Source: Pirellulales bacterium | GTDB taxonomy: Bacteria; Planctomycetota; Planctomycetia; Pirellulales; JALHPA01 | Length of the DNA: 64,000 nt | NCBI GenBank assembly: GCA_033762255.1 | Contig: JANRLT010000044.1 | Location: forward strand, 62,001-126,000 | Direction: 5' to 3' | In this document: piece by piece, positions 1 to 64,000 of the stretch | How positions within the stretch are numbered: position 1 is the stretch's first letter | Layout: the number at the start of each line of letters is the position of its first letter | Position numbers and translations under genes: made by a program | Notes under the pieces: model-generated | What the model saw: the letters and a program-made list of their open reading frames with translations, nothing else | The model's database searches: none | Told to the model about the DNA's origin: nothing

Positions 1-3000
1 CCCCCTCAACCGCTCCATGCTGCAAATTCACCCAATGCGCCCGGGGCGTGGCCAGTAAACTTTCCCACTGGGCCAGCGGCAAACCACGAATTTGGCGGTC
101 CAGCGGCTTCGCTCCCGCCAACCAAGAGAGACCAATTTTTGGCCCAGGCCCCAACTGCGACAGTCGGGCCTGCCATTCACCTAAACGCCGGGGGTCGGGG
201 GACAACAGTTGGGTTTGAGCGGGAAAATCCTGGATCCGGTTGCGTAAAATTCCGGGCAGGCTACCAGCGGCAATTTGAAAATCCAACCGTAACTCGGCGG
301 GGCTGCGCCAATTTGCCTCTGTCCCCCGTGGGCAGGGGATAATCCTGGCCCGCGGGAAGGCCCGCTTCCAACAGGCCAGCAGGCGCGGGTCGCACAATAT
401 GGACACTTCCGCCGCTTGGCGCAAAACATCGGGATAACATGTGGCAAACATCACCTCGTCCCCCAGGCCTTGCTCGGCATGGATCAAGATTCGCTTGCCA
501 GCCAAGGATTCCCCCCGCCACTCGGGTATTCCAACGTCGCGGCACTGCGTGGCGGAATCCGGACACTGCCAACGCCATTCGTAGGCCCGCCAGCCCGCCT
601 GGTAGTTTCCTTGATATAGCCGTGCAAAAGCCAAACTAGCCTGGGCCAACGGATAAGCCCGCGCGCCGCTACAATCCAACGCGCGTTCATAGCAAGCGAT
701 CGCGTCGTCCAATGCCCCTTGTTGGGCCAGCATCATCCCTAACGAATGATGCAGTTCGCGTTGATCGGGCCGAATCCGCAGCGCTCGGCGATAACATTCT
801 TCCGCCTGCGATGCCTCTCCCGCCTGGGCGTAAATTGTTCCCAGCCGCACCACCGCTTCATAACAATCCGCGTCGTGGGACAATGCCGCTTGGTAAGCGC
901 GCTTCGCCTCGGCGAAATTTGTCAGTTTTTCACATATCGTTCCCAAGCGAACGTATGCCGCGGAAGTTGGCTGCGCGATGCATATTTTCTCTAATTGTAT
1001 TTTAGCCGTCGCCCAATCTTGATCCTGGCAGCAAATCTCCGCCAGGAGCGAGCGCGCCTGCAGATTTTCCGCTTTGGCACGCAGCAGTTGTTCCAAAATT
1101 CCCCTTGCGGGGTCGAATTGACACCGGGATATCAACTCCTGGGCCTGCTGCAATAACGTTTGCTGGTTGGCGGGGGTGTTTTGGGTGGCTGCTGTGTCCT
1201 GGGTGGCGGGAGAAAATGGAACTTTTACCCCCGACTGTGAGAGAGCGTTCCTGGCGTCAAGAGCGGGAATGGGGTTGATTGGGTTACTGGAGTTGGAACC
1301 ATGGGGGGGGATGCTGGATTTATCGTTGGTCATCTCACGGGGGGAGATGTTGGTATTTTCGTTGTTTATCTCACGGGGTGGGGTGAGGACATTTTCGTTG
1401 GTCATCTCACGGAGTGAGATGAGGACATTGTGGTCCGACGCGGGGGGTGGGCTGAGAAGCTGTTTTTCCAATTTAGCTAATTCCACGGTTGCGCGTTCAT
1501 AGCCCGGCAAGAGCTCCAAAGCGCGGCGGTAACAGGCGATCGCTTCGTCCGTGCGGCCCGCGCCGGCGTAGGCCACCGCCAGATCACAGCGGCGCTGGGG
1601 GACCATTTCCGCCGTGGCCAAGGCCCGCTGCAGACAGCGTATCGCCAGGTCATAGCGCTCCTGCTTGATTGCCACCAGGCCCAGACAATGCAGCGCGGAG
1701 GGAAATTTGGGGGCGATGGTCAAAATTTGCCGTAACAGCCGTTCGGCTTCGGTGTAATCGGTCCGTTCATATGCTTGTTTGGCCTGTTCCAAAATTTGCG
1801 GAAAACTCTCGATCGTGGCGGCGGCGGAAAATTGCGTATGATCCAGCCAGACATGTTGGGCCAGCGGCGGCAGGGAGGGTTCGTTGATTCGCTCGATAGG
1901 GGGGCAGGGGATTGTTTTCAATAGGTCCGCTTGTGCCACGGCGGGAGCGGCCAAGACTCCGGCCAGCATCCGCCGCATCGCCGCCAGCACGCCGGGCCAC
2001 TGGTTGCGTTGGACCTGGCGAAAGAGCCGCACCGTTTTGTACCAGGGACTTTCGTCGCCGCGAATCATCCACCTCCAAGAGGGAATCATGGGGAGGAGCG
2101 TCCAAGCGGGTGTTCCCACCGCACCCGCCAGATGCACCGTGGCATTTCCAACCGAAATCACCAAATCCAGCGCGGCGATCTTGGCCGCAAAGCTATCCAC
2201 ATCGATAAGCGGATCTCCTTGTTCCCAATCATGCAGCGTCACGCCAAACAAGTCTTGGACTTCTTGGCGATCCTCGCTGGCGTCGCCGTATTGTAAATTG
2301 ATGAATTTAATGCCGGGGGTTTGCAAGATTCCCCCCCACAGATCCAACGGGATGGAACGTTTTCGGCGTTCCAGGGGCTTTCCCCCGGCCCGCCAACTGA
2401 TGCCAATTTTTAATCCCGGACCCAGTGACGCAAATTTTTGCCGCCACGCGTTTACCAATGCGGGATCAGGCGTTAAGAACCGCTGCCGCCGGGGAAACGC
2501 CGACAACGTGGGCCGAAAGTGCAAGGGAAGACTTCCCATGGGTAACTGATAATGAATTTCTTCTTTTACCTGGCAAGGAAGCCGATCTTTGCGCCGCAAA
2601 TAACCATACACAATCGCCTGGGGAAAGCTGCGGCGAAAGAGCTTTTCCAACCGCGGCTCACAGACAATCACCACCCTGCCAGCTCGTTCTAACAGATCGG
2701 GCAAACAGCTACAAAATACAATTTCATCTCCCAATCCTTGCTCGGCATGGACCAGAATCGTTTTGCCCGTTAAATCCTCCCCTTGCCAGCGGGGTTGGGG
2801 ATAATGATCAAATTCGACCTCTCCCACGGGGCCGCGCGCCTCGTACCCTTCCCAACCCGGTCCATAATTTCCCAGGTGCAGATTACAAATCCCCAGGTTC
2901 CACTTGGCCCGCACATAGTTGGGATCGATCGTGAGGGCGTGTTGATATTCGCGAATGGCTTCTTCCAGGGAACCTTGCTCCCGGTAAGAATTTCCCAGGT

Positions 3001-5965
3001 TGTAGCGGGCCAAGACGCAATTTGGCAGGACGGCGACCGCTTTTTGCGCCCAATGCGTGGCGTCCGCATAGCGCTCTTGCTGCTCCATGATGCCGCTCAG
3101 GTTGACATAACTGGCCTGAAAATCGGGCTTCAGCGCCAACACCCGCAAGAAGCACTCATAGGCCAATTTTTGCTCGTGCCGCTCTAAATAGCAGACACCC
3201 AATTCGAACGGCATGGCAAAATTTTGGGGATCGGCGATGCAGGCCTGGCGCAGGCTATGGATCGCGGCGGGCAGATCACCCCGCTTGCGTTGGCCCACCC
3301 CCAGAATCCGCAGTGCGATCGCGTGGCGGGGTTGAATGGCCAGGATACGTTCGGCCAGTTCCGCGGCCGTGGCAAAATCCTCGGCATTGAAGAGCGTGGC
3401 CGCCCGTTCCAGCAATCCCCGCGCGGCGGGAGAGTGTATTTCCGTCTGGGGAAATCGGAACGTGGCATCCGTCGATTGTTCGGCTTGCAGCCAGGGGAGC
3501 TCCTCGGTAATGGACGCCAGCGATGATGGCAAACCGTGATCGGACGGCGTTTGAGCGCCGTCTGGAACTGTCACCGAGCCAACCGAGGAAGAAATTTCCG
3601 ACACAGGGGAACCGGTGCCAAAACTTGCGGGCGACACCTGAGACCGCGCACAGGCAACCTGTGCCCGCAACTGTTCCAGGTTTTGGGCCACGGATTGATG
3701 ATTGGCATCCAGCCGCATAACTTGTTCAAAACAAGCAATTGCCTGCCCATAATCATGCTGCGCTTGCCAGACGCAGCCCAGGTTATTCCAGGCGGCGGCA
3801 TAATCCGGGGCCAAGGCCACCGCCTGTTGAAACGCGGCAATCGCCCGCTCGGGCTGGCGTAGATCAATCGCCACCCCACCTAAAAAATTAAATACCTTGG
3901 GATTGCGGGGCGCAATTTCGCGGGCATGTTCCAGCGTCTCCCAGGCGGCGTTAAAGTCTCCCGCTCCCCGCTGGGCCAGCGCGCAGCCCAGCCACCCTTC
4001 CACCCGTTCCGGCCAACGGGTAATCGTGGTTTGAAACGTGGCCAAAGCCAGGGCGGTATTCCCGCAAGCCAGCGCTGTTTCGGCCAAATCCTGGTGGATG
4101 GCGTAATCATCATTTGATAATTCGCGGGCCCGTTGCAAACTGCGCAAGGCCAAATCCCAGCGTTCGGTCTGCTTGGCAATGTGCGCCAGCAGACTCCAGG
4201 CTGCGGATTGTCGCGGCGCGTGGACTAAAATTTCATCTGTCAGTCGCTCGGCGGCCAATAAATCCCGTTCCGCAAATAATTGCCGCGCCTGGGATAGCGC
4301 CGCAGCAAAATCAAAACTTCCCGTCGGAGTGCGAAATTGCCGGGTATGGTGATTCATAAGCTTTGTTTCCTGGATATCCAACTGACTTGACGAAAATGGC
4401 AACGATACATTATCGAGTGGTGGCTCTGGGCCAGGCTGACTCGTGGCGGCACTAAAAGTAGGCTGTGAATTCCAGTGGGGAAACACTAGCGACAACCGTG
4501 CAAACAAACCCAGCCAGGATTCCCCCGGCGATTGCCGCCAAGCCCTTACCGAGGGATACCAGGGAAGGCTATCCCCGCGTAATTGCCACCTCCAAGAGGG
4601 CACCGTGGGCAAGACCACCCAAGCCGGGATTCCTAACGCTCCGGCTAGATGGACCGTGGTGTTTCCGACGGCAACAACCAGGTCCAGCCCCGCCACGAGC
4701 GCCGCAAAATCCGTGAATCGAGTCAGAGGATCAGCGGCGGGGAAATCATGGATGACAATCCCCGTGTCGCGGGAAAAATCGTTTATTTCCCGCGAGGTTT
4801 CGCCGTACTGCAAATTGATCCACTGCGCGCCGGGAGTTTTTAATAAGGGGAGCCAATCCCGCAATTGAGTGGAGCGGCGAGCCCGTTCACGGGGATGTCC
4901 CCCCGCCCGCCAGGAAATTCCGACCTTGACCCCGGATCCTAGCTGGCCCAGCCGTTGTCGCCAGACGGCGGATAGTTCGGAAGGAAGGGCGAGATAAGCA
5001 TTTTCCCGTGGCGGGATGATTTCCGCGGATTGCAATAATCCGGGCAAATCCCCGGCGGGAAGCCAATAATCCACGCGCGTGTCCAGCAAGGTTTCGACCG
5101 GACAAGGAGCGCGATCCTGGCGGCGCTCGTAGCCGATAACCCGGACGTTGGCAAAGGAGTCTGCGAACAGTTCTTGCAAACGGGGTTCGCAAACCAAGAT
5201 CACCCGTCCCGCATGCCGCGCAAATTCCCGCAGATTACCGGCAAAGAAAATTTCATCACCCAGGCCTTGCTCGGCGACGACCACGATCGTCCGCCCCGCG
5301 GCTTGAGAAAGTCGTGCCAACCGTGGAAAAGCGTAATTATCCTGAACGACTTCGCCAGCCGCTTCCCGCCAGACATATTCCGGCCAGCCCCGGATAAAAT
5401 CCCCCGTCAATAAGTAACATGTCGCCAAATTCCAGTGCGCCGCGGCAAAATCGGGCTGGATCTCTAGAGCCCGCTGGTAACGGTTAATTGCGGTGCCTAC
5501 CTCGCCCAACTGGCGTTCAATATTTCCCAGATTATATTGGGCTATCGCGTGACCGGGATCCACGGAAACAGCGTCCTGCAAACGCAGGCGGGCCTGGACC
5601 AAATCACCACGCTTCTCGCACAGATTTCCCCAATTGACCAACGGCTCCGCCCAGTCCGGGGAGAGTTGATGCGCGCGGGCAAAGGCGTTCGTGGCGGCGG
5701 GCCAGCGCTCGGCGCGTTGCAAGGAACAACCATAGGCAAACCACAATTCCGCGCAGTCCGCCCCATGAGCCAGCGCCTGTTCCAGCACCGCCACACTGAA
5801 TTGCGTCCGACCAGCGGCGCGCAGCTCGGTTCCCAACCGAATGGCCTCGGCCACTTCCGGGCGAATCGCGGATTTGCCGGCGCGTACGAAGAGCGGGGCC
5901 TGGTCCAGCGTATTTTTGGACAGGGCCGTCGTCAGTCTGCAAGGCGCTTCTTGCGCAATGTTCAT
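1..5965 (-). CDS. Giant TPR-glycosyltransferase repeat protein (3' end outside window)
   Basis: One reading frame stays open from an ATG at 5965 to the left edge, at least 1,988 codons; I checked this frame for stops along its length and found none. It holds three modules, each a run of tetratricopeptide repeats followed by a glycosyltransferase-9-like half. The hallmark EQGLGDE appears three times, near residues 232, 1073 and 1830, each followed by a conserved CEPRL or CDPRL segment. The first two modules also show a later HLAGA(L/V)G and SWRW segment; the third is cut by the window edge. Such fusions in planctomycetes are annotated as TPR-containing glycosyltransferases. It lies directly downstream of flagellin on the same strand, behind the flagellin terminator, so flagellin glycosylation is a reasonable inference, not shown. 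An internal Met at 4357 could start a separate module-2 protein, but nothing interrupts the frame there. Confidence 0.85.
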   Translation of the reverse strand, partial: MNIAQEAPCRLTTALSKNTLDQAPLFVRAGKSAIRPEVAEAIRLGTELRAAGRTQFSVAVLEQALAHGADCAELWFAYGCSLQRAERWPAATNAFARAHQLSPDWAEPLVNWGNLCEKRGDLVQARLRLQDAVSVDPGHAIAQYNLGNIERQLGEVGTAINRYQRALEIQPDFAAAHWNLATCYLLTGDFIRGWPEYVWREAAGEVVQDNYAFPRLARLSQAAGRTIVVVAEQGLGDEIFFAGNLREFARHAGRVILVCEPRLQELFADSFANVRVIGYERRQDRAPCPVETLLDTRVDYWLPAGDLPGLLQSAEIIPPRENAYLALPSELSAVWRQRLGQLGSGVKVGISWRAGGHPRERARRSTQLRDWLPLLKTPGAQWINLQYGETSREINDFSRDTGIVIHDFPAADPLTRFTDFAALVAGLDLVVAVGNTTVHLAGALGIPAWVVLPTVPSWRWQLRGDSLPWYPSVRAWRQSPGESWLGLFARLSLVFPHWNSQPTFSAATSQPGPEPPLDNVSLPFSSSQLDIQETKLMNHHTRQFRTPTGSFDFAAALSQARQLFAERDLLAAERLTDEILVHAPRQSAAWSLLAHIAKQTERWDLALRSLQRARELSNDDYAIHQDLAETALACGNTALALATFQTTITRWPERVEGWLGCALAQRGAGDFNAAWETLEHAREIAPRNPKVFNFLGGVAIDLRQPERAIAAFQQAVALAPDYAAAWNNLGCVWQAQHDYGQAIACFEQVMRLDANHQSVAQNLEQLRAQVACARSQVSPASFGTGSPVSEISSSVGSVTVPDGAQTPSDHGLPSSLASITEELPWLQAEQSTDATFRFPQTEIHSPAARGLLERAATLFNAEDFATAAELAERILAIQPRHAIALRILGVGQRKRGDLPAAIHSLRQACIADPQNFAMPFELGVCYLERHEQKLAYECFLRVLALKPDFQASYVNLSGIMEQQERYADATHWAQKAVAVLPNCVLARYNLGNSYREQGSLEEAIREYQHALTIDPNYVRAKWNLGICNLHLGNYGPGWEGYEARGPVGEVEFDHYPQPRWQGEDLTGKTILVHAEQGLGDEIVFCSCLPDLLERAGRVVIVCEPRLEKLFRRSFPQAIVYGYLRRKDRLPCQVKEEIHYQLPMGSLPLHFRPTLSAFPRRQRFLTPDPALVNAWRQKFASLGPGLKIGISWRAGGKPLERRKRSIPLDLWGGILQTPGIKFINLQYGDASEDRQEVQDLFGVTLHDWEQGDPLIDVDSFAAKIAALDLVISVGNATVHLAGAVGTPAWTLLPMIPSWRWMIRGDESPWYKTVRLFRQVQRNQWPGVLAAMRRMLAGVLAAPAVAQADLLKTIPCPPIERINEPSLPPLAQHVWLDHTQFSAAATIESFPQILEQAKQAYERTDYTEAERLLRQILTIAPKFPSALHCLGLVAIKQERYDLAIRCLQRALATAEMVPQRRCDLAVAYAGAGRTDEAIACYRRALELLPGYERATVELAKLEKQLLSPPPASDHNVLISLREMTNENVLTPPREINNENTNISPREMTNDKSSIPPHGSNSSNPINPIPALDARNALSQSGVKVPFSPATQDTAATQNTPANQQTLLQQAQELISRCQFDPARGILEQLLRAKAENLQARSLLAEICCQDQDWATAKIQLEKICIAQPTSAAYVRLGTICEKLTNFAEAKRAYQAALSHDADCYEAVVRLGTIYAQAGEASQAEECYRRALRIRPDQRELHHSLGMMLAQQGALDDAIACYERALDCSGARAYPLAQASLAFARLYQGNYQAGWRAYEWRWQCPDSATQCRDVGIPEWRGESLAGKRILIHAEQGLGDEVMFATCYPDVLRQAAEVSILCDPRLLACWKRAFPRARIIPCPRGTEANWRSPAELRLDFQIAAGSLPGILRNRIQDFPAQTQLLSPDPRRLGEWQARLSQLGPGPKIGLSWLAGAKPLDRQIRGLPLAQWESLLATPRAHWVNLQHGAVEG
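1323..1430. repeat. Three in-frame 36-bp tandem repeats inside the TPR-glycosyltransferase gene
   Basis: The string TCGTTG(GTC/TTT)ATCTCACGG recurs at 1323, 1359 and 1395, an exact 36-bp spacing. This keeps frame and encodes three 12-residue units built on REMTNEN in the linker before the TPRs of module 3. The third unit contains the palindrome CTCACGGAGTGAG, the same core found in the repeats at 57181-57348. Confidence 0.85.
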
Positions 5966-6277
5966 GACACTCAGCGAGTTGCCAACAAAATCCAATGTTG
6001 CGTCAAGCTTGCCCGATCCGCGGTCAACTCCCCAGTCTTCCCGGCCCAGGCATTTGTGACGTGTTATTAAAGTTCGTCATTCGCGGGGGCGTTTCTGCGC
6101 AGAATTTGAGTTTGCCGCTGGAAATGATTAATTCGAATGCTTAATATGCGGATTATGCATAACATGCGCAAGCCAGAACGGTCGGATAAAATGTTCTTCT
6201 TGCTAGCAATTCCCCTTTATGCCTCCCGCATGGGCGGAGCGATGCCTTGATCCCCGGGGTCGCGGCTCTGGCCGCCC
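5966..6277. other. Non-coding gap between flagellin terminator and TPR-glycosyltransferase gene
   Basis: About 310 bases with no credible gene. It must hold the leader of the minus-strand TPR-glycosyltransferase gene. I see no convincing ribosome binding site before its ATG and no clear promoter boxes. Confidence 0.6.
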
Positions 6278-6319
6278 CCCAAAAAAAACGAAAAAACCCA
6301 CGGCCAGCAGGCCGTGGGT
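6278..6319 (-). terminator. Rho-independent terminator of flagellin
   Basis: On the minus strand ACCCACGGCC and GGCCGTGGGT form a 10-bp stem with a four-base loop, followed by TTTTTT, CG and a second T-run. It sits 47 bases past the flagellin stop and separates it from the glycosyltransferase gene. Confidence 0.92.
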
Positions 6320-6366
6320 TTGTCGCTATCCCGACAGTCGCAAAATGTCTGTTACCGTGGCCCGGC

Positions 6367-8730
6367 TTATCGCAGCAGGGACAGGATATTTTGCGGATTT
6401 TGGTTGGTGATCTGCAACACTGACGTGCCGGACTGGACCAGAATCTGGGCCCGAGTGAGGCGGGCGCTTTCCGCGGCAAAGTCGGCGTCGCGAATAGAGC
6501 TTTCGGCCTCTGTCAGGTTTTCCAGGGCGTCATTGAGCGTGGTGATGTTCGTTTCCAAAGTCGTCTTTTGGAACGCACCCAGCCGCCCGCGAAGTCCGGA
6601 GACGGCGGAGATCACTTCATCCACGACCTTGGCGGCACCCTTGGTGTCGCTGTCCAGGTCCTTGGCGCCACCGGAACGAAGTTCGTATAGCTTGCCGCTC
6701 ACGCCACCCAGGGTGGAGGTGCTAACCCCCTGGATCCCCAAGCGGGCTTGCTGGTTGCTGACCACGTCGGGACCGATTTGGAAGTTGGCCCCGCCGCCGG
6801 TGATGGAAAAGCTGAAGGAATCGCCGTCGGCCAGGTTTTGGTTGACGGTAAAGCTCAAGTCCAGCGTGCTGGTGTTGAGCGTGGTCTTGAGGCCATTCCC
6901 GATCGCCTGCACGCCATTGATACGGGTAGAGACGTCGGTGCCAATGGTCCGGTCGGTGGCCGTGCCGCTCAGGTTGACGGTGTTAAACGAACCGGTGAGG
7001 GCCTTGGCCTGGACAAAGGCATCGCTGCCGAACTCCACGCTGGTCAACCGCAGCACCGAGCCGGAAACCGTTCCGGAAGTCACATTCGCGGAAACCCCGG
7101 TGGCATCCGAAACCAGGTTGATCGCGTCGCGGATCTGAGTCACGGTGCTTCCCGTGCCAAAATTGAACGTCTCAAAGCCCCCCTTGCCGCCGACTTGCAA
7201 AATCAGGTCGCTACTCAGCGTGCCGCCGGAGTAATACAACGTACTTTGGGTCGCCTGGCGGTCCACCCGCACGTCGACGGTAATGGAAGAGGCGGTCCCA
7301 AAGTTAGCCTGGTCGATCTTGAGGTCGCTTAGGTTGGCATTTCCCGTGGCACCGCCGGTGGTGGCGGCGCTGATGGTGCCGGCGGTCAACACACCCTGGC
7401 CATTCCCCAAAGCCGTGGCGCTGAACACGCCGTTGGCGTTGATAGCGGTGGCGACCTGGCTGCTGGTGGCCGCGGCGCTACGCGAGATCGTCAGCGTGTT
7501 GCTGGCGGTGTCATAGCTGGCGCGGGCGGCCGCGTCCGAGGTCGCGATTACGACATTGGTATTGGAATAGGTCGGACCGCCCGTGGAGGCGGACAGCAGA
7601 ATCCGGTTGCTGTTCGTTCCCCCCGTCGTGGCCGAAGTCGTCGACCCCGCGGCGTAAACACCCAATCCCGCGGCGGCTTGGGCACTGGCCTGAAAGACCC
7701 CGCCCGCGTTAATCGCACTGACGACGGCGGCGGTGTTGCCGGCGGCGCTGACGCTGATACTGAGGGTGTTGGTCGCGGTGTCAAAGCTAGCCCGTGCGGC
7801 GGCGTCGGAGATCGAGATCGTCACGGTGGCGTTATAAGCGGCCCCGCCATTCACGGCGGAGAGGCTAATCTTGTTATTGAACGCCCCGCCGGCCAGCGTG
7901 GCGCTGTATTTGTCACCTTCCGCCGCACCGCCCGAGAAAATCGTTCCCGCGGTCACGACCGCGGCGGAAATTCCCGTAGAGCCGGTGAGGGCGTTCACCA
8001 GGGTCGCGACATTGGCCGCGGTGGTGCCGGCGGTCAGCGTCACGGTCAGGGTGTTGCTGGCGAACGTGGCGCTGGCGGTTCCGCCCGAATCAAAGACATA
8101 TTCAACCTTGGCCCCGTTCAAGGTCGAACCGGCGCTAATCGCGGTAAAGGATAATCCGCCCAGGCCGGCTCCGCCGCTGAGGGTGACGGTGGCGTTGGCG
8201 TCGACCGCGGCTCCAAAAGAACCAGTCGCAGCCGCGTCAACGGCCGTGCCAATGGTGCCTGTGGCCTTCGGATCCGTCGTCCCGACGCTGCTGGTCAAAA
8301 AGTCCAGGCTGCCGTCCAGCAACCGCCGACCCTGGAAGGATGTTGTTTGCGCGATCCGGTCGATGGCTTCCAGGGAAGAATCGACTTGCAATTGATTGGC
8401 CGCGATTTGCTCTTCGCTAAGTGCCCCGCTATTTGCCGCTTCCGACACCAGCCCACGGATGTCGTTGAGCAGAGAGCTGACCTGGCTTAAGGCGCTGTCA
8501 GCGGTGGCAATAATTTGATTTGCCCGTTCGCTATTCGTAATGGCCCGTTGCGTGGCCACGATATCCGACCGCAGAATTTCACTGGCAATCAAACCGGCGG
8601 GGTCATCCTTACCCTTGTTGATTCGTAAGCCAGTGCTCAATCGAGTCAACGATGTCTGCAAATCGTTGTTCGATCTCGCCAATGCTTTTTGAGCGACAAG
8701 TGAGCTGACATTGGTGTTAATACGGGACAT
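6367..8730 (-). CDS. fliC: Flagellin, 787 aa with large variable insert
   Basis: Flagellar filament subunit. The N-terminal D0/D1 block (MSRINTNVSSLVAQ, then LSTGLRINKGKDDPAG) and the C-terminal block ending in QNPQNILSLLR are typical and form the coiled-coil core. Between them lie about 500 residues rich in Ala, Thr, Ser and Gly, with repeated units built around SDAAARAS(F/Y)DTA.NTL.IS and AINA.GVF, which are flagellin hook (IN-type) motifs. Many flagellins are 270-500 residues, so the exposed domain is enlarged. The ATG at 8730 has GAGGGG eight bases upstream; a GTG three codons earlier would lie almost on that site, so I reject it. CsrA and FliW are encoded just upstream, and a sigma-28-like promoter precedes it. 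Confidence 0.95.
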   Translation of the reverse strand: MSRINTNVSSLVAQKALARSNNDLQTSLTRLSTGLRINKGKDDPAGLIASEILRSDIVATQRAITNSERANQIIATADSALSQVSSLLNDIRGLVSEAANSGALSEEQIAANQLQVDSSLEAIDRIAQTTSFQGRRLLDGSLDFLTSSVGTTDPKATGTIGTAVDAAATGSFGAAVDANATVTLSGGAGLGGLSFTAISAGSTLNGAKVEYVFDSGGTASATFASNTLTVTLTAGTTAANVATLVNALTGSTGISAAVVTAGTIFSGGAAEGDKYSATLAGGAFNNKISLSAVNGGAAYNATVTISISDAAARASFDTATNTLSISVSAAGNTAAVVSAINAGGVFQASAQAAAGLGVYAAGSTTSATTGGTNSNRILLSASTGGPTYSNTNVVIATSDAAARASYDTASNTLTISRSAAATSSQVATAINANGVFSATALGNGQGVLTAGTISAATTGGATGNANLSDLKIDQANFGTASSITVDVRVDRQATQSTLYYSGGTLSSDLILQVGGKGGFETFNFGTGSTVTQIRDAINLVSDATGVSANVTSGTVSGSVLRLTSVEFGSDAFVQAKALTGSFNTVNLSGTATDRTIGTDVSTRINGVQAIGNGLKTTLNTSTLDLSFTVNQNLADGDSFSFSITGGGANFQIGPDVVSNQQARLGIQGVSTSTLGGVSGKLYELRSGGAKDLDSDTKGAAKVVDEVISAVSGLRGRLGAFQKTTLETNITTLNDALENLTEAESSIRDADFAAESARLTRAQILVQSGTSVLQITNQNPQNILSLLR

Positions 8731-8942
8731 GCAAGACACCCCTCAAAGGTAAACAAGGAACAATGCCCAAACTGGAATTACGTGCGCGGGGAGTTTCGCC
8801 GCGATCCAAGTTTGACGGTGTGACGCGCCCATCCACCGGGCATCGCTGCGCACCTGTTAAACTGATATCAAATGCGCCTGACCACGGGAGGGGCTTCCAC
8901 CCCGCGACGGCAGCGCAGTCGAGACTACGGTCTCTGGAAACT

Positions 8943-8970
8943 TCATCGGCCAAGCGAACTGGGGGCTTTA
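8943..8970 (-). promoter_or_regulatory. Candidate sigma-28 (FliA) promoter for flagellin
   Basis: Minus strand reads TAAA, 16 bases, GCCGATGA, close to the FliA consensus TAAA-N15-GCCGATAA with one extra spacer base. It would give a leader of about 200 nt before the flagellin ATG. A second GCCGATGA at 9017-9024 lacks a matching upstream box. Confidence 0.6.
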
Positions 8971-9040
8971 GGTAAATTGGTGGGTCTGGTCCGCTTTTTT
9001 CCCACATTACAGCTATTCATCGGCCAATTCTTACCCCGGG

Positions 9041-9086
9041 AAAAGCAAAAGGTCCGAACAACCGCGCTAATGCTTTTGTTCGGACC
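9041..9086 (-). terminator. Terminator after csrA
   Basis: GGTCCGAACAA and TTGTTCGGACC form a perfect 11-bp stem around a short loop on the minus strand, followed by TTTTGCTTTT. It ends the fliW-csrA transcript before the flagellin promoter. Confidence 0.85.
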
Positions 9087-9128
9087 CTGCTCTGTGCCAT
9101 ATAGCCGATACCATCGGCTTGATTTGAT

Positions 9129-9371
9129 TTATCCACTTAACCCGTTGCGTCCCGCCGGCTTACCCAATTGCTGCGCGTCCTTGGGATCCAGGCGGCTCGA
9201 CCGCTGATTTTCCCGTTGAATCGCTTCGTACACTTCCTGGCGGTGGACCGGGATCTCGCTGGGGGCGTTGATCCCCAACCGCACCTTGTCACCACGAATA
9301 TCGACAATCGTCACCACGATGTTATCACCGATGATGATGCTTTCGTCGCGCTGTCTCGACAACACAAGCAT
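9129..9371 (-). CDS. csrA: Carbon storage regulator CsrA
   Basis: RNA-binding translational regulator, 80 residues. The N-terminus MLVLSRQRDESIIIGDNI, then VRLGI.AP.EIPVHR.E and an IQRENQ helix, are diagnostic. The start at 9371 is fixed by an AAAGGAG site six bases upstream; a longer reading from 9494 is not supported. The tail after IQRENQ is about 25 residues, longer than in the 61-residue E. coli protein, as in many FliW-linked CsrAs. In such systems CsrA represses flagellin translation and is titrated by FliW; both partners and the target are adjacent here. Confidence 0.95.
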   Translation of the reverse strand: MLVLSRQRDESIIIGDNIVVTIVDIRGDKVRLGINAPSEIPVHRQEVYEAIQRENQRSSRLDPKDAQQLGKPAGRNGLSG

Positions 9372-9595
9372 CGCGAACTCCTTTATCACTACGCTATCGG
9401 AACCACGCGGCGGGCCGGTTGTTCCTGGGTTGGCTGTCTGGAAAAAACTGGGGATGGCGATCGGGAATAGTGCCGCTGAATCACCGACAGCCACTTTCCC
9501 GGTGGCGGCTGTCGGCCCTTCTGCATCTCTTGCTTGACCTGGGGACTGGCCAAGATTCAGAGTATGCCCCGCTTACTAGCTAATCTTCAACCACG

Positions 9596-10036
9596 CTATG
9601 CGGAGATCCGCAGACGCGCCGGTTCCTGGTCCAATTCATACTGCACCGACAGATCATTATTGGCGATCACCTGCCGACCCACCCGACGCTCTTCATGAAT
9701 CACCAATGGCGCCCGCAAATTCAGCGTCATCCCCCGCTCGTTTTTTCCCACGATTACCAGCACCTGGGCCTGCGACAGATCGTCCAGGGCCAGCGGCAAT
9801 AGTTCTCCGCGGGAAACGCGCAATTGATAATCCGGGACAAAACGCCGGGGACTCACCACGGCAAATGCCAAATCGGCCTGGGTAAGGCTTTGCAGCCAAC
9901 CAAGGGCCTCATTTGTGGCATCCGCCAGCAGCACCCAGTGGCGGCACTCTTCCATTCCAAGCAAGCCGTTGGGAAACAGCAGGACGTCGTCGGCCCGCAT
10001 CTCCACGCGGCCAAATCGTGTGGTCATAACCAACAT
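9596..10036 (-). CDS. fliW: Flagellar assembly factor FliW
   Basis: FliW binds CsrA and flagellin in a partner switch that couples flagellin synthesis to export. The 146-residue protein has the family pattern TTRFGRVEMRADDVLLFPNGLLGMEE near the start (split here: TTRFGRVEM, then FPNGLLGMEE), FAVVSPRRFVPDY mid-protein and NLRAPLVI towards the end. GGAGG lies five bases before the ATG at 10036, which overrules a longer reading from 10201. It is followed 224 bases later by csrA on the same strand. Confidence 0.93.
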   Translation of the reverse strand: MLVMTTRFGRVEMRADDVLLFPNGLLGMEECRHWVLLADATNEALGWLQSLTQADLAFAVVSPRRFVPDYQLRVSRGELLPLALDDLSQAQVLVIVGKNERGMTLNLRAPLVIHEERRVGRQVIANNDLSVQYELDQEPARLRISA

Positions 10037-10258
10037 GGCAACCTCCGTGTAACCATTAAATCCGGTAGGCACAATCCCGTTGCAAAGCAGGCTCGCCTTC
10101 CTTGCAAGCACCCACCGGCGAAAGAAATCTAGCTCCCGTTGGGGGAACACCCCATTCATCGGAAAGAATGATAGCTTTGGTAAAAGAAAAAAATGCGGCA
10201 AACTAGAAAATTTGGATAATCCGCAATGAATGGGGGTTTATGGGGCCATGGAAAAACT

Positions 10259-10924
10259 TTACTGGCTGGAAGCCGTGTATTCAGTAGGGTCGGCCACACC
10301 CGCCAAGGCAAAGGCTTCCTTCCGTTCGGTACAGGTGCCGCACATGCCGCAATGCTGTGCTCCCCCCTCATAACAGGACCAGGTTTGACTAAAGTCCACC
10401 CCCAGGGCAGCTCCACGCCGGACAATCTGGGCCTTGGTAAGCTGGAGGTAGGGGGTGTGGAGAAGCAAGGGATGCCAGTCGGCCAACCGCAGGGCGGATT
10501 GCATGGCGTCCACAAATTCTGGTCGGCAATCGGGATAAATGGTGTGATCACCGGTGTGCGCGCCGTAGGAGACGCGGTCGGCCCGCAAACTGATCGCCCA
10601 ACCCGCCGCCACAGCCAACATGATCATGTTGCGATTGGGAACGACGGTCAGCTTCATCGATTCGGCGGCATAGTGTCCATGCGGCACGGCAATTTCGGGG
10701 GAGGTTTGGCTTGATCCAGCCAAAAACGGCACCAAGGGAGATAAATCCGCGATTTGCCATTCGACCCCAGTCGTTTTGGAAATTTTTTCCGCGTGGATTA
10801 ATTCCCGCCGATGCCGTTGGCCATAGTCGATGGAAAGCGCGACAACCTGGTCCCCCTGGTCCAATAAATCATGCAGCAAGACCGTGGAATCCAAACCTCC
10901 CGAGTAAATTAGCACCGTTTTCAT
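10259..10924 (-). CDS. queC: 7-cyano-7-deazaguanine synthase QueC
   Basis: ATP-dependent enzyme converting 7-carboxy-7-deazaguanine to preQ0 in queuosine biosynthesis. The 221-residue protein has the PP-loop SGGLDST at residues 8-14, the [11 protein letters not shown] segment, the PNRN(M) segment, and a C-terminal zinc site built from [13 protein letters not shown]. Length is usual for the family. No clear Shine-Dalgarno precedes the ATG, and I see no preQ1 riboswitch upstream. It probably shares only orientation, not function, with the flagellar genes. Confidence 0.95.
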
Positions 10925-11255
10925 AGGGCAAAAACTCTAATGGCAAAGGGGGTATGACAGAAATTTTAGCACAATTCTCACATTCCCCGAACAGTTTGCC
11001 AATGCCGAGTGTCTCTGGTTTTATAGCGGAAAACGCGTTCAATTTTTGATTCTAGGACGTGGGGGAGGCATTGAAATTCCCCGCCAGATTCACTAGCTGT
11101 CAGAATTGATCCTGGGTAGAATAAGATTAGAACCGGAAGCGGACGCTTTGTCTAACGGCGCCTCGCGAGCGGGAATTCCCTGCCCACCGCCGTGTCCACG
11201 CGTCAGCGTCACGGTCGCGTATTCCCTCCACCGTATTTTTTTTGGGAGGCAGGGC

Positions 11256-11894
11256 ATGGTTGCGGCAGGTCAGATAAATTCCCTTAGCGCCAGTGTGTTG
11301 GTGCTCAATCGCTTTTATATGGCGGTGCACATTATCAATGTGCGGCGGGCATTGGCGCTATTGTGCCGCGAATTGGCCGAAGTCATCCATCTTGAGGATG
11401 AGGGAACATACGGCAACTACAATTTTGAAAGCTGGCGCGAAATTAGCGCGCTCCGCGCGGAATTCAAGGAACCGCACGATGACTGGATCCAGGGAATCAG
11501 CTTTGAACTGCAGGTTCCCCGCGTGATCCGGCTGTTGGGCTACGACCGGGTCCCCAAAAGCACCGTTCGCTTTAACCGCCGCAATCTGTTTGCGCGGGAT
11601 GGAAACCTGTGCCAGTACTGCGGGCACAGCTTTCCCACCAGCGAATTGAGCCTGGACCACGTCATGCCCCGCAGCCGCGGTGGGGACACCTGCTGGGAAA
11701 ACATCGTTTGCGCATGCGTTTCCTGCAATGTTCGTAAAGGGGGTCGCACCCCGCAAGAGGCAGGCATGCGGCTGATCCGTCACCCGGTCAAGCCCAAGCG
11801 CAGCCCGCTGCTGGCCATGAAACTGGGAAATCCCAAGTATGAAAGCTGGAAAACCTTTTTGGACAATGCCTATTGGGAAGTCGACCTGAAATAA
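11256..11894 (+). CDS. HNH endonuclease family protein
   Basis: A 212-residue protein with a complete HNH fold in its second half: CQYC at residues 119-122, the LSLDHVMPRSRGG core with Asp134-His135, then a second CxxC (CVSCN). This type, with a helical N-terminal region around NVRRALALLCRELAEV, is common in planctomycetes and cyanobacteria as a stand-alone gene; its DNA target is unknown. GGAGG six bases before the ATG at 11256 sets the start. It stands alone, divergent from queC, and is followed by a terminator. Confidence 0.85.
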   Translation: MVAAGQINSLSASVLVLNRFYMAVHIINVRRALALLCRELAEVIHLEDEGTYGNYNFESWREISALRAEFKEPHDDWIQGISFELQVPRVIRLLGYDRVPKSTVRFNRRNLFARDGNLCQYCGHSFPTSELSLDHVMPRSRGGDTCWENIVCACVSCNVRKGGRTPQEAGMRLIRHPVKPKRSPLLAMKLGNPKYESWKTFLDNAYWEVDLK

Positions 11895-11985
11895 GCCCAG
11901 ACATTGCGGTGTAGGATTAGCTGTATTAACCAGGATTTCCTGTATTGTCTAGGATTGCCTGCGGTCTTTGCCGTCAATCACCTTT

Positions 11986-12028
11986 CCCCCCCGAAATGCC
12001 AAACGGCGTTTTGAGGGGGTTTGTTTTT
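11986..12028 (+). terminator. Terminator after the HNH gene
   Basis: CCCCC plus AAATGCC pairs with GGCGTTT plus GGGGG around an AAAC loop with a small internal bulge, followed by TTTGTTTTT. It is about 90 bases beyond the HNH stop. Confidence 0.8.
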
Positions 12029-12069
12029 ATCAATGAACGCCCGCAAAAAAATCAACAATCGTCGCTAGC

Positions 12070-12112
12070 GCAAGCCCCTCTTGCCGCAAAATGCGGCCTT
12101 TTTGGGGCTTGC
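12070..12112. repeat. Nested inverted repeat (stem-loop)
   Basis: GCAAGCCCC pairs with GGGGCTTGC, and inside it GCCGC pairs with GCGGC around AAAAT. There is no T-run after it, so it is a structured element in the 426-bp gap between the HNH gene and ahcY rather than a clear terminator. Confidence 0.65.
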
Positions 12113-12210
12113 CACCCTCTTGGGCCAAGGACCCCGTGACGATTCCTGGCAAATTCGTTAAACTAGGGCCTGAATTTCGGTCCTATGATTATACATGATT
12201 GCCCGCGTTT

Positions 12211-12255
12211 TAGCCCGCAGCGTTAGCCAGGTTAGCCCGCAGCGTTAGCCAGGGA
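12211..12255. repeat. Two tandem copies of the AGCCCGCAGCGTTAGCCAGG element
   Basis: TAGCCCGCAGCGTTAGCCAGG occurs at 12211 and again at 12233, 22 bp apart. A related pair is at 40500-40540, so this is a dispersed family. It lies in the ahcY leader, about 65 bases before the start codon. Confidence 0.85.
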
Positions 12256-12320
12256 CCCCAGCCTGCAATTTAACCACCCCCAGACAACACATCTCTTTTT
12301 TTACCCTAGGAGTTTTCCTC

Positions 12321-13634
12321 GTGCCCACTGTCGCTCAGCGTTTACCGTACAAAGTCAAGGACATCTCTCTGGCCGAGTGGGGCCGTCGCGAAATCACCCT
12401 GGCCGAAAACGAAATGCCGGGCCTGATGGCCCTACGTAAAAAATACGGCGCGACCAAACCGCTCAAGGGTGCCCGGATCGCCGGTTGCCTGCACATGACG
12501 ATTCAAACGGCCGTGCTGATCGAAACGCTCACCGCCCTCGGGGCGGATGTCACCTGGTCGAGCTGCAATATCTTTAGCACGCAGGATCATGCCGCCGCCG
12601 CCATCGCCGCCGCCGGCGTCCCCGTGTACGCCTGGAAGGGTATGAATGAGCAAGAATTCGACTGGTGTATTGAACAATCGCTGTATTTCAAGGGTGGCCA
12701 GCCGCTGAACATGATCCTGGACGATGGCGGCGACCTGACCAATATGGTTCACGACAAATATCCCGAACTGCTGGGCGAGATTCGCGGCCTGAGCGAAGAA
12801 ACCACCACCGGCGTCCATCGCCTGGCACAACGAGTGCAAAACGGCACGCTGAAGGTACCCGCGTTTAACGTGAATGACTCCGTCACCAAAAGCAAGTTTG
12901 ACAACCTGTACGGTTGCCGCGAATCACTGGCCGATGGCATCAAGCAAGCGCTCAATTACATGGTCGCGGGCAAAACCATCGTCGTCGCCGGTTATGGCGA
13001 CGTCGGCAAGGGGTGCGCCCACTCGATGCGGGGCTTGGGTGCCCGGGTGCTCATTACCGAAATCGACCCCATCAACGCCCTCCAAGCCGCGATGGAAGGG
13101 TACGAAGTCGTCACGATGGAGGACGCCGCCCCGGAGGCCCACGTCTTTGTCACGACCACCGGCTGCTGCGATATTATCCGCAGCGAACACATCCTGGCGA
13201 TGCGGAACGACGCCGTTATTTGCAACATTGGCCACTTTGACATCGAAATTGATGTGAATTGGTTGGTCAACAAGTCCGGCGCCAAAAAGACCGAAATCAA
13301 GCCGCAAGTCGACAAATACACGTTCCCCAACGGTAAATCGGTGATCCTGCTGGCCGAGGGACGATTGGTCAACCTGGGCTGTGCCAACGGACACCCTTCC
13401 TTTGTCATGTCCAACAGCTTTTGCAATCAGGTGCTGGCCCAAATCGAACTGTGGAACAACGCCGATAAGTACGAGCTAAAGGTGTACACCTTGCCAAAGG
13501 CCCTGGACGAGGAAGTGGCCCGCCTGCATCTGGACCACCTGGGGGCCAAGCTGACCACGCTGACGGCCAAACAGGCGGATTACCTGGGTATCCCCGCAAC
13601 CGGCCCATTCAAGCCGGAACATTACCGGTACTAG
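12321..13634 (+). CDS. ahcY: Adenosylhomocysteinase (SAH hydrolase)
   Basis: NAD-dependent cytosolic hydrolysis of S-adenosylhomocysteine to adenosine and homocysteine, completing the methyl cycle. The 437-residue protein is full length: substrate-site HMT ([11 protein letters not shown]) and [15 protein letters not shown] in the N-terminal part, DDGGD, the NAD-binding [19 protein letters not shown], and the C-terminal ending KPEHYRY. The start is GTG at 12321 with AGGAG eight bases upstream. No SAH or SAM riboswitch is recognisable in the leader. Downstream a small hairpin (GGCGACG/CGTCGCC, 13674-13690) may end the transcript weakly. Confidence 0.97.
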
Positions 13635-14188
13635 GGGTTGAGCCGATCCCAAGCCAACTGTGCTGTATGTAGTGGCGACGTTCCGTCGCCATTTTGGGCG
13701 TGTTGGCATATCGTCCAGCCTATGTTTGGCATTTGAAATTGCTGGTAATAGGAATCTTGTGCGGGGGCAAAATTTGTTTTGCCCCCGTCAGCGACCTATA
13801 TTTCCTCGCTATGTTTGCAATTTGGCAAAACCAAAAGCGTATCACTTTTAACCAACCGTTAGCTTCATAAAGTGTTGTACAAGTTTTTCTGACCACTCTA
13901 AACTCATAAGCGCCACCCCGCACGAGCCTATTGTTAGCAAAATTTCTGGCTGGGGTTTGGGCGCATCGCAACTTTATCCTTCGCCGCTGCGCGGCTTTGG
14001 AAATTGTTAGATTATCACAACCGTGGGCTTGCGCCACACGGCTACAATCCTGCGCCGCTGCGCGGCTGTTCCCAACTCCCGTCTCCCATCTCCCGTCTCC
14101 CCCGCATTTGACAGACCCGCTCACACAATCTTAAAATCTCGCCAGGGGATCAAAGGGGAAATTACGCTTTTTGGGGGAGCATCCGCGC
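13635..14188. other. 554-bp gap with hairpins and dispersed repeats between ahcY and acs
   Basis: No gene seen. It contains a hairpin at 13674-13690 (GGCGACG/CGTCGCC), a perfect 11-bp stem at 13762-13787 (CGGGGGCAAAA/TTTTGCCCCCG), two copies of CGCCGCTGCGCGGCT (13982 and 14053), the element CCGTGGGCTTGCGCCACACGG (14021-14041) that recurs inverted at 22404-22430, and a short CCGTCTC run at 14075-14101 like the array at 46538-46680. Confidence 0.75.
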
Positions 14189-16141
14189 ATGTCAGAATCG
14201 TCCGGCCAGTTGGATACCATCCTGCGCGAGTCGCGCGTTTTTCCCCCTCCTGCGGAGTTTGCCCGCCAGGCGCGTATCGGCTCATGGCCCGAATACGAAA
14301 AACTTTACAACCTCGCCGCCGCCGATACCGAGGCCTTTTGGGCAGAGCAAGCCCGCGAACTGCACTGGTTTACCCCCTTTACCCAAACGCTCGTTTGGAA
14401 AGAGCCTTTCGCCCAGTGGTTTGTCGGCGGCAAAACCAACGCTAGCTATAACTGCCTGGACGCGCATTTGGGGACACCCCGCCAAAACCAAGCCGCGATC
14501 ATCTGGGAAGGGGAACCGGGGGAAGAACGGACGCTGACGTATCAACAACTGCATCACTTGGTGTGCAAATTTGCCAACGTGCTGCTAGACCGGGGTGTCA
14601 CGGCGGGGGATCGGGTCTCGATTTATATGCCCTTGGTGCCGGAACTAGCCGTGGCCATGCTGGCCTGCGCGCGGATCGGCGCGGTGCATTCGGTCATCTT
14701 TGGCGGGTTTTCCAGCGAGGCGATCGCCGACCGCAACAACGACGCCCAGGCCAAGTTGATCATCACCGCCGACCACGGCTGGCGGCGCGGGCAGCAACTG
14801 CCGCTCAAGGCCAACGTGGACGCCGCGCTGGCCAAATCCCCCTCTGTCCAGACCTGCATCGTGCTCCGGCGGTCGGGGGTGCATGTCCATATGGAACCGG
14901 GGCGGGATTTTTGGTGGCATGACCTGCTTGAGGACGCCCCCGCGCATTGCCCCGCTGTTCCGCTGGATAGCGAACATCCGCTGTTTATCCTGTATACCAG
15001 CGGTTCCACCGGCAAGCCCAAGGGAATCCAGCACACCACCGCGGGATACAACCTGTATGCCAAAAAGACATTTGAATGGGTGTTTGACCATCGCGACGGC
15101 GATACCTTTTGGTGCACGGCCGACGCGGGCTGGATCACCGGCCATAGTTACCTGGTCTATGGGCCGCTTTCCGCCGGAGCGACGTGCGTCATGTATGAAG
15201 GGGCGCCCAACTGGCCCGATGAGGGGCGGTTTTGGAAAATTATCGAAAAATATCGCGTTACCACGTTTTACACCGCCCCCACCGCGATCCGCTCGTTTAT
15301 CAAATGGGGGGACGCCTGGGTGGACAAATACGACCTCAGCTCGTTGCGGCTGCTGGGGAGCGTGGGGGAGGGGATCAATCCCGAAGCCTGGATGTGGTAC
15401 CACAAAAAGATCGGCGGCGAGCGCTGCCCCATTGTGGACACGTGGTGGCAGACCGAGACCGGCGGCATCATGCTGAGTCCCCTGCCAGGGGCCATAGCCA
15501 CCAAGCCCGGCAGTTGCACCAAGCCCCTGCCCGGCATATTGCCCGAGATTGTCGACGCGGCGGGGAATCCCGTTCCCCTGGGGCAGGGAGGGTGGTTGGT
15601 CATCAAAAAACCGTGGCCCGGCATGCTGCGCGGCATTTGGGGAGACAACGCCCGCTATCAAGAGCAGTATTGGAGCAAAGTGCCGCATAAATATTTGGCC
15701 GGGGATAACTGCCGTCAGGACGCGGATGGCTATTACTGGATCATGGGACGCATAGACGATGTGCTAAACGTGGCGGGGCACCGGCTGAGCACGATCGAGA
15801 TTGAAAGCGCGCTGGTCAGCCACGCAAACGTGGCGGAAGCGGCGGCGGTGGGCCGCCCGCATGAAATCAAGGGGGACGCGGTGGCGGTCTTCGTCGTGCT
15901 AAAAAGCGGCAATCCAGATGAATCCTTGCGGGCGGAATTAAAAAAGCACGTGCGCAAGGAGATCGGCGCGCTGGCCGTGCCGGACGATATTCGCTTTACC
16001 AACGCCCTGCCAAAGACCCGTTCGGGAAAGATCATGCGGCGGCTGCTGCGGGATATTGCCGCAGGCCGGGAATCGGTGGGGGACACCAGCACGCTAGAGG
16101 ATTATGGCGTGTTGGCCAAGCTGCGCGGGGACGAGGAATGA
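14189..16141 (+). CDS. acs: Acetyl-CoA synthetase (acetate-CoA ligase)
   Basis: Activates acetate to acetyl-CoA through acetyl-AMP. The 650-residue protein matches the family length. Visible are the AMP-binding P-loop [10 protein letters not shown] near residue 270, the [10 protein letters not shown] motif, the [17 protein letters not shown] hinge, and the C-terminal SGKIMRR, whose lysine (about residue 613) is the acetylation-controlled site in known enzymes. GGGGGAG nine bases before the ATG at 14189 sets the start; an in-frame TTG at 14171 would overlap that site. It converges with rpoN. Confidence 0.97.
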
Positions 16142-16380
16142 TGTCAATTACTAATAGCAAATTTGTGTATCTAAATAAAAATTAACCTTTACCAATTGTT
16201 AGTAATCCTAGCGAGCGCCAAAAACGAGGGCTAACACCCAGCGGCTGATTAGCATCCCACAAATCTGTGGCTTATACAGAATGCCGTCGCTTGATTTTGA
16301 GCGATTAATGTCAGGCGAATAATCCCGGCCAACGCTGCCCGGCCGCCCGAATAAAATCTCGCCATGGCCGCGCGGGGACT

Positions 16381-18111
16381 TTAGTCCGTGGGGAGCACGG
16401 CGGTAGCATACTCATCCGCTTGGTCGGAATCCGTGTCTTCAGCGGTATAATCCACTACATGGCCATGCCGCGCGTGGGTCTCCCCCGTCAGCGAAGCGGC
16501 GGCAAGATGAGCGCCATCCGTATGGCCGTTATTCTCGACCGGATGATTTGTCCGCCCATTGCCATGATTGGCGGACGCGCGGCTTTTCGTGGTGTCTTCC
16601 AGGCTCCAATCGCGCCGCTGGCGCGAACTGGGAATGTTCATGGCCTTGCGATATTTCGTGATCGTGCGCCGCGCCACGGTAATACCATGCGTGGCGAGGG
16701 CTTCCACCAGTTCATCATCGGATAAGGGACTGGCTTTGTTTTCGTTGTCGATCACTTCCTGCAGTTTTAGCCGCACCGTGTCCCAGGCGACTTCCTCCCC
16801 GTCGGCGCTGACCGTCCCCCCCACAAAAAACCGCTTGAGCGGAAAAATCCCCCGCGGGGTTTGGATCCACTTGTCATCGACCGCGCGGCTGACCGTGGTG
16901 ACATGCACCCCCACCTTGTCGGCGATTTGCTGCATTTTCAGGGGTTCCAGCGACTCCGGCCCCCGGGTCAAAAAGGCAACCTGATGGTCAATGATCGCCT
17001 GGGCGACCTTGGTGAGGGTGCTGCGGCGCTGTTCAATCGCTTCGATCAGCCATTGCGCGGAGTTAATTTTACGCTTAATATATTCGCGGGTTTTTTCGTC
17101 CGCCTGGCCGCTCATGAGCAACTGGCGATAATAGGGACTGATGTATAAATTAGGCAGGCTGGTGTCTTCCAGGCGAATTTTATACGTGCCGTCCTCTTGC
17201 TGATCGATAAACAAATCCGGTGTGACATTGGGGGCGTGCACGCTTTGGTAAATGGCCCCCGGCTTGGGCTTGAGCCGACGCAATTCCCCCAATGCTTCCT
17301 GAATTTGTTCCAGCGTGTAGCCCGTTTTGCGCTGGATGGCGGGCATGCGGTTATTTTCCAGATCCTCCAGGTGGTTTGTCACCAGAGTCTTCATTTCCTC
17401 ATAGCAATGCATCTCGGGCTGCATTTGCAGCAGCAGGCATTCCCGCAGATCGCGCGCCCCGACACCGGCGGGGTCCAGCTTTTGGACGATGGCCAGGGCT
17501 TCCTTGGCCACGGCCAACTGGGTTAGGGGATTTACCGTGTTATCTCCGCCGAGCGCGATGCTCCCGGGCGGGTCGAGCAGATCCTCGAGTCGGCCTTGCA
17601 AATAGCCGTTGGGATCGAGGTTATATATAATCCGGTCGCACATCGCCCGCACGTCGTCGCGCATGTCAAAAAAGCTTAGCTGATCGTGCAAATGGTCATG
17701 CAGCGTCTCGGGACGGCTGACCATATTGGCCATCGTGTCGTGCTGCCGGTCGGATTCTTGGTCAATTCTGGCTGAAGAGGGACGAGTCCGTTCCTCAAAT
17801 GTATCGGGCCATTCCTCATCCAGGTTTACCAAGCGTTCAAAGTCGTCGGCATTGTCGTGGCGTTCGTCCACGATCAATTCCCGCTCTTCGATGGTGCGGG
17901 TGGACTCCGGCTCAATATTGGCTTCGGCCCCTTCGGGAGCGTCTTCGCGCTCCTCGACAATTTCCAGGGCTTCGTTTTCCTGGATTTCCTGTTCGATTCG
18001 TTCTTGCAATGCCAAGAGCGGCAATTGCAATATTTCCATCGACTGAATCATGCGCGGAGCCAGAATCTGTTTCTGGACCTGCCGCATTTCTTGTCCGAAG
18101 GAGAGCCGCAT
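16381..18111 (-). CDS. rpoN: RNA polymerase sigma-54 factor
   Basis: Alternative sigma factor needing AAA+ activators. The 576-residue protein has the Gln/Leu-rich region I (QVQKQILAPRMIQSMEILQL), an acidic region II, the core-binding part, the HTH segment KVGVHVTTVSRAV and the RpoN box ARRTITKYRKAMNIPSS. Sigma-54 proteins usually end soon after this box and run near 480 residues; here about 75 low-complexity residues rich in His, Asn, Thr and Asp follow, an unusual tail. The ribosome binding site is weak. A 239-bp gap with no gene separates it from acs. Confidence 0.96.
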   Translation of the reverse strand: MRLSFGQEMRQVQKQILAPRMIQSMEILQLPLLALQERIEQEIQENEALEIVEEREDAPEGAEANIEPESTRTIEERELIVDERHDNADDFERLVNLDEEWPDTFEERTRPSSARIDQESDRQHDTMANMVSRPETLHDHLHDQLSFFDMRDDVRAMCDRIIYNLDPNGYLQGRLEDLLDPPGSIALGGDNTVNPLTQLAVAKEALAIVQKLDPAGVGARDLRECLLLQMQPEMHCYEEMKTLVTNHLEDLENNRMPAIQRKTGYTLEQIQEALGELRRLKPKPGAIYQSVHAPNVTPDLFIDQQEDGTYKIRLEDTSLPNLYISPYYRQLLMSGQADEKTREYIKRKINSAQWLIEAIEQRRSTLTKVAQAIIDHQVAFLTRGPESLEPLKMQQIADKVGVHVTTVSRAVDDKWIQTPRGIFPLKRFFVGGTVSADGEEVAWDTVRLKLQEVIDNENKASPLSDDELVEALATHGITVARRTITKYRKAMNIPSSRQRRDWSLEDTTKSRASANHGNGRTNHPVENNGHTDGAHLAAASLTGETHARHGHVVDYTAEDTDSDQADEYATAVLPTD

Positions 18112-18358
18112 TATGATTTCAGCCTGTGTTAAACTTCAAAAATTGTTCTCTTGCGGGACTTCGCCGCTCATTCACCTAACATCCCGACCAATCCGACCGA
18201 TCCTGGTCCACTTTTCCCCGGTAATCACCCGGCCGCCGAATATGAATTTTTATATTCCGGCGTTCGGATATTCCCGTGGAATTAGTACTCTCGCCCCACA
18301 ACCCTAAGTCTACCTTGCAATTTCCGTTCCCGCGATAAATTTGCGCGGGGGATTTTAG

Positions 18359-18958
18359 CTAAAATTTTTGCCGTCCGGTCAGCGCGTCGGCCAAAATCTC
18401 TTTATTAGCAAACTCTAACACGCTGCCCGAAGTAATCCCCCGCGCCAGTCGGGTGATCTGTACGGGAAATTCCGCTAGCATGTTCGAAATCAACAGGGCT
18501 GTCCCGTCCCCTTCCAGGGTCGGATTGGTCCCCATGATAATTTCCGCAAAGCTACCCTGTCGGACCCGTTCGATCAAAGGCTCTATCGTTAATTGATCGG
18601 CGTGGACCCCTTCTAGCGGAGCCACCCGTCCTAACAGCACATGGTACAGCCCCTTGTAGGTTCCGGAATTTTCCAAGGCGATCAGGTCGCGCGGTTGCTC
18701 AACCACGCACAATAAAGTTTGATCACGTTTTGGGTCGCTGCAAATTGTGCATCTTTCCCCTTCTGCCAAATTATAACAAACAGAACAGTAGCGGACGTTC
18801 TCGCGCACATTCCGAATCGCCTCCGACAAAGCCAAGGCGTCAGCTTTGTTTACCCGCAAGATATGGTAACAAATCCTCTCTGCGGATTTTCGTCCGATCC
18901 CGGGCAGTTTGGCCAGTTCTTCGATCAAGCGGGTGACGGACTCGGTAAGTTGCGCCAT
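18359..18958 (-). CDS. recR: Recombination mediator RecR
   Basis: Part of the RecFOR pathway, loading RecA on SSB-coated gapped DNA. The 199-residue protein shows the helix-hairpin-helix LPGIGRKSAERICYHIL, the zinc finger CSVCYNLAEGERCTIC and the Toprim domain (CVVEQPRDLIALE, later MGTNPTLEGDGTA). Length is normal. It is the last gene of the dnaX-ybaB-recR cluster, 100 bases after ybaB. Confidence 0.96.
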   Translation of the reverse strand: MAQLTESVTRLIEELAKLPGIGRKSAERICYHILRVNKADALALSEAIRNVRENVRYCSVCYNLAEGERCTICSDPKRDQTLLCVVEQPRDLIALENSGTYKGLYHVLLGRVAPLEGVHADQLTIEPLIERVRQGSFAEIIMGTNPTLEGDGTALLISNMLAEFPVQITRLARGITSGSVLEFANKEILADALTGRQKF

Positions 18959-19058
18959 GAATCAGAAAATCCGTTAAAAATAATTCTGCATCCAATCCGG
19001 TAGTGACTTCAATCCATCCAGTTTCGCCGTCGCGGGGTAAATCATTCCATCCACAGGA

Positions 19059-19418
19059 TTACGGGGATTGCTCTCCGGCAATTTTGTTAATGATATCTTT
19101 GAGTCCCGGCATATCGCCCATGCCGGACATTTCCGACAGCGCCTCGGCATGAAGTTCCTTGGCCTTTGTTAAAGCGGCATTTATGGCGGCTGGGAGTAAA
19201 TCCTCAATCAACTCCTGGTCTTGATCGGCAATCAGCCCGGGATCCAGCGTTACCCGCAAAATCTGGCCCAGGCCGTTGGCCTCGACCGTGACAAAATCCC
19301 CCCCCGCCTTGCCGATGGCTTTTTTTTGCTTGAGAGATTCAGTGACATCCTGCATTTTAGCGCGAATGCCCTGAAAATTGGCCAGCAAGCTGGCCATGTT
19401 AGAGATTCCTTTAAACAT
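19059..19418 (-). CDS. YbaB/EbfC family nucleoid-associated protein
   Basis: Small DNA-binding protein, 119 residues, with the family pattern A.M..VTESLKQKKAIGKAGGDFVTVEANGLGQI and a C-terminal INKIAGE stretch. The start MFKGISN matches the usual family N-terminus; an internal ATG at 19397 has AAAGGA in front of it and could be used instead. Position between dnaX and recR is the classical arrangement. Confidence 0.92.
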   Translation of the reverse strand: MFKGISNMASLLANFQGIRAKMQDVTESLKQKKAIGKAGGDFVTVEANGLGQILRVTLDPGLIADQDQELIEDLLPAAINAALTKAKELHAEALSEMSGMGDMPGLKDIINKIAGEQSP

Positions 19419-19499
19419 GGCGTTTACTCATGTGATAAATGACATTAACGATTTGGCAAACAGCATGCCAAAGCTATCGAAAATTTGAAAAAATCGAAA

Positions 19500-21413
19500 T
19501 TAGGCGTTGTCAAGGACCATGGGGCCTTCGACGTGCATGATCCGCCCTTGAAACAGTTCCACGGCCTTTTTCACAAAATCTTGCTCTAAAATCGCTGCTT
19601 GATCCACCTTAGCCACGGTCGTGGCCTTGACAGGGGGTGGGCCTGCAGGGCTGGATCCTGCTGTATCTAACTTTAATACCAGTGAGACCTTACAGCCTAA
19701 ATACTCTTGCAAAAAAGATTCCAATTGGGCTGTATTACGATTTCGCTCGCATTGTTCGAAATTATACTTCTTACCAAAGGTTAAAACTAGCTGGTTTGGC
19801 GCAAGAGTTGCACAATATTTCGCCTGCCGTGCATGATCGACAATCAGCGATTCCTTTTCCTCGAGGACTTTTTGCCACGCGGACTCAATTTGAGCCACGG
19901 TCACCGCTTCTTCTACAGCCTCTGTTACCCCCCTTGTCACGGGCAGAACTCTCAACGTGTCCGCTGTGGAGGGAGTCGAGTTAGCGGGGGCTAAAGCAGC
20001 GGGAATAGGGACCGATTCCACGGATACGGAGAGGGGTCCCGGGGGGGGATTCCCTGACAAATCTGCTGTAAATACGGCATTATCAGCCGTTAGCTCTTTT
20101 TTTTTTGATGGCTCCGGTGTGGCTGGTGATTCCGCCGGGACTGGCGTTTGAGGGGTGGGCAGCTTAAGCGTTAACTGCGGCAACTGACCACTTTGCAGGG
20201 CGGCCACGACCTGGCTCACGGCTTGCAGATTTGCCAAACGACTCATGCGGACCAGCGACAGTTCCGCCAAAATCCGCGGTTGGGGCAGATTCTTAAACCG
20301 GGCCAGCGTTTGATCGATGATTTGCATCATGGCCAGGATGGTTTCCAGACCAATCCTGTGACCCAAGTCGCGCAATTCCGCCGCTTGTCCGCTGGTATGC
20401 TGCAGCAACACGTCCGCCTCGGCCCCGACGGACATCACCATCACGTCGCGGAGGCAGCCGAACAATTGTTCCATGATTTGACCAACTTCACCCCCGTCCC
20501 GAACCGCTGCGTCAAATTCGGCCAAAGCCCCTGCGGCATCCTGATCGGCAAGTTGCCTCAAGATGCGCGTTAAGCGAGAATTATCCGTGGTCCCCAGCAT
20601 TTCATGGACATCATTGACCGAAAGTTCGGTTTTATTAAGGGCGAGCAATTGCTCCAACAGGGATTGGCTGTCGCGCATGGACCCGGCGGCCCGCCGCGCT
20701 AACAGTGTCAACGCCTCTGGCTCGACCGTGACCGGTTGACCATCGACTTTTTCGTGGGAAACAATCTCCGCCAGTCGGGCCAAGATTTTGTCCTCTTGGA
20801 CATGGGCAAAATCAAATCGCTGGCAACGAGAGCGAATCGTAATGGGGAGCTTTTCGGCCTCTGTCGTGCAAAAGATAAACTTGACATGCGGAGGGGGCTC
20901 TTCTAGCGTCTTGAGAAGTGCGTTAAATGCCTCGCGCGTCAGCATGTGCGCTTCATCCAGGATATAAATCTTATAGCGGCTGCGCGTGGGGCGAATGGAG
21001 ACTTTTTCCCGCAAATCCCGCACGTCATCAATACCGCGGTTACTGGCGGCGTCCATTTCGATCACATCGATATCCTGACCGCCGTCCGAAATCCCGCGGC
21101 AACTGTCGCATTCCTCCGCCGAGCCCGCGACACAGGGGGTAATGGTCGGCTGATCGGAGCGATGGCAGTTGAGGCACTTGGCCAAAATTCGGGCCGTGGT
21201 GGTTTTTCCCACGCCGCGGGCGCCCGTAAACAAATAGGCATGCCCGATCCGTTTGGCCAAAATCGCCCCCTTCAGCCCTTTCCAGACGTGCTCCTGGCCA
21301 ACCAGTTGCTCAAAGTTTTGGGGGCGGTACTTGAGTGCGACCACTTCATACGGCTGATCATCGCGGCTTTCCGCAGGGGGCGCATGTTCGCCCAGATTTC
21401 CCAGCAAATCCAT
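19500..21413 (-). CDS. dnaX: DNA polymerase III subunits gamma/tau
   Basis: Clamp-loader ATPase of the replisome, 637 residues. Walker A GARGVGKTTTA, the four-cysteine zinc module (CLNC...CVAG...CDSC), Walker B-like YILDEAHML, sensor segment FIFCTTEAEKLPITIRSRCQRFDF and SMRDSQSLLEQL are all present. A Pro/Thr/Ala-rich linker near residues 420-490 leads to a tau-like C-terminal domain. AGGAG seven bases before the ATG at 21413 supports the start. The SRP RNA gene lies 167 bases upstream on the same strand. Confidence 0.97.
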   Translation of the reverse strand: MDLLGNLGEHAPPAESRDDQPYEVVALKYRPQNFEQLVGQEHVWKGLKGAILAKRIGHAYLFTGARGVGKTTTARILAKCLNCHRSDQPTITPCVAGSAEECDSCRGISDGGQDIDVIEMDAASNRGIDDVRDLREKVSIRPTRSRYKIYILDEAHMLTREAFNALLKTLEEPPPHVKFIFCTTEAEKLPITIRSRCQRFDFAHVQEDKILARLAEIVSHEKVDGQPVTVEPEALTLLARRAAGSMRDSQSLLEQLLALNKTELSVNDVHEMLGTTDNSRLTRILRQLADQDAAGALAEFDAAVRDGGEVGQIMEQLFGCLRDVMVMSVGAEADVLLQHTSGQAAELRDLGHRIGLETILAMMQIIDQTLARFKNLPQPRILAELSLVRMSRLANLQAVSQVVAALQSGQLPQLTLKLPTPQTPVPAESPATPEPSKKKELTADNAVFTADLSGNPPPGPLSVSVESVPIPAALAPANSTPSTADTLRVLPVTRGVTEAVEEAVTVAQIESAWQKVLEEKESLIVDHARQAKYCATLAPNQLVLTFGKKYNFEQCERNRNTAQLESFLQEYLGCKVSLVLKLDTAGSSPAGPPPVKATTVAKVDQAAILEQDFVKKAVELFQGRIMHVEGPMVLDNA

Positions 21414-21580
21414 CAGCCGGCTCCTTTTTTAGTGGGAAATTCCCCAGATAGGGGAAATTCCTGTTCATGGCAAATACCGCAACGAAAACGGAAGACCGCT
21501 ATGCCGGGGGGTACCGGTTTTGGTTATGGCAGATTCCGCCCAAATCACCCTTTAACAGCGGCACCAATCTAAAGAAAATC

Positions 21581-21696
21581 GACGGCAGCCGATGAGTGAC
21601 CCACAACACCTGAAAAGTATTGCTTATGGCTGCTGATGTTACTCCCTGACCAGGTTCACAGCTTCCCACCGTGTGGGCCACTCATAGGCGACCGTC
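21581..21696 (-). ncRNA. ffs: Signal recognition particle RNA, small bacterial type
   Basis: Read on the minus strand, the 5' arm (GACGGTCGCC, then ATGAGTGGCCCACA) pairs with the 3' arm (TGTGGGTCACTCAT, then CGGCTGCCGTC) to give a long hairpin of about 116 nt. The conserved Ffh-binding region is present as GTGAACCTGGTCAGG on one side and AGCAGCC on the other. The apical ten bases are GAGTAACATC, read as a UAAC (URRC-class) tetraloop in place of the common GGAA. The position just upstream of dnaX matches the order known from Bacillus. Promoter boxes lie just upstream. Confidence 0.9.
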
Positions 21697-21703
21697 AACA
21701 AGT

Positions 21704-21731
21704 ATTATGGCCGAATTTTGCAAATGGTCAA
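21704..21731 (-). promoter_or_regulatory. Sigma-70-type promoter of the SRP RNA gene
   Basis: Minus strand has TTGACC (21731-21726), 16 bases, then CATAAT (21709-21704). The predicted transcript start is at or just before the first paired bases of the SRP RNA. Confidence 0.7.
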
Positions 21732-21869
21732 AGGGGGGCCTGCAAAAGAGCAAATAATCGGAAACGGGAGAAAAGTCGGGGAGAATTTTGGCCGGTTGCT
21801 TGCTCATGGGCACCAGCGAGGCTTAGAATAAATTTGTGAACACGTCTGTAGGCGGCCGGGAGCCATGTT

Positions 21870-22367
21870 ATGGAAAATTTATGGTATTGGCTAATTGGCG
21901 GCATGCTAGTCGGGGCATGTGCGGCGTATTTTTTTTATCGATGGCGCATGGTATCTGTCCGGCGCCACGGGCAGGGGAACCATCTGCTGCGCGCCCAGCG
22001 TGACTTTCAACTGCGCCGCGAACAACTCGAGGCGAAATTCTTAGACAAAGCTGGCTCCAGTGGCAAGCCGCGCGGCCTGCGCTGGTTGGATTGCGACTTT
22101 GACAATCCGATCGTGTTTGCGCGGGATAAACGGACGGGGCAGCTTTCGGCGTTTGTCGGCGTGACAATCAGCTTTGAAGCGATTCCCGGCGGCGGGATGG
22201 AAGACGTCGAAGCGGTCGGTAACTTGCGGGCCGCCACGGCCGTTTTTCAACTGGATGAGCAGGGCGTTTGGATGACCGACGGCCGTGCGATATTTAATCT
22301 CAATCCCAGCGAAGCGGTGCAGTACTACCAGGCCAATCTGGAGTTGATCGAACCCGCCCTCCCCTAG
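21870..22367 (+). CDS. Membrane-anchored protein of unknown function
   Basis: I do not recognise a named family. The 165-residue protein starts with one membrane segment (WYWLIGGMLVGACAAYFFY, residues 5-23), a short basic charged helix (QRDFQLRREQLEAKF), then a soluble domain with RWLDCDF and FVGVTISFEAIPGGGMEDVEAVG. It should be anchored by its N-terminus with the rest facing one side of the membrane. GGGAG seven bases before the ATG supports the start. It is divergent from the SRP RNA-dnaX cluster and monocistronic. Confidence 0.75.
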   Translation: MENLWYWLIGGMLVGACAAYFFYRWRMVSVRRHGQGNHLLRAQRDFQLRREQLEAKFLDKAGSSGKPRGLRWLDCDFDNPIVFARDKRTGQLSAFVGVTISFEAIPGGGMEDVEAVGNLRAATAVFQLDEQGVWMTDGRAIFNLNPSEAVQYYQANLELIEPALP

Positions 22368-22403
22368 CGAGACTAGCGCTGTCCTGACGGTTCGTTTTCC
22401 GAT

Positions 22404-22430
22404 GAGCCGTAGAGCGCAAGCCCACGGTTG
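22404..22430 (-). repeat. Dispersed CCGTGGGCTTGCGC element, inverted copy
   Basis: On the minus strand this reads CAACCGTGGGCTTGCGCTCT followed by ACGGCTC, matching the element at 14019-14044. Both copies are intergenic. Confidence 0.7.
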
Positions 22431-22506
22431 GAGTGGCAAAATCCTGATCTACCTAAACCGTATCTTTATCTTTGACAAAGCACTCGCCTTAGTAGCTCAT
22501 CTTGAC

Positions 22507-22613
22507 GCGTAGCAGAATTCGCCAGAATTCTGAGCGTATTAAAATTCTATTCGTAGCAGAATTCGCCAGAATACTGTGCGTAGCAGCAGTTCACTGAATT
22601 CGCCAGAATTCTG
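22507..22613. repeat. Three copies of a GAATTCGCCAGAATTC palindromic repeat
   Basis: CAGAATTCGCCAGAATTCTG or a close variant occurs at 22507-22532, 22552-22576 and 22593-22613, the first two preceded by CGTAG. Each half is complementary to the other (CAGAATTC/GAATTCTG). They fill the 396-bp gap between the membrane protein gene and the thioesterase gene, where no gene is seen. Confidence 0.9.
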
Positions 22614-22763
22614 CCTCTTGCAAAGCCTGTTAAAACCTTTTTTCGCAAATTCCGCTACCAAGTTAATCACAAAACTTCCCGCGACGTTGGCGGCAATGCC
22701 AGTGAGCATTATAACAGCGTTGTATTCACTCGCTACGCTTTTACTTGGCAAACCGATTATTTT

Positions 22764-23213
22764 ATGCCTCCTGTAGTCCCCCGCAGCCACCAACTAGAGA
22801 TTCGCGTCCGCTACCAAGAGACCGATGGCCAGGGGCGGCTGCACCACGCGAATTATTTAACCTACTTTGAGCTGGGCCGGACGGAATTGCTCCGCTCGGC
22901 GGGATACACCTATCGTGAATTTGAGGAAACCGGGTTGATGCTGGTGGTGGCGGAGATGCACATACAATACTTTCGGCCGGCGGTCTACGATGACCTGCTT
23001 TTGCTGACGACTAGCGTCATTCAATCCAAGGGGGCCCGCATTCGCCACGCTTATGAATTGCGGCGCGGGGTGGAATTACTGGCCAAGGGAGAAAGCATGA
23101 TCGCTTGTGTTGATCGGACGGGACGCGTGCGCCGCTTGCCCGAATGGCTATTAGAGCCGGAGACAAACGGGGACTCGCGGGAATTGATTCAACGTAACAA
23201 CGAAACGGTTTAA
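22764..23213 (+). CDS. Acyl-CoA thioesterase, YbgC/4HBT family
   Basis: Hot-dog-fold hydrolase of acyl-CoA thioesters, 149 residues. The signature RYQETDGQGRLHHANYLTYFE near residues 16-36 corresponds to the 4-hydroxybenzoyl-CoA thioesterase motif with catalytic Asp21 followed by the HHANY helix start. The rest (HIQYFRPAVYDDLLLLTT, GARIRHAYEL) fits the family. No good ribosome binding site precedes the ATG. Substrate cannot be told from sequence. Confidence 0.88.
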   Translation: MPPVVPRSHQLEIRVRYQETDGQGRLHHANYLTYFELGRTELLRSAGYTYREFEETGLMLVVAEMHIQYFRPAVYDDLLLLTTSVIQSKGARIRHAYELRRGVELLAKGESMIACVDRTGRVRRLPEWLLEPETNGDSRELIQRNNETV

Positions 23214-23269
23214 CAACCCGAATACTTTTTCTTGTCGCGAATTATATTGGCCTCCGGGAAATCTGAAGC

Positions 23270-24271
23270 ATGAATTGGAATCAGAAACCTGTCATTCGCA
23301 CCCTGGGGATGCTGCTAGGCTGCGCGGTGGTTGCTTGCTCTCAATTGGGAAGCACATCGATCAGGGCCGAAGAGACCGCTCCCCGCCAGTGGGCCATCGT
23401 GCGGGAACCAAAGCTTATCGAAGGGAGCGGCATAGCTCCCGCGCTAAGCTCCTCGCAACCGGCATTTTGGATTTTAAATGATGGCGCGGGCATATTACGG
23501 ATCTATGCGATAAACAGTACTGGCCAGCGCTGCGGCCTCTTGGAGGTCCCGGATAGCCAGACCGTCGATACCGAAGACCTCGCCAGCTTTTCCCTGGGGA
23601 ACATGACTTTTCTGCTGGCGGCCGATACCGGCAATAACGATTTGGACCGTCCTACCGCGCGGCTGTTTCTTTTGCCCGAGCCAACCCTGGAGCATGATTT
23701 CTCTTCGGGCGAAACCGCTGGCAAACAACCCTCCGACCAAAAATTTTCCGTCAAACCACTGCTCGCCTGGGACATCGCCTATCCCGACGCGCCCCGCAAT
23801 GTCGAAGCCCTGGGCGTGGACCCCGTCCAGCGAAAAATTTTATTGGTCAGTAAAGAAAAAAAGGATGCTCCCGCCACTGTCTATCAAACCGACCTCCCTA
23901 TCAATGAGCAAGGGAAGCTCACGGCGGATTGGATTAACTCTGCCACTACGCCGCGAACCTTCGAAAAGTTGGGCAGGATCAACGTCCCGACCGTCCTGGG
24001 GATGACCATGAATCCCACCGGAGACACTGCGGTCCTCCTGGGAAAATCAGCCGTCACAATTATTAGACGCGACAAAAACCAAACCTGGGCAGACGCTTTT
24101 ACCCGCCCGGGAATAAAACTGGATATTCCCCGCCAAAAAAAGGGGGAATCGATCTGTTTTGGCCCCGTTGTCGCTGCACATAACGGCCCGCAAAGTTTAT
24201 TTCTGCATAGCGAGGGGACCGACCAACCGATCTGGGAAATCCCCTGGCCCACCATTGTTACCCCGAAATAG
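23270..24271 (+). CDS. Exported protein, probable beta-propeller, unknown function
   Basis: A 333-residue protein with an N-terminal signal peptide (hydrophobic TLGMLLGCAVVACSQLG, cleavage probably near SIRAEE). The mature part has EGSGIAPALS...FWILNDGAG...LYAINSTGQ-like elements, TEDLAS, and AADTGNNDLDR, a pattern seen in secreted propeller proteins where each blade begins with a similar strand. Function is unknown. It follows the thioesterase gene by 56 bases on the same strand and may be co-transcribed. Confidence 0.72.
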   Translation: MNWNQKPVIRTLGMLLGCAVVACSQLGSTSIRAEETAPRQWAIVREPKLIEGSGIAPALSSSQPAFWILNDGAGILRIYAINSTGQRCGLLEVPDSQTVDTEDLASFSLGNMTFLLAADTGNNDLDRPTARLFLLPEPTLEHDFSSGETAGKQPSDQKFSVKPLLAWDIAYPDAPRNVEALGVDPVQRKILLVSKEKKDAPATVYQTDLPINEQGKLTADWINSATTPRTFEKLGRINVPTVLGMTMNPTGDTAVLLGKSAVTIIRRDKNQTWADAFTRPGIKLDIPRQKKGESICFGPVVAAHNGPQSLFLHSEGTDQPIWEIPWPTIVTPK

Positions 24272-24469
24272 CCTGTCCCCCAGGCGTGGCAGTTGTGGCG
24301 GAACTTACCAAAAAAGTTCCCGAATCGCACCCTTGCAAGGCTGCCAGGCTTGGGATAGACTTTGAGTTTCCCCAAAATTGGCGGAAACTGGTCGCTTTTT
24401 AACCTTTACGATTGTCAGACTGACGCGGGCAACGGTACTGCCTTCGGCCAGTCCGGGATGGAACTGAAC

Positions 24470-24904
24470 ATGGCAACTTTCATGGCCAAGCCTGGCCAAA
24501 TCGAGCAAAATTGGTGGGTCGTGGACGCGCAGGATAAGGTCGTGGGCCGCTTGGCTAGCGAGATCGCGGTCATCTTGATGGGCAAGCACCGGCCGACCTA
24601 CACGCCGCATGTTGATACGGGCGACTTTGTGGTGGTACTGAACGCCTCCAAGGTCAAATTCACCGGCAAAAAGCTGCAAAACAAAGAATACCAGTGGTAC
24701 ACCGGTTTTACCCGCATTAGCAGCGAGACCGCGGAAAAGCGCTTGGCCCGCCGCCCGGAACTTATCCTGCACGAAGCCGTCCGCCGTATGCTGCCCAAGA
24801 ATAAGCTGGCGTTCAAAATGATCAGCAAGCTGAAAATTTACCCCGGCACCGACCATCCCCATCAGGCCCAAAATCCCCAACCGCTGGAAATGGCGGTTAA
24901 GTAA
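24470..24904 (+). CDS. rplM: 50S ribosomal protein L13
   Basis: Large-subunit ribosomal protein, 144 residues. MATFMAKPGQIEQNWWVVDA aligns end to end with E. coli L13, which fixes the start at 24470 rather than the in-frame ATGs at 24362 or 24458. VVGRLASEIA, GKHRPTYTPHVDTGDFVVV and the KLKIYPGTDHPHQAQNP ending are typical. It is followed 84 bases later by rpsI, the universal pair. The 198-bp gap upstream presumably holds the promoter and any autoregulatory leader; no known L13 site is evident. Confidence 0.97.
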   Translation: MATFMAKPGQIEQNWWVVDAQDKVVGRLASEIAVILMGKHRPTYTPHVDTGDFVVVLNASKVKFTGKKLQNKEYQWYTGFTRISSETAEKRLARRPELILHEAVRRMLPKNKLAFKMISKLKIYPGTDHPHQAQNPQPLEMAVK

Positions 24905-24988
24905 ATTGAACGGGGCTGGCTCCACGAAACAATAAAATTACCTTCCACTTCACACTGTTTTACACTTAACCGCTAGAAGCAATCGATT

Positions 24989-25387
24989 ATGGCCACTGCC
25001 GCCCCGGAAGCTCTTGGAACAGGTCGCCGCAAAACCGCCGTCGCCCGCGTGCGGGTAACGGCTGGCAAAGGTAAAATCACGATCAACGAACGTCCGTTTG
25101 AGGAATACTTTACCACGGAAAAAGAGCGCGGCCAGGTGCTGGAACCGCTGCAAGTGACCGGCAAACTGGAAACAGTGGATGTGCGCATCTTGTGCGACGG
25201 TGGTGGGCCTAACGGCCAAGCCGGGGCTTGCAAGATGGCGCTCGCCCGCGCCTTGCGGATTTTTGACGCCAGCCAGGATGATTTACTACGGCATTCGGGC
25301 TTGTTGACCCGGGATAGCCGTATGAAAGAACGCAAGCATTACGGTTTGCGGGGCGCACGCCGCGGCACCCAATTTTCCAAGCGTTAA
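24989..25387 (+). CDS. rpsI: 30S ribosomal protein S9
   Basis: Small-subunit protein, 132 residues, whose C-terminal tail reaches the P site. GTGRRKTAVARVRV, the GGGPNGQAGACKMALARAL segment, LLTRDSRMKERKHYGLRGAR and the terminal SKR are diagnostic. It is the second gene of the rplM-rpsI operon and is followed by a terminator. Confidence 0.98.
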   Translation: MATAAPEALGTGRRKTAVARVRVTAGKGKITINERPFEEYFTTEKERGQVLEPLQVTGKLETVDVRILCDGGGPNGQAGACKMALARALRIFDASQDDLLRHSGLLTRDSRMKERKHYGLRGARRGTQFSKR

Positions 25388-25460
25388 TATTTTTCCACAT
25401 CAACATTTGCCAGTCTCCATTTTCAGATTGGCCAAGACGTCGCTAATTTTAAGCCACAAG

Positions 25461-25489
25461 ACCGCTGGAGGATTCCGGCGGTTTTTTTT
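25461..25489 (+). terminator. Terminator of rplM-rpsI
   Basis: ACCGC(T)GGA pairs with TTCC(G)GCGGT around a short loop, followed by a run of T. It lies about 75 bases after the rpsI stop. Confidence 0.9.
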
Positions 25490-25556
25490 GCGCGTCTGAA
25501 GGATCATGAGAGAAAGCCGCGGTTGTTTAACCATTTGTCTTATTCTTGCGCGGGTT

Positions 25557-26066
25557 ATGTGCATTGGCATCGCGATTGACGCGGAACTATTGACCGAGAC
25601 GTTTCTCCGGCGGTTTGGCTTGGCCGCCAGGATGCAAGGGGATCTCTTTGACAGCCCGCCGGAACTTTTGTTTCAGTTTCGCGACCGGATTCCGCAACTG
25701 CCTATTGTGCGGCTAACGCCTGAAAATGCCCAACAGCCTCTCCCGACCAGCGACGACTGGGACCTGGTGGAATGGGGAAACCGGGGGAATCGGCAGTCGC
25801 GGCTGCCGTTGACCGGTTGGGCCCGCGAGGAAAGCACATCCGCCGGCAAATGGAAATATCTTCGCCCCCAACCGGTGTGGATACCCGCGAGCCGGGGACT
25901 GGAAAAAGGGGTGTGGTTTCCCACGCCTGACGGCCTGCAGGGGATCCTGGTCGAGGATGAGAATCGCCAGCCACATGTGTACATGCTGACCCGCGCATCA
26001 ACCCCCGAATATGAACAGTTGACCAAACACCACCGCATGCCTGTATGGGGCGCGCCGATGGTGTAG
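25557..26066 (+). CDS. Divergent SRAP (YedK/HMCES)-like protein
   Basis: From the ATG at 25557 the protein is 169 residues and begins Met-Cys. SRAP proteins use Cys2, exposed after Met removal, to cross-link abasic sites in single-stranded DNA. Other resemblances are WAREES (residues 88-93, compare NAR.E. of SRAP), PVWIPASRGLEKGVWF (compare the CL.PADGFYEW block, with Glu116 as candidate acid) and a late LTRAS...HHRMPV (compare TT.A.....IH.RMPV, with His158 or 159). An in-frame ATG 17 codons upstream would bury the cysteine. The assignment is by motif only and the protein is clearly diverged. It follows the rpsI terminator, so it is its own transcription unit. Confidence 0.55.
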   Translation: MCIGIAIDAELLTETFLRRFGLAARMQGDLFDSPPELLFQFRDRIPQLPIVRLTPENAQQPLPTSDDWDLVEWGNRGNRQSRLPLTGWAREESTSAGKWKYLRPQPVWIPASRGLEKGVWFPTPDGLQGILVEDENRQPHVYMLTRASTPEYEQLTKHHRMPVWGAPMV

Positions 26067-26125
26067 CAAAGGGGCTACAGCGCCGATATGACTGGCTGAG
26101 TAGCCATGTTAAAATTCAAACGACA

Positions 26126-26204
26126 GGAACAGCCTTTCATTATTTTAGCTTTGCCAAATCCACAAGATTTTGTCCCGGGAAATGCTTCTTCAACAGGCTG
26201 CCAG
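26126..26204 (+). repeat. 79-bp dispersed repeat, copy A
   Basis: This matches the minus strand of 42632-42710 with 8 differences in 79 bases and no gaps. It contains TTTAGCTTTGCCAAAT and ends CAACAGGCTGCCAG. It lies between two convergent genes, ten bases past the end of the PAS-GAF-receiver gene. Confidence 0.88.
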
Positions 26205-26213
26205 GCAAAGATG

Positions 26214-27965
26214 TTACAGCGTCGGCGTCGGGGTTGGCTTGCGGCTACTGATAACTTTTTCGGTCACGGTCAGCAGTTGGTCCAGGCGGAACGGCTTGGC
26301 CAGGGCCGCATAAGAGGGGAGCAGTCCTTCCTCCCGCGATTTAGTAATGGTGTGCGTCGAATCATATCCGTAGCCCAGCATCATGACCATGGGGACGGGA
26401 TCCACCATTTCCTTTAACTTTTTCAGTAATTCATAGCCATTCATATCGGGGAGGCGAATATCACTAATAATGACATCATAGCCTCCCTCCATGGTCAACT
26501 TATTTTGCACCATGCAAATGGTCTCATGGCCGTCATGCGCGGTTTCCACAATACAGCCATATCGTTCCAAGAGCGCGTGGGCGGCGTTGCGGACGGTGGC
26601 GTCGGCGTCAGCCACCAAGACTTGCTTTCCCCGCAACAGCGGTCGTTTATCGACTTGTTTATTGGCGGGCAGGGCCTGGCTGGGGGCCATCTTTTGGCCG
26701 ACTTTTTGGATGACTTGCTTAATATCGCGGGCGTTTCGCAAGATATTTTCCAGCCGCTCGACTACTTCCGGCTCGTGGCCGATATACCGCTGCATTACAT
26801 TGACCGCCTCGTTCAGAATCTCATCAATGGGCAAGGCCACGGCGCTGTGAATCGCCTCCACGCTTTCCACGCAAGTATTGGCTTTTTCGGCTTCGAGTAA
26901 AAAGAGCGTGTTGATCGCCTGGGCCACATCGCGAGTAAAAATCTCTAAAAACTGGCGGTCGCTTTCGGTAAATGCCCGGGGTTCGGGGCTTTCGACATTA
27001 AATGTGCCGATGACCGTTTCATGCAAAATAAGTGGTACGGTTAAGGAGCTTTTGGCCCCTTTACACCCTTCCAAATATTTTTTATCGCCGTGCGTGTCGT
27101 CGCAAAGATAAGTCTTGCCCGAGGCCGCCACGTAGCCCGTGACCCCGTTGTCCTCTAGGTCGGCCCGCAAGACCCGCTTTTCCGCTTCGGGAGACATGCC
27201 AACCGCTAGCAGCGGCATCAGCAAACCTGTTTTAGCGTCCAACAGGCGAATTTCGACCACGTCAAAATGCAACAGATCCTTGGTGTATTGCAGAATATTA
27301 TTTTTGAGATATTCAATTCTTTCTTCTACGGTCATCAGGCTCAGTTCATCGGGCGTCATGTCGGCCAGCTTTTCGCCAGCTTCGTGGATAGTCGCCAGTT
27401 TTTGCTGTTGTAGCATTTCCGGTGTTACATCCCGCACCGTAACGATGAGATGACGCGGGGCTTCTTGCCCCTCCAGCACGGGCATGGCGTGCAAGTGATA
27501 ATAGCGGTTGTCCCCCACGCGCGACGCATCACCAACCTTTAGCGTGGAACCACTCGCCTTGCCGGTGCTCAACGCCGTATGAAACGGACAAAAATCCGGC
27601 CCCAAAATTTCAGGGCTACCCATCACGGTGTAAAAGTTTTGGCCGGACAGATGCTCGCGCTGGCACCATTCTTTGATCCGCTCATTGGCCCAGATAATTG
27701 TATTATCCGCATCCAGCAGAAGCACCCCATCGGGCATTCCCTCCAGGATGCGTTCATTTTGCAGAAGTTTGCCGACGCGCTCGACCCGTGCCAATAAATT
27801 TCCCGCTACAAAGACCCCCGCGTATTGGGTACGAGCTAATTTCGCCAGACCGCGAAAAGGGCTAGAGACTTGCTCTAACTCAAAGTCCTTACCCAGCTCC
27901 GGCAGATTCGCGGGAATCTGGGATTGGGGATCGCGAATCACCAGGATTTTTGGCTTTGTTGACAA
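26214..27965 (-). CDS. PAS-GAF-receiver signalling protein without kinase domain
   Basis: A 583-residue soluble sensor. In order: an N-terminal receiver-like segment lacking a phosphoacceptor (residues 1-60), a PAS domain (about 70-190, GMPDGVLLLDADNTIIWANERI, then RDVTPEML), a GAF domain (about 230-365, with YVAASGKTYLCDD and SLTVPLI), a helical stretch, and a C-terminal receiver (about 450-575) with VLVADAD and the phosphoacceptor in SDIRLPDMNG. No histidine kinase or output domain is present, so it must act through partners. The start is TTG at 27965 with CAGGAG seven bases upstream. Confidence 0.85.
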   Translation of the reverse strand: MSTKPKILVIRDPQSQIPANLPELGKDFELEQVSSPFRGLAKLARTQYAGVFVAGNLLARVERVGKLLQNERILEGMPDGVLLLDADNTIIWANERIKEWCQREHLSGQNFYTVMGSPEILGPDFCPFHTALSTGKASGSTLKVGDASRVGDNRYYHLHAMPVLEGQEAPRHLIVTVRDVTPEMLQQQKLATIHEAGEKLADMTPDELSLMTVEERIEYLKNNILQYTKDLLHFDVVEIRLLDAKTGLLMPLLAVGMSPEAEKRVLRADLEDNGVTGYVAASGKTYLCDDTHGDKKYLEGCKGAKSSLTVPLILHETVIGTFNVESPEPRAFTESDRQFLEIFTRDVAQAINTLFLLEAEKANTCVESVEAIHSAVALPIDEILNEAVNVMQRYIGHEPEVVERLENILRNARDIKQVIQKVGQKMAPSQALPANKQVDKRPLLRGKQVLVADADATVRNAAHALLERYGCIVETAHDGHETICMVQNKLTMEGGYDVIISDIRLPDMNGYELLKKLKEMVDPVPMVMMLGYGYDSTHTITKSREEGLLPSYAALAKPFRLDQLLTVTEKVISSRKPTPTPTL

Positions 27966-28203
27966 AAATTCACTCCTGGATAGTTGACCTCTTGGTACAC
28001 ATTTAATGAATTATAAGAGGGAGGGAAAAACGTCACAACACTTTTTCCTCGCATTTTGCGCTTTGACGCAAATCATTCTGCGGACTCAGCTTATAAATAG
28101 TTCATATTCGTCCAAAATTTAAGGGATATGCGGTTTATGGCCGCTAACCAGGGGGGGTTACCCTTTATTATTTTCTGTAATCAAAAGTTGGACAGAGGGG
28201 GAG

Positions 28204-28575
28204 TTATCCATAGTAACAACTCATGGCTTGGTTGACCGTTTGAGACAAAACCTGCCGCGTAACAGGCTTAGGCAACAAAGAAAACACATTAAGTCGTTGG
28301 GCCTGTTCCCGGACTTGGTCATTTATTCCCGCCGAAATCAATATCCAGCGATTTCGCAAAGTTGTTTGTTGCAACTGTTGTGCACATTCTAGCCCGCTTA
28401 ATCGGGGCATCTGAAAATCCAGCAAGACCAAGTCTACACGCCGGCGGTGAACGATTTGGAGGGCTTCATCCCCATCGCCCGCAGTCAGCAAGTCATAGCC
28501 ACAAGGCTCCAACATCGTCAGCAGCGTTTCGCGGAACGCGTCGTCATCGTCGGTAATTAAAATCGACCGTGTCAT
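28204..28575 (-). CDS. Stand-alone response regulator receiver
   Basis: A 123-residue single receiver domain: SILITDDDDAFRETLL acidic pocket, phosphoacceptor Asp in LVLLDFQMPRLSGLE, conserved Ser/Thr (ILISAG) and Lys (LLPKPV). No output domain. Homology sets the start at MTRSIL, 28575, rather than an upstream codon at 28644. It lies 238 bases from the PAS-GAF-receiver gene on the same strand, with no visible gene between, so the two may work together. Confidence 0.9.
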   Translation of the reverse strand: MTRSILITDDDDAFRETLLTMLEPCGYDLLTAGDGDEALQIVHRRRVDLVLLDFQMPRLSGLECAQQLQQTTLRNRWILISAGINDQVREQAQRLNVFSLLPKPVTRQVLSQTVNQAMSCYYG

Positions 28576-29063
28576 GAAAGAACCAACCGATTTTGTCTCA
28601 TAATTTTGTTGTTTCAACAGTCCCCAATTTATTCTACGCTGCAAATAGAATACCGATCTGCTCTAGGGTAAAGATTTTGTCAATTTTACCTCTTGTGCTA
28701 AGAATCCTTATTCATACAAAAAACGTTAAAATCCCCCAAGAGAAATTCATCGAAGTCGTTCTACCCAGCAATGATGAATTCTTTAAAGGTGGACGGATTA
28801 AGTTTTTTTTCGATTAGCTGTCATTTTGGCAGTTCGATATTTACGCACACGCAGGCTAGTTTGAGGACTCGGTTGCCAGATCATGGCCAAAGCCTTATTC
28901 TATGAAAACTTCGATCCAGTCGGGAGAAACAAAGGGGACGGTGCATTATCCACGATTTTTCTGGTAATTATTGTCCAGAAGTAACGTGAGGTGCTAGCTC
29001 AGATGAGTTTTTTGATTGCGATTCATTTTTAACTAGACTTCACACGCGCATTTTTTACAGCCC
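28576..29063. other. 488-bp AT-richer intergenic region
   Basis: Separates divergent genes for the receiver and the YhaM-like protein. Short open frames here have no binding site or family resemblance. I see no repeat or RNA structure worth naming. Confidence 0.6.
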
Positions 29064-30035
29064 ATGCCCCATCAATTTATCCAAAATCTGGCCCATCAAG
29101 AGCAAATCGATCAAATTTATCTGGCCAGTGGCAAGCAATTGCGACCTAACCGTAATGGGCAATTGTATTTGCAGGTTGATCTGAGTGATCGGAGTGGCAC
29201 CTTAAGTGGAAGATTGTGGAATGCGCAAGAAGGGGATGGAAGTCGCTTTGAGGATGGCGATTTTGTGCGCGTGCGGGGAACCGCACAATTATATCAAGGG
29301 GCCATGCAACTGATCTTGTCCGATATTCAGCGGGCTAATTCGGCAGATGTGGATTGGAATAATTTTTCTTGCTTAACACCTGCGGACGTGGACAAACTTG
29401 CCCGGCGTCTGGCGGAACTGTTACGCGGGCTAAAGGATCCCGGGTTAAGAGCCTTGGCCGAATGCTTTTTGGGGGACGAGGCCTTTATGGCCAGTTTTAG
29501 CCGCTGTCCCGCCGGTGTGAAAAACCACCATGCCTACCAGGGAGGGTTGCTTGAGCATGTTGTCAACTTGATGGAAGTCGCCAATCGCATTTATGATCGC
29601 TATCCGCAACTCAATCACGAACTCTTGCTGTTTGGGTGCTTTTTGCACGACATGGGGAAAATCGAGGAGCTTTCCTTTGAAAAAGGCTTTGCCTATACCG
29701 ACGCGGGACAGTTGCTGGGGCATGTCGTGCAGGGGATAAGCCTGTTGGATGAAAAAATCCGCCAAGCGGAGGAATTGCTGGGGGAGCCAATTTCGGGCGA
29801 AACCATCTTGCGGTTAAAACACATGATTTTGAGCCACCATGGCGAATACCAATATGGCTCCCCCAAACTGCCGATGACGTTAGAGGCGGTGGCCTTGCAT
29901 TATCTGGATAATCTGGACGCGCGGCTGCATAATTTTCAGCAGTTGTTAAGGGACGAGGCCAATGTGGAAAGCTCTTGGACGATGTATCATCCCAGTTTAG
30001 GGCGCAAAATTTTTAAAGGCCGGGTCAAAGAGTAA
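29064..30035 (+). CDS. YhaM-like 3'-5' exoribonuclease (OB fold plus HD domain)
   Basis: A 323-residue protein with an N-terminal OB-fold (LYLQVDLSDRSGTLSGRLWNA, then FVRVRGTAQLYQGAMQLIL) and a C-terminal HD phosphohydrolase domain: HHAYQGGLLEHVV, then LHDMGK with His195-Asp196, and a later MILSHHGEYQYGSP. This architecture is that of Bacillus YhaM, a metal-dependent 3'-5' exonuclease acting on RNA and DNA. Length matches. The methyltransferase gene follows 61 bases later. Confidence 0.88.
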   Translation: MPHQFIQNLAHQEQIDQIYLASGKQLRPNRNGQLYLQVDLSDRSGTLSGRLWNAQEGDGSRFEDGDFVRVRGTAQLYQGAMQLILSDIQRANSADVDWNNFSCLTPADVDKLARRLAELLRGLKDPGLRALAECFLGDEAFMASFSRCPAGVKNHHAYQGGLLEHVVNLMEVANRIYDRYPQLNHELLLFGCFLHDMGKIEELSFEKGFAYTDAGQLLGHVVQGISLLDEKIRQAEELLGEPISGETILRLKHMILSHHGEYQYGSPKLPMTLEAVALHYLDNLDARLHNFQQLLRDEANVESSWTMYHPSLGRKIFKGRVKE

Positions 30036-30096
30036 CGGCCAAGGCGCTTCGATTAGAATTGTTACCGAAGGAAACGAAGGTTCAAAATCCGCCGCT

Positions 30097-30879
30097 ATGA
30101 CCGTTCCAGATTGGCAATTACCGGCTGGTGTCACGCGCGGGGCATGGGATTATTTTCAAGCGCGGCATATCGCCCGCGACTATGACCAGTATTTTGCCGA
30201 TTGCCCGCTGTTTGATGTCGATAGTCGGCTTCTCGCCAGGTATTTTTCCCCTCCAGGCGTGGTGGCCGATTTTGGCTGCGGCACCGGAAGAGCGCTTTTA
30301 CCATTAATCCACCGGGGGCATACGGGACTGGCAATCGATCTTAGCGAGGAAATGCTGGCCGTGGTGGCTGAGAAAGCCGCCGCGGAACAACTCCCCGTTC
30401 GCTGCGTGCGGGGAAATCTGGTGGAGCTACCCCATGTTTCGGACAATGCGGCCGATTATGGCATGTGCCTGTTTAGTACGCTGGGGATGATCCAGGGTCG
30501 GGAAAATAGACAGCGGGCGCTACTGGAAATGCGGCGAATCTTGCGTCCCGGGGGAATCCTGATCCTGCATGTGCACAACGTCTGGTTTAATCTGTACGAT
30601 CCGGCGGGTCCAGGCTGGGTGCTGGGGAGCTGGCTCCGTTCATGTGGCAAAGGGGATTATGAATTTGGAGACAAGGTTTTTCCCTATCGCCAAATTCCCG
30701 CCATGTTCTTGCACGTTTTTCCCCGGCGGGAAATACTCTCCACCGTGCGCCAGGCAGGACTGCAAATCATCGAGTTCATTCCGCTTGGCGCTCCGGGTTA
30801 TCAGCCCCTTCGCTGGGGATATTTTCTGCAGGAACTGCGCGCCAGCGGTTGGTTGATTGTCTGCCAAAAAAGCGTTTGA
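30097..30879 (+). CDS. Class I SAM-dependent methyltransferase
   Basis: A 260-residue protein with a Rossmann methyltransferase fold: motif I DFGCGTGRALLPL near residues 51-63, motif II LAIDLSEEML, and the post-II region RCVRGNLVELPHVSDNAADYGMCLFSTLG. The substrate cannot be read from the sequence. It probably shares a transcript with the upstream nuclease gene. Confidence 0.88.
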   Translation: MTVPDWQLPAGVTRGAWDYFQARHIARDYDQYFADCPLFDVDSRLLARYFSPPGVVADFGCGTGRALLPLIHRGHTGLAIDLSEEMLAVVAEKAAAEQLPVRCVRGNLVELPHVSDNAADYGMCLFSTLGMIQGRENRQRALLEMRRILRPGGILILHVHNVWFNLYDPAGPGWVLGSWLRSCGKGDYEFGDKVFPYRQIPAMFLHVFPRREILSTVRQAGLQIIEFIPLGAPGYQPLRWGYFLQELRASGWLIVCQKSV

Positions 30880-31017
30880 GTACCCGCGCACGGTTGATCC
30901 CCGCCCAGTTTTCGCTTTGGCACATGAACATTAGCGGAATTTTGGCTCCGGGATTTCTCTGGAATGTTATTTGCTAATACTTCCGGGCGGGCAAAAACTC
31001 AATCCAGGAGGCTGGTC

Positions 31018-31176
31018 ATGTTAAAGCCGGAAAACCGGAAAGATAAAGAACGGTTTAAAAAATTGAAAAAGCATGAGGTCGAGCGGGAACGTCCGCCCGA
31101 GCAAGCCACGGACGTGGCGGCGCAGGAAGTGAAAAACCTGCGAAAGATGGAAGGCCGGGGCAAAAAGCAAAAATAA
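31018..31176 (+). CDS. Small highly charged protein, 52 aa
   Basis: From the ATG at 31018 the product is 52 residues, over half of them Lys, Arg, Glu or Asp (KPENRKDKERFKKLKKHE, ending GRGKKQK). CAGGAGG six bases upstream is one of the best ribosome binding sites in the window, which argues for a real gene. No family recognised; the composition suggests binding to nucleic acid or ribosomes, which is a guess. Confidence 0.65.
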   Translation: MLKPENRKDKERFKKLKKHEVERERPPEQATDVAAQEVKNLRKMEGRGKKQK

Positions 31177-31215
31177 CCGGATGAATTGGCTGGCGATCAG
31201 GAAACCGAGGGGCAT

Positions 31216-32064
31216 TTACAGCGCCGCGGAATCGGAAGCCGCCAGCCATTTCTCTTGAAATTCGGGGCGATTGAGTTGAAAAATAAACTCACTGGCTAAA
31301 GTTTGAAATAACTGCTTATAGTGTGCCGCGCGTACCTCCGGCTCTATCCCCTCCAGGGGAGGCAATCTTTGCCGCCAAGCCAAGGAATCCAGCATGTGGC
31401 GGCGCAGCTCATCGTAAATGGACATGGCGGTCCGGGACAGTATTCCGATGGATAAAATCAACGATAGTTGATGCGATAAATTTTTTGCGCAATGCCAATA
31501 CCCTGGAGGGAGATAAAGCAAATCCCCGGGGCTGAGGGAGACCCGATAGAGGGGAGTTACCTCACGTTCATAACGCATGTTGGTGGGAAGATTTTCTAGC
31601 AGCGGCAGGGGATTAACTGTGTTTTTGCGAATCCCATATTCTTTAACGCCTTGTAACGAAACTAGATACACATCCTCGACATCATAATGCCAATTTAGTC
31701 CCTCCAAATGCCGGGTGGTGGCAAACAATTGGATATCCACTGCTCCGCCAAAGTATTTTTCAAAACATTTTGCCAGCTCGGACAAACGATCGTCATGCTG
31801 TTCCGCATGCCGAATAACCAAAGTGCCCCCTTGATCCAGCAAATTTTGAATTTCTATTTCCGAAGTGAAATACTTTTGAATAAAGCCCGCCTGGCTATCG
31901 GCTAATACCTCCACTTGGGGAGTCTGAGCCATAATAAAAAAGTCGGCCAACCTGGGAAGACGAGATAAATCCGCCGCCTGGGGGGCTGTATAGGGAAGCC
32001 GATGCAAATATTCGGCTGTAAATCCAGGTAAGCTGGTCTTGCCAAAAATTGTCGAAAGATCCAT
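31216..32064 (-). CDS. JmjC/cupin-fold 2-oxoglutarate Fe(II) oxygenase
   Basis: A 282-residue protein of the JmjC ribosomal-oxygenase-like type. The iron ligands are visible: His126 and Asp128 in LNWHYDVEDVYLVSLQGVKE and His191 in LYLPPGYWHCAKN. These families hydroxylate ribosomal proteins (E. coli YcfD on L16) or other substrates; which one applies here is unknown. It converges with the small charged protein gene. Confidence 0.85.
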   Translation of the reverse strand: MDLSTIFGKTSLPGFTAEYLHRLPYTAPQAADLSRLPRLADFFIMAQTPQVEVLADSQAGFIQKYFTSEIEIQNLLDQGGTLVIRHAEQHDDRLSELAKCFEKYFGGAVDIQLFATTRHLEGLNWHYDVEDVYLVSLQGVKEYGIRKNTVNPLPLLENLPTNMRYEREVTPLYRVSLSPGDLLYLPPGYWHCAKNLSHQLSLILSIGILSRTAMSIYDELRRHMLDSLAWRQRLPPLEGIEPEVRAAHYKQLFQTLASEFIFQLNRPEFQEKWLAASDSAAL

Positions 32065-32206
32065 GTCGCCACCCCCGTAAGAATTGACAAAAAAATTCCT
32101 ACATGATCGGGGGAATCATAGGAAGCGACAGAAATTATGTCAAATATGTCAAATTGACGAGCATGCGTAGAATCTAATAGATCATCCCATCCAATTTATG
32201 CGGCAA

Positions 32207-33679
32207 CTAACCCACGGCTTGTTCCTGCGTGACAAGTTTTTCTACCAGCGTCTTAAATTCCCCCATTTTTACGGGGCTGCTAACAACGGCGCGATTTTCG
32301 TTGAGCACGGCCCGTTCGGCCAGGACGCCATGTTTGGCCCCTAGCATCAAAATCGCGGGTATGTGGCGGGTGTGTTCTCCTTCTCCAAAGGCATTAAACG
32401 CTTCCAGCGCGCGTAATCCCAATTCACTGGTGCTGTAAATCACGCAGTCCGCGGGACGTTCGTGTTCGTTAAAGGTATTGGCCGGACGATTGGGGTCGCT
32501 GCTCATTAATACGCGAAAACCGTTCTTTTTAAACAGTTCGCGAAACACGTCCTGATGACCCGTGTTGGATTCGATAATCATTAAGCTGCGCTGCTTTTGA
32601 AAGACTTGATGCAGCGCGCCGGGGTCCAAGGCCGGTTCGACATCACCCGTGGGATTGGCCTGCAGCTTTTGATATAAAACCAGCAAATCGCCTAGTAAAT
32701 CATGCGCCGTCTGATAACGCTGATCGGGATTAAAAGCCATTGCCTTGGCCAATACCGTCGCCACTCCGCGCGACACCTTGGGCACGACCTCTTGAATCGG
32801 CTTGACATCCAAAAACCGGTTGCGGCTCATCCGCAATAGCCGATCCTTGGTTTCTATCAAGGGAGGCGTCCCGGCCAGCATGTGGTAGTAGATACAGCCC
32901 AAAAAATAGATGTCACTGCGTGGATCGTCTTTTTTGGCGTTGGAATATTTCTCCAGGGCGGCGTAATCAATGGTCCGCGGATTATCCAGTTCGGCGATGG
33001 CTTCTTCGCTAAGGTCAGGATCAACTCCCGCCAAGCCAAAATCGACTAGCTTGGCCATGCCATGACTGGAAACCAGCACATTGCTGGCTTTGAGATCCCG
33101 GTGGGAAAGCCCCTTGCGACTGGCGGCATCTAGTCCTTTGGTAATATCGATCGCCAGGCGGGTAGCTTCTAGTTGGTCCAACTGCCCCCGCACGCGAATA
33201 AATTCCCGCAAATTCCGCCCTTCCACGAACTCCAACACCATGTAATAGTGGCCATGCTCGTTGGCCACTTCATAAATCCCCACAATATTGGGGTGTTTGA
33301 GCAGCATGCCCACTTCGGCTTCTTGCTCGAACTGCTGGATTTTACTTTCTTCGTGCGAAAACCGGTTGCGCAGGACCTTGATCGCCACGATTTGGCCGGT
33401 TTCCACGTGCACTGCCCGATAGACGCGGGCAAAGGTCCCCTGCCCAACGGGGTACAACACTTTGTATTTGCCGTAGAAATATCCGTGGCGTTCACCGCGG
33501 ATTAGGCGGTCCAACTGGTGGGTGGTCAGCAAATCATGTCGAAGGAGGATCTGCTTGATTTCATCTAACTCGACTTCACGTCCGCCGACGTCGCTCCAGA
33601 TGATGCGCGTGCCGCGCTCATCCAAGAGATCGTAATCGATGGCGCGCTGAACCAACGATTCAGCGGTCAGGGCAGACAT
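32207..33679 (-). CDS. Serine/threonine protein kinase with C-terminal pseudo-receiver
   Basis: A 490-residue cytoplasmic Hanks-type kinase. A short N-terminal domain (1-70) precedes the kinase: glycine loop VGQGTFARVYRA, Lys101 in VAIKVL, catalytic HRDLKASN with Asp195, DFGLAG. A C-terminal domain (about 375-490; LMIIESNTGHQDVFRELFKKNGFRVL, ILMLGAK, SSPVKMGEFKTLVEKL) has the receiver fold but no phosphoacceptor Asp in the expected place. GGAGG five bases before the ATG at 33679 sets the start. No membrane segment is seen, unlike the common bacterial PknB type. Confidence 0.92.
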   Translation of the reverse strand: MSALTAESLVQRAIDYDLLDERGTRIIWSDVGGREVELDEIKQILLRHDLLTTHQLDRLIRGERHGYFYGKYKVLYPVGQGTFARVYRAVHVETGQIVAIKVLRNRFSHEESKIQQFEQEAEVGMLLKHPNIVGIYEVANEHGHYYMVLEFVEGRNLREFIRVRGQLDQLEATRLAIDITKGLDAASRKGLSHRDLKASNVLVSSHGMAKLVDFGLAGVDPDLSEEAIAELDNPRTIDYAALEKYSNAKKDDPRSDIYFLGCIYYHMLAGTPPLIETKDRLLRMSRNRFLDVKPIQEVVPKVSRGVATVLAKAMAFNPDQRYQTAHDLLGDLLVLYQKLQANPTGDVEPALDPGALHQVFQKQRSLMIIESNTGHQDVFRELFKKNGFRVLMSSDPNRPANTFNEHERPADCVIYSTSELGLRALEAFNAFGEGEHTRHIPAILMLGAKHGVLAERAVLNENRAVVSSPVKMGEFKTLVEKLVTQEQAVG

Positions 33680-33883
33680 TTTAGCCTCCGCACACGGGGA
33701 CCCATAATAGGTCAAATGGGCACTCGCGGCAGTTCCGGTGCCGCTTGCGCCTACATGAAATCCTAACACTTCGATCCTACTTCATCCGTGCGGGAAAGGC
33801 AATCTTTTGCCCTGCCGGGGAGCGTCCATTTGCCGAAAATACCGCGAAATTGCCCCCTTTATCTACTTCCACTCCCCGGTTGA

Positions 33884-34159
33884 TTACGCTTCCTCCGACT
33901 TCCGCTTGTATTCGTCCCGTTCGCGGCGGGTGGCTTCTAAATCAAACATGAGATACTTCATGTCCAGCCGCAATTGACTGAGCGCGTCCTGGACCAGGTT
34001 TAAAATGCGCCGCCGCCGCTTGGTGCTTTCGACCACCCGGGCAAAGACCGGTTCTAAGCTAAGACGCTGCTCCAACGGCAATTTTTGTAACGCCTGGGCC
34101 AATTCAATGATATCGATGGGCAATTCTTCAGTAACCGGTTTGACCACAGAGGGTTCCAT
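33884..34159 (-). CDS. Small conserved helical protein, unknown function
   Basis: A 91-residue, mostly helical protein. It has LAQALQKLPLEQRLSLEPVFARVVEST, a basic KRRRRI patch, then a coiled-coil-like C-terminus (DMKYLMFDLEATRRERDEYKRKSEE). AGGA lies a few bases before the ATG. It is upstream of the kinase gene on the same strand, 204 bases away, so a link with the kinase is possible but unproven. Confidence 0.7.
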   Translation of the reverse strand: MEPSVVKPVTEELPIDIIELAQALQKLPLEQRLSLEPVFARVVESTKRRRRILNLVQDALSQLRLDMKYLMFDLEATRRERDEYKRKSEEA

Positions 34160-34495
34160 GTCATGTTCCTAGAGAAGGCAGCGGTGGATAAGTGACTTTC
34201 AAAAGAGCAGACTTTGTGCCAAATTGCAAATCAAATTACCGATTTTTCATAAACCCAATACTGGTAACGGTTTAAAATTTCCAGCTAGCATATGCCAGCG
34301 AATGCAAAGCGGGATAAATAGCCACAAGTGATCTGGTCGCTTTTTGTAACCCTAGATACACTTTGCACTTACAAAAAATCCCCAGTAATCGTTCCCTTGG
34401 CATTTTTGCAACGAACCCGGGGTGCATTTTTGCAACAAAGCCGCCCAGACTGGGCTGTTTAGGCGGACTTTCATCATTGTTCAAAGTTTACAGTT
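34160..34495. other. Intergenic region with a short direct repeat and hairpin
   Basis: 336 bases without a gene. GCATTTTTGCAAC occurs twice near 34400-34436, and just after it GCCCA/TGGGC nested in CCGCC/GGCGG forms a hairpin. This lies upstream of the large exported protein gene. Confidence 0.5.
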
Positions 34496-37400
34496 ATGCG
34501 GCGGGCCGGAATGACTCACGGGCATCTTTTAACCTGCCTGATACTGGCGGTGTTTTGTGGGGCTATTTTCGTTCCGCGCGGCAGCCGATCGGCTGAACCT
34601 TCTTCCTCGGCCACGACAGACTCCCGGGCGCTACCAACGTGGCGGGAAGAGGGGGAAGCGGCCGCGACCTCTTGGAAAATTGCCGGAGGCGACGCCAAAT
34701 ACCGCGTGGAACGGCATGAACGCAGCCTCGGCGGGGGGCGAATTGGACAGTGGGCCGAAGAAGTCCAAATCACCGCGGGCAATGGCACACAACTGTACGC
34801 CATCCTTTCGATACCTCCTTGCCATATAATCCCCGAATGCCAACCTCGTATTTGGCTCAAAGCGGAACGCGCGGGCGTGCAATTTGTCGCGCGAGTGGTT
34901 TTTCCCCGGGCTATCGATCCCCTAACGGAAAAACCGTTGACATCCTTGATCGTGGGTGGGCAAACCACCACTCCCGGAACCTGGGAACAGGTCACCATTG
35001 ACAACTTGCCGGTCTTGGTCGAACGGCAAGCGCGCGTTTGGAGAACCAAATACGGCGCAACGATCGATCTCAATCAACCGTATTTGGATTTGCTGCTGCT
35101 GAATCTGTATACCGGGACGGGAACCACGCAAATTACCTGGGATGGGGCGGAAATTTTAGGCTTTGAAACTCCCCCGCAAATGTTGGTGGCCGAAGCCACG
35201 CCCGGCGTTGCCCGTACCCAATCCGCATCAGGGATCGTGCCCGATCAAGCGATCCACCCCGCGCAGTATGCATCCGCGTCAACCGCGGACCCGACAGGCA
35301 ATCTTCGGCTAGCTGATACATATCCGCCGGTGGGGATGGCGGGTTCGGTATTACTGGTCAATAATCGGCCGTTTTTTCCCCGCGTCATCGAATATCGCGG
35401 CGAAAATTTTACCCTCTTCAAACAATGGGGCTTTCACGCTGTTCGCCTGGCCGAAATACCCACCAATGAACAACTGGCCGCCGCCAGGCAAGCGGGAATC
35501 TGGCTGGTCGCGCCCCCTCCGGCTTACTTGGCCGGGCCAACTTCGACCGCGGCCGCGACGTCCCAGCCAGCGAACAACTCCCCCGCGAATGATTGGCAAA
35601 TCCTGGAACTGGGCCCTGAATGGGATTGCGTGCTGGCCTGGTCACTGGGCGATTCCCTTTCCACCGCCGATTTTCCCGCCAAAAGCGCGCTGATTCGGCA
35701 GTTGCGTCAGGCCGATAAACGGCGACAACGTCCCATCCTGGGCCATCCCCGGGAAGACATTCGCCTTTGGAGCCGCCAAGTGGAACTTTTGGGCGTGGGT
35801 CGATGGCCGTTGGGGACCAGCCTGGAATTGGCGGATTTTCCCGCCTGGTTGCAGGGGCGCGCGCTGTTAGCCCGACCGGGAACTCCGTATTGGACGGTAA
35901 TTGCCACCCAACCAGCCTCCAGTCTAATAACCCAAGCGCGGGCCTTGACCGGCCAAGATTGGAGCACATTGGGACATGAACCTGCGGGGGTGCGATTGCA
36001 AACGCTGTTGGCTTTGGGGGCGGGGACGCGGGGTTTGGAGTTTGCCTCAAGCAGCCGCCTGGACGCCAATGATCCCGCCACCCGTTTGCGGCTCATGTCG
36101 CTGCGCCTCCTCAATCAGGAACTGGAATTGCTGGAACCATGGCTGGCGGCGGGAAGCTTTGCCGGCCAGGTTAACTCCAGCGATCCACATGTGCAAGGCA
36201 TGGTCTTGCAATACAATACGTCCAAAATGCTCATTGCGACACGGATTTCACCCGGCGCGCAACAAGTGCCACAAACAAATAGCGGCGCGGTACGTTTTGT
36301 CGTGCCGGGCATTCCCGAATCCTTTGACGTGCTGGAACTGCAAGGCGCGGGATTGGAACGATTAAAGACGAAACGAATCACCGGCGGTCTGGCGGTAACC
36401 CTGGAAAATTTTACCGACAGCGCATTTATTTTATTAACTCCGGATCCCGTGGTGGTCAATAATCTGAAGCGGCGGACGGGAGAATTAGCCGGGGAGGGGG
36501 CGGAATTGCACCGGCAATTCAGCGCGCAGTTGCTGTCCCAAACGGAACAACTTGCGAGTCAGCTCCCCATTCTCAAACAGGATGAATCCCAATCGCAAAA
36601 GTGGCTGGCGGCGGCGCGGATGGCCCTGGATGAGGCCGACCGCGCGGCGCAGGCGGGAAATCGCCCCGCGGCCTACAATGCCGCCCGACGCGGAGCCGCC
36701 GCGTGCGGGGAACTGCGTCATTCGGCGTGGGAACGGGGGCGACGGTCACTGGGTTCTCAGGTTGCCAGCCCCTTTTGCGGAATGGTCGAACTGCTGCCGG
36801 TGCATTGGAAATGGTTGGAGGGCTTGCGCGGCACGGTTCCCCTGGATAATCGCCTGTCCGGGGGCGACATGGAACTATTGGCGGCGATGCTCCGCGCTGG
36901 TTGGAGAAACTTGCAGCCCACGCCTGACCGTGTGGCTTGCGATGTCAATCTACTGCCGGACGAGAGCGATCCCAAACACGCGGGGAATGCTCTGTTGATG
37001 ACCACTCGGTTAAAATCGCCACAAGCGACGGGGGGGTCGGCGACATCCTCCACCGGGCCAGGAGGAATTACCGACACGCCCACCCAGCCCGGCCGGGATA
37101 GCCGCGTGGCGGCGGTCTTGCTCGAGACCACGCCGTTGTTGATTGTCTCGCCGCCGATTGCCGTAGCTCCGGGGGAATGGATTTGTATTCGGGGAAAAGT
37201 AAAAATCCCCCGACCGATTACCGGCAGCGTGGATGGACTGATGATTGTCGATTCACTTGGCGGAGAAGCCCTGGCTGAACGCTTTGGCCAGACTAACGGC
37301 TGGGAAGAGTTTGTGCTCTATCGGATCGTTCCCGCTGAGATTTCTTCCCTGACGCTCACCTTTGCCCTGACCGGCGTGGGTGATGCCTGGATCGACGAAG

Positions 37401-37606
37401 TAAGCGTGCGGGGAATGGGCCGGCAAAATTTTTCAAACCTCCCTCTCCCCCCGGGAGAGGGCCGGGGTGAGGGTTCCATCAACCTCCCTCTCCCCCCGGG
37501 AGAGGGCCGGGGTGAGGGTGCATCTGCATCCCCGCCGACTCAACTTTCTCCTCTTGGCACCCCCGATGATTGGTCCGGTGTCACGCCCCCTTTCCAGCGG
37601 CGGTAG
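34496..37606 (+). CDS. Large exported protein of unknown function, 1,036 aa
   Basis: Signal peptide at the N-terminus (LLTCLILAVFCGAIF, cleavage probably near RSAEP). The N-terminal third looks like a carbohydrate-binding beta-sandwich (GTQLYAILSIP, WEQVTIDNLPV), followed by a probable TIM-barrel-like part (FFPRVIEYRGENFTLFKQWGFHAVRL, then WLVAPPPAYL), as in glycoside-hydrolase-like planctomycete proteins; I cannot identify catalytic acids. A helical stretch near 660-730 and another beta-sandwich (ITGSVDGLMIVDSLGGEALAERF) follow. The C-terminus runs through two copies of a dispersed DNA repeat (see 37436-37519). Confidence 0.8.
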   Translation: MRRAGMTHGHLLTCLILAVFCGAIFVPRGSRSAEPSSSATTDSRALPTWREEGEAAATSWKIAGGDAKYRVERHERSLGGGRIGQWAEEVQITAGNGTQLYAILSIPPCHIIPECQPRIWLKAERAGVQFVARVVFPRAIDPLTEKPLTSLIVGGQTTTPGTWEQVTIDNLPVLVERQARVWRTKYGATIDLNQPYLDLLLLNLYTGTGTTQITWDGAEILGFETPPQMLVAEATPGVARTQSASGIVPDQAIHPAQYASASTADPTGNLRLADTYPPVGMAGSVLLVNNRPFFPRVIEYRGENFTLFKQWGFHAVRLAEIPTNEQLAAARQAGIWLVAPPPAYLAGPTSTAAATSQPANNSPANDWQILELGPEWDCVLAWSLGDSLSTADFPAKSALIRQLRQADKRRQRPILGHPREDIRLWSRQVELLGVGRWPLGTSLELADFPAWLQGRALLARPGTPYWTVIATQPASSLITQARALTGQDWSTLGHEPAGVRLQTLLALGAGTRGLEFASSSRLDANDPATRLRLMSLRLLNQELELLEPWLAAGSFAGQVNSSDPHVQGMVLQYNTSKMLIATRISPGAQQVPQTNSGAVRFVVPGIPESFDVLELQGAGLERLKTKRITGGLAVTLENFTDSAFILLTPDPVVVNNLKRRTGELAGEGAELHRQFSAQLLSQTEQLASQLPILKQDESQSQKWLAAARMALDEADRAAQAGNRPAAYNAARRGAAACGELRHSAWERGRRSLGSQVASPFCGMVELLPVHWKWLEGLRGTVPLDNRLSGGDMELLAAMLRAGWRNLQPTPDRVACDVNLLPDESDPKHAGNALLMTTRLKSPQATGGSATSSTGPGGITDTPTQPGRDSRVAAVLLETTPLLIVSPPIAVAPGEWICIRGKVKIPRPITGSVDGLMIVDSLGGEALAERFGQTNGWEEFVLYRIVPAEISSLTLTFALTGVGDAWIDEVSVRGMGRQNFSNLPLPPGEGRGEGSINLPLPPGEGRGEGASASPPTQLSPLGTPDDWSGVTPPFQRR
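37436..37519. repeat. Two identical 39-bp CTCTCCC/GGGAGAG repeats inside a gene
   Basis: An identical 39-bp sequence containing CCCTCTCCCCCCGGGAGAGG and then GCCGGGGTGAGGGT occurs at 37436-37474 and 37481-37519. The 45-bp period keeps frame, so the protein gains NLPLPPGEGRGEG twice. The core is palindromic. Confidence 0.95.
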
Positions 37607-37684
37607 CTTATGTTTTGCTTGATAATCTTATAAACTATGCGGTACGGCGATTTTCGGCATGTTCTCTTACCGCACATCATTCCC

Positions 37685-39085
37685 ATGCAGCGTTCCGCCA
37701 CCCAATTACGCGCAGATGCATTGGCGATTTGGCGCGCCGGGGTGGCGGGTGTTCAGTCTGAACAATTGATGCAACAGCAGGTACGGGTGGAAAAACAGTG
37801 GTTGGTGCTGGACGAGTTTGAACTCGACCTGCGGACAATCAGGCGAATTGTGGTGGTGGGAGCGGGCAAGGCGGGAGCTGGCATGGCCGCGGGATTGGAA
37901 GCCGCGTTGGGGCCAAAGTTACTAGCGGAAAAGCAAGTGACCGGCTGGGTCAATGTCCCCGCCGACTGCGCGCGGCCTTTACAGCGAATTACGTTGCACC
38001 CCGCCCGCCCCGCCGGGGTCAATGAGCCAACCGCCGCGGGTGTGGCTGGTAGCGAACGGATTTTGCAACTTGTAAGTGGTTGTGGGGCGGAAGATTTATG
38101 CTTGGTCTTGCTTTCGGGCGGGGGGTCGGCGCTTTTACCCGCGCCGGTGGAGGGGATCACCCTGGAGGATAAACTTTCACTCACGCGTCAATTGAGCGCG
38201 GCGGGAGCAAATATCTATCAATTAAACACCGTCCGTAAACAACTCAGCCGGATCAAAGGGGGCGCTCTAGCCCGTGCGTGCCGCGCGGGCAGGATGGTCT
38301 CACTGATTATCTCCGATGTGATTGGCGATCCGCTGGATCTGATTGCCAGCGGCCCCACCGTCCCCGACACCAGCACGCCGCAAGAGGCCTGGGATATTTT
38401 GCAAAAATTTGGTGAAAAATTGGTTGCCGTGCCCGAGTCGGTCTGGCCGGTGTTACAAACCAAAATTGCCGCTGACGCTCATCACGCCCCGCCGGGGAAA
38501 TTATCCAACAAGGGTTATCCCCACGTGGCGAACTTCATTTTGGCCAATCTGGCCACCGCCGTGGATTGCGCGGGGGTGGAGGCGGAACGACGCGGTTATT
38601 CTTATGCAATGCTCGCCGCAAAAATACTGGAAGGCGATGTTGAGAATATCGGTCGCGACTTGGCCCAAAAGGCTATGAAAATGAGCGTGCTGGATGGCCC
38701 CGATTGCTTGATCATGGGTGGGGAGGGGACGGTGCAACTGGTTGGTCCGTCCCTGCGGGGCAAAGGGGGGCGAAATCAACAAACCGTGTTGGCGGCCTGG
38801 TGCGAATTGGCGGAATTGTGCGGCCAGGGGGGGAAAAATCCCGCGGTCGACCTGGTCATTTTGTCCGGGGGTACCGATGGCGAGGATGGCCCAACCGACG
38901 CCGCCGGAGCGTGGCTGGACGAAGAGGTGGCGAACCGCGCGCGGCAGTTGGGACTGGACCCGGCGGCGGCCCTCGCGCGGAATGACGCGTATCCGCTGTT
39001 TGAACAAGCGGGAGGACTGCTCATCACCGGACCCACGCATACGAATGTCTGTGATTTGCGGGTGGTGGTGGTGAATCAGCTATAA
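37685..39085 (+). CDS. Glycerate 2-kinase (MOFRL family)
   Basis: Phosphorylates D-glycerate to 2-phosphoglycerate. The protein of about 466 residues shows VVGAGKAGAGMA, LVLLSGGGSALLPAP, NTVRKQLSRIKGG, SDVIGDPLDLIASGP, GGEGTVQL and the C-terminal MOFRL signature VILSGGTDGEDGPTDAAGA and LLITGPTHTNVCDLRV. I prefer the ATG at 37685 (MQRSATQLRADALAIW) because family members begin there; an ATG 16 codons upstream is also open. It starts 78 bases after the exported protein gene. Confidence 0.92.
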   Translation: MQRSATQLRADALAIWRAGVAGVQSEQLMQQQVRVEKQWLVLDEFELDLRTIRRIVVVGAGKAGAGMAAGLEAALGPKLLAEKQVTGWVNVPADCARPLQRITLHPARPAGVNEPTAAGVAGSERILQLVSGCGAEDLCLVLLSGGGSALLPAPVEGITLEDKLSLTRQLSAAGANIYQLNTVRKQLSRIKGGALARACRAGRMVSLIISDVIGDPLDLIASGPTVPDTSTPQEAWDILQKFGEKLVAVPESVWPVLQTKIAADAHHAPPGKLSNKGYPHVANFILANLATAVDCAGVEAERRGYSYAMLAAKILEGDVENIGRDLAQKAMKMSVLDGPDCLIMGGEGTVQLVGPSLRGKGGRNQQTVLAAWCELAELCGQGGKNPAVDLVILSGGTDGEDGPTDAAGAWLDEEVANRARQLGLDPAAALARNDAYPLFEQAGGLLITGPTHTNVCDLRVVVVNQL

Positions 39086-39285
39086 ATAGCACAAGTCGAA
39101 TAATCAATTACACGTAACATAAAACATTTTTTGCAAAATATTTTGATCCAGCAAAAAAAACTCATTAAATTCTAAAATTTGTGGAATAAATTGGCTTTGC
39201 AATCGTTGCTAACTTGCGGCGACTTCCAATGACCACAAAATACCCCCTGTCTCTAGCTACAAACTTCCCCTCCCGGAGCGTAACC

Positions 39286-39747
39286 ATGCTATGCCAACAT
39301 TGCGGTGTCGAAGCCTCCACCAAATACGTGGCTTTTTATCAAAACATTGGCGCGCTGATCATGCGTTTTACCAAGTCCATCGAGGGGAATCTGTGCAAAA
39401 GCTGTATCCACAAACAGTATTGGTCGCTGACCGGCACCACCGCCATCCTAGGTTGGTGGGGGATGATTTCGCTGGTGGTGACGCCGTTCTTATTACTAAA
39501 TAATACGGTGCGGTACCTCTTTTGCCTAACGATGGAACCGGTGGGTCCGGGCGCTTTGGCCCCCACCCTGACCGATGCGGCCGTGCAAAAGATTTTACCC
39601 CATACCGAGGAATTGTTTAACCGTATGGGCAATAAAGAGGAACTGCCACAAGTGCTCACCGCTATCGCCCAGCGGGCGGGGGTGACACCGGGCCAAGTCC
39701 TCTTATTTGTGCGGGCGGTGATCGAAGAGCAAGAAAAAGGGAGTTGA
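39286..39747 (+). CDS. Small membrane protein with zinc-ribbon-like cysteines
   Basis: A 153-residue protein. CQHC at residues 3-6 and CKSC near residue 40 form a two-CxxC metal site; then comes a hydrophobic stretch (TAILGWWGMISLVVTPFLLL) and a helical C-terminal part (LTAIAQRAGVTPGQVLLFVRAVI). CGGAG seven bases before the ATG at 39286 supports this start over upstream codons. Family not recognised. Confidence 0.7.
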   Translation: MLCQHCGVEASTKYVAFYQNIGALIMRFTKSIEGNLCKSCIHKQYWSLTGTTAILGWWGMISLVVTPFLLLNNTVRYLFCLTMEPVGPGALAPTLTDAAVQKILPHTEELFNRMGNKEELPQVLTAIAQRAGVTPGQVLLFVRAVIEEQEKGS

Positions 39748-40004
39748 TGGATGTTGGAATTTTCATATTTTTAGTCGGGAAACAGGTTCTGCGTTTGCTC
39801 CCCTTCTTTATGGCAGCCACACGAAAATTCAGAAGGCGGATTTCGATACTGCTTATGCCGATTTGCGGGAATTAAATTTGCAAGAAAGCGAAAAATCCCC
39901 TCATGCATGGCATTTCCCGATTCCGCCCGGTATCTTACGGGTAGCGGCACCCGGGGCCCAGGCGTGACTGTCACACTGGGCAAGCGCTGCTTACTCCTCT
40001 TCTG

Positions 40005-40502
40005 ATGACGTTCATGTCACCCAACCAAATTTTGCAGTCCACGCTGGATATGAGCCTCTTTGTGCTCAACGCCTACTACGCCGATTTGACGGATGCGCAA
40101 CTGCTGGAGCGACCCGGCGAGGGCTGCAACCCGCTCGCCTGGCAATTGGGCCACTTGATCAATTCCCAAAACAATCTGATCAATGACATCCGCCCCGGTG
40201 CGGGCATTGAATTGCCTGCGGGGTTTGCGGAGCAGCATTCGAAAGTGACAGCCGCCGATCCCTCCGCCAAATACCTAAGCAAGCAACAGTATCAAGACCT
40301 GTTTAGCCAGGTGAATGCCGCTGCGGCAAAGGTGCTGGCTTCACTCACTCCCACAGAGTTGGCGGGGCCGGGACCAGAACGATTCCGCCAGATGTTTCCC
40401 ACGCTGGGCGAGTTTGCCGTGCTAATTGCCACGCATCCCATGATGCATGCCGGTCAGTTTGTCCCGGTGCGCCGCAAGCTGGGCAAGCCGGTGGTCATTT
40501 AG
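40005..40502 (+). CDS. DinB-like four-helix protein
   Basis: A 165-residue DinB/YfiT-type protein, often a metal-dependent thiol transferase or of unknown role. The metal-binding histidines are the ones in PLAWQLGHLINSQNN and in THPMMHAGQFVPVRR. The ATG could be at 40005 or 40014. Its TAG stop is the first part of the AGCCCGCAGCG repeat that begins at 40500. The 257-bp gap upstream shows no gene. Confidence 0.82.
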   Translation: MTFMSPNQILQSTLDMSLFVLNAYYADLTDAQLLERPGEGCNPLAWQLGHLINSQNNLINDIRPGAGIELPAGFAEQHSKVTAADPSAKYLSKQQYQDLFSQVNAAAAKVLASLTPTELAGPGPERFRQMFPTLGEFAVLIATHPMMHAGQFVPVRRKLGKPVVI

Positions 40503-40540
40503 CCCGCAGCGTGATCTCAGCCCGCAGCGTCAGCAAGGGA
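40500..40540. repeat. AGCCCGCAGCGT repeat pair overlapping a stop codon
   Basis: TAGCCCGCAGCGT and CAGCCCGCAGCGTCAGCAAG are adjacent, related to the pair at 12211-12255. The first copy's TAG is the stop codon of the DinB-like gene. Confidence 0.85.
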
Positions 40541-40631
40541 TATGGGTATTAGTATGCAGGGGAGCTAGGGTGCAGTTAAGCAGAGAGACCAGGGGAGTTA
40601 AAAGATACGAAATTTAACCGGAGGGTTTTTT

Positions 40632-41711
40632 ATGACGCATTTTCTCAGCCGTGCTTTGGTAGTGGCGATATTCTGGGTTGGCTTCCATTGTGGGTCCGTC
40701 CTTGCCGCCGAACCAACCCCCGCGCCGCAACCTGGCAAGACCCTCAACATCTACTGGATCGACGTCGAGGGGGGCGCCGCCACGCTGATCGTCACCCCGG
40801 TCGGGGAGTCGGTGCTTATCGATAGCGGCAATCCCGGCCCACGGGACGCGGATCGTATCTTTCAGGTGGCGACCAAAGTGGCTGGCCTGCGCAAGCTGGA
40901 CCACCTGGTCACCACGCACTACCATATCGATCATTTTGGCGGGGCGGCCCAATTGTCGCAGGTCCTGCCGATTGGCACGGTCCATGATAATGGTGAGTTT
41001 GCGGAATTGCGCGAACGGCCCAGCGACGAGTATTTGCGGTTTCCCTGTGAACGGCGGGTGCAGATTCAACCGGGAGGGGGAGTGGAATTACAATCTCCGG
41101 CAGACCAAACAGCCGTCAAATTGACCTGCCTGTGCGCCCGGCAGCGGGTGATCCAGCCACCGGCGAATGTCCGCCTGGCACGCAATCCCCTGACAGACGA
41201 GGCGGTCAAAAAACCGGCGGACACCTCGGATAACGCCAACAGTATTGTGCTTTTGCTTCAATTTGGCGATTTTCGCTTTTTTGACGGGGGAGACTTGACC
41301 TGGAACACGGAGGAAAAATTGGTCTGCCCGTTTAATCTGGTGGGTGAAGTCGACCTCTATCAGGCCAACCATCATGGGTTGGATGTCAGTAACAACCCTG
41401 TGTTGCTCAAATCGCTGCGCCCCCGCGTCGCGGTAATCAACAACGGCCCGACCAAGGGGTGCATGCCGCTGACCTATGGCACGCTCAGCCAGCTCGACAG
41501 CGTGCAGGCAATTTATCAACTGCACAAAAATGAACGTATGGGCGAGAAAGAAGGAAACACCGCGGGGGAATTTATTGCCAATGACAGCGGCGCTGCCTGC
41601 CAGGGAAATTATGTCCAGTGCACGGTCGCGGCGGACGGCAAATCCTACGTACTAAAAATCCCAGCCAAACAACACCAACAGCGATTTGACTGTAAAAGCG
41701 CTCTACCCTAA
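40632..41711 (+). CDS. Exported metallo-beta-lactamase-fold hydrolase
   Basis: A 359-residue protein with a signal peptide (VVAIFWVGFHCGSVLAAEP) and an MBL fold. The metal motif THYHIDHFGG gives His96, His98, Asp100 and His101; further ligands are the Asp in FFDGGDLTW and the His in QANHHGLD. The layout resembles the ComEC/Rec2 hydrolase domain and related exported nuclease or phosphoesterase-like proteins; the substrate is unknown. GGAGG seven bases before the ATG fixes the start. Confidence 0.87.
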   Translation: MTHFLSRALVVAIFWVGFHCGSVLAAEPTPAPQPGKTLNIYWIDVEGGAATLIVTPVGESVLIDSGNPGPRDADRIFQVATKVAGLRKLDHLVTTHYHIDHFGGAAQLSQVLPIGTVHDNGEFAELRERPSDEYLRFPCERRVQIQPGGGVELQSPADQTAVKLTCLCARQRVIQPPANVRLARNPLTDEAVKKPADTSDNANSIVLLLQFGDFRFFDGGDLTWNTEEKLVCPFNLVGEVDLYQANHHGLDVSNNPVLLKSLRPRVAVINNGPTKGCMPLTYGTLSQLDSVQAIYQLHKNERMGEKEGNTAGEFIANDSGAACQGNYVQCTVAADGKSYVLKIPAKQHQQRFDCKSALP

Positions 41712-41874
41712 GAATTATGGTAGTTGGATAATGGATTTTGGTCAGTGGTTCAGCGTCGATGACGTTTCCACAGGCAAAACAAGGCTTGAGGTAGCCTCCT
41801 AGCTGACAATTTGCAATAATTCATTGAATATCGCAACAAATACCAAAAACCAGTTACCAAAAAACCACCCCCCC

Positions 41875-42309
41875 ATGACCAAAAACACTTTCTGGCTACT
41901 GCTGGGCGTGACTTTGACCGTTTGTGCGGGAATTTTAGCCATGGAGACCTTGGGTCGGCCGCGCACAGTGCAACTGCAAATTGAAGGGTCGCACTGTGAA
42001 GGGTGCCTGATGAACGTGCGTAAGTCACTGTTAAACGTGCCGGGGGTCAAAATCGCCGAAGTAAAATTTGTGGAGGATGGAACTCCTCCAGCCGTTCCAT
42101 CGGCGGGTTCCTCCGGGGATCAGGCTGGGAGCGGAGAGTCCCCCGCCATGGCGGACGTCCCGGCGGAAAAGGCTACGCCATCTGTCGAAGAACCCGCCAC
42201 CCGCACAGCCGTGGCCACGTTGGAGGTGGACGGCTGGAACACGCCCTCACAAGCGGAGCTAATCAAAGCGGTAGAAGACGCTGGCAAACAGGGTCGGGTG
42301 CTTCCCTAA
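41875..42309 (+). CDS. Membrane-anchored HMA-like metal-binding protein with split domain
   Basis: From the ATG at 41875 the protein is 144 residues: a membrane segment (FWLLLGVTLTVCAGILAM), then the first part of a heavy-metal-associated fold with CEGC (Cys41, Cys44) in IEGSHCEGCLMNVRKSLLNVPGV. The fold is then broken by about 50 residues rich in Pro, Ala, Ser and Glu before its second half (ATLEVDGWNTPSQAELIKAVEDAG). A TTG 17 codons upstream is an alternative start. It probably binds Cu or a similar soft metal at the membrane. Confidence 0.75.
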   Translation: MTKNTFWLLLGVTLTVCAGILAMETLGRPRTVQLQIEGSHCEGCLMNVRKSLLNVPGVKIAEVKFVEDGTPPAVPSAGSSGDQAGSGESPAMADVPAEKATPSVEEPATRTAVATLEVDGWNTPSQAELIKAVEDAGKQGRVLP

Positions 42310-42891
42310 TAACCTGCTGAAAAGCATTTTCCGACCCAAGATGCTCTGTATTTGACGAACCAAAAATACAGCTCGCTTTTTTACAATTAGTTTGATTTTA
42401 AACAGGCGGTAAAATTAACTTCGCGCGGCATGGAATTATTAGCGTCGCCGGATTTAACTGAACAGCAATTGAACCGCTTACCCGCACTAATCCTCGCTAA
42501 TCTAGACAGTATTCTCCAACTAGTGGATCGTTCAGATGGATTACGACGGCCAGGGCATTCTGGATTAATGTCGATTAGCCAGGATGCGTATTTTAAATTT
42601 CTTCATCAAAAAAAACATCGTCCACCTCTTTCTGGCAGCCTGTTGAGCAAGCATTTACCGGCACAAAATGTTGTGAATTTGGCAAAGCTAAAATAATGAA
42701 GGGCTGTGCCCGCCGATTGATTTTCAACAGGCACTTAGCCCGGCGGAAGGTCGATCCCGTTATTTTTACGCTCTCTTTGCCACGCGTCGCCCCCCTATGG
42801 GCACGTGTGGGCCTGTACACTTCCCCGCAAATGTTGTAAAAGTAGGGGAGTGGGGAAAAAATCGCTGTATACTCGAATAATCGAGGGGCCG
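42310..42891. other. 582-bp gap before the split-SbcC operon
   Basis: Contains copy B of the 79-bp dispersed repeat. An open frame at 42430-42696 ends inside that repeat, has no ribosome binding site and no family, so I do not call it a gene. The promoter of the following operon should lie between 42711 and 42891. Confidence 0.6.
42632..42710 (-). repeat. 79-bp dispersed repeat, copy B
   Basis: Reverse complement of this stretch matches 26126-26204 at 71 of 79 positions without gaps. It lies about 180 bases upstream of the split-SbcC operon. Confidence 0.88.
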
Positions 42892-44340
42892 ATGATTGTA
42901 AAAATTCTGCTCGAAAACTTTATGTCCCATGCGCGGACGGAGATGGAGCTTTGCCCCGGCCTGAATGTGCTGGTCGGCCCTAACAACTGCGGCAAAAGCG
43001 CGCTCGTCGCGGCGCTGCGCATACTGGCCCATAACGAAAACTCCACTTATGTGACGCGGCACGGGCAAAAGTTTTGTGGCGTGACCCTTACCACCAGCGA
43101 CGGCCATACGATCCAATGGTCGCGAAAAAACTCTCCCAAATACAAAATCAACGGTCAGGATTTTGATCGGCTAAAATCCGGCGCTCCCCCGGAATTGCAC
43201 TCGATCCTACGAATGCCGATCATCGAGTGTGAATCCGACGAATTTGACATCCACTTTGGAGAACAAAAAAAGCCAATTTTTTTGTTGGACAAGTCCCATA
43301 CCAAACAAGCTCAGTTTTTTGCCAGTTCTTCCGACGCGTCCCAGTTGCTGCGGATGCAAAAGCGGCACAAGGATAAGGAATCCGACGCCCACAAACGCAA
43401 AGCCCGTTTGGAAGCTGAATCCCGGCAGTTGAGCAAAGAGCTGGAATCCCTGGGACCCGTGGTGGGAATCGCCGAGCAGTTTGCGCGCGTGACGGCTTGG
43501 CGAAATGAGTTGGCTCTGTTGGCCCAGCGGCATCAGGCCTGCGCGGCGGCCACCGCGGCCCTGGCCCGGCAACGCCGACAAGCGGAATATTACCGCCAGC
43601 AAACCACGATCTACGCTCCCCTGGCCCCTCCCCCCCTGCTCCACCCCGTTGAGCCTTTATCAAACCTCATCCTGGCTATCCGCGCTGGTCAGCGCGCGCG
43701 GGCGTATCGCCAGGGTCAATATGCCTGCCTACAAGCTCTGCCCGCGCCGCCCCAAATGAGGACCACGTCCGCGCTGGGGGATTTGTGCGCAAACTTACAT
43801 GCCGTCCAGGCGAGTCAAGCCTGGGCCAGCGCGCAACTGCGGGCCTTGCGGCAGCTTTCCCGCGCGCCCCAATTAGCGGACACACACGCCCTGGCCACAC
43901 AATTGCAATCGTTAAAAAGTGTCAAAGCAACTAAGCGGCGGCTGACCGGCGAAGTGGCGGTTTATCGCGCCCTAGTCCCCCCGCCGGAACAGCATGCCAC
44001 AGCCAGGCTCGAAGAGAAATTAATACAATTGCGCCAGTCGCGGCGTGCCGCCCTGATGGCCGAGTCCCGTCGCGGGGTTGTGGCAAAAATCGTTCCCCCC
44101 GCGGAACCGGCGGCGGTGGGCGAAATTTCCACGTTCATCTGTCAATTGCGCAAAGCCCACGAGCAGCTCGCGCAGTCCCGGGCAAACGCGCACGCCGCCG
44201 AGCGACAACTTGCCCAGGCGGACCTGGCTATCCGCGCCCAACTGCGGGACAGGCGCTGTCCGACCTGCGGAGCGATGGTGGATGCCGCCACGTTTTTAGA
44301 ACATGCGACGCCGCGCGGCGCGGGGGGGGACCATGCCTGA
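42892..44340 (+). CDS. SbcC/Rad50-like ATPase, N-terminal half
   Basis: A 482-residue protein starting as SbcC/Rad50 do: IVKILLENFMSHARTEMEL, then Walker A GPNNCGKSAL (residues 29-38) and, past 160, a long coiled coil rich in Ala, Gln, Arg and Leu. It ends only about 25 residues after a CPTC pair (Cys456, Cys459), which resembles the zinc hook that normally sits mid-protein. No Walker B or signature motif is present; these are in the gene at 45769. The ATG at 42892 follows GAGGGG closely. The stop overlaps the next gene by 8 bases, so translation is probably coupled. Truncation by mutation is unlikely because the missing half is intact nearby. Confidence 0.85.
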   Translation: MIVKILLENFMSHARTEMELCPGLNVLVGPNNCGKSALVAALRILAHNENSTYVTRHGQKFCGVTLTTSDGHTIQWSRKNSPKYKINGQDFDRLKSGAPPELHSILRMPIIECESDEFDIHFGEQKKPIFLLDKSHTKQAQFFASSSDASQLLRMQKRHKDKESDAHKRKARLEAESRQLSKELESLGPVVGIAEQFARVTAWRNELALLAQRHQACAAATAALARQRRQAEYYRQQTTIYAPLAPPPLLHPVEPLSNLILAIRAGQRARAYRQGQYACLQALPAPPQMRTTSALGDLCANLHAVQASQAWASAQLRALRQLSRAPQLADTHALATQLQSLKSVKATKRRLTGEVAVYRALVPPPEQHATARLEEKLIQLRQSRRAALMAESRRGVVAKIVPPAEPAAVGEISTFICQLRKAHEQLAQSRANAHAAERQLAQADLAIRAQLRDRRCPTCGAMVDAATFLEHATPRGAGGDHA

Positions 44341-45394
44341 CATCGCTTATGCGGGACTTTTGCTCATCGGCGACCCGCACCTGGAAGGACGCGTCCCCGG
44401 CTTTCGCATGGATGAGTATCCCACGGTCATCCTAGAAAAATTAAAATGGTGCCTGGATTACGCCCGCCGGGAATCCCTCCTCCCCGCGATGCTGGGGGAC
44501 TTGTTTGACAAACCGCGCGATAATCCCAATTGGCTGGTCGCGCGGCTGTTGGACATTTTGCCGCCGAACCTATTGGGGATTTATGGCAACCACGATTGCA
44601 AGGATCCCGAGCTAAACGAACATGACACCCTCAGTATTTTGATTAAGGCGGGCCGCTATCGGCTTTTGGACGCGCAGCAACCCTGGCGTGGCGAAATCAA
44701 TGGTCGAGAAGTGATCCTGGGTGGCAGCTCTTATCGGCAGCCTTTACCCACGGGTTATCCGCCGGTTACCGACCAGAGTGGGGCCCACCGCAAACAAACA
44801 CTTTCCCCCGATAACGGCACTCCGGCCGCACCCTCTCGTGGTCGCAATCGCAAAGTCCCCGCGACCGTTGCCACCGAACCATTATTTAAAGAGGCCTGCT
44901 CCTCACGGCCGTTGGTGATTTGGCTGACCCACCATGACCTGACATTGCCGGGATACGACGATGGACGGCACAATTTGTGTGAATTGCCCGGGATTGACCT
45001 GGTGGTCAATGGCCATATTCACCGCAAATTCGCGGAGGTGGCGTGCGGGGGGACCGTCTGGTGCAATCCCGGCAACATCAGCCGCCGCGCGCGGAATGAC
45101 GCCACTCGCCTGCATATTCCGGCGGCTTTACGCGTGGATGTGACCGTGGAGGGATTGCGGCGGCGGTGGATAGATATTCCCCACGCGGGATTTGACGATG
45201 TGTTTTATCCGGCAATCGTTGAAACCGAGGCAACCGGCGGGCCATCGGGATTTGTCGCGGGACTGGCCGAATTACAAGCCCGTCGGACTGCCAGCGGGGC
45301 CGGTTTGCATGAGTTTTTGCGGCTCAATATGGGAAATTTTGAGCCGGACATCGCGCAAGAGATTTGGACTTTAGCCCAAGAAACCACCACCTAA
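44333..45394 (+). CDS. SbcD/Mre11-like metallophosphoesterase nuclease
   Basis: A 353-residue calcineurin-type phosphoesterase with all five motifs: IGDPHL, MLGDLFDKP, YGNHD, WLTHHD and VNGHIHRKF. This is the pattern of the SbcD/Mre11 nuclease, the partner of SbcC/Rad50. A variable region (about residues 145-185, polar and Pro-rich) interrupts the fold. The ATG at 44333 overlaps the end of the preceding gene, with a run of G as binding site. It is shorter than typical SbcD (about 400) and its C-terminus has no obvious capping domain. Confidence 0.88.
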   Translation: MPDIAYAGLLLIGDPHLEGRVPGFRMDEYPTVILEKLKWCLDYARRESLLPAMLGDLFDKPRDNPNWLVARLLDILPPNLLGIYGNHDCKDPELNEHDTLSILIKAGRYRLLDAQQPWRGEINGREVILGGSSYRQPLPTGYPPVTDQSGAHRKQTLSPDNGTPAAPSRGRNRKVPATVATEPLFKEACSSRPLVIWLTHHDLTLPGYDDGRHNLCELPGIDLVVNGHIHRKFAEVACGGTVWCNPGNISRRARNDATRLHIPAALRVDVTVEGLRRRWIDIPHAGFDDVFYPAIVETEATGGPSGFVAGLAELQARRTASGAGLHEFLRLNMGNFEPDIAQEIWTLAQETTT

Positions 45395-45404
45395 GGAGTC
45401 GAAC

Positions 45405-45716
45405 ATGAATACGGCGGAACCGCAATCGATTGAACAGCTAAAAGAATGGTATCTCAGGCTGGATAAACAAAAGACCGTGGCGGAAACCCAAGCTCAAGCC
45501 GCCGCCCAGCAATTGGAGCAATTGCAAGCAGCGGCCCGGAAAGAGTACGGCACGGACGATCTGGAACAACTGGAAGCCTTATTAGAAAAGATGAAAGCCG
45601 AAAATGAAGAAAAACGTGCGGCTTATCAGGCCACGTTAACCAGCATCGACTTGGAATTAGCCGCGGTGGAGCGGGAATTTGCCGCCAGTAAAGAAAACTC
45701 GCCGGGCGCAAAATAA
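45405..45716 (+). CDS. Small coiled-coil protein of the split-SbcC operon
   Basis: A 103-residue protein that is almost all heptad-like helix (EQLKEWYLRLDKQKTVAET, QQLEQLQAAARKE, LEQLEALLEKMKAE). AAGGAG six bases before the ATG; it starts 10 bases after the nuclease gene. No family recognised. Its place between the two ATPase halves suggests it contributes coiled-coil length or links the halves; this is inference. Confidence 0.75.
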   Translation: MNTAEPQSIEQLKEWYLRLDKQKTVAETQAQAAAQQLEQLQAAARKEYGTDDLEQLEALLEKMKAENEEKRAAYQATLTSIDLELAAVEREFAASKENSPGAK

Positions 45717-45768
45717 GCTCGCGGAAAGCCTGTTTACAACCTTATTGCTGTTTTTGTGTGTGGACCTT

Positions 45769-46446
45769 ATGACGTCATCTGATTTTTCCCCCCTGGACGA
45801 GCCTAGCCACCTGGGCCGCCGCGTGGAGCAACTTAACCTCGAGCGGGAATTGCGCGTGCGCCGGTCGCAGGAATTAGCCGTGGAATTCGCCGAACTTAAT
45901 TATTATCTCGAGTTGGCTCCACGCGTGGGCCAGCAGCTTAATGAATTGGCAAAGAATTTATTTAACCAACTATTGGATGTCGTCACTAGCAAATTAACGC
46001 TGGCCCTGCAGGAAATCCTCGACCAACCGATCACGCTTAAAACCACGGTGGAGCAATCGCACAAGGCGGCTAGCGTGGAGTTTTATATCGAACGCAATGG
46101 CCAAAAAGAAGATATCATGGACGGCCAGGGAGGCTCCGTGGCAAATATCCTGAGCGTGGGCCTGCGCATGTTTGCCCTGGCGACGCAGGACCCGGCCCGA
46201 CACCGGCCATTTTTGGTTTTGGATGAGCAGGATTGCTGGCTGCGGCCCGATCTGGTGCCCGGGTTGGTCAAGATGATTCGCGACGCGGGTAAAGCGTTGG
46301 GCTTTCAGGTGTTGATGATTAGCCACCACGATATTAGCGTGTTTGAGCGGTACGCCGACCGGATTTATCAATTACAGCCAAAGGGCGAAAATGGGGTGGA
46401 AGTCCGCTTGCACAACGCGTCCCCGGCGGTGGTAGATCAATTATGA
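45769..46446 (+). CDS. SbcC/Rad50-like ATPase, C-terminal half
   Basis: A 225-residue protein with the C-terminal lobe of an SMC/Rad50 ATPase: a helical lead-in (residues 15-85), the signature region DGQGGSVANILSVGLRM (119-134, in place of LSGGE), Walker B FLVLDEQD (148-155, Glu153 as candidate catalytic base) and the switch histidine in MISHHD (His187). No Walker A is present, so it can only act with the N-half. The ATG at 45769 is 52 bases after the coiled-coil gene; an in-frame TTG at 45679 overlaps that gene and is less likely. Confidence 0.82.
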   Translation: MTSSDFSPLDEPSHLGRRVEQLNLERELRVRRSQELAVEFAELNYYLELAPRVGQQLNELAKNLFNQLLDVVTSKLTLALQEILDQPITLKTTVEQSHKAASVEFYIERNGQKEDIMDGQGGSVANILSVGLRMFALATQDPARHRPFLVLDEQDCWLRPDLVPGLVKMIRDAGKALGFQVLMISHHDISVFERYADRIYQLQPKGENGVEVRLHNASPAVVDQL

Positions 46447-46537
46447 ATTAAGAATTGGATTCTAGTCATGCTTGCTTTCTCATCGTTACTTCTCACTTTC
46501 GGCGACGGGGGGCTCGCGGAGGCTCGATACCCGCCAC

Positions 46538-46680
46538 CCTCCCGCCTCTCGTCTCCCGCCTCCCGCCTCTCGTCTCCCGTCTCCCGTCTCCCGTCTCCCG
46601 TCTCCCGTCTCCCGTCTCCCACCTCCCGCCTCCCGTCTCCCGTCTCCCGCCTCCCGTCTCCCGTCTCCCGTCTCCCGCTC
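46538..46680. repeat. Heptamer array CCGTCTC, about 20 units
   Basis: About 140 bases of almost pure pyrimidine on the plus strand built from CCGTCTC with variants CCGCCTC and CCACCTC. It fills the gap between two convergent genes, the SbcC C-half and the isoaspartyl peptidase. Shorter runs of the same unit are at 14075-14101 and about 47985-48000. Confidence 0.95.
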
Positions 46681-46682
46681 CA

Positions 46683-47885
46683 TTACTCTTGCCGCGCGAG
46701 CGCTTCATCCCGGTAAATTGCCGTAAAGATCTTTCCCGTCGCGGTCACATAGCCCCGGTACATGCCCGGACACAAAGCCGACATGGCAAACGCGCAGTTA
46801 CCCCGCGGATCGAGCGCAATCAGCCCCCCCACGCCCCCCGCTTCATCCGGAAGACTGGCGATCGTGCCGCTGGCGGCGGTTGGGACATCCTGGCCGCCAT
46901 ACAGCATCCGGGCCGCCACGTCGTACGCCGCAACATGCCTGATAAATAGCTCCCCCGTCCCCGTACAACTCACGCCGCACGCCCGATCATCCGCGTATGT
47001 CCCCGCGCCAATCAGCGGGCTATCGCCAATCCGCCCCGGTAGCTTGTGGGTGTGGCCCCCGGTGGAAGTTCCCGCCGCCACCGTAGACGGGCCAAATGTT
47101 GTAGAATACGCATTCGCGGCAAATTCTTGATCAAGATCCTTTAGAACCCCGGGGCCTATCGCCGCGACCGCCCCCACCGTGCCAAACCGCGCGCTGGGTG
47201 GAGCATGCTCGGCGAAGAGCCGTTGTTGGTAGCGTTCGATTTGTTTCAGGCGATAAGGGGTCCAAAAGTAAATGTTCTCCACGCGTTCGATGCCATGCCG
47301 AGCGCGCACGTCTTCGCGCAAGACGTACGCCTCGGCCCCCGCACCAACCAGCAATACATGCCGCCGGTCGGGCATTTCCAGGACCGCGCGGGCAGCGGCG
47401 ATGGGGTTTTTCAGGTGCTTGACGGCGGCCACGGCTCCGGCGGGTTTACGTGGATCGCGGCGGCCAAGGCCCGCCCACGGCATGGCGTCCGCCGGGGGAT
47501 AGTGCCCGGTGGAGGGGTTGTCCGGGGGGTCCATGCGGCCTTGCATGATCGCGGCGTCCAGTTCAATTTCGCCATCGGTGTTAAAGGTTCCTCCCCGCCC
47601 CGCGTTAAACAGTTCGCAGTCCTCTAGCACGCGGATCGCGGCCTCGACCATGTCCAGGGTTGTGTTATCCGCGGCAAAGTCGCGTGGTTCCTGCTGAAGC
47701 CGATTTCGCAGGACGGCGTATCCCGCCGCCAGTGCCCGCGCGAGCTCCCGTTCGTAGTCTTGCCGGGTGTGGCCGTATTCGGCCATCTCAGCGCTGGACA
47801 AGACCCCCGCTCCGCCATGAATGGCCAACACGACCGGGTCAGTGGCGCGGGGGATGGGTGATTCGTGCGGAGTGTTTTGAGCCAT
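46683..47885 (-). CDS. Isoaspartyl peptidase / L-asparaginase (Ntn-hydrolase)
   Basis: Type III plant-type asparaginase that self-cleaves to expose a catalytic Thr and hydrolyses isoaspartyl dipeptides. The 400-residue protein has LAIHGGAGV at the start, LFNAGRGGTFNTDGEIELDA, nucleophile Thr236 in FGTVGAVA, and GTSTGGHTHKLPGRIGDSPLIGAGTYAD. About 25 extra residues separate GTVGAVA from GTSTGG compared with E. coli IaaA. Enzymes of this type can split beta-Asp-Arg, the product of cyanophycin breakdown, which fits the cyanophycin synthetase 6.4 kb away, but a general role is equally possible. Confidence 0.9.
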   Translation of the reverse strand: MAQNTPHESPIPRATDPVVLAIHGGAGVLSSAEMAEYGHTRQDYERELARALAAGYAVLRNRLQQEPRDFAADNTTLDMVEAAIRVLEDCELFNAGRGGTFNTDGEIELDAAIMQGRMDPPDNPSTGHYPPADAMPWAGLGRRDPRKPAGAVAAVKHLKNPIAAARAVLEMPDRRHVLLVGAGAEAYVLREDVRARHGIERVENIYFWTPYRLKQIERYQQRLFAEHAPPSARFGTVGAVAAIGPGVLKDLDQEFAANAYSTTFGPSTVAAGTSTGGHTHKLPGRIGDSPLIGAGTYADDRACGVSCTGTGELFIRHVAAYDVAARMLYGGQDVPTAASGTIASLPDEAGGVGGLIALDPRGNCAFAMSALCPGMYRGYVTATGKIFTAIYRDEALARQE

Positions 47886-48001
47886 GCGGATAAATTTTTG
47901 AACTACAGATTAAAGGCAGTGATTCCCAGTCTACCCACTCCCTCCCCCCCCGGAGTCCTCGCCGAGACCCGTCCCCCGCCACCCGCCTCTCGTCTTCCGC
48001 C

Positions 48002-49207
48002 TCACTCTCCGCCAGCCAGCTTTAGACGGGCGGTCATTTCCCGCCCTTCTCGAATAAAATTGATTGTAACTTCATCACCCGGTTTGTAATTTTCGATGGT
48101 TGACAAAAAATCATCCGCGGTGCGGACCGGTTTGTCATCGATCCCCACGATCAGATCGGCCTTGGACCGGTCGAGGGTTTCGGTCTCGTAAATAAACGGT
48201 CCCTGGCGTTTCTTTTCCCGCTTGATTTGAATCCCGCTCAGGCCGGCTTGGGCGGCGGGACCATTGGGGGCTAGCGTCGCCACCAGCAGACCTTTTTCGG
48301 TCTCAAAGACGCGGGTGATCCCGGTTTCGGGCCGGATGATTTTGCCATTGCGAATGAGTTGCGGCACGACCCGGGCGATCGTATTGACCGGAATGGCAAA
48401 ACCCACACCGGCGTTCTGGCCGGTGCGGCTGGCAATGGCGGTATTCATGCCAATCATGCGGCCATGACTATCCAACAGCGGGCCGCCGGAGTTGCCGGGA
48501 TTGATCGCGGCGTCGATTTGGATGATGGATTTGATGTTGCGGCCGTTGCGCGTGGGAATGGTGCGATTGAGGCTCGACACAATCCCGGTGGTTAAAGTCC
48601 GTTCCAGGCCAAAGGGATTTCCAATGGCCAAGACCCGCTGGCCGACGCGGAGGATCGCGGAATCCCCAAACACGATGGGAAAGAGCGATTTTTCCGGCGC
48701 GGCGATTCGAATCACCGCCATATCATTCGGCGGATCAATTCCCACCACTTCCGCCTCGTATGATTTGCCGTCGTACAAGGTGACTTCAATTTCACGGGCG
48801 CCGTCGATGACATGATAGTTGGTCAGGACGTGCCCCGCCTTATCCAGGACCGAGCCGCTCCCCGCCCCTTCCTGAAACGATTCGCCAAAAAACGCCCCCC
48901 GGTCGCTCACCACCTTGGTGCTGATATTTACCACGGTTTTGTTGGTGTTTTCATAAATGCGGATGTTCAATCGTTCTTCCTCGGACAGGCCCTCGTCCAG
49001 CGGCATGGGGGAGGATGTGGCGGCGGTAAATGTACCCCGCCCCAGCGGTTGGGAAGGGCGTTGTTCGGCCCGGGCTTGTCCCGGGGTGGTCGCTTCGGTC
49101 CAACCGCCGAGCAAGTATCCCGCGGCCAGTCCCAATGCAATTCCCATACAAATCCATAAGACCGGTCGCGAATGCAGGCTGGACTGTGCGGCTTGAGCGT
49201 GTGTCAT
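48002..49207 (-). CDS. HtrA/DegQ-type serine protease with one PDZ domain
   Basis: A 401-residue envelope protease. An N-terminal membrane anchor (VLWICMGIALGLAAGYLLGG) is followed by the trypsin-like domain with the triad in LTNYHVIDGA (His), NDMAVIRI (Asp) and NPGNSGGPLL (Ser), and one C-terminal PDZ domain (SKADLIVGIDDKPVRTADDF). It probably removes damaged exported proteins. It is 116 bases upstream of the isoaspartyl peptidase on the same strand. Confidence 0.93.
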   Translation of the reverse strand: MTHAQAAQSSLHSRPVLWICMGIALGLAAGYLLGGWTEATTPGQARAEQRPSQPLGRGTFTAATSSPMPLDEGLSEEERLNIRIYENTNKTVVNISTKVVSDRGAFFGESFQEGAGSGSVLDKAGHVLTNYHVIDGAREIEVTLYDGKSYEAEVVGIDPPNDMAVIRIAAPEKSLFPIVFGDSAILRVGQRVLAIGNPFGLERTLTTGIVSSLNRTIPTRNGRNIKSIIQIDAAINPGNSGGPLLDSHGRMIGMNTAIASRTGQNAGVGFAIPVNTIARVVPQLIRNGKIIRPETGITRVFETEKGLLVATLAPNGPAAQAGLSGIQIKREKKRQGPFIYETETLDRSKADLIVGIDDKPVRTADDFLSTIENYKPGDEVTINFIREGREMTARLKLAGGE

Positions 49208-49555
49208 GGGGAAGACTTTCTTAATAAACGAGAGACGGCTGTTTTCGACTTTAAGAAAACCGCCCCAGGCTCGTCAACGGAGGTTAGAAACGCTAGCAAA
49301 AAAACGTCAGCTCTTTCTGTAGTACGCCACAATTTGTGAACAGGTTTTCCCCACGGCCCGAAAAAGTCATTTTCCCCCGCCGATGCACATTTTTCCGCGT
49401 TTTTTGGCTTTCTCATTAGTTCTTGCTAGCCATGGCCCCGCGCAGCCCCGGGTATTCCAACATCAATCAGGTAAAATGGGACTTTTGCCAGAGAGTCAAC
49501 GGGATAGGAACCCGCGCTGGCAAATTCGCTTTTTTTGCAAGGTTACAATCTACCG
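49208..49555. other. Intergenic region between divergent htrA and unknown gene
   Basis: 348 bases. No gene, terminator or named repeat seen; it should hold both promoters. Confidence 0.55.
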
Positions 49556-50446
49556 ATGGATGCCGACACGGGAATGGCTGGACTGGCCGATCAAACGTCC
49601 CAAGTTTATTTACACCGCTGGAGCCGGTTGGTTAGCACCACCAACTGGGAAAAAGGGCGTATCATCCACGATTGGCGCGCCGCGCTAATCGGCGCCGAGG
49701 CCCCGGTCGAGGAATATTCTGACGAAGCTTGGGCCAGGCGCGTCGGTCAAGTCAGCGGTCAGCACGTGGGTCGGCTGCGTCGCTGTTACGAGCGTTTTCA
49801 TCCTAGTTACGAGAGCTACGCGGGCCTATACTGGAGCCACTTTCAAGCGGCCCTGGACTGGGAGGACGCGGAATTATGGCTAGAGGGGGCGGTGCAAAAC
49901 CAGTGGTCCGTCGCCCTGATGCGCCGCCAGCGGGGAATCACGCTGGGCGAAATCGCCGCGGACGCCGCTAGCGAAGAGAGCAACGGGGAACAGGGGACTG
50001 ACGCCACGGCCAATCATTCCAGTGCTCCTTGGGATGAAGATGCGGAAGTTCCCGCCTCCGCTGGTCCGATTACTGGCGATTTAGCCTCCCAGCCGATCCG
50101 CCCAGGTAAAGACGCATCTGCGGCGGGGAGCGAACGATTGACGAGCGGGCCCCTCCCCGAAGGACCAGATTTTGGCCCGGAGGATTTTAGCGAAACGGGC
50201 GCCGGCGGCAGAAAGACAGAGCTGACAGATACCGCGGCTGATTCCGCTTTGACCATCGCGGCAAAGCAAGCGGCTCATCGTCCCTTTGCCGATTTGCCCA
50301 CGCTTCCCGATGATCTGGCCGAGGCGTTTGAAAATCTTAAATTGGCAATCCTGCGGCACAAAACCCAGGACTGGCAATTTGTGCAACCTAGCGAGGTGCG
50401 GGCGCACCTGCGGGCGTTTGAGGATTTGCTAAGTTTGCCGGGGTAG
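49556..50446 (+). CDS. Conserved acidic protein, unknown function
   Basis: A 296-residue protein from the ATG at 49556 (a TTG seven codons earlier is possible). The N-terminal 135 residues are helical and well ordered (WEKGRIIHDWRAALIG, VGRLRRCYERFHPSYESYAG, LYWSHFQAALDWEDAELWL, WSVALMRRQRGIT), followed by about 110 residues of acidic, Pro/Ser/Gly-rich linker and a short helical C-terminal part. The ordered part looks like a helical DNA- or protein-binding module; no named family recognised. Confidence 0.7.
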   Translation: MDADTGMAGLADQTSQVYLHRWSRLVSTTNWEKGRIIHDWRAALIGAEAPVEEYSDEAWARRVGQVSGQHVGRLRRCYERFHPSYESYAGLYWSHFQAALDWEDAELWLEGAVQNQWSVALMRRQRGITLGEIAADAASEESNGEQGTDATANHSSAPWDEDAEVPASAGPITGDLASQPIRPGKDASAAGSERLTSGPLPEGPDFGPEDFSETGAGGRKTELTDTAADSALTIAAKQAAHRPFADLPTLPDDLAEAFENLKLAILRHKTQDWQFVQPSEVRAHLRAFEDLLSLPG

Positions 50447-50512
50447 ATTCTTGGTGTATTGTGCTTGGTTCCGTTCTTGAACTCATCCAAGAATGGCAAG
50501 CGGAAAATCATT

Positions 50513-50989
50513 TTACAAATACCGCTCCAGATACCGCCGCGAGGCGGCGTCCATTTGCTTGAGATTTTTGACCAGGTACTGCACGCCAAAAGCGTCGGTC
50601 ACCATGGCGCGCTGCGCGTCGATCCGCCGAACATGCTCATCGCTTTTTAGGACAAAGCGCGTGGGTCCGCGATCGGTTTCGACCTGCCATTCGCACGGTT
50701 CCGCCAGCCGCGAAACCGACACGACCCGCGTGATCCGGGGCAAGAAATCCCGCAGGGCCAGTTCTTCGGCCAACGGTTGCCGAATAGCCGCGGGGAGCGC
50801 GGTAAAATCCTCGATCCAACACACTTCGCGGCCGTCCGCGTCGACCAGGGCCACGCCGTATTCCGGCTGCGAAATCGGAAATCCGCGCACCGGGCGCACG
50901 TCGCCACACCCGCCCCCGTCGGCAAATTCGACGCGCAAATTGCCGTAAGCGTCGCGAACCACGGCGGTAATGTTGTGGCTGTTGTTCAT
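50513..50989 (-). CDS. DUF1854 protein linked to cyanophycin genes
   Basis: A 158-residue protein with the DUF1854 pattern: VRPVRGFPISQPEYGVALVD, GREVCWIEDFTALP, RDFLPRI.RV..VSRLAEPCEW, DRGPTRFVLKSDEHVRRI and VTDAFGVQYLVKNL near the end. Its function is not established. As I recall, the family is found next to an ABC transporter and cyanophycin genes, exactly the layout here. It is downstream of the ABC gene on the same strand, after a 331-bp gap with inverted repeats. The ATG at 50989 is preferred because family members begin there. Confidence 0.83.
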   Translation of the reverse strand: MNNSHNITAVVRDAYGNLRVEFADGGGCGDVRPVRGFPISQPEYGVALVDADGREVCWIEDFTALPAAIRQPLAEELALRDFLPRITRVVSVSRLAEPCEWQVETDRGPTRFVLKSDEHVRRIDAQRAMVTDAFGVQYLVKNLKQMDAASRRYLERYL

Positions 50990-51035
50990 AGCGGCAAAAA
51001 CCCAAAACAGATTTTTCGACAGAAGAAAACGGAGA

Positions 51036-51192
51036 GAACGAAGTTCGATGGATACCACCTGTTAACAAACTTCGTTCCCTTCGTTAACTTGTGTAAATTC
51101 TAATTCATTCTTTTTCAACAGGAGGAAATAGAGGAAGCAGAGGAAAATGCATTTCACTCTTGCCTTGCTCCGCTACCTCTGCTGCCTCCTGT
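51036..51192. repeat. Inverted repeats between the ABC and DUF1854 genes
   Basis: GAACGAAGTT (51036) and AACTTCGTTC (51068) form one stem. AACAGGAGG and GCAGAGG near 51116-51145 pair with CCTCTGC and CCTCCTGTT near 51174-51192 to form a larger structure. No T-run follows, so this is more a repeat than a terminator. Confidence 0.65.
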
Positions 51193-51320
51193 TCAATACA
51201 TTTTAAAATTTCTTGTAGAACTAAAGAAACGATGTCGTTTATACCGCCATTCAGTTTCCTTCGATTCCTTTGGTACGACCCGATTTTGTGCTTTTTTTCT
51301 GTGTCTCGAATCGTGCATTT

Positions 51321-53582
51321 TTAACTTTGCAAGCCCAGCGTCTGCTGCATTTGTTGCTGGGCCATGACCAAATTATAATACGCCCCCCGCCGCGTCAGCA
51401 GTTGCTCGTGCGTGCCGATCTCGACGATGTTCCCCTTTTCGACCACGACCAGTCGATTCGCGCGGCGCAGCGTGCTTAGCCGATGGGCGATGGCGATGGT
51501 GGTACGCCCCTGGGTCAGGGTCTCGAGCGCTTGCTGGATCTGGCGTTCAGTCTCGGTATCGACGGCGCTGGTGGCCTCGTCCAATATCAGTAGCCGCGGA
51601 TCGATCAATAGCGCCCGGGCGATGGAAATGCGCTGCCGTTCCCCGCCCGATAGCGATTGCCCCCGTTCCCCCACCAGCGAGTCATAACCATCACTCAGCC
51701 GCAGGATAAATTCATGGGCGTTGGCCAAGCGCGCGGCGGTGATGATTTCCGCACGGGTGGCATTGGGTTTGCCGTACGCGATATTTTCGGCAATCGTGCC
51801 ATAAAACAAAAAGGGATCCTGCAGCACGATGCCAATATTATGCCGGTATTCGGCCACGGGAAAGGAACGCACATCATGGCCATCGATCAGGATTGCCCCC
51901 TCGGACACGTCATAAAAGCGGCAAATCAGATTAACCAGCGTGCTTTTACCCGCGCCGCTAGGACCGACCAGACCGATCATTTCCCCGGGTTCGATAGTCA
52001 GATTAATCCCGTGTAGCACTTCCCGCGTGCCATACTTAAACCGCACCTCGCGCAGCTCCACATGCCCCTGGAGGCGGCCCGGATGAACGGGGCGTAGCGG
52101 TTCCGCCACGCTGGGGACGCGGTCCAATATTTCAAAGATTCGCTGCGCCGAGGCACCCGCGCGCTGTACGGCGTTGACCATCATGATGATCGATTCGCTC
52201 CGGCCGTAAAAACCCAAAATATAGGTAATGAACGCCTGCAGGTCGCCATACGTCAATTCATGGCGAAAAATGAGCCACGCCCCCACCCCCCAGACGATAA
52301 ACAGCCCAAACTGCGTGAGCAGTCGAACCAAAGGGCCAAAGAACGACCAGACCACATTGACCCGGTCGTTGGTGTCCAGCACTTGCTGATTGGCCGCGTC
52401 AAAGCGTTCCACCTCGCGCTGTTCCTGGGCAAACGCCTTGACCACGCGGATGCCGGGAATCGTATCCGCCAACACGCTGGTCATTTCTCCCCAGCTGACT
52501 CCCGATTGCCGAAAACCCCGCCGCAACTTGGCCCGCACGCTATGGGTTAACCAAATAATCAACGGAAACGGCAGCAATGTGACCAGGGCCAACTGCCAAT
52601 TGAGCCACAGCAATATCCCCGCGGTCATGATGATGGCCAAAACATCGACAATAAAATCAACCAGATTCAACGATAAAAAATTGCAAATCCGGTCGGAATC
52701 ACTGCCAATCCGCGCCATCAGGTCGCCCGTCCGCTTGCCCCCAAAAAACTCCACCGACAACGTCTGCAAGTGGGCAAACGTTCGCGATCGCATGTCCGCC
52801 GCCACGCGCTCACTCACCCAGACCAGGGTCCAGGTCCGTGCCCAGTCCAGCCCCCAGGCGACAACTCCGACCGCCGCCAACCCCCCCAGGCACCACCACA
52901 ACAAGGCATAATTTGGCGGCGGGGGGCTGGGAACTTGTTGGGGGATCAGCACCTGATCAACCAGCACCCGCGTGATAAGAGGGGCTAATAGTCCAATCGC
53001 CGTGCTGGCCAGTGTCAGCGTCAGCCCCAAAATAATCATACCGCGGCGCGGTCGGGCAAATTTGAGCAGCCGCCAGAGGGACGAATAGGCCGAGGGAGGG
53101 GCCGCAGGCGCGCAGGCCGTACAGACACCGTTGGCACTGTTAATCATCGCCCCGCAACTGGGGCAGATGGTCGGCTGGGCGGTACGGGGGGCGGACCCAT
53201 TGATGACCTCGCGTACCCGCTCCACAAACCGAATCGCGGCGGTCTGCTTGCCTACGGTAAAATACCAGGCGACTTGTCGTCCGGCGGGACTAAGCAATTC
53301 GAGCCGGCAAACGCTTTTTTGCTCGGTAAGCAATATTTGCAGTTCGGGCGGTAGCGCAAACTCTTGATTATTTTCCGCCTGCGACAAGCAGACGATCCGT
53401 CGAGGCGTCAGGACCAGCAGACTTGGGGCAAAGAGAAGAGCCGAGGTAAGATCAACTTCCAGCCAGGCCAGGATCGGTTCAGTCGGGTCCAAAGTCTCCC
53501 GCGCGGCCTTTTGCCACTCCATCGGCAGGTCAGAAAATTCGTATTGAATTGCCGCGGTCAAAAAAGTCACTTCCTCTGCCAA
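51321..53582 (-). CDS. ABC exporter with N-terminal PH-like domain and zinc ribbon
   Basis: A 753-residue half-transporter of the MsbA type. Residues 1-130 form a soluble beta-rich domain; a CPSC...CTAC zinc ribbon follows (about 138-156); six membrane helices lie at about 175-450, then the nucleotide-binding domain with Walker A GPSGAGKS, Q-loop, signature LSGGERQR, Walker B LLILDEATS and switch His in AIAHRL. The extra N-terminal part is uncommon for lipid or drug exporters. The start is probably TTG at 53582; the true codon is uncertain because no ATG lies nearby. Next to DUF1854 and divergent from cyanophycin synthetase. Confidence 0.9.
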   Translation of the reverse strand: MAEEVTFLTAAIQYEFSDLPMEWQKAARETLDPTEPILAWLEVDLTSALLFAPSLLVLTPRRIVCLSQAENNQEFALPPELQILLTEQKSVCRLELLSPAGRQVAWYFTVGKQTAAIRFVERVREVINGSAPRTAQPTICPSCGAMINSANGVCTACAPAAPPSAYSSLWRLLKFARPRRGMIILGLTLTLASTAIGLLAPLITRVLVDQVLIPQQVPSPPPPNYALLWWCLGGLAAVGVVAWGLDWARTWTLVWVSERVAADMRSRTFAHLQTLSVEFFGGKRTGDLMARIGSDSDRICNFLSLNLVDFIVDVLAIIMTAGILLWLNWQLALVTLLPFPLIIWLTHSVRAKLRRGFRQSGVSWGEMTSVLADTIPGIRVVKAFAQEQREVERFDAANQQVLDTNDRVNVVWSFFGPLVRLLTQFGLFIVWGVGAWLIFRHELTYGDLQAFITYILGFYGRSESIIMMVNAVQRAGASAQRIFEILDRVPSVAEPLRPVHPGRLQGHVELREVRFKYGTREVLHGINLTIEPGEMIGLVGPSGAGKSTLVNLICRFYDVSEGAILIDGHDVRSFPVAEYRHNIGIVLQDPFLFYGTIAENIAYGKPNATRAEIITAARLANAHEFILRLSDGYDSLVGERGQSLSGGERQRISIARALLIDPRLLILDEATSAVDTETERQIQQALETLTQGRTTIAIAHRLSTLRRANRLVVVEKGNIVEIGTHEQLLTRRGAYYNLVMAQQQMQQTLGLQS

Positions 53583-54290
53583 AGATCAAAGATGCTAAGC
53601 TACAAAGTGTAATCCAAAGCAAGAAATTTTCTATGCAATCAATTAGACGACAATCGACTAGCCCTAGTGTAGTCATTTTGACTAAATAATGAACTACGGC
53701 GGGTGCCTCAAAGTATAACAAGCCGGAGGAGTGAAAATCTGCAAAATGGCCTGATTTTTGCTGGTTTTTCCCGACGCCATGAATGGTTTAGGGCCTCTGG
53801 TTTGCAATTGGGTGGGGACTGCGAGTCGCGAATTGACCCGCCAATAAAGCCGGTTAGGATAATTACAACCTAAAAAATGGGGGTTTTGGGGTAAATGGCA
53901 AAACTTTGTGACGATTTTTTCCCCAATTGCTACACAATTTTTGCTATGTTTTCCCGCATTTACCGCTAAGCTTGCCCGACATTTGTTTTCACAGAGGTCA
54001 CATCACGCCACAGGCTAAGAGTTGTCGATACTGGCGAATGTCCGTCACTTGGCAATCGTTATGACCGTTACATTCACTGCACTTGTCTGTTTGATCCTTC
54101 CATGGCACATGATTTTTAAAACTTTTACGTAGGATTCACCGTCGGATCGAAATAATGTGTACGTATGAATAGAACATGCCCGGTGAAAACTGATAAAGTA
54201 TTCGCCGTGTTCCCCCTGTTTGGTTGCAATTGATCGTTACGCACCCCTTCACGACCAGCCCTTCTTCTGTGTTTGACACCGCCCAATTGT
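53583..54290. other. 708-bp divergent intergenic region upstream of cphA
   Basis: Separates the ABC exporter gene from cphA and must hold both promoters. A weak candidate for cphA is TTGACC near 53834 with GATAAT 19 bases on. No convincing gene or repeat seen. Confidence 0.5.
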
Positions 54291-57164
54291 ATGAAGATTT
54301 TGAAAATCCTGACGCTGCGAGGACCAAATTACTGGGCCAACTTTCCAGTATTAGAGGCGTGGATCGATCTGGAAAATTTGAAAGATCGCTCTTCGGAAGA
54401 GTTGCCCGGCTTTAATGAGCGGCTGACCTCTTGGCTGCCAACCATGATTGAGCACCGGTGCAGCATTGGGCATCGGGGGGGATTTTTTGAACGACTGCGG
54501 CGGGGTACCTACCTGGCGCACATCATGGAGCATGTCGCCTTAGAGCTGCAATCACTGGCGGGTTGCGAGGTGGGCTTTGGCCGCACGCGCGAGACCGCGA
54601 CCGATGGCATTTACAAAGTCGCCCTGGAATATACGGAAGAATCCTTAGGAAAGGCGTCTATTTCAGCGGCAATTCGCGTCTGCCTGGCGGCGGTGCATGA
54701 TACCACGGTCGATTTGACGGCGGAAATTTCGGAACTAGCCAAACTCTATCAAAATGCCCGTCTAGGCCCCAGTACTAATTCCATCGTACAGGCCGCGCAG
54801 CGCCGCGGTATACCCAGCCGCCGCCTAAACACCGGAAGCCTGGTCCAGTTGGGCTATGGGTCCAAACAACGGCGCATCCTGGCCGCGGAGACCGACCAAA
54901 CCAGCGCTATCGCGGAATATATCGCCCAAGATAAAGACCTGACGCGTAGTTTGCTGGCGGCGGTGGGGGTGCCGGTCCCCGCGGGTCGTCCGGTGGAGTC
55001 GGGGGAAGACGCCGTCTCCGCGGCGGAGAATATTGGGTATCCGGTGGTGTGCAAGCCGCAACATGGCAACCAGGGGCGGGGCGTGGCGACCAACCTAAAA
55101 ACTCGCGAGCAAGTCCTGGCCGCGTATGAAGCCGCGCGGCAAGAGGGACGCTCGATCATTGTCGAGAAGCACGCACCGGGAGAGGACTACCGCCTGTTGA
55201 TTATTGGAGGCAAGCTGGTCGCCGCGGCAAAACGCGAACCAGCGATGGTGATTGGCGATGGTCGGCACACCATTAAAGAACTGATTCAAATCGCCAATCA
55301 AGATCCCCGCCGGGGGGAAGACCACGCCACCAGCCTGAGCAAAATTCCGCTGGACGCCATTTCGCTGGCGGTGGTAACCGACCAGGGGTACACGCCGCAA
55401 TCGATTCCCGCGGCCGGCGCGCGGGTACTCATCCGTCGAAATGCCAACCTGAGCACCGGCGGGACCGCCGCGGATGTCACCGATCTGGTTCATCCCCAAA
55501 TCATCGATCGCGCGCTGGAGGCGGCCCGCGTGATTGGCCTGGATATCGCCGGCGTGGATGTTGTGGCGGAAGACATCGGCCGCCCGCTCGAGGAACAAGC
55601 CGGGGTCGTGGTCGAGGTCAACGCCGCGCCAGGTTTGCGGATGCATCTGGAACCTTCCAGCGGCACGCCGCGCGATGTGGGGGCCGCCATTGTCGATACC
55701 ATGTTTACCCCGGGCGACACCGGCCGCATCCCGGTCATCGCCATTACCGGCGTCAATGGCAAGACCACCACCACGCGGTTTATCGCCCATCTGGCCGCCG
55801 CCACCGGCGGATGCGTGGGCATGACCTGCACCGACGGCATTTATGTGCGGGGCAGGCGGATCGACACCGGCGATTGCAGCGGACCGACTAGCGCTCAGAA
55901 TATTTTACTGAATCCTCAGGTGGACATTGCCGTGCTCGAGACCGCCCGCGGCGGCATTCTCCGCGCGGGACTGGGCTTTGACCGTTGTGATGTCGCCGTG
56001 GTCACCAACATTGGCGAAGGGGACCACCTGGGCCTGCATGATATTGACAGCCTGGAAAAACTGGCCCGGGTCAAACGAACGATCGTCGAGGCGGTCACTC
56101 CCCAGACGGGCCACGCGGTCCTGAATGCCGCCGATCCCTTGACGGTGGAAATGGCCGAGTATTGTCCCGGCGAAGTGATCTTTTTTGCGCGCGAGGCGCA
56201 GCATCCGGTCGTGGAGGCCCATTTGCAAAAAAAGGGCCGCGCCGTGGTAACGCGCCAGCGGTCCATTTATCTTTGCGATGGGCCGCGTGAACAAAAATTG
56301 TTGGATTTGGCCCGCGTGCCGCTGACGCATGGGGGGGTGGTCGGCTTTCAAGTGGAAAACACATTGGCCGCCGCCGCCGCGGCTTGGGCCTGCGGTTGGA
56401 ACCTGAATGTAATTCGCCGCGGACTGGAAACTTTTGGAGCTGATATGACCAGCAGCCCGGGACGCTTTAATCTGTTGGACTACAACGGCGCCACGGTGAT
56501 TGTGGACTATGGACACAATGTTTCCTCATTAAAAAGCATGCTGGAAACCCTGGACCAATTTCCCGCTTCCCGTCGGATCACGGTGTACACCGCCGCCGGC
56601 GACCGACGTGACGAGGACATGATTCGCCAGGCGGAACTGCTGGGGCATGCCTTTGACACGGTCATTTTATATGAGGACCATTATGTACGCGGACGGGAAG
56701 CGGGTGAAATCACGCGTTTGTTTCAACGTGGGTTAGCCCTTGGCTCTCGGGTAAGAGACATCCGCGAAATCAGGGGAGCGGTAACCGCGGTGGAGGCGGC
56801 CCTGGCCATGGCCCAGCCGGGAGATTTGTTGCTCATCCAGGCGGACACCATTGATGAGACCGTGGCCTTTATGCGCGAGAAATTGCTCGCTCCCCAACAT
56901 GCCCGCGAGGTAGTTTGGCGGGACATCCAACCAGTGGGTGCAGAGCCGGGTGAGGTGGATTCCATGGAAGTAAACTCCGTGGGACAAAATTCCGGGAAAC
57001 TGGCCCTGGTAAATACATACGGAAATATCCGCGAAACCGGGGGCGAGCGATTAGCCGGGATCGGGGCCGCAACGCAGGTAGATTCGGAATTATACGGCTC
57101 TGTGAATACGCTGCCCCACAGCCGCGCGGGGAATAATCCCGAACTATCCCCGGTGGTGGATTAA
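54291..57164 (+). CDS. cphA: Cyanophycin synthetase
   Basis: Makes the storage polymer multi-L-arginyl-poly-L-aspartate from Asp and Arg with ATP. The 957-residue protein begins MKILKILTLRGPNYWAN as CphA1 does. An N-terminal domain (1-160) is followed by an ATP-grasp domain (about 210-460; VVCKPQHGNQGRGV, VVEVNAAPGLRMHLEP) and a Mur-ligase-like domain with P-loop GVNGKTTTT at residue 487, then ETARGGILRAGLGFD and DYGHN. CphA1 proteins are usually near 870-900 residues; here about 65 polar residues extend the C-terminus past MREKLL. The ATG at 54291 is set by homology; no strong binding site. Confidence 0.95.
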   Translation: MKILKILTLRGPNYWANFPVLEAWIDLENLKDRSSEELPGFNERLTSWLPTMIEHRCSIGHRGGFFERLRRGTYLAHIMEHVALELQSLAGCEVGFGRTRETATDGIYKVALEYTEESLGKASISAAIRVCLAAVHDTTVDLTAEISELAKLYQNARLGPSTNSIVQAAQRRGIPSRRLNTGSLVQLGYGSKQRRILAAETDQTSAIAEYIAQDKDLTRSLLAAVGVPVPAGRPVESGEDAVSAAENIGYPVVCKPQHGNQGRGVATNLKTREQVLAAYEAARQEGRSIIVEKHAPGEDYRLLIIGGKLVAAAKREPAMVIGDGRHTIKELIQIANQDPRRGEDHATSLSKIPLDAISLAVVTDQGYTPQSIPAAGARVLIRRNANLSTGGTAADVTDLVHPQIIDRALEAARVIGLDIAGVDVVAEDIGRPLEEQAGVVVEVNAAPGLRMHLEPSSGTPRDVGAAIVDTMFTPGDTGRIPVIAITGVNGKTTTTRFIAHLAAATGGCVGMTCTDGIYVRGRRIDTGDCSGPTSAQNILLNPQVDIAVLETARGGILRAGLGFDRCDVAVVTNIGEGDHLGLHDIDSLEKLARVKRTIVEAVTPQTGHAVLNAADPLTVEMAEYCPGEVIFFAREAQHPVVEAHLQKKGRAVVTRQRSIYLCDGPREQKLLDLARVPLTHGGVVGFQVENTLAAAAAAWACGWNLNVIRRGLETFGADMTSSPGRFNLLDYNGATVIVDYGHNVSSLKSMLETLDQFPASRRITVYTAAGDRRDEDMIRQAELLGHAFDTVILYEDHYVRGREAGEITRLFQRGLALGSRVRDIREIRGAVTAVEAALAMAQPGDLLLIQADTIDETVAFMREKLLAPQHAREVVWRDIQPVGAEPGEVDSMEVNSVGQNSGKLALVNTYGNIRETGGERLAGIGAATQVDSELYGSVNTLPHSRAGNNPELSPVVD

Positions 57165-57695
57165 TAACAATGCGAATTAACAATGTTGTCTGCTCACTCC
57201 GTGAGCAGAAATGCAAAGCGGTATTCATCTAGCAGCATTAACACTTGCCAGCAAATTTCTGGCAGCCCAAATTCATCACACAGAGTGTGAGGAGTACAAT
57301 GTTGCCTGCTCACTCCGTGAGCAGAAATGCAAAGCGGTATTCATCTAGAAAAGTAAAAACTATTGCGCAGATAAATTTTAGATTCCAGCTGCGTACCTCA
57401 GTCGCTGTCTGCTAGCCGAAAGTATGTTACTTTTCATCCAAAGGCTAGTCACCTAGGGTTTATCCGCTTAGAAAGCGTTGTCATAACAAAAGCGATATCA
57501 GCTATCACAAATTATTGATACAGAAAGGTATTTCCATACGGTATCAGGCTCCCCAACTCCCTGCGGCTAACACAATTCACACCTATTTTTCGTATTTTAG
57601 AAATATCCGGAGGTACCTGCCTTGCGTAACATTGATCATCACTTATGATTTTTTTGTGGCGGTTCCGTTCTTGTCCCGCAATTCATGGATTTTTG
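57165..57695. other. 531-bp gap with duplicated palindromic element
   Basis: No gene seen. The first third carries the 52-bp direct repeats described separately, with two further small inverted repeats between them (GCCAG/CTGGC and TCACAC/GTGTGA). The rest is AT-richer and should contain the promoter of the PQQ-like protein gene. Confidence 0.65.
57181..57348. repeat. 52-bp direct repeat pair with CTCACTCCGTGAG palindrome
   Basis: Copies at 57181-57232 and 57297-57348 differ at one base. Each contains CTGCTCACTCCGTGAGCAG, a perfect 8-bp stem with a three-base loop. Two copies only, 64 bases apart, so not a CRISPR array. Confidence 0.93.
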
Positions 57696-59210
57696 ATGTC
57701 TACAACTCTTCTCCGGCTTAAACTCTTTCTTGCAACCTTGCACGGTAAAATGCACTTGATACGCGCTTGTTTGGTTGGTGCGGGGATGATGGTTACCTGC
57801 GGGGAGATTAACTTTACCACCCCAAGCATGGCCGCCACCCCCCAGTGGTCCCAGTTTCGCGGACCGAACAACAGTGGCGTCGCCCTGGAGGCGCAACCAC
57901 CGGTTAAGTTTGGGCCTGCACAAAATGTTCTTTACAAGGTGCCGCTCTCTACTGGCGCTTCTTCGCCATGTATTTATGGCGAGAGGATTTACGTCACCGC
58001 CTTTGATCAGGGCCAACTTTGGACGATCGCCCTGGATCGCGCCACCGGAAAAGAATTATGGCGCAAAGCGTCTCCGGCTGAAAAGCTCGAGGATTACAAC
58101 CCGTTCGAGGGGAGTCCCGCCGCTTCCACCCCCGCGACCGACGGGGAGCATATCGTGTCGTATTTTGGCTCCAATGGGCTATTTTGTTACGATACGACCG
58201 GCAAGCTGTTGTGGAAGTTTCCTCTTCCCCCCGCCGAGGTGCTAGGGCGTTTTGGCAGCGGGGTTTCGCCGATTATTGCCGATGGCAAAGTGATTTTAGT
58301 GCGGGATGTGCTACAAACCCCCACGATTTACGCGCTGGATGTCAAAACCGGCAAACCGGTTTGGGATAAATCGCGCGAGGGACTGATCACGGCGTACAGC
58401 ACACCGGTGATCTGGGAAAATAACGGCGTCAAGGAAGTGGTGACGGCGGGGATTGGCCGTTTGGTGGCATATGACCTGCGCGATGGTTCGGAGCGCTGGA
58501 CCGTTCGCGAGCTCCCCAGCAATGTCTGCACCAGTCCGGTGGTGGCGGATGGATTGCTGCTCTTTGCCGGATGGTCCCCCGGCAGCCCGGACGATCCCAC
58601 CGGAGCCATGCCCGCCTTTGCGGATATTCTCAAAGGAGCGGATAAGGATAGCGATGGCGCGCTCTCCCGTGCAGAAGCGGGCGCTAGCATGTTCGCCAAA
58701 TTTTTTGACAATAACGATTACGACCGCGATGGACTGATCGAGGAACCGGAATACACGCAAATGATTGACTTTATGAAACAGGGAAAAAACGTCGCCCTGG
58801 CGATCAAACCGGGTGGAACCGGCGACATCACCCAGTCGCATGTTGTGTGGCGCCAGACAAAGAATCTGCCATACGTCCCCTCTCCAATTTATGTGAATGG
58901 GTTGATGTTTATCCTCAAGGACGGGGGAATTGCCCATGCGGTTGACGCAAAAACAGGCGAAATCAAAATCAAGCCCGAACGCGTCGGGGCCAATGGCAGT
59001 TACTACGCTTCCCCCGTGGCGGCGGGCAATCGTATTTACCTGTTCAATGTCGACGGCGTGGCGACGGTCGTGGAACTGGGGGAGAAATTTAGCAAATTGC
59101 ACAGCGTGGAACTGGGGGAGCGAGTCAGCGCAACCCCGGCCATTGTGGACAATAAGCTGTACGTCCGCACGGCGGGACACTTGTATGCGTTTGGCACGGA
59201 TGGACTATAG
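57696..59210 (+). CDS. Exported PQQ-like beta-propeller protein with EF-hand pair
   Basis: A 504-residue protein from the ATG at 57696 (ATG at 57750 also possible) with a signal peptide region (LIRACLVGAGMMVTCG, cleavage near SMAA). WSQFRGPNNSGVA and repeated units of the form YALD.KTGK.VW mark a PQQ-dehydrogenase-like propeller, common in planctomycetes as a scaffold without PQQ. Near residue 315 the propeller is interrupted by two canonical EF-hand loops, DKDSDGALSRAE and DYDRDGLIEEPE, so calcium binding is expected. Substrate unknown. Confidence 0.87.
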   Translation: MSTTLLRLKLFLATLHGKMHLIRACLVGAGMMVTCGEINFTTPSMAATPQWSQFRGPNNSGVALEAQPPVKFGPAQNVLYKVPLSTGASSPCIYGERIYVTAFDQGQLWTIALDRATGKELWRKASPAEKLEDYNPFEGSPAASTPATDGEHIVSYFGSNGLFCYDTTGKLLWKFPLPPAEVLGRFGSGVSPIIADGKVILVRDVLQTPTIYALDVKTGKPVWDKSREGLITAYSTPVIWENNGVKEVVTAGIGRLVAYDLRDGSERWTVRELPSNVCTSPVVADGLLLFAGWSPGSPDDPTGAMPAFADILKGADKDSDGALSRAEAGASMFAKFFDNNDYDRDGLIEEPEYTQMIDFMKQGKNVALAIKPGGTGDITQSHVVWRQTKNLPYVPSPIYVNGLMFILKDGGIAHAVDAKTGEIKIKPERVGANGSYYASPVAAGNRIYLFNVDGVATVVELGEKFSKLHSVELGERVSATPAIVDNKLYVRTAGHLYAFGTDGL

Positions 59211-59400
59211 TTCGACTGTTGCCGACGTTTCCCAAGTGATGATTTCGCGGATAGCAAGCAAAAAATTGCTATACCACGTTGACCGCCAAGGGCACACTGG
59301 CAGGCAAGTTTTGTTCTTTAGCCGGTTTGTCGCATCCCATAACTCCCCGGCGCGAGAATCCACAATTTCGCGCTGGGGGATTTGCGAATTTGCGGGCGGA

Positions 59401-59874
59401 TTACTCCTGAAACTCACCCAAAACCGGCTTGCCGTCGATTTCACCGATGACAGTCCCCGCAAATTCCGCCTTATAACCAATTCCCGGGTCCGTCCCGACA
59501 AATTTGGCCGCTTTGCCCTCGCACTCATCGACCGGGTACAGGGTGATGGTCATGGGCGCGACAACAGCGCTATCTGCTGTTTTGGTCTCTTTAGTGCATA
59601 AAGTCAATTCCTTGGCGGCAATTGTCAACGGGGATTTTTCATCGCTTCCCAGGATCAGCAGGGTGCATTCTTTTTTTTCGTGATCCACACTCAATTCCGC
59701 GTGGTGGCTCCCCAATTCAAACACGACTCCCCCCGTCGGTCCGGAACCGTGGTGATGTTCCTCCGAGGTGGAAGGAGCAGGGGCGGGGTTTGGTGGATCA
59801 TTGGAATTTGCGCAACAACCGAATAGCACTATCAGCAGCAGCATATTGGCAAGCGCCGTTTTTAAATAAATCAT
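59401..59874 (-). CDS. Lipoprotein of the metal-efflux operon
   Basis: A 157-residue protein with a lipobox (LLLIVLFGC, lipidated Cys near residue 20), a His-rich stretch (EEHHHGSGP) and a small beta domain (GGVVFELGSHHAELSVDHEKKECTLLILG). The histidines and its place 65 bases after the end of the cusA-like gene suggest periplasmic metal binding; this is inference. I take the ATG at 59874 because it puts the lipobox at the usual distance; an upstream start at 59937 does not. Confidence 0.75.
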   Translation of the reverse strand: MIYLKTALANMLLLIVLFGCCANSNDPPNPAPAPSTSEEHHHGSGPTGGVVFELGSHHAELSVDHEKKECTLLILGSDEKSPLTIAAKELTLCTKETKTADSAVVAPMTITLYPVDECEGKAAKFVGTDPGIGYKAEFAGTVIGEIDGKPVLGEFQE

Positions 59875-59939
59875 GGCTATCAACCCATGTGAAAAAAACA
59901 TTGGAAAAAGAACTTCAACCGAAATAACAGCATGCACAA

Positions 59940-60120
59940 CTACCGATCCGAGAGTAAGGCTTCGGGGGAGTTGCTGTCGCGGACCAAGCGCTCGGCGTCT
60001 TGGCCGCTATATTTCCAAAAAAGCCCCGGGTGCAGCAAAAATTCGCAAAAGGTGGAGGTAATCAATCCGCCCAGGATGACCGTCGCCACGGGATAAAGAA
60101 TTTCCAGGCCGGGTTTTTTG
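59940..60120 (-). pseudogene. Out-of-frame C-terminal tail of the cusA-like gene
   Basis: After the run of seven G (minus strand) the +1 frame reads KKPGLEILYPVATVILGG and then LITSTFCEFLLHPGLFWKYSG, the normal end of a CusA/CzcA protein with its last membrane helix, and continues to a TAG at 59942-59940. The main frame instead leaves homology at the G-run and stops at 60007. One G fewer would join the two into a protein about 20 residues longer. Confidence 0.85.
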
Positions 60121-63100
60121 CCCCCCCAGGACGATTGGCACCAGGCCGATCCCCGCGGTAAGGGCGGTCATCAAGACCGGAGCCAGACGCTCCAAACTGC
60201 CCCGCAGCACTGTCGCTTCCGAAAATTCCGCTGCTTCTTCCCGCATCAAATGAAAATAATGGGTGACTAACAAAATGCCATTACGCACGGCGATCCCCCC
60301 TAGTGAAACAAATCCCACCAAACTCGCGACGGACAAGGTCTGCCCGCTAAGGACCAGTGCCCAGACTCCCCCGATGAACGCCGTGGGAATGGCGTTAAGA
60401 ATTTGCAATGTAATTCGGAATGATGGATAAAGCAGCATCAGCACCATGAAGATACCCGCGAGCGACACTACCGCCAGTCCGGTAATCATCAATGTCGCCG
60501 ATCGCTGCGCTTCAAATTGGCCCCCGAATTCGAGGAAGTACCCTTCCGGCAATGGTACTTGTTGCCGCACGACACGTTCAATTTCGGCGACAGCTCCGGC
60601 CAAGTCACGCCCCGTCACATTACAGCGAATGACTTGCTTGCGGCGGGCGTTTTCGCGATTGACCAGATTGGGTCCGCTGGCCGCCGCGGGAAAATCCGCC
60701 AGGTCCTTGAGCCGCACTTGGCCGCGTCCGTTGGGCAATTCGATTCTCAAATCCTGAAGAAAATTCGGATCCGAGCGAAACTGCTCGCGCAGCTTTAAGA
60801 CCAAATCAAACCGTCGTTGTCCTTCTAATATCTTAGAAACCGCCTCTCCCTTTAACGCGGTCTGCACAAAATTAGCGACATACTCCCGGCTTACCCCATG
60901 CAACGCCAATTCACTTGGCCTGAGGACCACGTGCAGTTCGTCAACTCGCTCTTGGGGATCCACAATCGGCGGCGTCACGCCCCGCACCGCGGTGAGCACC
61001 GTCCGCACGTCCGTGGCGAGCTGCCGCAATTTATCCAAATCGTCGCCATAGATTTTGACGGCGACCTGGGCATTGACCCCCGAGAGCATGTGGCTGATCA
61101 AGTGCGAGAGGGGTTGCTCGGCGTCAATTTCCACGCCGGGTACCTCGGCGCGCAACTCCGTCCTGATGTGTCGTAAAAATTCATCGCGATTAATCGCGGC
61201 GGCCGGATTCATCGTAAGAATATATTCACTTATGTTAACTGGTTCCGCGTGTTCATCCAGTTCCGCGCGACCCGTGCGGCGCACAAAATGCAGGATGGGA
61301 GCCTCTGGCCGGTTAGGAGATTTTTGCAGCGTTAGCAGTTTGCGATCAATAATCGCGGAAACTTCATTAGAGGCGGTCAAGGATGACCCGCCCGGAAGCG
61401 CGACATTGATCTGAACGCTTCCCTCATCGAATTTTGGCAAAAAATCCCCTCCCAGGCGGGATAATTGCCACGCGCTGATCCCCACCAGCGCCCACGTTAG
61501 CGCCAGCAGCTTGCCGGGGTGCCGCAAGCTGAAACAAATCAAAGGGCTAGCTCCCGCTTTGAGCCAGCTCAATAACAAACCATCCCCGCGGTGATGGGTG
61601 GCGGCAGAGCCGGCCAGCAGGTAATAAGACAATACGGGGGTGACGGTCAGCGAAACCAGGAGGGAGGCTAAAATAGAGACGATATAAGCGATACCGAGCG
61701 GCGTGAATAACCGTCCCTCGACTCCTGATAAGGCGAATAGCGGTAAAAATGCCAAGATGACGACCGCCGTGCCAAACACAATGGCGGAGCGAATTTCCCG
61801 ACTGGCCTCATACACCACCACGATGCCGGGCCGCGGATTTTCCGCCGCGTCATTTTCAGAAAGCCGGCGATAGATGTTTTCCACATCCACGATGGCGTCG
61901 TCCACTAGTTCGCCCATGGCGACCGCGATTCCCCCCAGGGTCATCACGTTGATGGATAATTCCGTCCCCATCAAGATGCCGATCGCGCTAAAGACGATGG
62001 CCGTGATGAGTAGGGACAAGGGAATCGCCGTTAAAGTGATAAATGTCGTGCGCAAATTCAGCAAAAACAAGAATAGCACGATGACCACCAGCGCGGCCCC
62101 GATCAGCATCGCTTCCTCGACATAGTAAATTCCTCGATCGATAAAAGTCTTTAATTGGAATAAATCCAAATTAACGACGATATCGGCGGGCAGCGTGGAT
62201 TCCAGTTCCCGCAGGGCATTTTTAACCTGGTCCGTCAGGCGACGGGTGTCGGCGTGGGGCTGTTTGACGATGGTGACCACCACGCCGGCATATCCGTCAA
62301 TGCCGGCGTCGCCCCGTTTGGGGGCGGGCCCCTCCTGCACCTCGGCGACGTTTCGCAGCAATAGCGTTCGACCGGAGTTGACCTTGATCGGAATTTCCAA
62401 CAGATCGGCGATGACCTGGGGTGGCTGCGGACCCAGCCGCCCAATAATTCGCACGGGGCGTTCCGTCTGGCCTTCTTCCAAAAATCCACCGCTTGTATTA
62501 AGGTTATTAGCCTTGAGGGCGGTCTCGATCTCCGTCAAGGAGACATTGTATTCCCGCAACTTTCCCGGATCGACTAAAACCTGATATTGCTTGACGTCAC
62601 CCCCCATGATGATCACTTCCGCGATTCCCGGCAGCTTGAGCAAGCGGGGACGCAGGACCCAATCGGCAAATGACCGCAATTCCATGCGCCCTTTGAGTGG
62701 CGAGGGAAAAGTGACCGTGTGCGCCGTTTCATTAATCTGAAATGTCGCGGTGGATCCCTGGGCGTTCTCGGACCAAATCGCATCGGAAATTGCTTGTTTT
62801 TCCCAGTTTTCCGGAGCGTTTCGCGGTATGGTTTGCCAAACCCGCAGTTCGGGTTTTCCCTCTTTTACGGTACGCTCGGCCATTAGCCCGGCTGGCAAAA
62901 GCGGTGCCAGTTCGCCTCCCCTGGGACCCGGTCGGCGATGCAACCCGACATGCAGGATTTGGCCCATGATCGAGGCCGGGGGGGTCATTTGGGGTCGAAT
63001 TCCCGGCGGCAGTGAGACCACCGCCAGGCGTTCCATGACCACTTGGCGGGCGTGGCGAATTTCCGTCCGCCAGTCGAATTCGATATAGACCACGTTCATT

Positions 63101-63366
63101 CCCTGGCTGGACTGGCTGCGAACCGCCTCAACCCCTGCTGCCCCCAAGAGCGCGGTCTCTAGCGGCGCGGTTACCAGTGTTTCGACTTCCTCTGGCGACA
63201 GTCCGGGACACTCGGTCAAAATAACCACGCGCGGGCGATCCAGATCGGGAAACACGTCGATTGGCATCACGGTCGTTAAGTAACCGCCATAAACCAGCAC
63301 GAGCAGGCACGCGGCCAAAACCAATCCACGATAGCGCAGCGCCTGGCGAATCACCGCATTTAACAT
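60007..63366 (-). CDS. Heavy-metal RND efflux pump CusA/CzcA, apparent C-terminal frameshift
   Basis: Inner-membrane proton-driven pump of a tripartite metal efflux system, 1,119 residues in this frame. It shows the N-terminal helix and VMPIDVFPDLDRPRVVI, the TM4 charged cluster GELVDDAIVDVEN, and paired RND halves. About 75 residues are inserted near residues 145-230 (GPRGGELAPLLPAG to KGRMELRSF), in the first periplasmic loop, compared with the usual 1,040-residue length. The last about 35 residues are abnormal because of a probable one-base shift in the G-run at 60121-60127 (see the tail at 59940). It starts eight bases after the fusion-protein stop. Confidence 0.9.
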   Translation of the reverse strand: MLNAVIRQALRYRGLVLAACLLVLVYGGYLTTVMPIDVFPDLDRPRVVILTECPGLSPEEVETLVTAPLETALLGAAGVEAVRSQSSQGMNVVYIEFDWRTEIRHARQVVMERLAVVSLPPGIRPQMTPPASIMGQILHVGLHRRPGPRGGELAPLLPAGLMAERTVKEGKPELRVWQTIPRNAPENWEKQAISDAIWSENAQGSTATFQINETAHTVTFPSPLKGRMELRSFADWVLRPRLLKLPGIAEVIIMGGDVKQYQVLVDPGKLREYNVSLTEIETALKANNLNTSGGFLEEGQTERPVRIIGRLGPQPPQVIADLLEIPIKVNSGRTLLLRNVAEVQEGPAPKRGDAGIDGYAGVVVTIVKQPHADTRRLTDQVKNALRELESTLPADIVVNLDLFQLKTFIDRGIYYVEEAMLIGAALVVIVLFLFLLNLRTTFITLTAIPLSLLITAIVFSAIGILMGTELSINVMTLGGIAVAMGELVDDAIVDVENIYRRLSENDAAENPRPGIVVVYEASREIRSAIVFGTAVVILAFLPLFALSGVEGRLFTPLGIAYIVSILASLLVSLTVTPVLSYYLLAGSAATHHRGDGLLLSWLKAGASPLICFSLRHPGKLLALTWALVGISAWQLSRLGGDFLPKFDEGSVQINVALPGGSSLTASNEVSAIIDRKLLTLQKSPNRPEAPILHFVRRTGRAELDEHAEPVNISEYILTMNPAAAINRDEFLRHIRTELRAEVPGVEIDAEQPLSHLISHMLSGVNAQVAVKIYGDDLDKLRQLATDVRTVLTAVRGVTPPIVDPQERVDELHVVLRPSELALHGVSREYVANFVQTALKGEAVSKILEGQRRFDLVLKLREQFRSDPNFLQDLRIELPNGRGQVRLKDLADFPAAASGPNLVNRENARRKQVIRCNVTGRDLAGAVAEIERVVRQQVPLPEGYFLEFGGQFEAQRSATLMITGLAVVSLAGIFMVLMLLYPSFRITLQILNAIPTAFIGGVWALVLSGQTLSVASLVGFVSLGGIAVRNGILLVTHYFHLMREEAAEFSEATVLRGSLERLAPVLMTALTAGIGLVPIVLGGQKTRPGNSLSRGDGHPGRIDYLHLLRIFAAPGAFLEI

Positions 63367-63374
63367 AATGTCAC

Positions 63375-64000
63375 CTACTGTTTTCCTTCGTCTTCATTTT
63401 TATGCAGGCTGCCGTCGGCATGGATGTGATAGCCCTTGGGGATCTCGGAGGACCCTCCTTTTGCCTGTCGATTGAGCTGCGCCGCGGCCACCTGCACAAT
63501 CGCCGCGAGAGTAATCACTTGTTCTCCCTTGACGTATGTTGCCAAAGCGCCGTTGTTGTCAATCACCACTTGCTGTTGATCACGATGCAATACATGCACG
63601 CTTTTTCGCTCAAACGTGTTGGCGTTTTGGGTAAAGACATAAGCTTCTGGTCCATCAAAGACGACCGCTTCGGCGGGTAGCACAAACACGTTTTGCAATT
63701 TCTCCACCTGAAGCTTTACCAGTACTTTTTGACCTGGGCGAAATCTCCAGAGCAGGCGGGGCATCTCCCCCTGGAGAATCGTCTTGGATTGATTCTCGAG
63801 GGGAATCAAAAATGAAAACGTCCGGGAGTCGGCGTCAATCGTATTTGCCAAATAACTGATTCGAGGCGTTTGGTCCAACCGGGGCCATTCGGCCTCTGGA
63901 TCTTCTTGAAAATCGATCTCCACCGGCCAGCCCCGCTCGACATTTCTTTCCAGGATGGCTGTTTCATCGCGAAATGCCCGCCCCTCAATGGCCAATAACC
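63375..64000 (-). CDS. CusB/HlyD-type membrane fusion protein (5' end outside window)
   Basis: Periplasmic adaptor of the efflux system; the last 206 or so residues are in view and the frame stays open to the right edge. Visible are the beta-barrel part (RISYLANTIDADSRTFSFLIPLEN), FRPGQKVLVKLQVE, VLPAEAVVFDGPEAYVF and a membrane-proximal domain, ending in GYHIHADGSLHKNEDEGKQ, which is His-containing and may bind metal. First gene of the operon as seen, followed by the cusA-like gene and the lipoprotein gene. Confidence 0.88.
   Translation of the reverse strand, partial: LLAIEGRAFRDETAILERNVERGWPVEIDFQEDPEAEWPRLDQTPRISYLANTIDADSRTFSFLIPLENQSKTILQGEMPRLLWRFRPGQKVLVKLQVEKLQNVFVLPAEAVVFDGPEAYVFTQNANTFERKSVHVLHRDQQQVVIDNNGALATYVKGEQVITLAAIVQVAAAQLNRQAKGGSSEIPKGYHIHADGSLHKNEDEGKQ

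Follow-up and report, generated by a model that had tools for sequence, protein, structure and literature searches.

The window, a stretch of 64,000 nucleotides (G000:C44:62001-126000), begins on its minus strand with a single open frame that covers positions 2-5995, holds 1,998 codons in the ORF list and runs off the window edge. The first-pass annotation had described one uninterrupted frame of at least 1,988 codons with three TPR-glycosyltransferase modules, which agrees with the frame and the three GT domains found here, and had proposed that the rest of the gene be obtained. The genome contig completes the giant ORF at 2,138 residues (L003 11580-17996, minus strand, from contig C44 of G000), with fliD next. 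The order on the minus strand is fliW, csrA, flagellin, terminator, giant gene and fliD, and the features within the window are as follows.

9596..10201, minus strand: fliW, flagellar assembly factor and CsrA antagonist (Pfam)
9129..9371 (from ATG), minus strand: csrA, regulator of flagellin translation (Pfam)
6367..8730, minus strand: flagellin, presumed acceptor, 787 aa from ATG (ORF 6367-8739); Flagellin_N and Flagellin_C well above cut-off (Pfam)
6294..6321, minus strand: strong intrinsic terminator in the gap between flagellin and the giant gene, 12-pair stem and T tract
1..5995, minus strand: 5' part of the giant triple TPR-GT gene, 1,998 of 2,138 codons; extends to G000:C44:61579 outside the window
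5411..5863, minus strand: module 1 TPR region, residues 45-195
4460..5410, minus strand: module 1 GT domain, residues 196-512; AEQGLGDE at 241, VGNTTVH at 443
3596..4318, minus strand: module 2, first TPR stretch, residues 560-800
2882..3343, minus strand: module 2, second TPR stretch, adjoining the GT domain, residues 885-1038
1946..2881, minus strand: module 2 GT domain, residues 1039-1350; the best-conserved module, with a predicted GT9-like GT-B fold
1406..1783, minus strand: module 3, first TPR stretch, residues 1405-1530
1199..1405, minus strand: low-complexity linker within module 3, read from the sequence, residues 1531-1599
614..1198, minus strand: module 3, second TPR stretch, residues 1600-1794
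1..613, minus strand: module 3 GT domain, residues 1795-2110; cut at the window edge and completed in L003

For the giant gene, ATG 5965 is a more likely start codon than TTG 5995. The earlier description of this gene as lying directly downstream of flagellin was correct as to adjacency, but 372 nt separate the flagellin stop from the first possible start of the giant gene, and as this gap holds the 12-pair terminator, the two genes are probably not transcribed together as a simple unit here. In G001, which belongs to the same family, the giant triple ORF begins 3 nt past the flagellin stop, and because the same triple ORF stands directly after flagellin there, its occurrence is not due to chance. 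Scans for sigma-28 and sigma-54 patterns near the genes gave matches no commoner than expected by chance. The fliD gene directly after the giant gene (L003:7903-11331, minus strand) encodes a long FliD (1,142 aa), which matches Flagellin_IN weakly. The bacterial small SRP RNA is found at 21588-21686 of the window on the minus strand (Rfam RF00169, 47.8 bits), and a DUF1559 pilin-like protein, from a family suggestive of Planctomycetota, is encoded nearby.

Each of the three GT domains of the giant protein is preceded by TPRs, and the domains are marked, at residues 196-506, 1041-1350 and 1795-2110, by three repeats of AEQGLGDE...GISW/GLSW...VGN(A/T)TVHLAG; EQGLGDE, VGN(A/T)TVHLAG and PWY are present in all three modules. 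By analogy with GT9, the Asp of each loop (D247, D1090 and D1846) may be catalytic. Pfam finds many TPRs (best 7.8e-75), a Glyco_transf_9 match of 19.5 bits that is below the cut-off of 22, and no match to the GT41 catalytic domain. Pairwise identities among the three GT domains in the module alignment are 47.5, 39.7 and 43.9%. A search of the linkers for fossil start codons gave a single in-frame ATG, near residue 547 between modules 1 and 2, without a clear ribosome-binding site.

As modelled with AF2 (27 rows; pLDDT 91, pTM 0.85), module 2 is a TPR superhelix leading into a GT-B fold, and the matches of the whole module in the fold search were SPINDLY and OGT. When the GT domain was modelled alone (pLDDT 87), the best fold match was 3tov (Z 18.7, rmsd 3.2, 262 aligned), followed among GT9 structures by WaaC (Z 16.7) and the heptosyltransferase TibC (Z 16.4), whereas bacterial OGT (GT41) reached Z 9.4. 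Searched by sequence against the PDB, the GT domain on its own gave no match. According to the models, the layout is that of TPR-OGT and the catalytic domain is GT9-like. The likeness to OGT and SPINDLY lies in the TPR superhelix preceding a GT-B domain and in the presumed protein O-glycosylation, but the GT domain here is nearer to GT9 and lacks the GT41 Pfam match. The GT9 heptosyltransferases (3tov, WaaC, TibC), in turn, share its GT-domain fold (Z 16-19), but the identity is ~12% and GT9 enzymes have no TPRs; in addition, domain II of HldE, the ADP-heptose enzyme, was not found in G000.

Caulobacter FlmG is a protein of 596 residues in which the N-terminal TPR domain binds flagellins, and their modification with pseudaminic acid requires the C-terminal GT-B domain (PMC7591256). 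FlmG loci were obtained by a genome search with Caulobacter flagellin, and the query was checked against solved structures. In the C. vibrioides locus L113, an ORF of 596 aa lies ~2.3 kb from flagellin and is matched by the three-module HMM with 247 bits over residues 278-590. We consider this ORF to be FlmG on the basis of its length, architecture and position, not annotation. FlmG (CCNA_01524) and the giant protein have the TPR and GT-B architecture and EQGxGDE in common, and their GT domains are homologous over the full length, with 39-41% identity between the L113 protein and each of the three modules. However, FlmG has one module in 596 aa and the giant three in 2,138 aa, the donor-side motif is FSNATINLAG in FlmG and VGNATVHLAG in the giant, and FlmG transfers pseudaminic acid, the pathway for which was not found in G000. 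Judged by its sequence, the giant belongs to the FlmG type of flagellar glycosyltransferases, with three modules fused together; its catalysis, its acceptor and the division of labour between modules we infer. Maf (PF01973) has the same presumed role but belongs to an unrelated family. It was considered as the alternative enzyme of the order and rejected, as PF01973 is nearly absent from the relatives and missing from G000.

We sampled 57 genomes of the same order, 36 with a flagellin-family match and 21 without, and took a best match of >370 bits as a close relative of the module. Such relatives were found in 10/36 flagellated genomes, from six families, and in 0/21 non-flagellated ones (one-sided p 0.006, ignoring relatedness); the giant gene in non-flagellated relatives, which the first-pass annotation had named as the observation that would speak against its proposal, was thus looked for and is not present in any of these 21 genomes. 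The ten array genomes carry 1-5 modules beside flagellin and/or fliD, and these are fused, split or single. One ORF of three modules is found in each of G000, G001 and G035, an ORF of three modules and one of one in G045, an ORF of four and one of one in G002, an ORF of one and one of two in each of G011, G017 and G033, and a single module in G022, while in G055 the array is split by contig ends. Flagellin, array and fliD are contiguous in G000, G001, G002, G022, G035 and G045, the array is beside flagellin in G055, and it is beside fliD with flagellin on another contig in G011, G017 and G033, so that 7/10 arrays adjoin flagellin. In 11 loci without an array, fliD directly follows flagellin. 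Flagella in the order can do without the array, since 26/36 flagellated relatives lack it.

This distribution bears on the explanation that the giant is a TPR-glycosyltransferase of general use, acting on surface polysaccharides or other proteins and found in the flagellar locus by chance. Non-flagellated relatives do have TPR-GT paralogs at non-flagellar sites, as many as 26, but a quick tree sets such non-flagellar TPR-GTs of the order apart from FlmG and the flagellar-locus modules as a clade of their own (SH-aLRT 100), and they read EQGLGDTxQF with SDT or SDS on the donor side, whereas EQGxGDE..F is the usual reading in the flagellar-locus modules, FlmG and the Azospirillum modules. Furthermore, the position of the array is conserved across six families, a synteny that contradicts the general role and makes it highly improbable. 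The flagellin-directed TPR-glycosyltransferase proposed from the window is, on the other hand, favoured by the homology to FlmG, the synteny across genomes and the restriction to flagellated genomes. As to the GDT-type TPR-GTs themselves, the non-flagellated G051 and G030 have 26 and 16 matches, several of them in tandem, and G005 has two neighbouring giant ORFs (1,693 and 1,981 aa; L078:3679-14949) that contain several GDT-type TPR-GT domains in degraded form.

Comparison of the modules for recent duplication, also advised in the first-pass annotation, indicated that they are not recent duplicates, as their identity is 40-48% and orthologs are found in other families. In the tree, module 1 of G000 pairs with that of G001 (support 98/96), and so does module 2 (100/99), which is joined by module 2 of G017 and G033 (99/94) and of G035 (96/90), whether fused or split. 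The grouping of module 3 is weaker than that of modules 1 and 2, and module 2 has the shortest branches. The duplications are old, given that other genomes carry orthologs of modules 1 and 2, and the module types predate both the families and the present gene boundaries. The module 3 orthologs in G017, G033 and G035 (L067, L069 and L070) have broken loops (EQSPADE, EQGLADE and EQHLDDE) and altered donor-side motifs, and look as if they were turning non-catalytic. The earlier suggestion that the modules may differ in specificity gains from this in that their non-equivalence is supported by the orthology of modules 1 and 2, the unequal rates and the decayed motifs of module 3 in relatives, though this falls short of proof. 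A further, tentative possibility is that catalysis is confined to one or two modules, while the rest, and most of all module 3, bind the acceptor or act as a scaffold; the decay in the three relatives and the short branches of module 2 would fit with this, but the modules of G000 all keep EQGLGDE, VGN(A/T)TVHLAG and PWY.

Outside the order, a protein search of plasmids gave relatives mostly in Azospirillum. Plasmid p1 of A. brasilense Sp7 carries a triple TPR-GT ORF of 1,994 aa (L105:9970-15954) ~550 nt from a flagellin of 624 aa, and next to the triple ORF a double TPR-GT ORF of 1,230 aa. The Sp7 polar flagellin, which by its size is presumably the 624-aa gene, has a predicted mass of 65 kDa and migrates at 100 kDa owing to glycosylation (PMC12826043, PMC3958885), and bears a repetitive glycan chain (PMC3958885). 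The literature search found no published function for the Azospirillum giant TPR-GTs, and the 1,994- and 1,230-aa ORFs are candidates for the known glycosylation of this flagellin. Like the giant gene here, the Azospirillum gene has three TPR-GT modules in one ORF beside flagellin, but its modules are closer to one another (59-68% identity) and form their own clade, and the Azospirillum triple form therefore appears to have arisen separately and later.

The repetitive glycan of a strain with a triple enzyme would suit an enzyme whose modules act in sequence as an oligosaccharide assembly line, with one module priming Ser/Thr and the others extending the chain. The modules of the order, which are orthologous across genomes yet diverged and differ in rates and motif-end residues, would also agree with such ordered action. 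However, TPRs are kept in all three modules, which suits protein binding more than glycan extension, the module number in relatives varies from 1 to 5 with a single module in G022, and the Azospirillum modules, being young duplicates, are poor candidates for distinct linkages. We therefore regard ordered extension as rather doubtful. No evidence was seen for the processive enzyme suggested in the first-pass annotation.

The flagellin of G000 contains 26.6% Ser+Thr in its central region, and across genomes this proportion is 27.2% in array genomes compared to 22.3% in others (p 0.0009, ignoring relatedness). Exceptions are L095 and L100, from relatives without the array, which also have Ser/Thr-rich flagellins. 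The flagellin was earlier described as enlarged, which does not hold within the order: its 787 aa are below the median of ~1,000 aa, and the median length is 797 aa in array genomes versus 1,011 aa in the others. Two tandem flagellins, each >1,000 aa, are found in G018 (L085:3124-9789). The acceptor could instead be FliD or another filament-tip protein, as the arrays of G011, G017 and G033 stand beside fliD with flagellin on another contig, and the FliD of G000 reaches 1,142 aa; two single-module GDE-type TPR-GT genes are also divergent to fliD in G180, which belongs to another order of the class (L190:6200-13294). Nevertheless, most arrays (7/10) adjoin flagellin, FlmG acts on flagellin, and the Ser/Thr enrichment was found in flagellin, the protein that the comparison covered, so FliD in place of flagellin is an unlikely acceptor.

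Regarding the sugar, G000 has a NeuB/NeuC/CMP-sugar-synthase-like cluster on another contig, and its NeuB is a closer match to NeuB_NnaB than to PseI, though neither reaches the cut-off. The presence of NeuB was tried as a predictor of the array and rejected, as no link was seen. For PseB, nothing in G000 scored above the generic SDR level, HldE domain II is present in 4/10 array genomes but not in G000, and full NeuB is missing from the array genomes G022, G035 and G055. The donor here is for these reasons probably not pseudaminic acid or ADP-heptose, and may possibly be a common nucleotide sugar or a sialic-acid-like sugar.

Taken as a whole, we find it quite likely that the giant is a cytoplasmic FlmG-type O-glycosyltransferase of the flagellar filament with three TPR and GT modules in one chain, the catalysis, acceptor and division of labour being deduced from its relatives and surroundings. 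Each TPR superhelix would bind flagellin, and perhaps FliD too, before export, as the TPR domain does in Caulobacter FlmG. The GT-B domain that follows, GT9-like in fold, would then use a nucleotide-sugar donor to add a sugar at Ser/Thr residues in the variable central part. On this view the modules are old non-equivalent paralogs that started as separate neighbouring genes, as they still do in some relatives, or were such genes at one time, with module 2 the most constrained. A more speculative extension, which we consider conceivable but not probable, is that the three modules of the single chain have distinct conserved roles, at different sites or with ordered sugars, on one captured flagellin before export, and that multi-module enzymes evolved independently here and in Azospirillum.

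The FlmG class of cytoplasmic flagellin O-glycosyltransferases has been defined recently and was described as a one-module enzyme. What is new here is the fused multi-module form with its conserved, seemingly non-equivalent modules, and the occurrence of the class outside Proteobacteria, in an apparently planctomycete lineage where, according to our literature search, flagellin glycosylation seems unstudied. A candidate gene is also supplied for the long-known glycosylation of the A. brasilense polar flagellin. The natural versions with one, two, three, four and five modules, both fused and split, could provide a good system for studying how TPR-GTs share sites or sugars, and would likewise be useful for asking why repeated modules have been joined in one chain.

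Follow-up and report, generated by a model that had tools for sequence, protein, structure and literature searches.

Four open reading frames on one strand, here called g1 to g4, lie side by side in the window (the whole stretch of 64,000 nucleotides that was analyzed), and the spacings of -8, +10 and +52 bases on which the original prediction of an operon was based were reproduced from the ORF calls (Table 1). The start of g1 at position 42892 is backed by alignment with 48 homologues. In Pfam, g1 matched AAA_15/AAA_23, g2 matched Metallophos and g4 gave a weak SMC C-terminal match; g3 had no match over the cut-off. When the cassette proteins were searched against NCBIfam, PHROGs and PADLOC, the complete system was named by none of them, and PHROGs places the halves of the ATPase in separate families (phrog_16465 and phrog_1499 matching g1, phrog_15167 matching g4). 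The neighbors in the window encode a metallo-beta-lactamase fold protein, an HMA protein, an asparaginase and an HtrA-like protease.

Table 1. Genes and sequence features of the cassette, in coordinates of the window
Feature	Position	Strand	Description
g1	42892..44340	+	Rad50-like N-lobe (Walker A), base coil (residues 148-241), arm of 39-residue units, CxxC at residues 456-459 of 482
g2	44333..45394	+	Mre11/SbcD-like metallophosphoesterase, its metal and catalytic motifs complete
g3	45405..45716	+	Helical protein of 103 residues and near-constant length, conserved YGTDD..L motif
g4	45769..46446	+	Rad50-like C-lobe with N-terminal helix, GQGGS, Walker B (VLDE) and switch His (SHH), without Walker A
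g1 modular arm	43633..44247	+	Predicted helices at g1 residues 254-281, 293-320, 332-359, 371-398 and 410-452
Zinc-hook CxxC (CPTC) near free g1 C-terminus	44257..44268	+	Alignment of homologues and profile match to hook structures

In Rad50/SbcC and SMC proteins, both ATPase lobes lie on one chain and are joined via a folded-back coiled coil. In the cassette and in all close relatives, the Walker A lobe and the signature/Walker B lobe are encoded by separate genes. The Walker A (GPNNCGKS) and near-terminal CxxC originally noticed in g1 are constant features, as the glycine and lysine of the former and both cysteines of the latter (C456 and C459) are invariant in 49 homologues. Likewise, the account of g4 as having a signature region, a Walker B and a switch histidine without a Walker A holds across 83 members, with LDE invariant in the alignment, SHH in all 83, and GQGGS in 76, the remaining members carrying other GxGG variants. 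GQGGS and the hook at a free end, which had been considered oddities of this window, are instead hallmarks of the family. As GQGGS differs from the LSGGE-type signature, ATP hydrolysis is not certain. In the alignments, little or no variation was seen at the catalytic positions of the two lobes or of the nuclease.

The AF2 model of g4 (mean pLDDT 90.5) comprises a helix (residues 12-84) followed by the C-lobe, and that of g1 (mean pLDDT 80.1, pTM 0.36) an N-lobe followed by helices 148-186 and 188-241. With VIA-align, g4 residues 62-216 were placed on residues 738-882 of Pyrococcus furiosus Rad50 (Z 12.8, rmsd 2.9 A, 142 residues) and g1 residues 1-134 on residues 2-149 (Z 11.3, rmsd 2.9 A, 124 residues). 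Both models have the head fold of the Rad50/SMC class, and the modeled lobes match complementary halves that together would make up a whole Rad50 head. The aligned reference chains, 1f2u_B for g4 and 1f2u_A for g1, are themselves two separate halves of a crystallized Rad50 head, indicating that such a head can exist as two chains, and the top Foldseek matches include separate half-chains of Rad50 crystals. In the split P. furiosus structures (1f2u, 1ii8 and 9a9j), one head is made up of an N-lobe chain and a C-lobe chain, as proposed for the cassette; that split was made in the laboratory, while the split of the cassette is natural and conserved. The g1 N-lobe alone is equally near SMC and RecF heads in structure alignment; what assigns the cassette to Rad50 is the hook together with g4 and the nuclease partner.

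All of the phosphoesterase motifs attributed to g2 were recovered, i.e., the D-x-H, GD, GNHD, H and GHxH series of SbcD/Mre11 (D14/H16, D56, N86-H87-D88, H200 and H228-x-H230, invariant in homologues), and the g2 profile retrieved SbcD/Mre11 structures. These features suggest that g2 is a nuclease. It does not reach the SbcD cut-off of NCBIfam (TIGR00619), nor does any cassette protein reach that for SbcC (TIGR00618).

The search for the ordered gene set in other genomes, proposed in the original prediction, found it at about 65 of 83 loci in several phyla. We detected g4 in 105 genome contigs (80 kept), mainly of Planctomycetota and Thermodesulfobacteriota and, once or twice each, of Bacillota, Chlamydiota, Verrucomicrobiota, Poribacteria, Spirochaetota, Sumerlaeota, Myxococcota and Pseudomonadota; the 83-locus set consists of the 80 kept contigs and three short loci. 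The same-strand order g1-g2-g3-g4 was present at 63 loci, plus two (L071 and L076) at which sorting was blurred by over-long frames, g3 of L076 being missing from the BLAST table. Eight loci were truncated at the start of the stretch examined, and g4 stood alone at ten, including two (L022 and L026) with no upstream room. Median intergene spacings over the loci were -8, -11 and +3.5 bases. A fusion of g1 to g4 in close relatives, with stops in this window only, had been named as evidence against the split; none was seen among the loci with conserved order in the 83 examined, and the only fusions, with the order swapped to g4 then g1, were on distant plasmids. Neither chance nor sequencing error can explain an order that is conserved across phyla. 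A decayed or mis-sequenced sbcC, for which nothing speaks beyond the split itself, can be dismissed with near certainty, because the identical split recurs at more than 60 loci with the catalytic motifs kept. Together with the motifs and the matches to Rad50 halves, the conserved order bears out the proposal of a Rad50/SbcC-type ATPase cut in two around its nuclease.

The further proposal that the halves act in trans agrees with the complementary matches to Rad50 halves and with genomes in which g4 is unlinked. In seven of eight genomes with an orphan g4, g2 is located on another contig. Among the regions fetched from such genomes, L100, L101 and L103 contained g1-g2-g3, L102 contained g2-g3 where its contig ends, and L097-L099 contained g1-g2 with no g3 detected. 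Moreover, in one planctomycete family (f21), g2 and strong g4 matches coincided in 9 of 81 genomes, while the others had neither, apart from one weak g4-like match (E 6e-5). The halves are thus co-retained even when unlinked, which indicates a functional unit, and the simplest reading of these sequences is assembly in trans.

Most of the coiled coil initially ascribed to g1 consists instead of tandem 28-residue helices with Pro-Pro linkers every 39 residues. In the AF2 model, the arm helices begin exactly every 39 residues (254, 293, 332, 371 and 410) and are followed by the CxxC, and the unit consensus (PPxLxDTxxLxxLIxxLxxAxxxLxxAxxxRxxALxxLxx) has a single heptad-like stripe. In 49 homologues, the distances between the invariant Q125 and C456 of the hook form clusters at 254 + 39k residues (254, 293, 332, 371, about 409 and about 527), one clade being offset by 8 (340 and 379); the resultant at period 39 is 0.88, without use of a p-value since the homologues are related by descent. 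Arm length ranges from 216 to 530 residues in steps of 39 among 49 aligned orthologues, and unit numbers may be odd or even, so that a strict up-down hairpin array seems unlikely. The unit was absent from the one canonical SbcC and the one YhaN-like protein examined, and is weak or missing in the phage and plasmid forms.

The CxxC resembles the zinc hook of SbcC/Rad50, and a profile of g1 positions 399-470 retrieved the Rad50 zinc-hook structures 6zff and 1l8d; zinc binding is therewith suggested. It does not lie at the apex of an intramolecular antiparallel coiled coil, and g1-type chains having the motif end 19-46 residues past its start. The cysteine alignment leaves out two relatives without a CxxC (L010 and L025), so the hook is not indispensable.

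As originally described, g3 is a helical, coiled-coil-like protein of 103 residues, and its YGTDD..L motif is conserved. Wherever enough sequence was available it is present, the exceptions being L076 and the Pirellula-type genomes; in the latter it was found neither near g1-g2 nor near g4. The suggestion that g3 supplies a return coil along the whole arm was rejected on lengths: over the 49 aligned orthologues, in which the arm spans 216-530 residues in 39-residue steps, g3 remains at 92-118 residues, uncorrelated with the arm (rho 0.06, p 0.70), and therefore cannot pair with all of it. A related explanation, that g3 and the g4 N-terminal helix jointly form the return strand of an ordinary antiparallel Rad50 coiled coil cut in three, would account for the order of g1, g3 and g4, which is collinear with the Rad50 N-coil, C-coil and C-lobe, as well as for the coiled-coil-like sequence of g3 and the helical g4 N-terminus. 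However, the N-terminal stretch of g4 is likewise constant in length as the arm varies, and Pro-Pro breaks the arm every 39 residues; we thus regard this explanation as quite improbable. Most likely, g3 packs on a fixed-length base coil made of g1 residues 148-241 and the g4 N-terminal helix.

Taken together, we consider the cassette to be a four-subunit relative of SbcCD/Mre11-Rad50, with heads built in trans and hooks on open arms, that functions as an ATP-gated DNA-end nuclease (probability roughly 0.7). The N-lobe of g1 and the C-lobe of g4 would fold together with no covalent link into one Rad50-type head, and two such heads would sandwich two ATPs, the Walker A of one facing the GQGGS of the other. 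The ATP-bound heads may then clamp a DNA end and gate g2, which would do the cutting. Each g1 would extend a one-way arm of 39-residue helical units with the CxxC at its end, and the CxxC motifs from two g1 chains probably hold one zinc ion jointly. A complex of all four proteins, of whatever stoichiometry, is what these features would predict. SbcCD is an ATP-dependent dsDNA exonuclease and hairpin endonuclease, and the cassette may act similarly. Whether this constitutes an "open-arm" class of Rad50, with two-lobe heads, hooks on non-returning arms and variable numbers of 39-residue units as a length ruler, is in our judgment evenly balanced; if true, such a machine would need no closed intramolecular coiled coil to link its ATP state with the hook or to tether DNA.

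Relatives were also found on mobile elements. On plasmids of Bosea, Alteromonas and Pseudomonas, a small gene is followed by a fused ATPase and then by a gene in the nuclease position, so the cyclic order g3-g4-g1-g2 is the same as that of the window. The ATPase (546-637 aa) has a g4-like first part, a g1-like second part and a CxxC at its end, which places the two lobes together in one chain. The small gene is detectably g3-like in Bosea, and resembles g3 by position and a similar motif in Alteromonas and Pseudomonas; in two of the three plasmid genes at the nuclease position, no Pfam phosphoesterase was recognizable. Huge-phage contigs (up to 485 kb) encode g1-like proteins, mostly of 363-500 aa with a CxxC near the C-terminus, many with g2 nearby. 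Two of them (L123 and L125) also contain g3 and g4 in the order of the window, and in another (L126) g2 and g1 are fused (g2::g1) while g4 is separate. Neither a single g4 sequence nor its profile retrieved viral-contig relatives, which were found via g1 and by record-by-record search, g4 also occurring in 4 of 13 further phage records searched whole; no fused g4::g1 was found among the viral contigs. A mobile-element route is plausible, the unrooted tree giving no direction. The split homologues on huge phages, the window's order in two of them and the fused forms on megaplasmids would also fit a recombination module (as T4 gp46/gp47) that bacteria took over from phages and domesticated, and that may now serve replication-fork recombination and not end repair. 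We consider such an origin rather unlikely, as the phage and plasmid copies are very distant, on very long terminal branches, and lack clear 39-residue units, while the direction of transfer is ambiguous.

With respect to function, break repair or DNA defence had been suggested, of which repair is favored; defence finds neither recurrent neighbors nor component models. The cassette most likely processes DNA ends in repair in place of an SbcCD-type nuclease. On the question of whether a normal sbcC coexists in the genome of the window, no SbcC or SbcD over the cut-off was present. In family f21, SbcD-like proteins (TIGR00619 matches, mostly not canonical SbcD) occurred in none of 9 genomes with the cassette and in 47 of 72 without it (Fisher p 2e-4, ignoring kinship among the genomes; counted by hand at E below 1e-7, a threshold picked after seeing the table). 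This absence favors a repair role without proving it. SbcD over the cut-off was found in 5 of the 81 f21 genomes, e.g., L136, and judging by sequence the nucleases of L133 and L134 look YhaO-like; by our own reading, the L134 gene adjoins a YhaN-like ATPase and that of L133 a helicase-like gene. Within genus g282, one genome has the nuclease without the cassette (G400) and another the intact cassette (G432). Phylum-wide, canonical SbcD over the cut-off was detected in 39 of 294 genomes and in none of 11 strong cassette genomes, too few for significance alone.

An anti-phage or anti-plasmid role, in which the Rad50-like ATPase would sense foreign DNA ends and the phosphoesterase destroy them, much as Lamassu, Gabija and MADS use SMC/ABC ATPases, is suggested by the patchy spread (3 of 58 relatives; 12 of 294) and by the weak similarity in PADLOC between g1 or g4 and defence ATPases such as AriA, GajA and mad3. 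However, these matches are mainly to generic ABC lobes, g2 matched no defence model in PADLOC-DB, g3 matched just coiled-coil stretches, and all components of one system were never found together. In addition, the surroundings are housekeeping genes, with no neighbor family recurring in the window and its relatives beyond common or syntenic genes; every sampled member of genera g45 (3/3) and g46 (5/5) has the cassette; huge phages themselves carry the system; and, in family f21, it excludes SbcD-like nucleases. For want of component models and defence context, a defence system was rejected as improbable, and end processing in repair is preferred.

The cassette shares with SbcC-SbcD/Rad50-Mre11 both ATPase lobes with Rad50 folds, the zinc-hook CxxC, an Mre11-type phosphoesterase and adjoining genes. 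It differs in that the lobes are on two chains whose genes flank that of the nuclease, the hook is not followed by a return coil, GQGGS replaces LSGGE, g3 is an extra subunit and the arm is modular, with 39-residue units. In all likelihood it works like SbcCD, although it departs from SbcC/Rad50 in the single chain, closed coil and signature. Lamassu LmuB, PtuA, RecF and RecN have similar SMC/ABC-type heads, but these are single-chain and are associated with different nucleases or none. Divergent oceanic SMC proteins (PMC12153180) were also considered and are different, being hinge-less SMCs without CxxC. The nearest published rearrangement is that of the Mre11-Rad50 fusion proteins (Mimivirus R555 and relatives), which occur sporadically in phages and plasmids (PMC3175470). 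It is the opposite change: the nuclease is joined to Rad50 in these fusions, to which the g2::g1 protein of L126 is comparable, whereas in the cassette Rad50 itself is cut in two. In the passages considered, a report on jumbo phages (PMC7824862) describes SbcCD as practically universal and makes no mention of a split form. In the open-access literature searched, no split, two-chain or circularly permuted SbcC/Rad50 was found.

Cells are apparently able to run a Rad50-Mre11 machine without the closed loop that has been thought basic, and a natural unlinked system makes the purpose of the covalent loop and return coil directly testable. For the tethering hypothesis, the quantized arms provide a series of lengths that already exists in nature, and the swapped-order plasmid form, with the lobes joined at the opposite side, provides a natural control.

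Among the orthologues of g1, the gene for the Rad50-like N-lobe, two (L010 and L025) lack the zinc-hook CxxC motif and retain both Walker A and the 39-residue units. Their arms terminate in a different C-terminal region common to both (AIL[YF]PxELAE...), which is perhaps a replacement dimerisation domain. One g1 frame in Solidesulfovibrio, as read, is approximately twice the usual length, with the 39-residue units confined to its last third; the surplus may stem from the choice of start codon or represent an additional domain.

Beside the permuted plasmid ATPases (single g4::g1 chains), the genes in the nuclease position at L086 and L087 had no Pfam phosphoesterase match and seem to be degenerate; thus, these ATPases may function without a nuclease. 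The phage protein of L126 joins the nuclease to the N-lobe, and g4, the C-lobe gene, is separate from this fusion.

The ORF upstream of g1 in the window has no Pfam match and falls outside the conserved gene set. In the planctomycete L133, where the cassette is absent, an SbcD/YhaO-like exonuclease immediately follows a helicase-like gene.

Coordinates of variant and flanking features
Feature	Location	Remark
g1 orthologues without CxxC	L010:6395-8662; L025:429-1886	Walker A and 39-residue units present
g1 frame, 967 aa	L069:5782-8682	Solidesulfovibrio
Nuclease-position genes adjoining permuted plasmid ATPases	L086:8677-9453; L087:8832-9728	Pfam comparison
Mre11-like nuclease fused to split Rad50 N-lobe, 820 aa	L126:4846-7305	Phage protein
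88-residue ORF	window 42430-42696	Upstream of g1
Low-complexity tandem repeat, CCCGTCTCCCGTCT-like	window 46540-46690	Directly 3' of g4
1082-residue helicase-like gene, then SbcD/YhaO-like exonuclease	L133:659-5192
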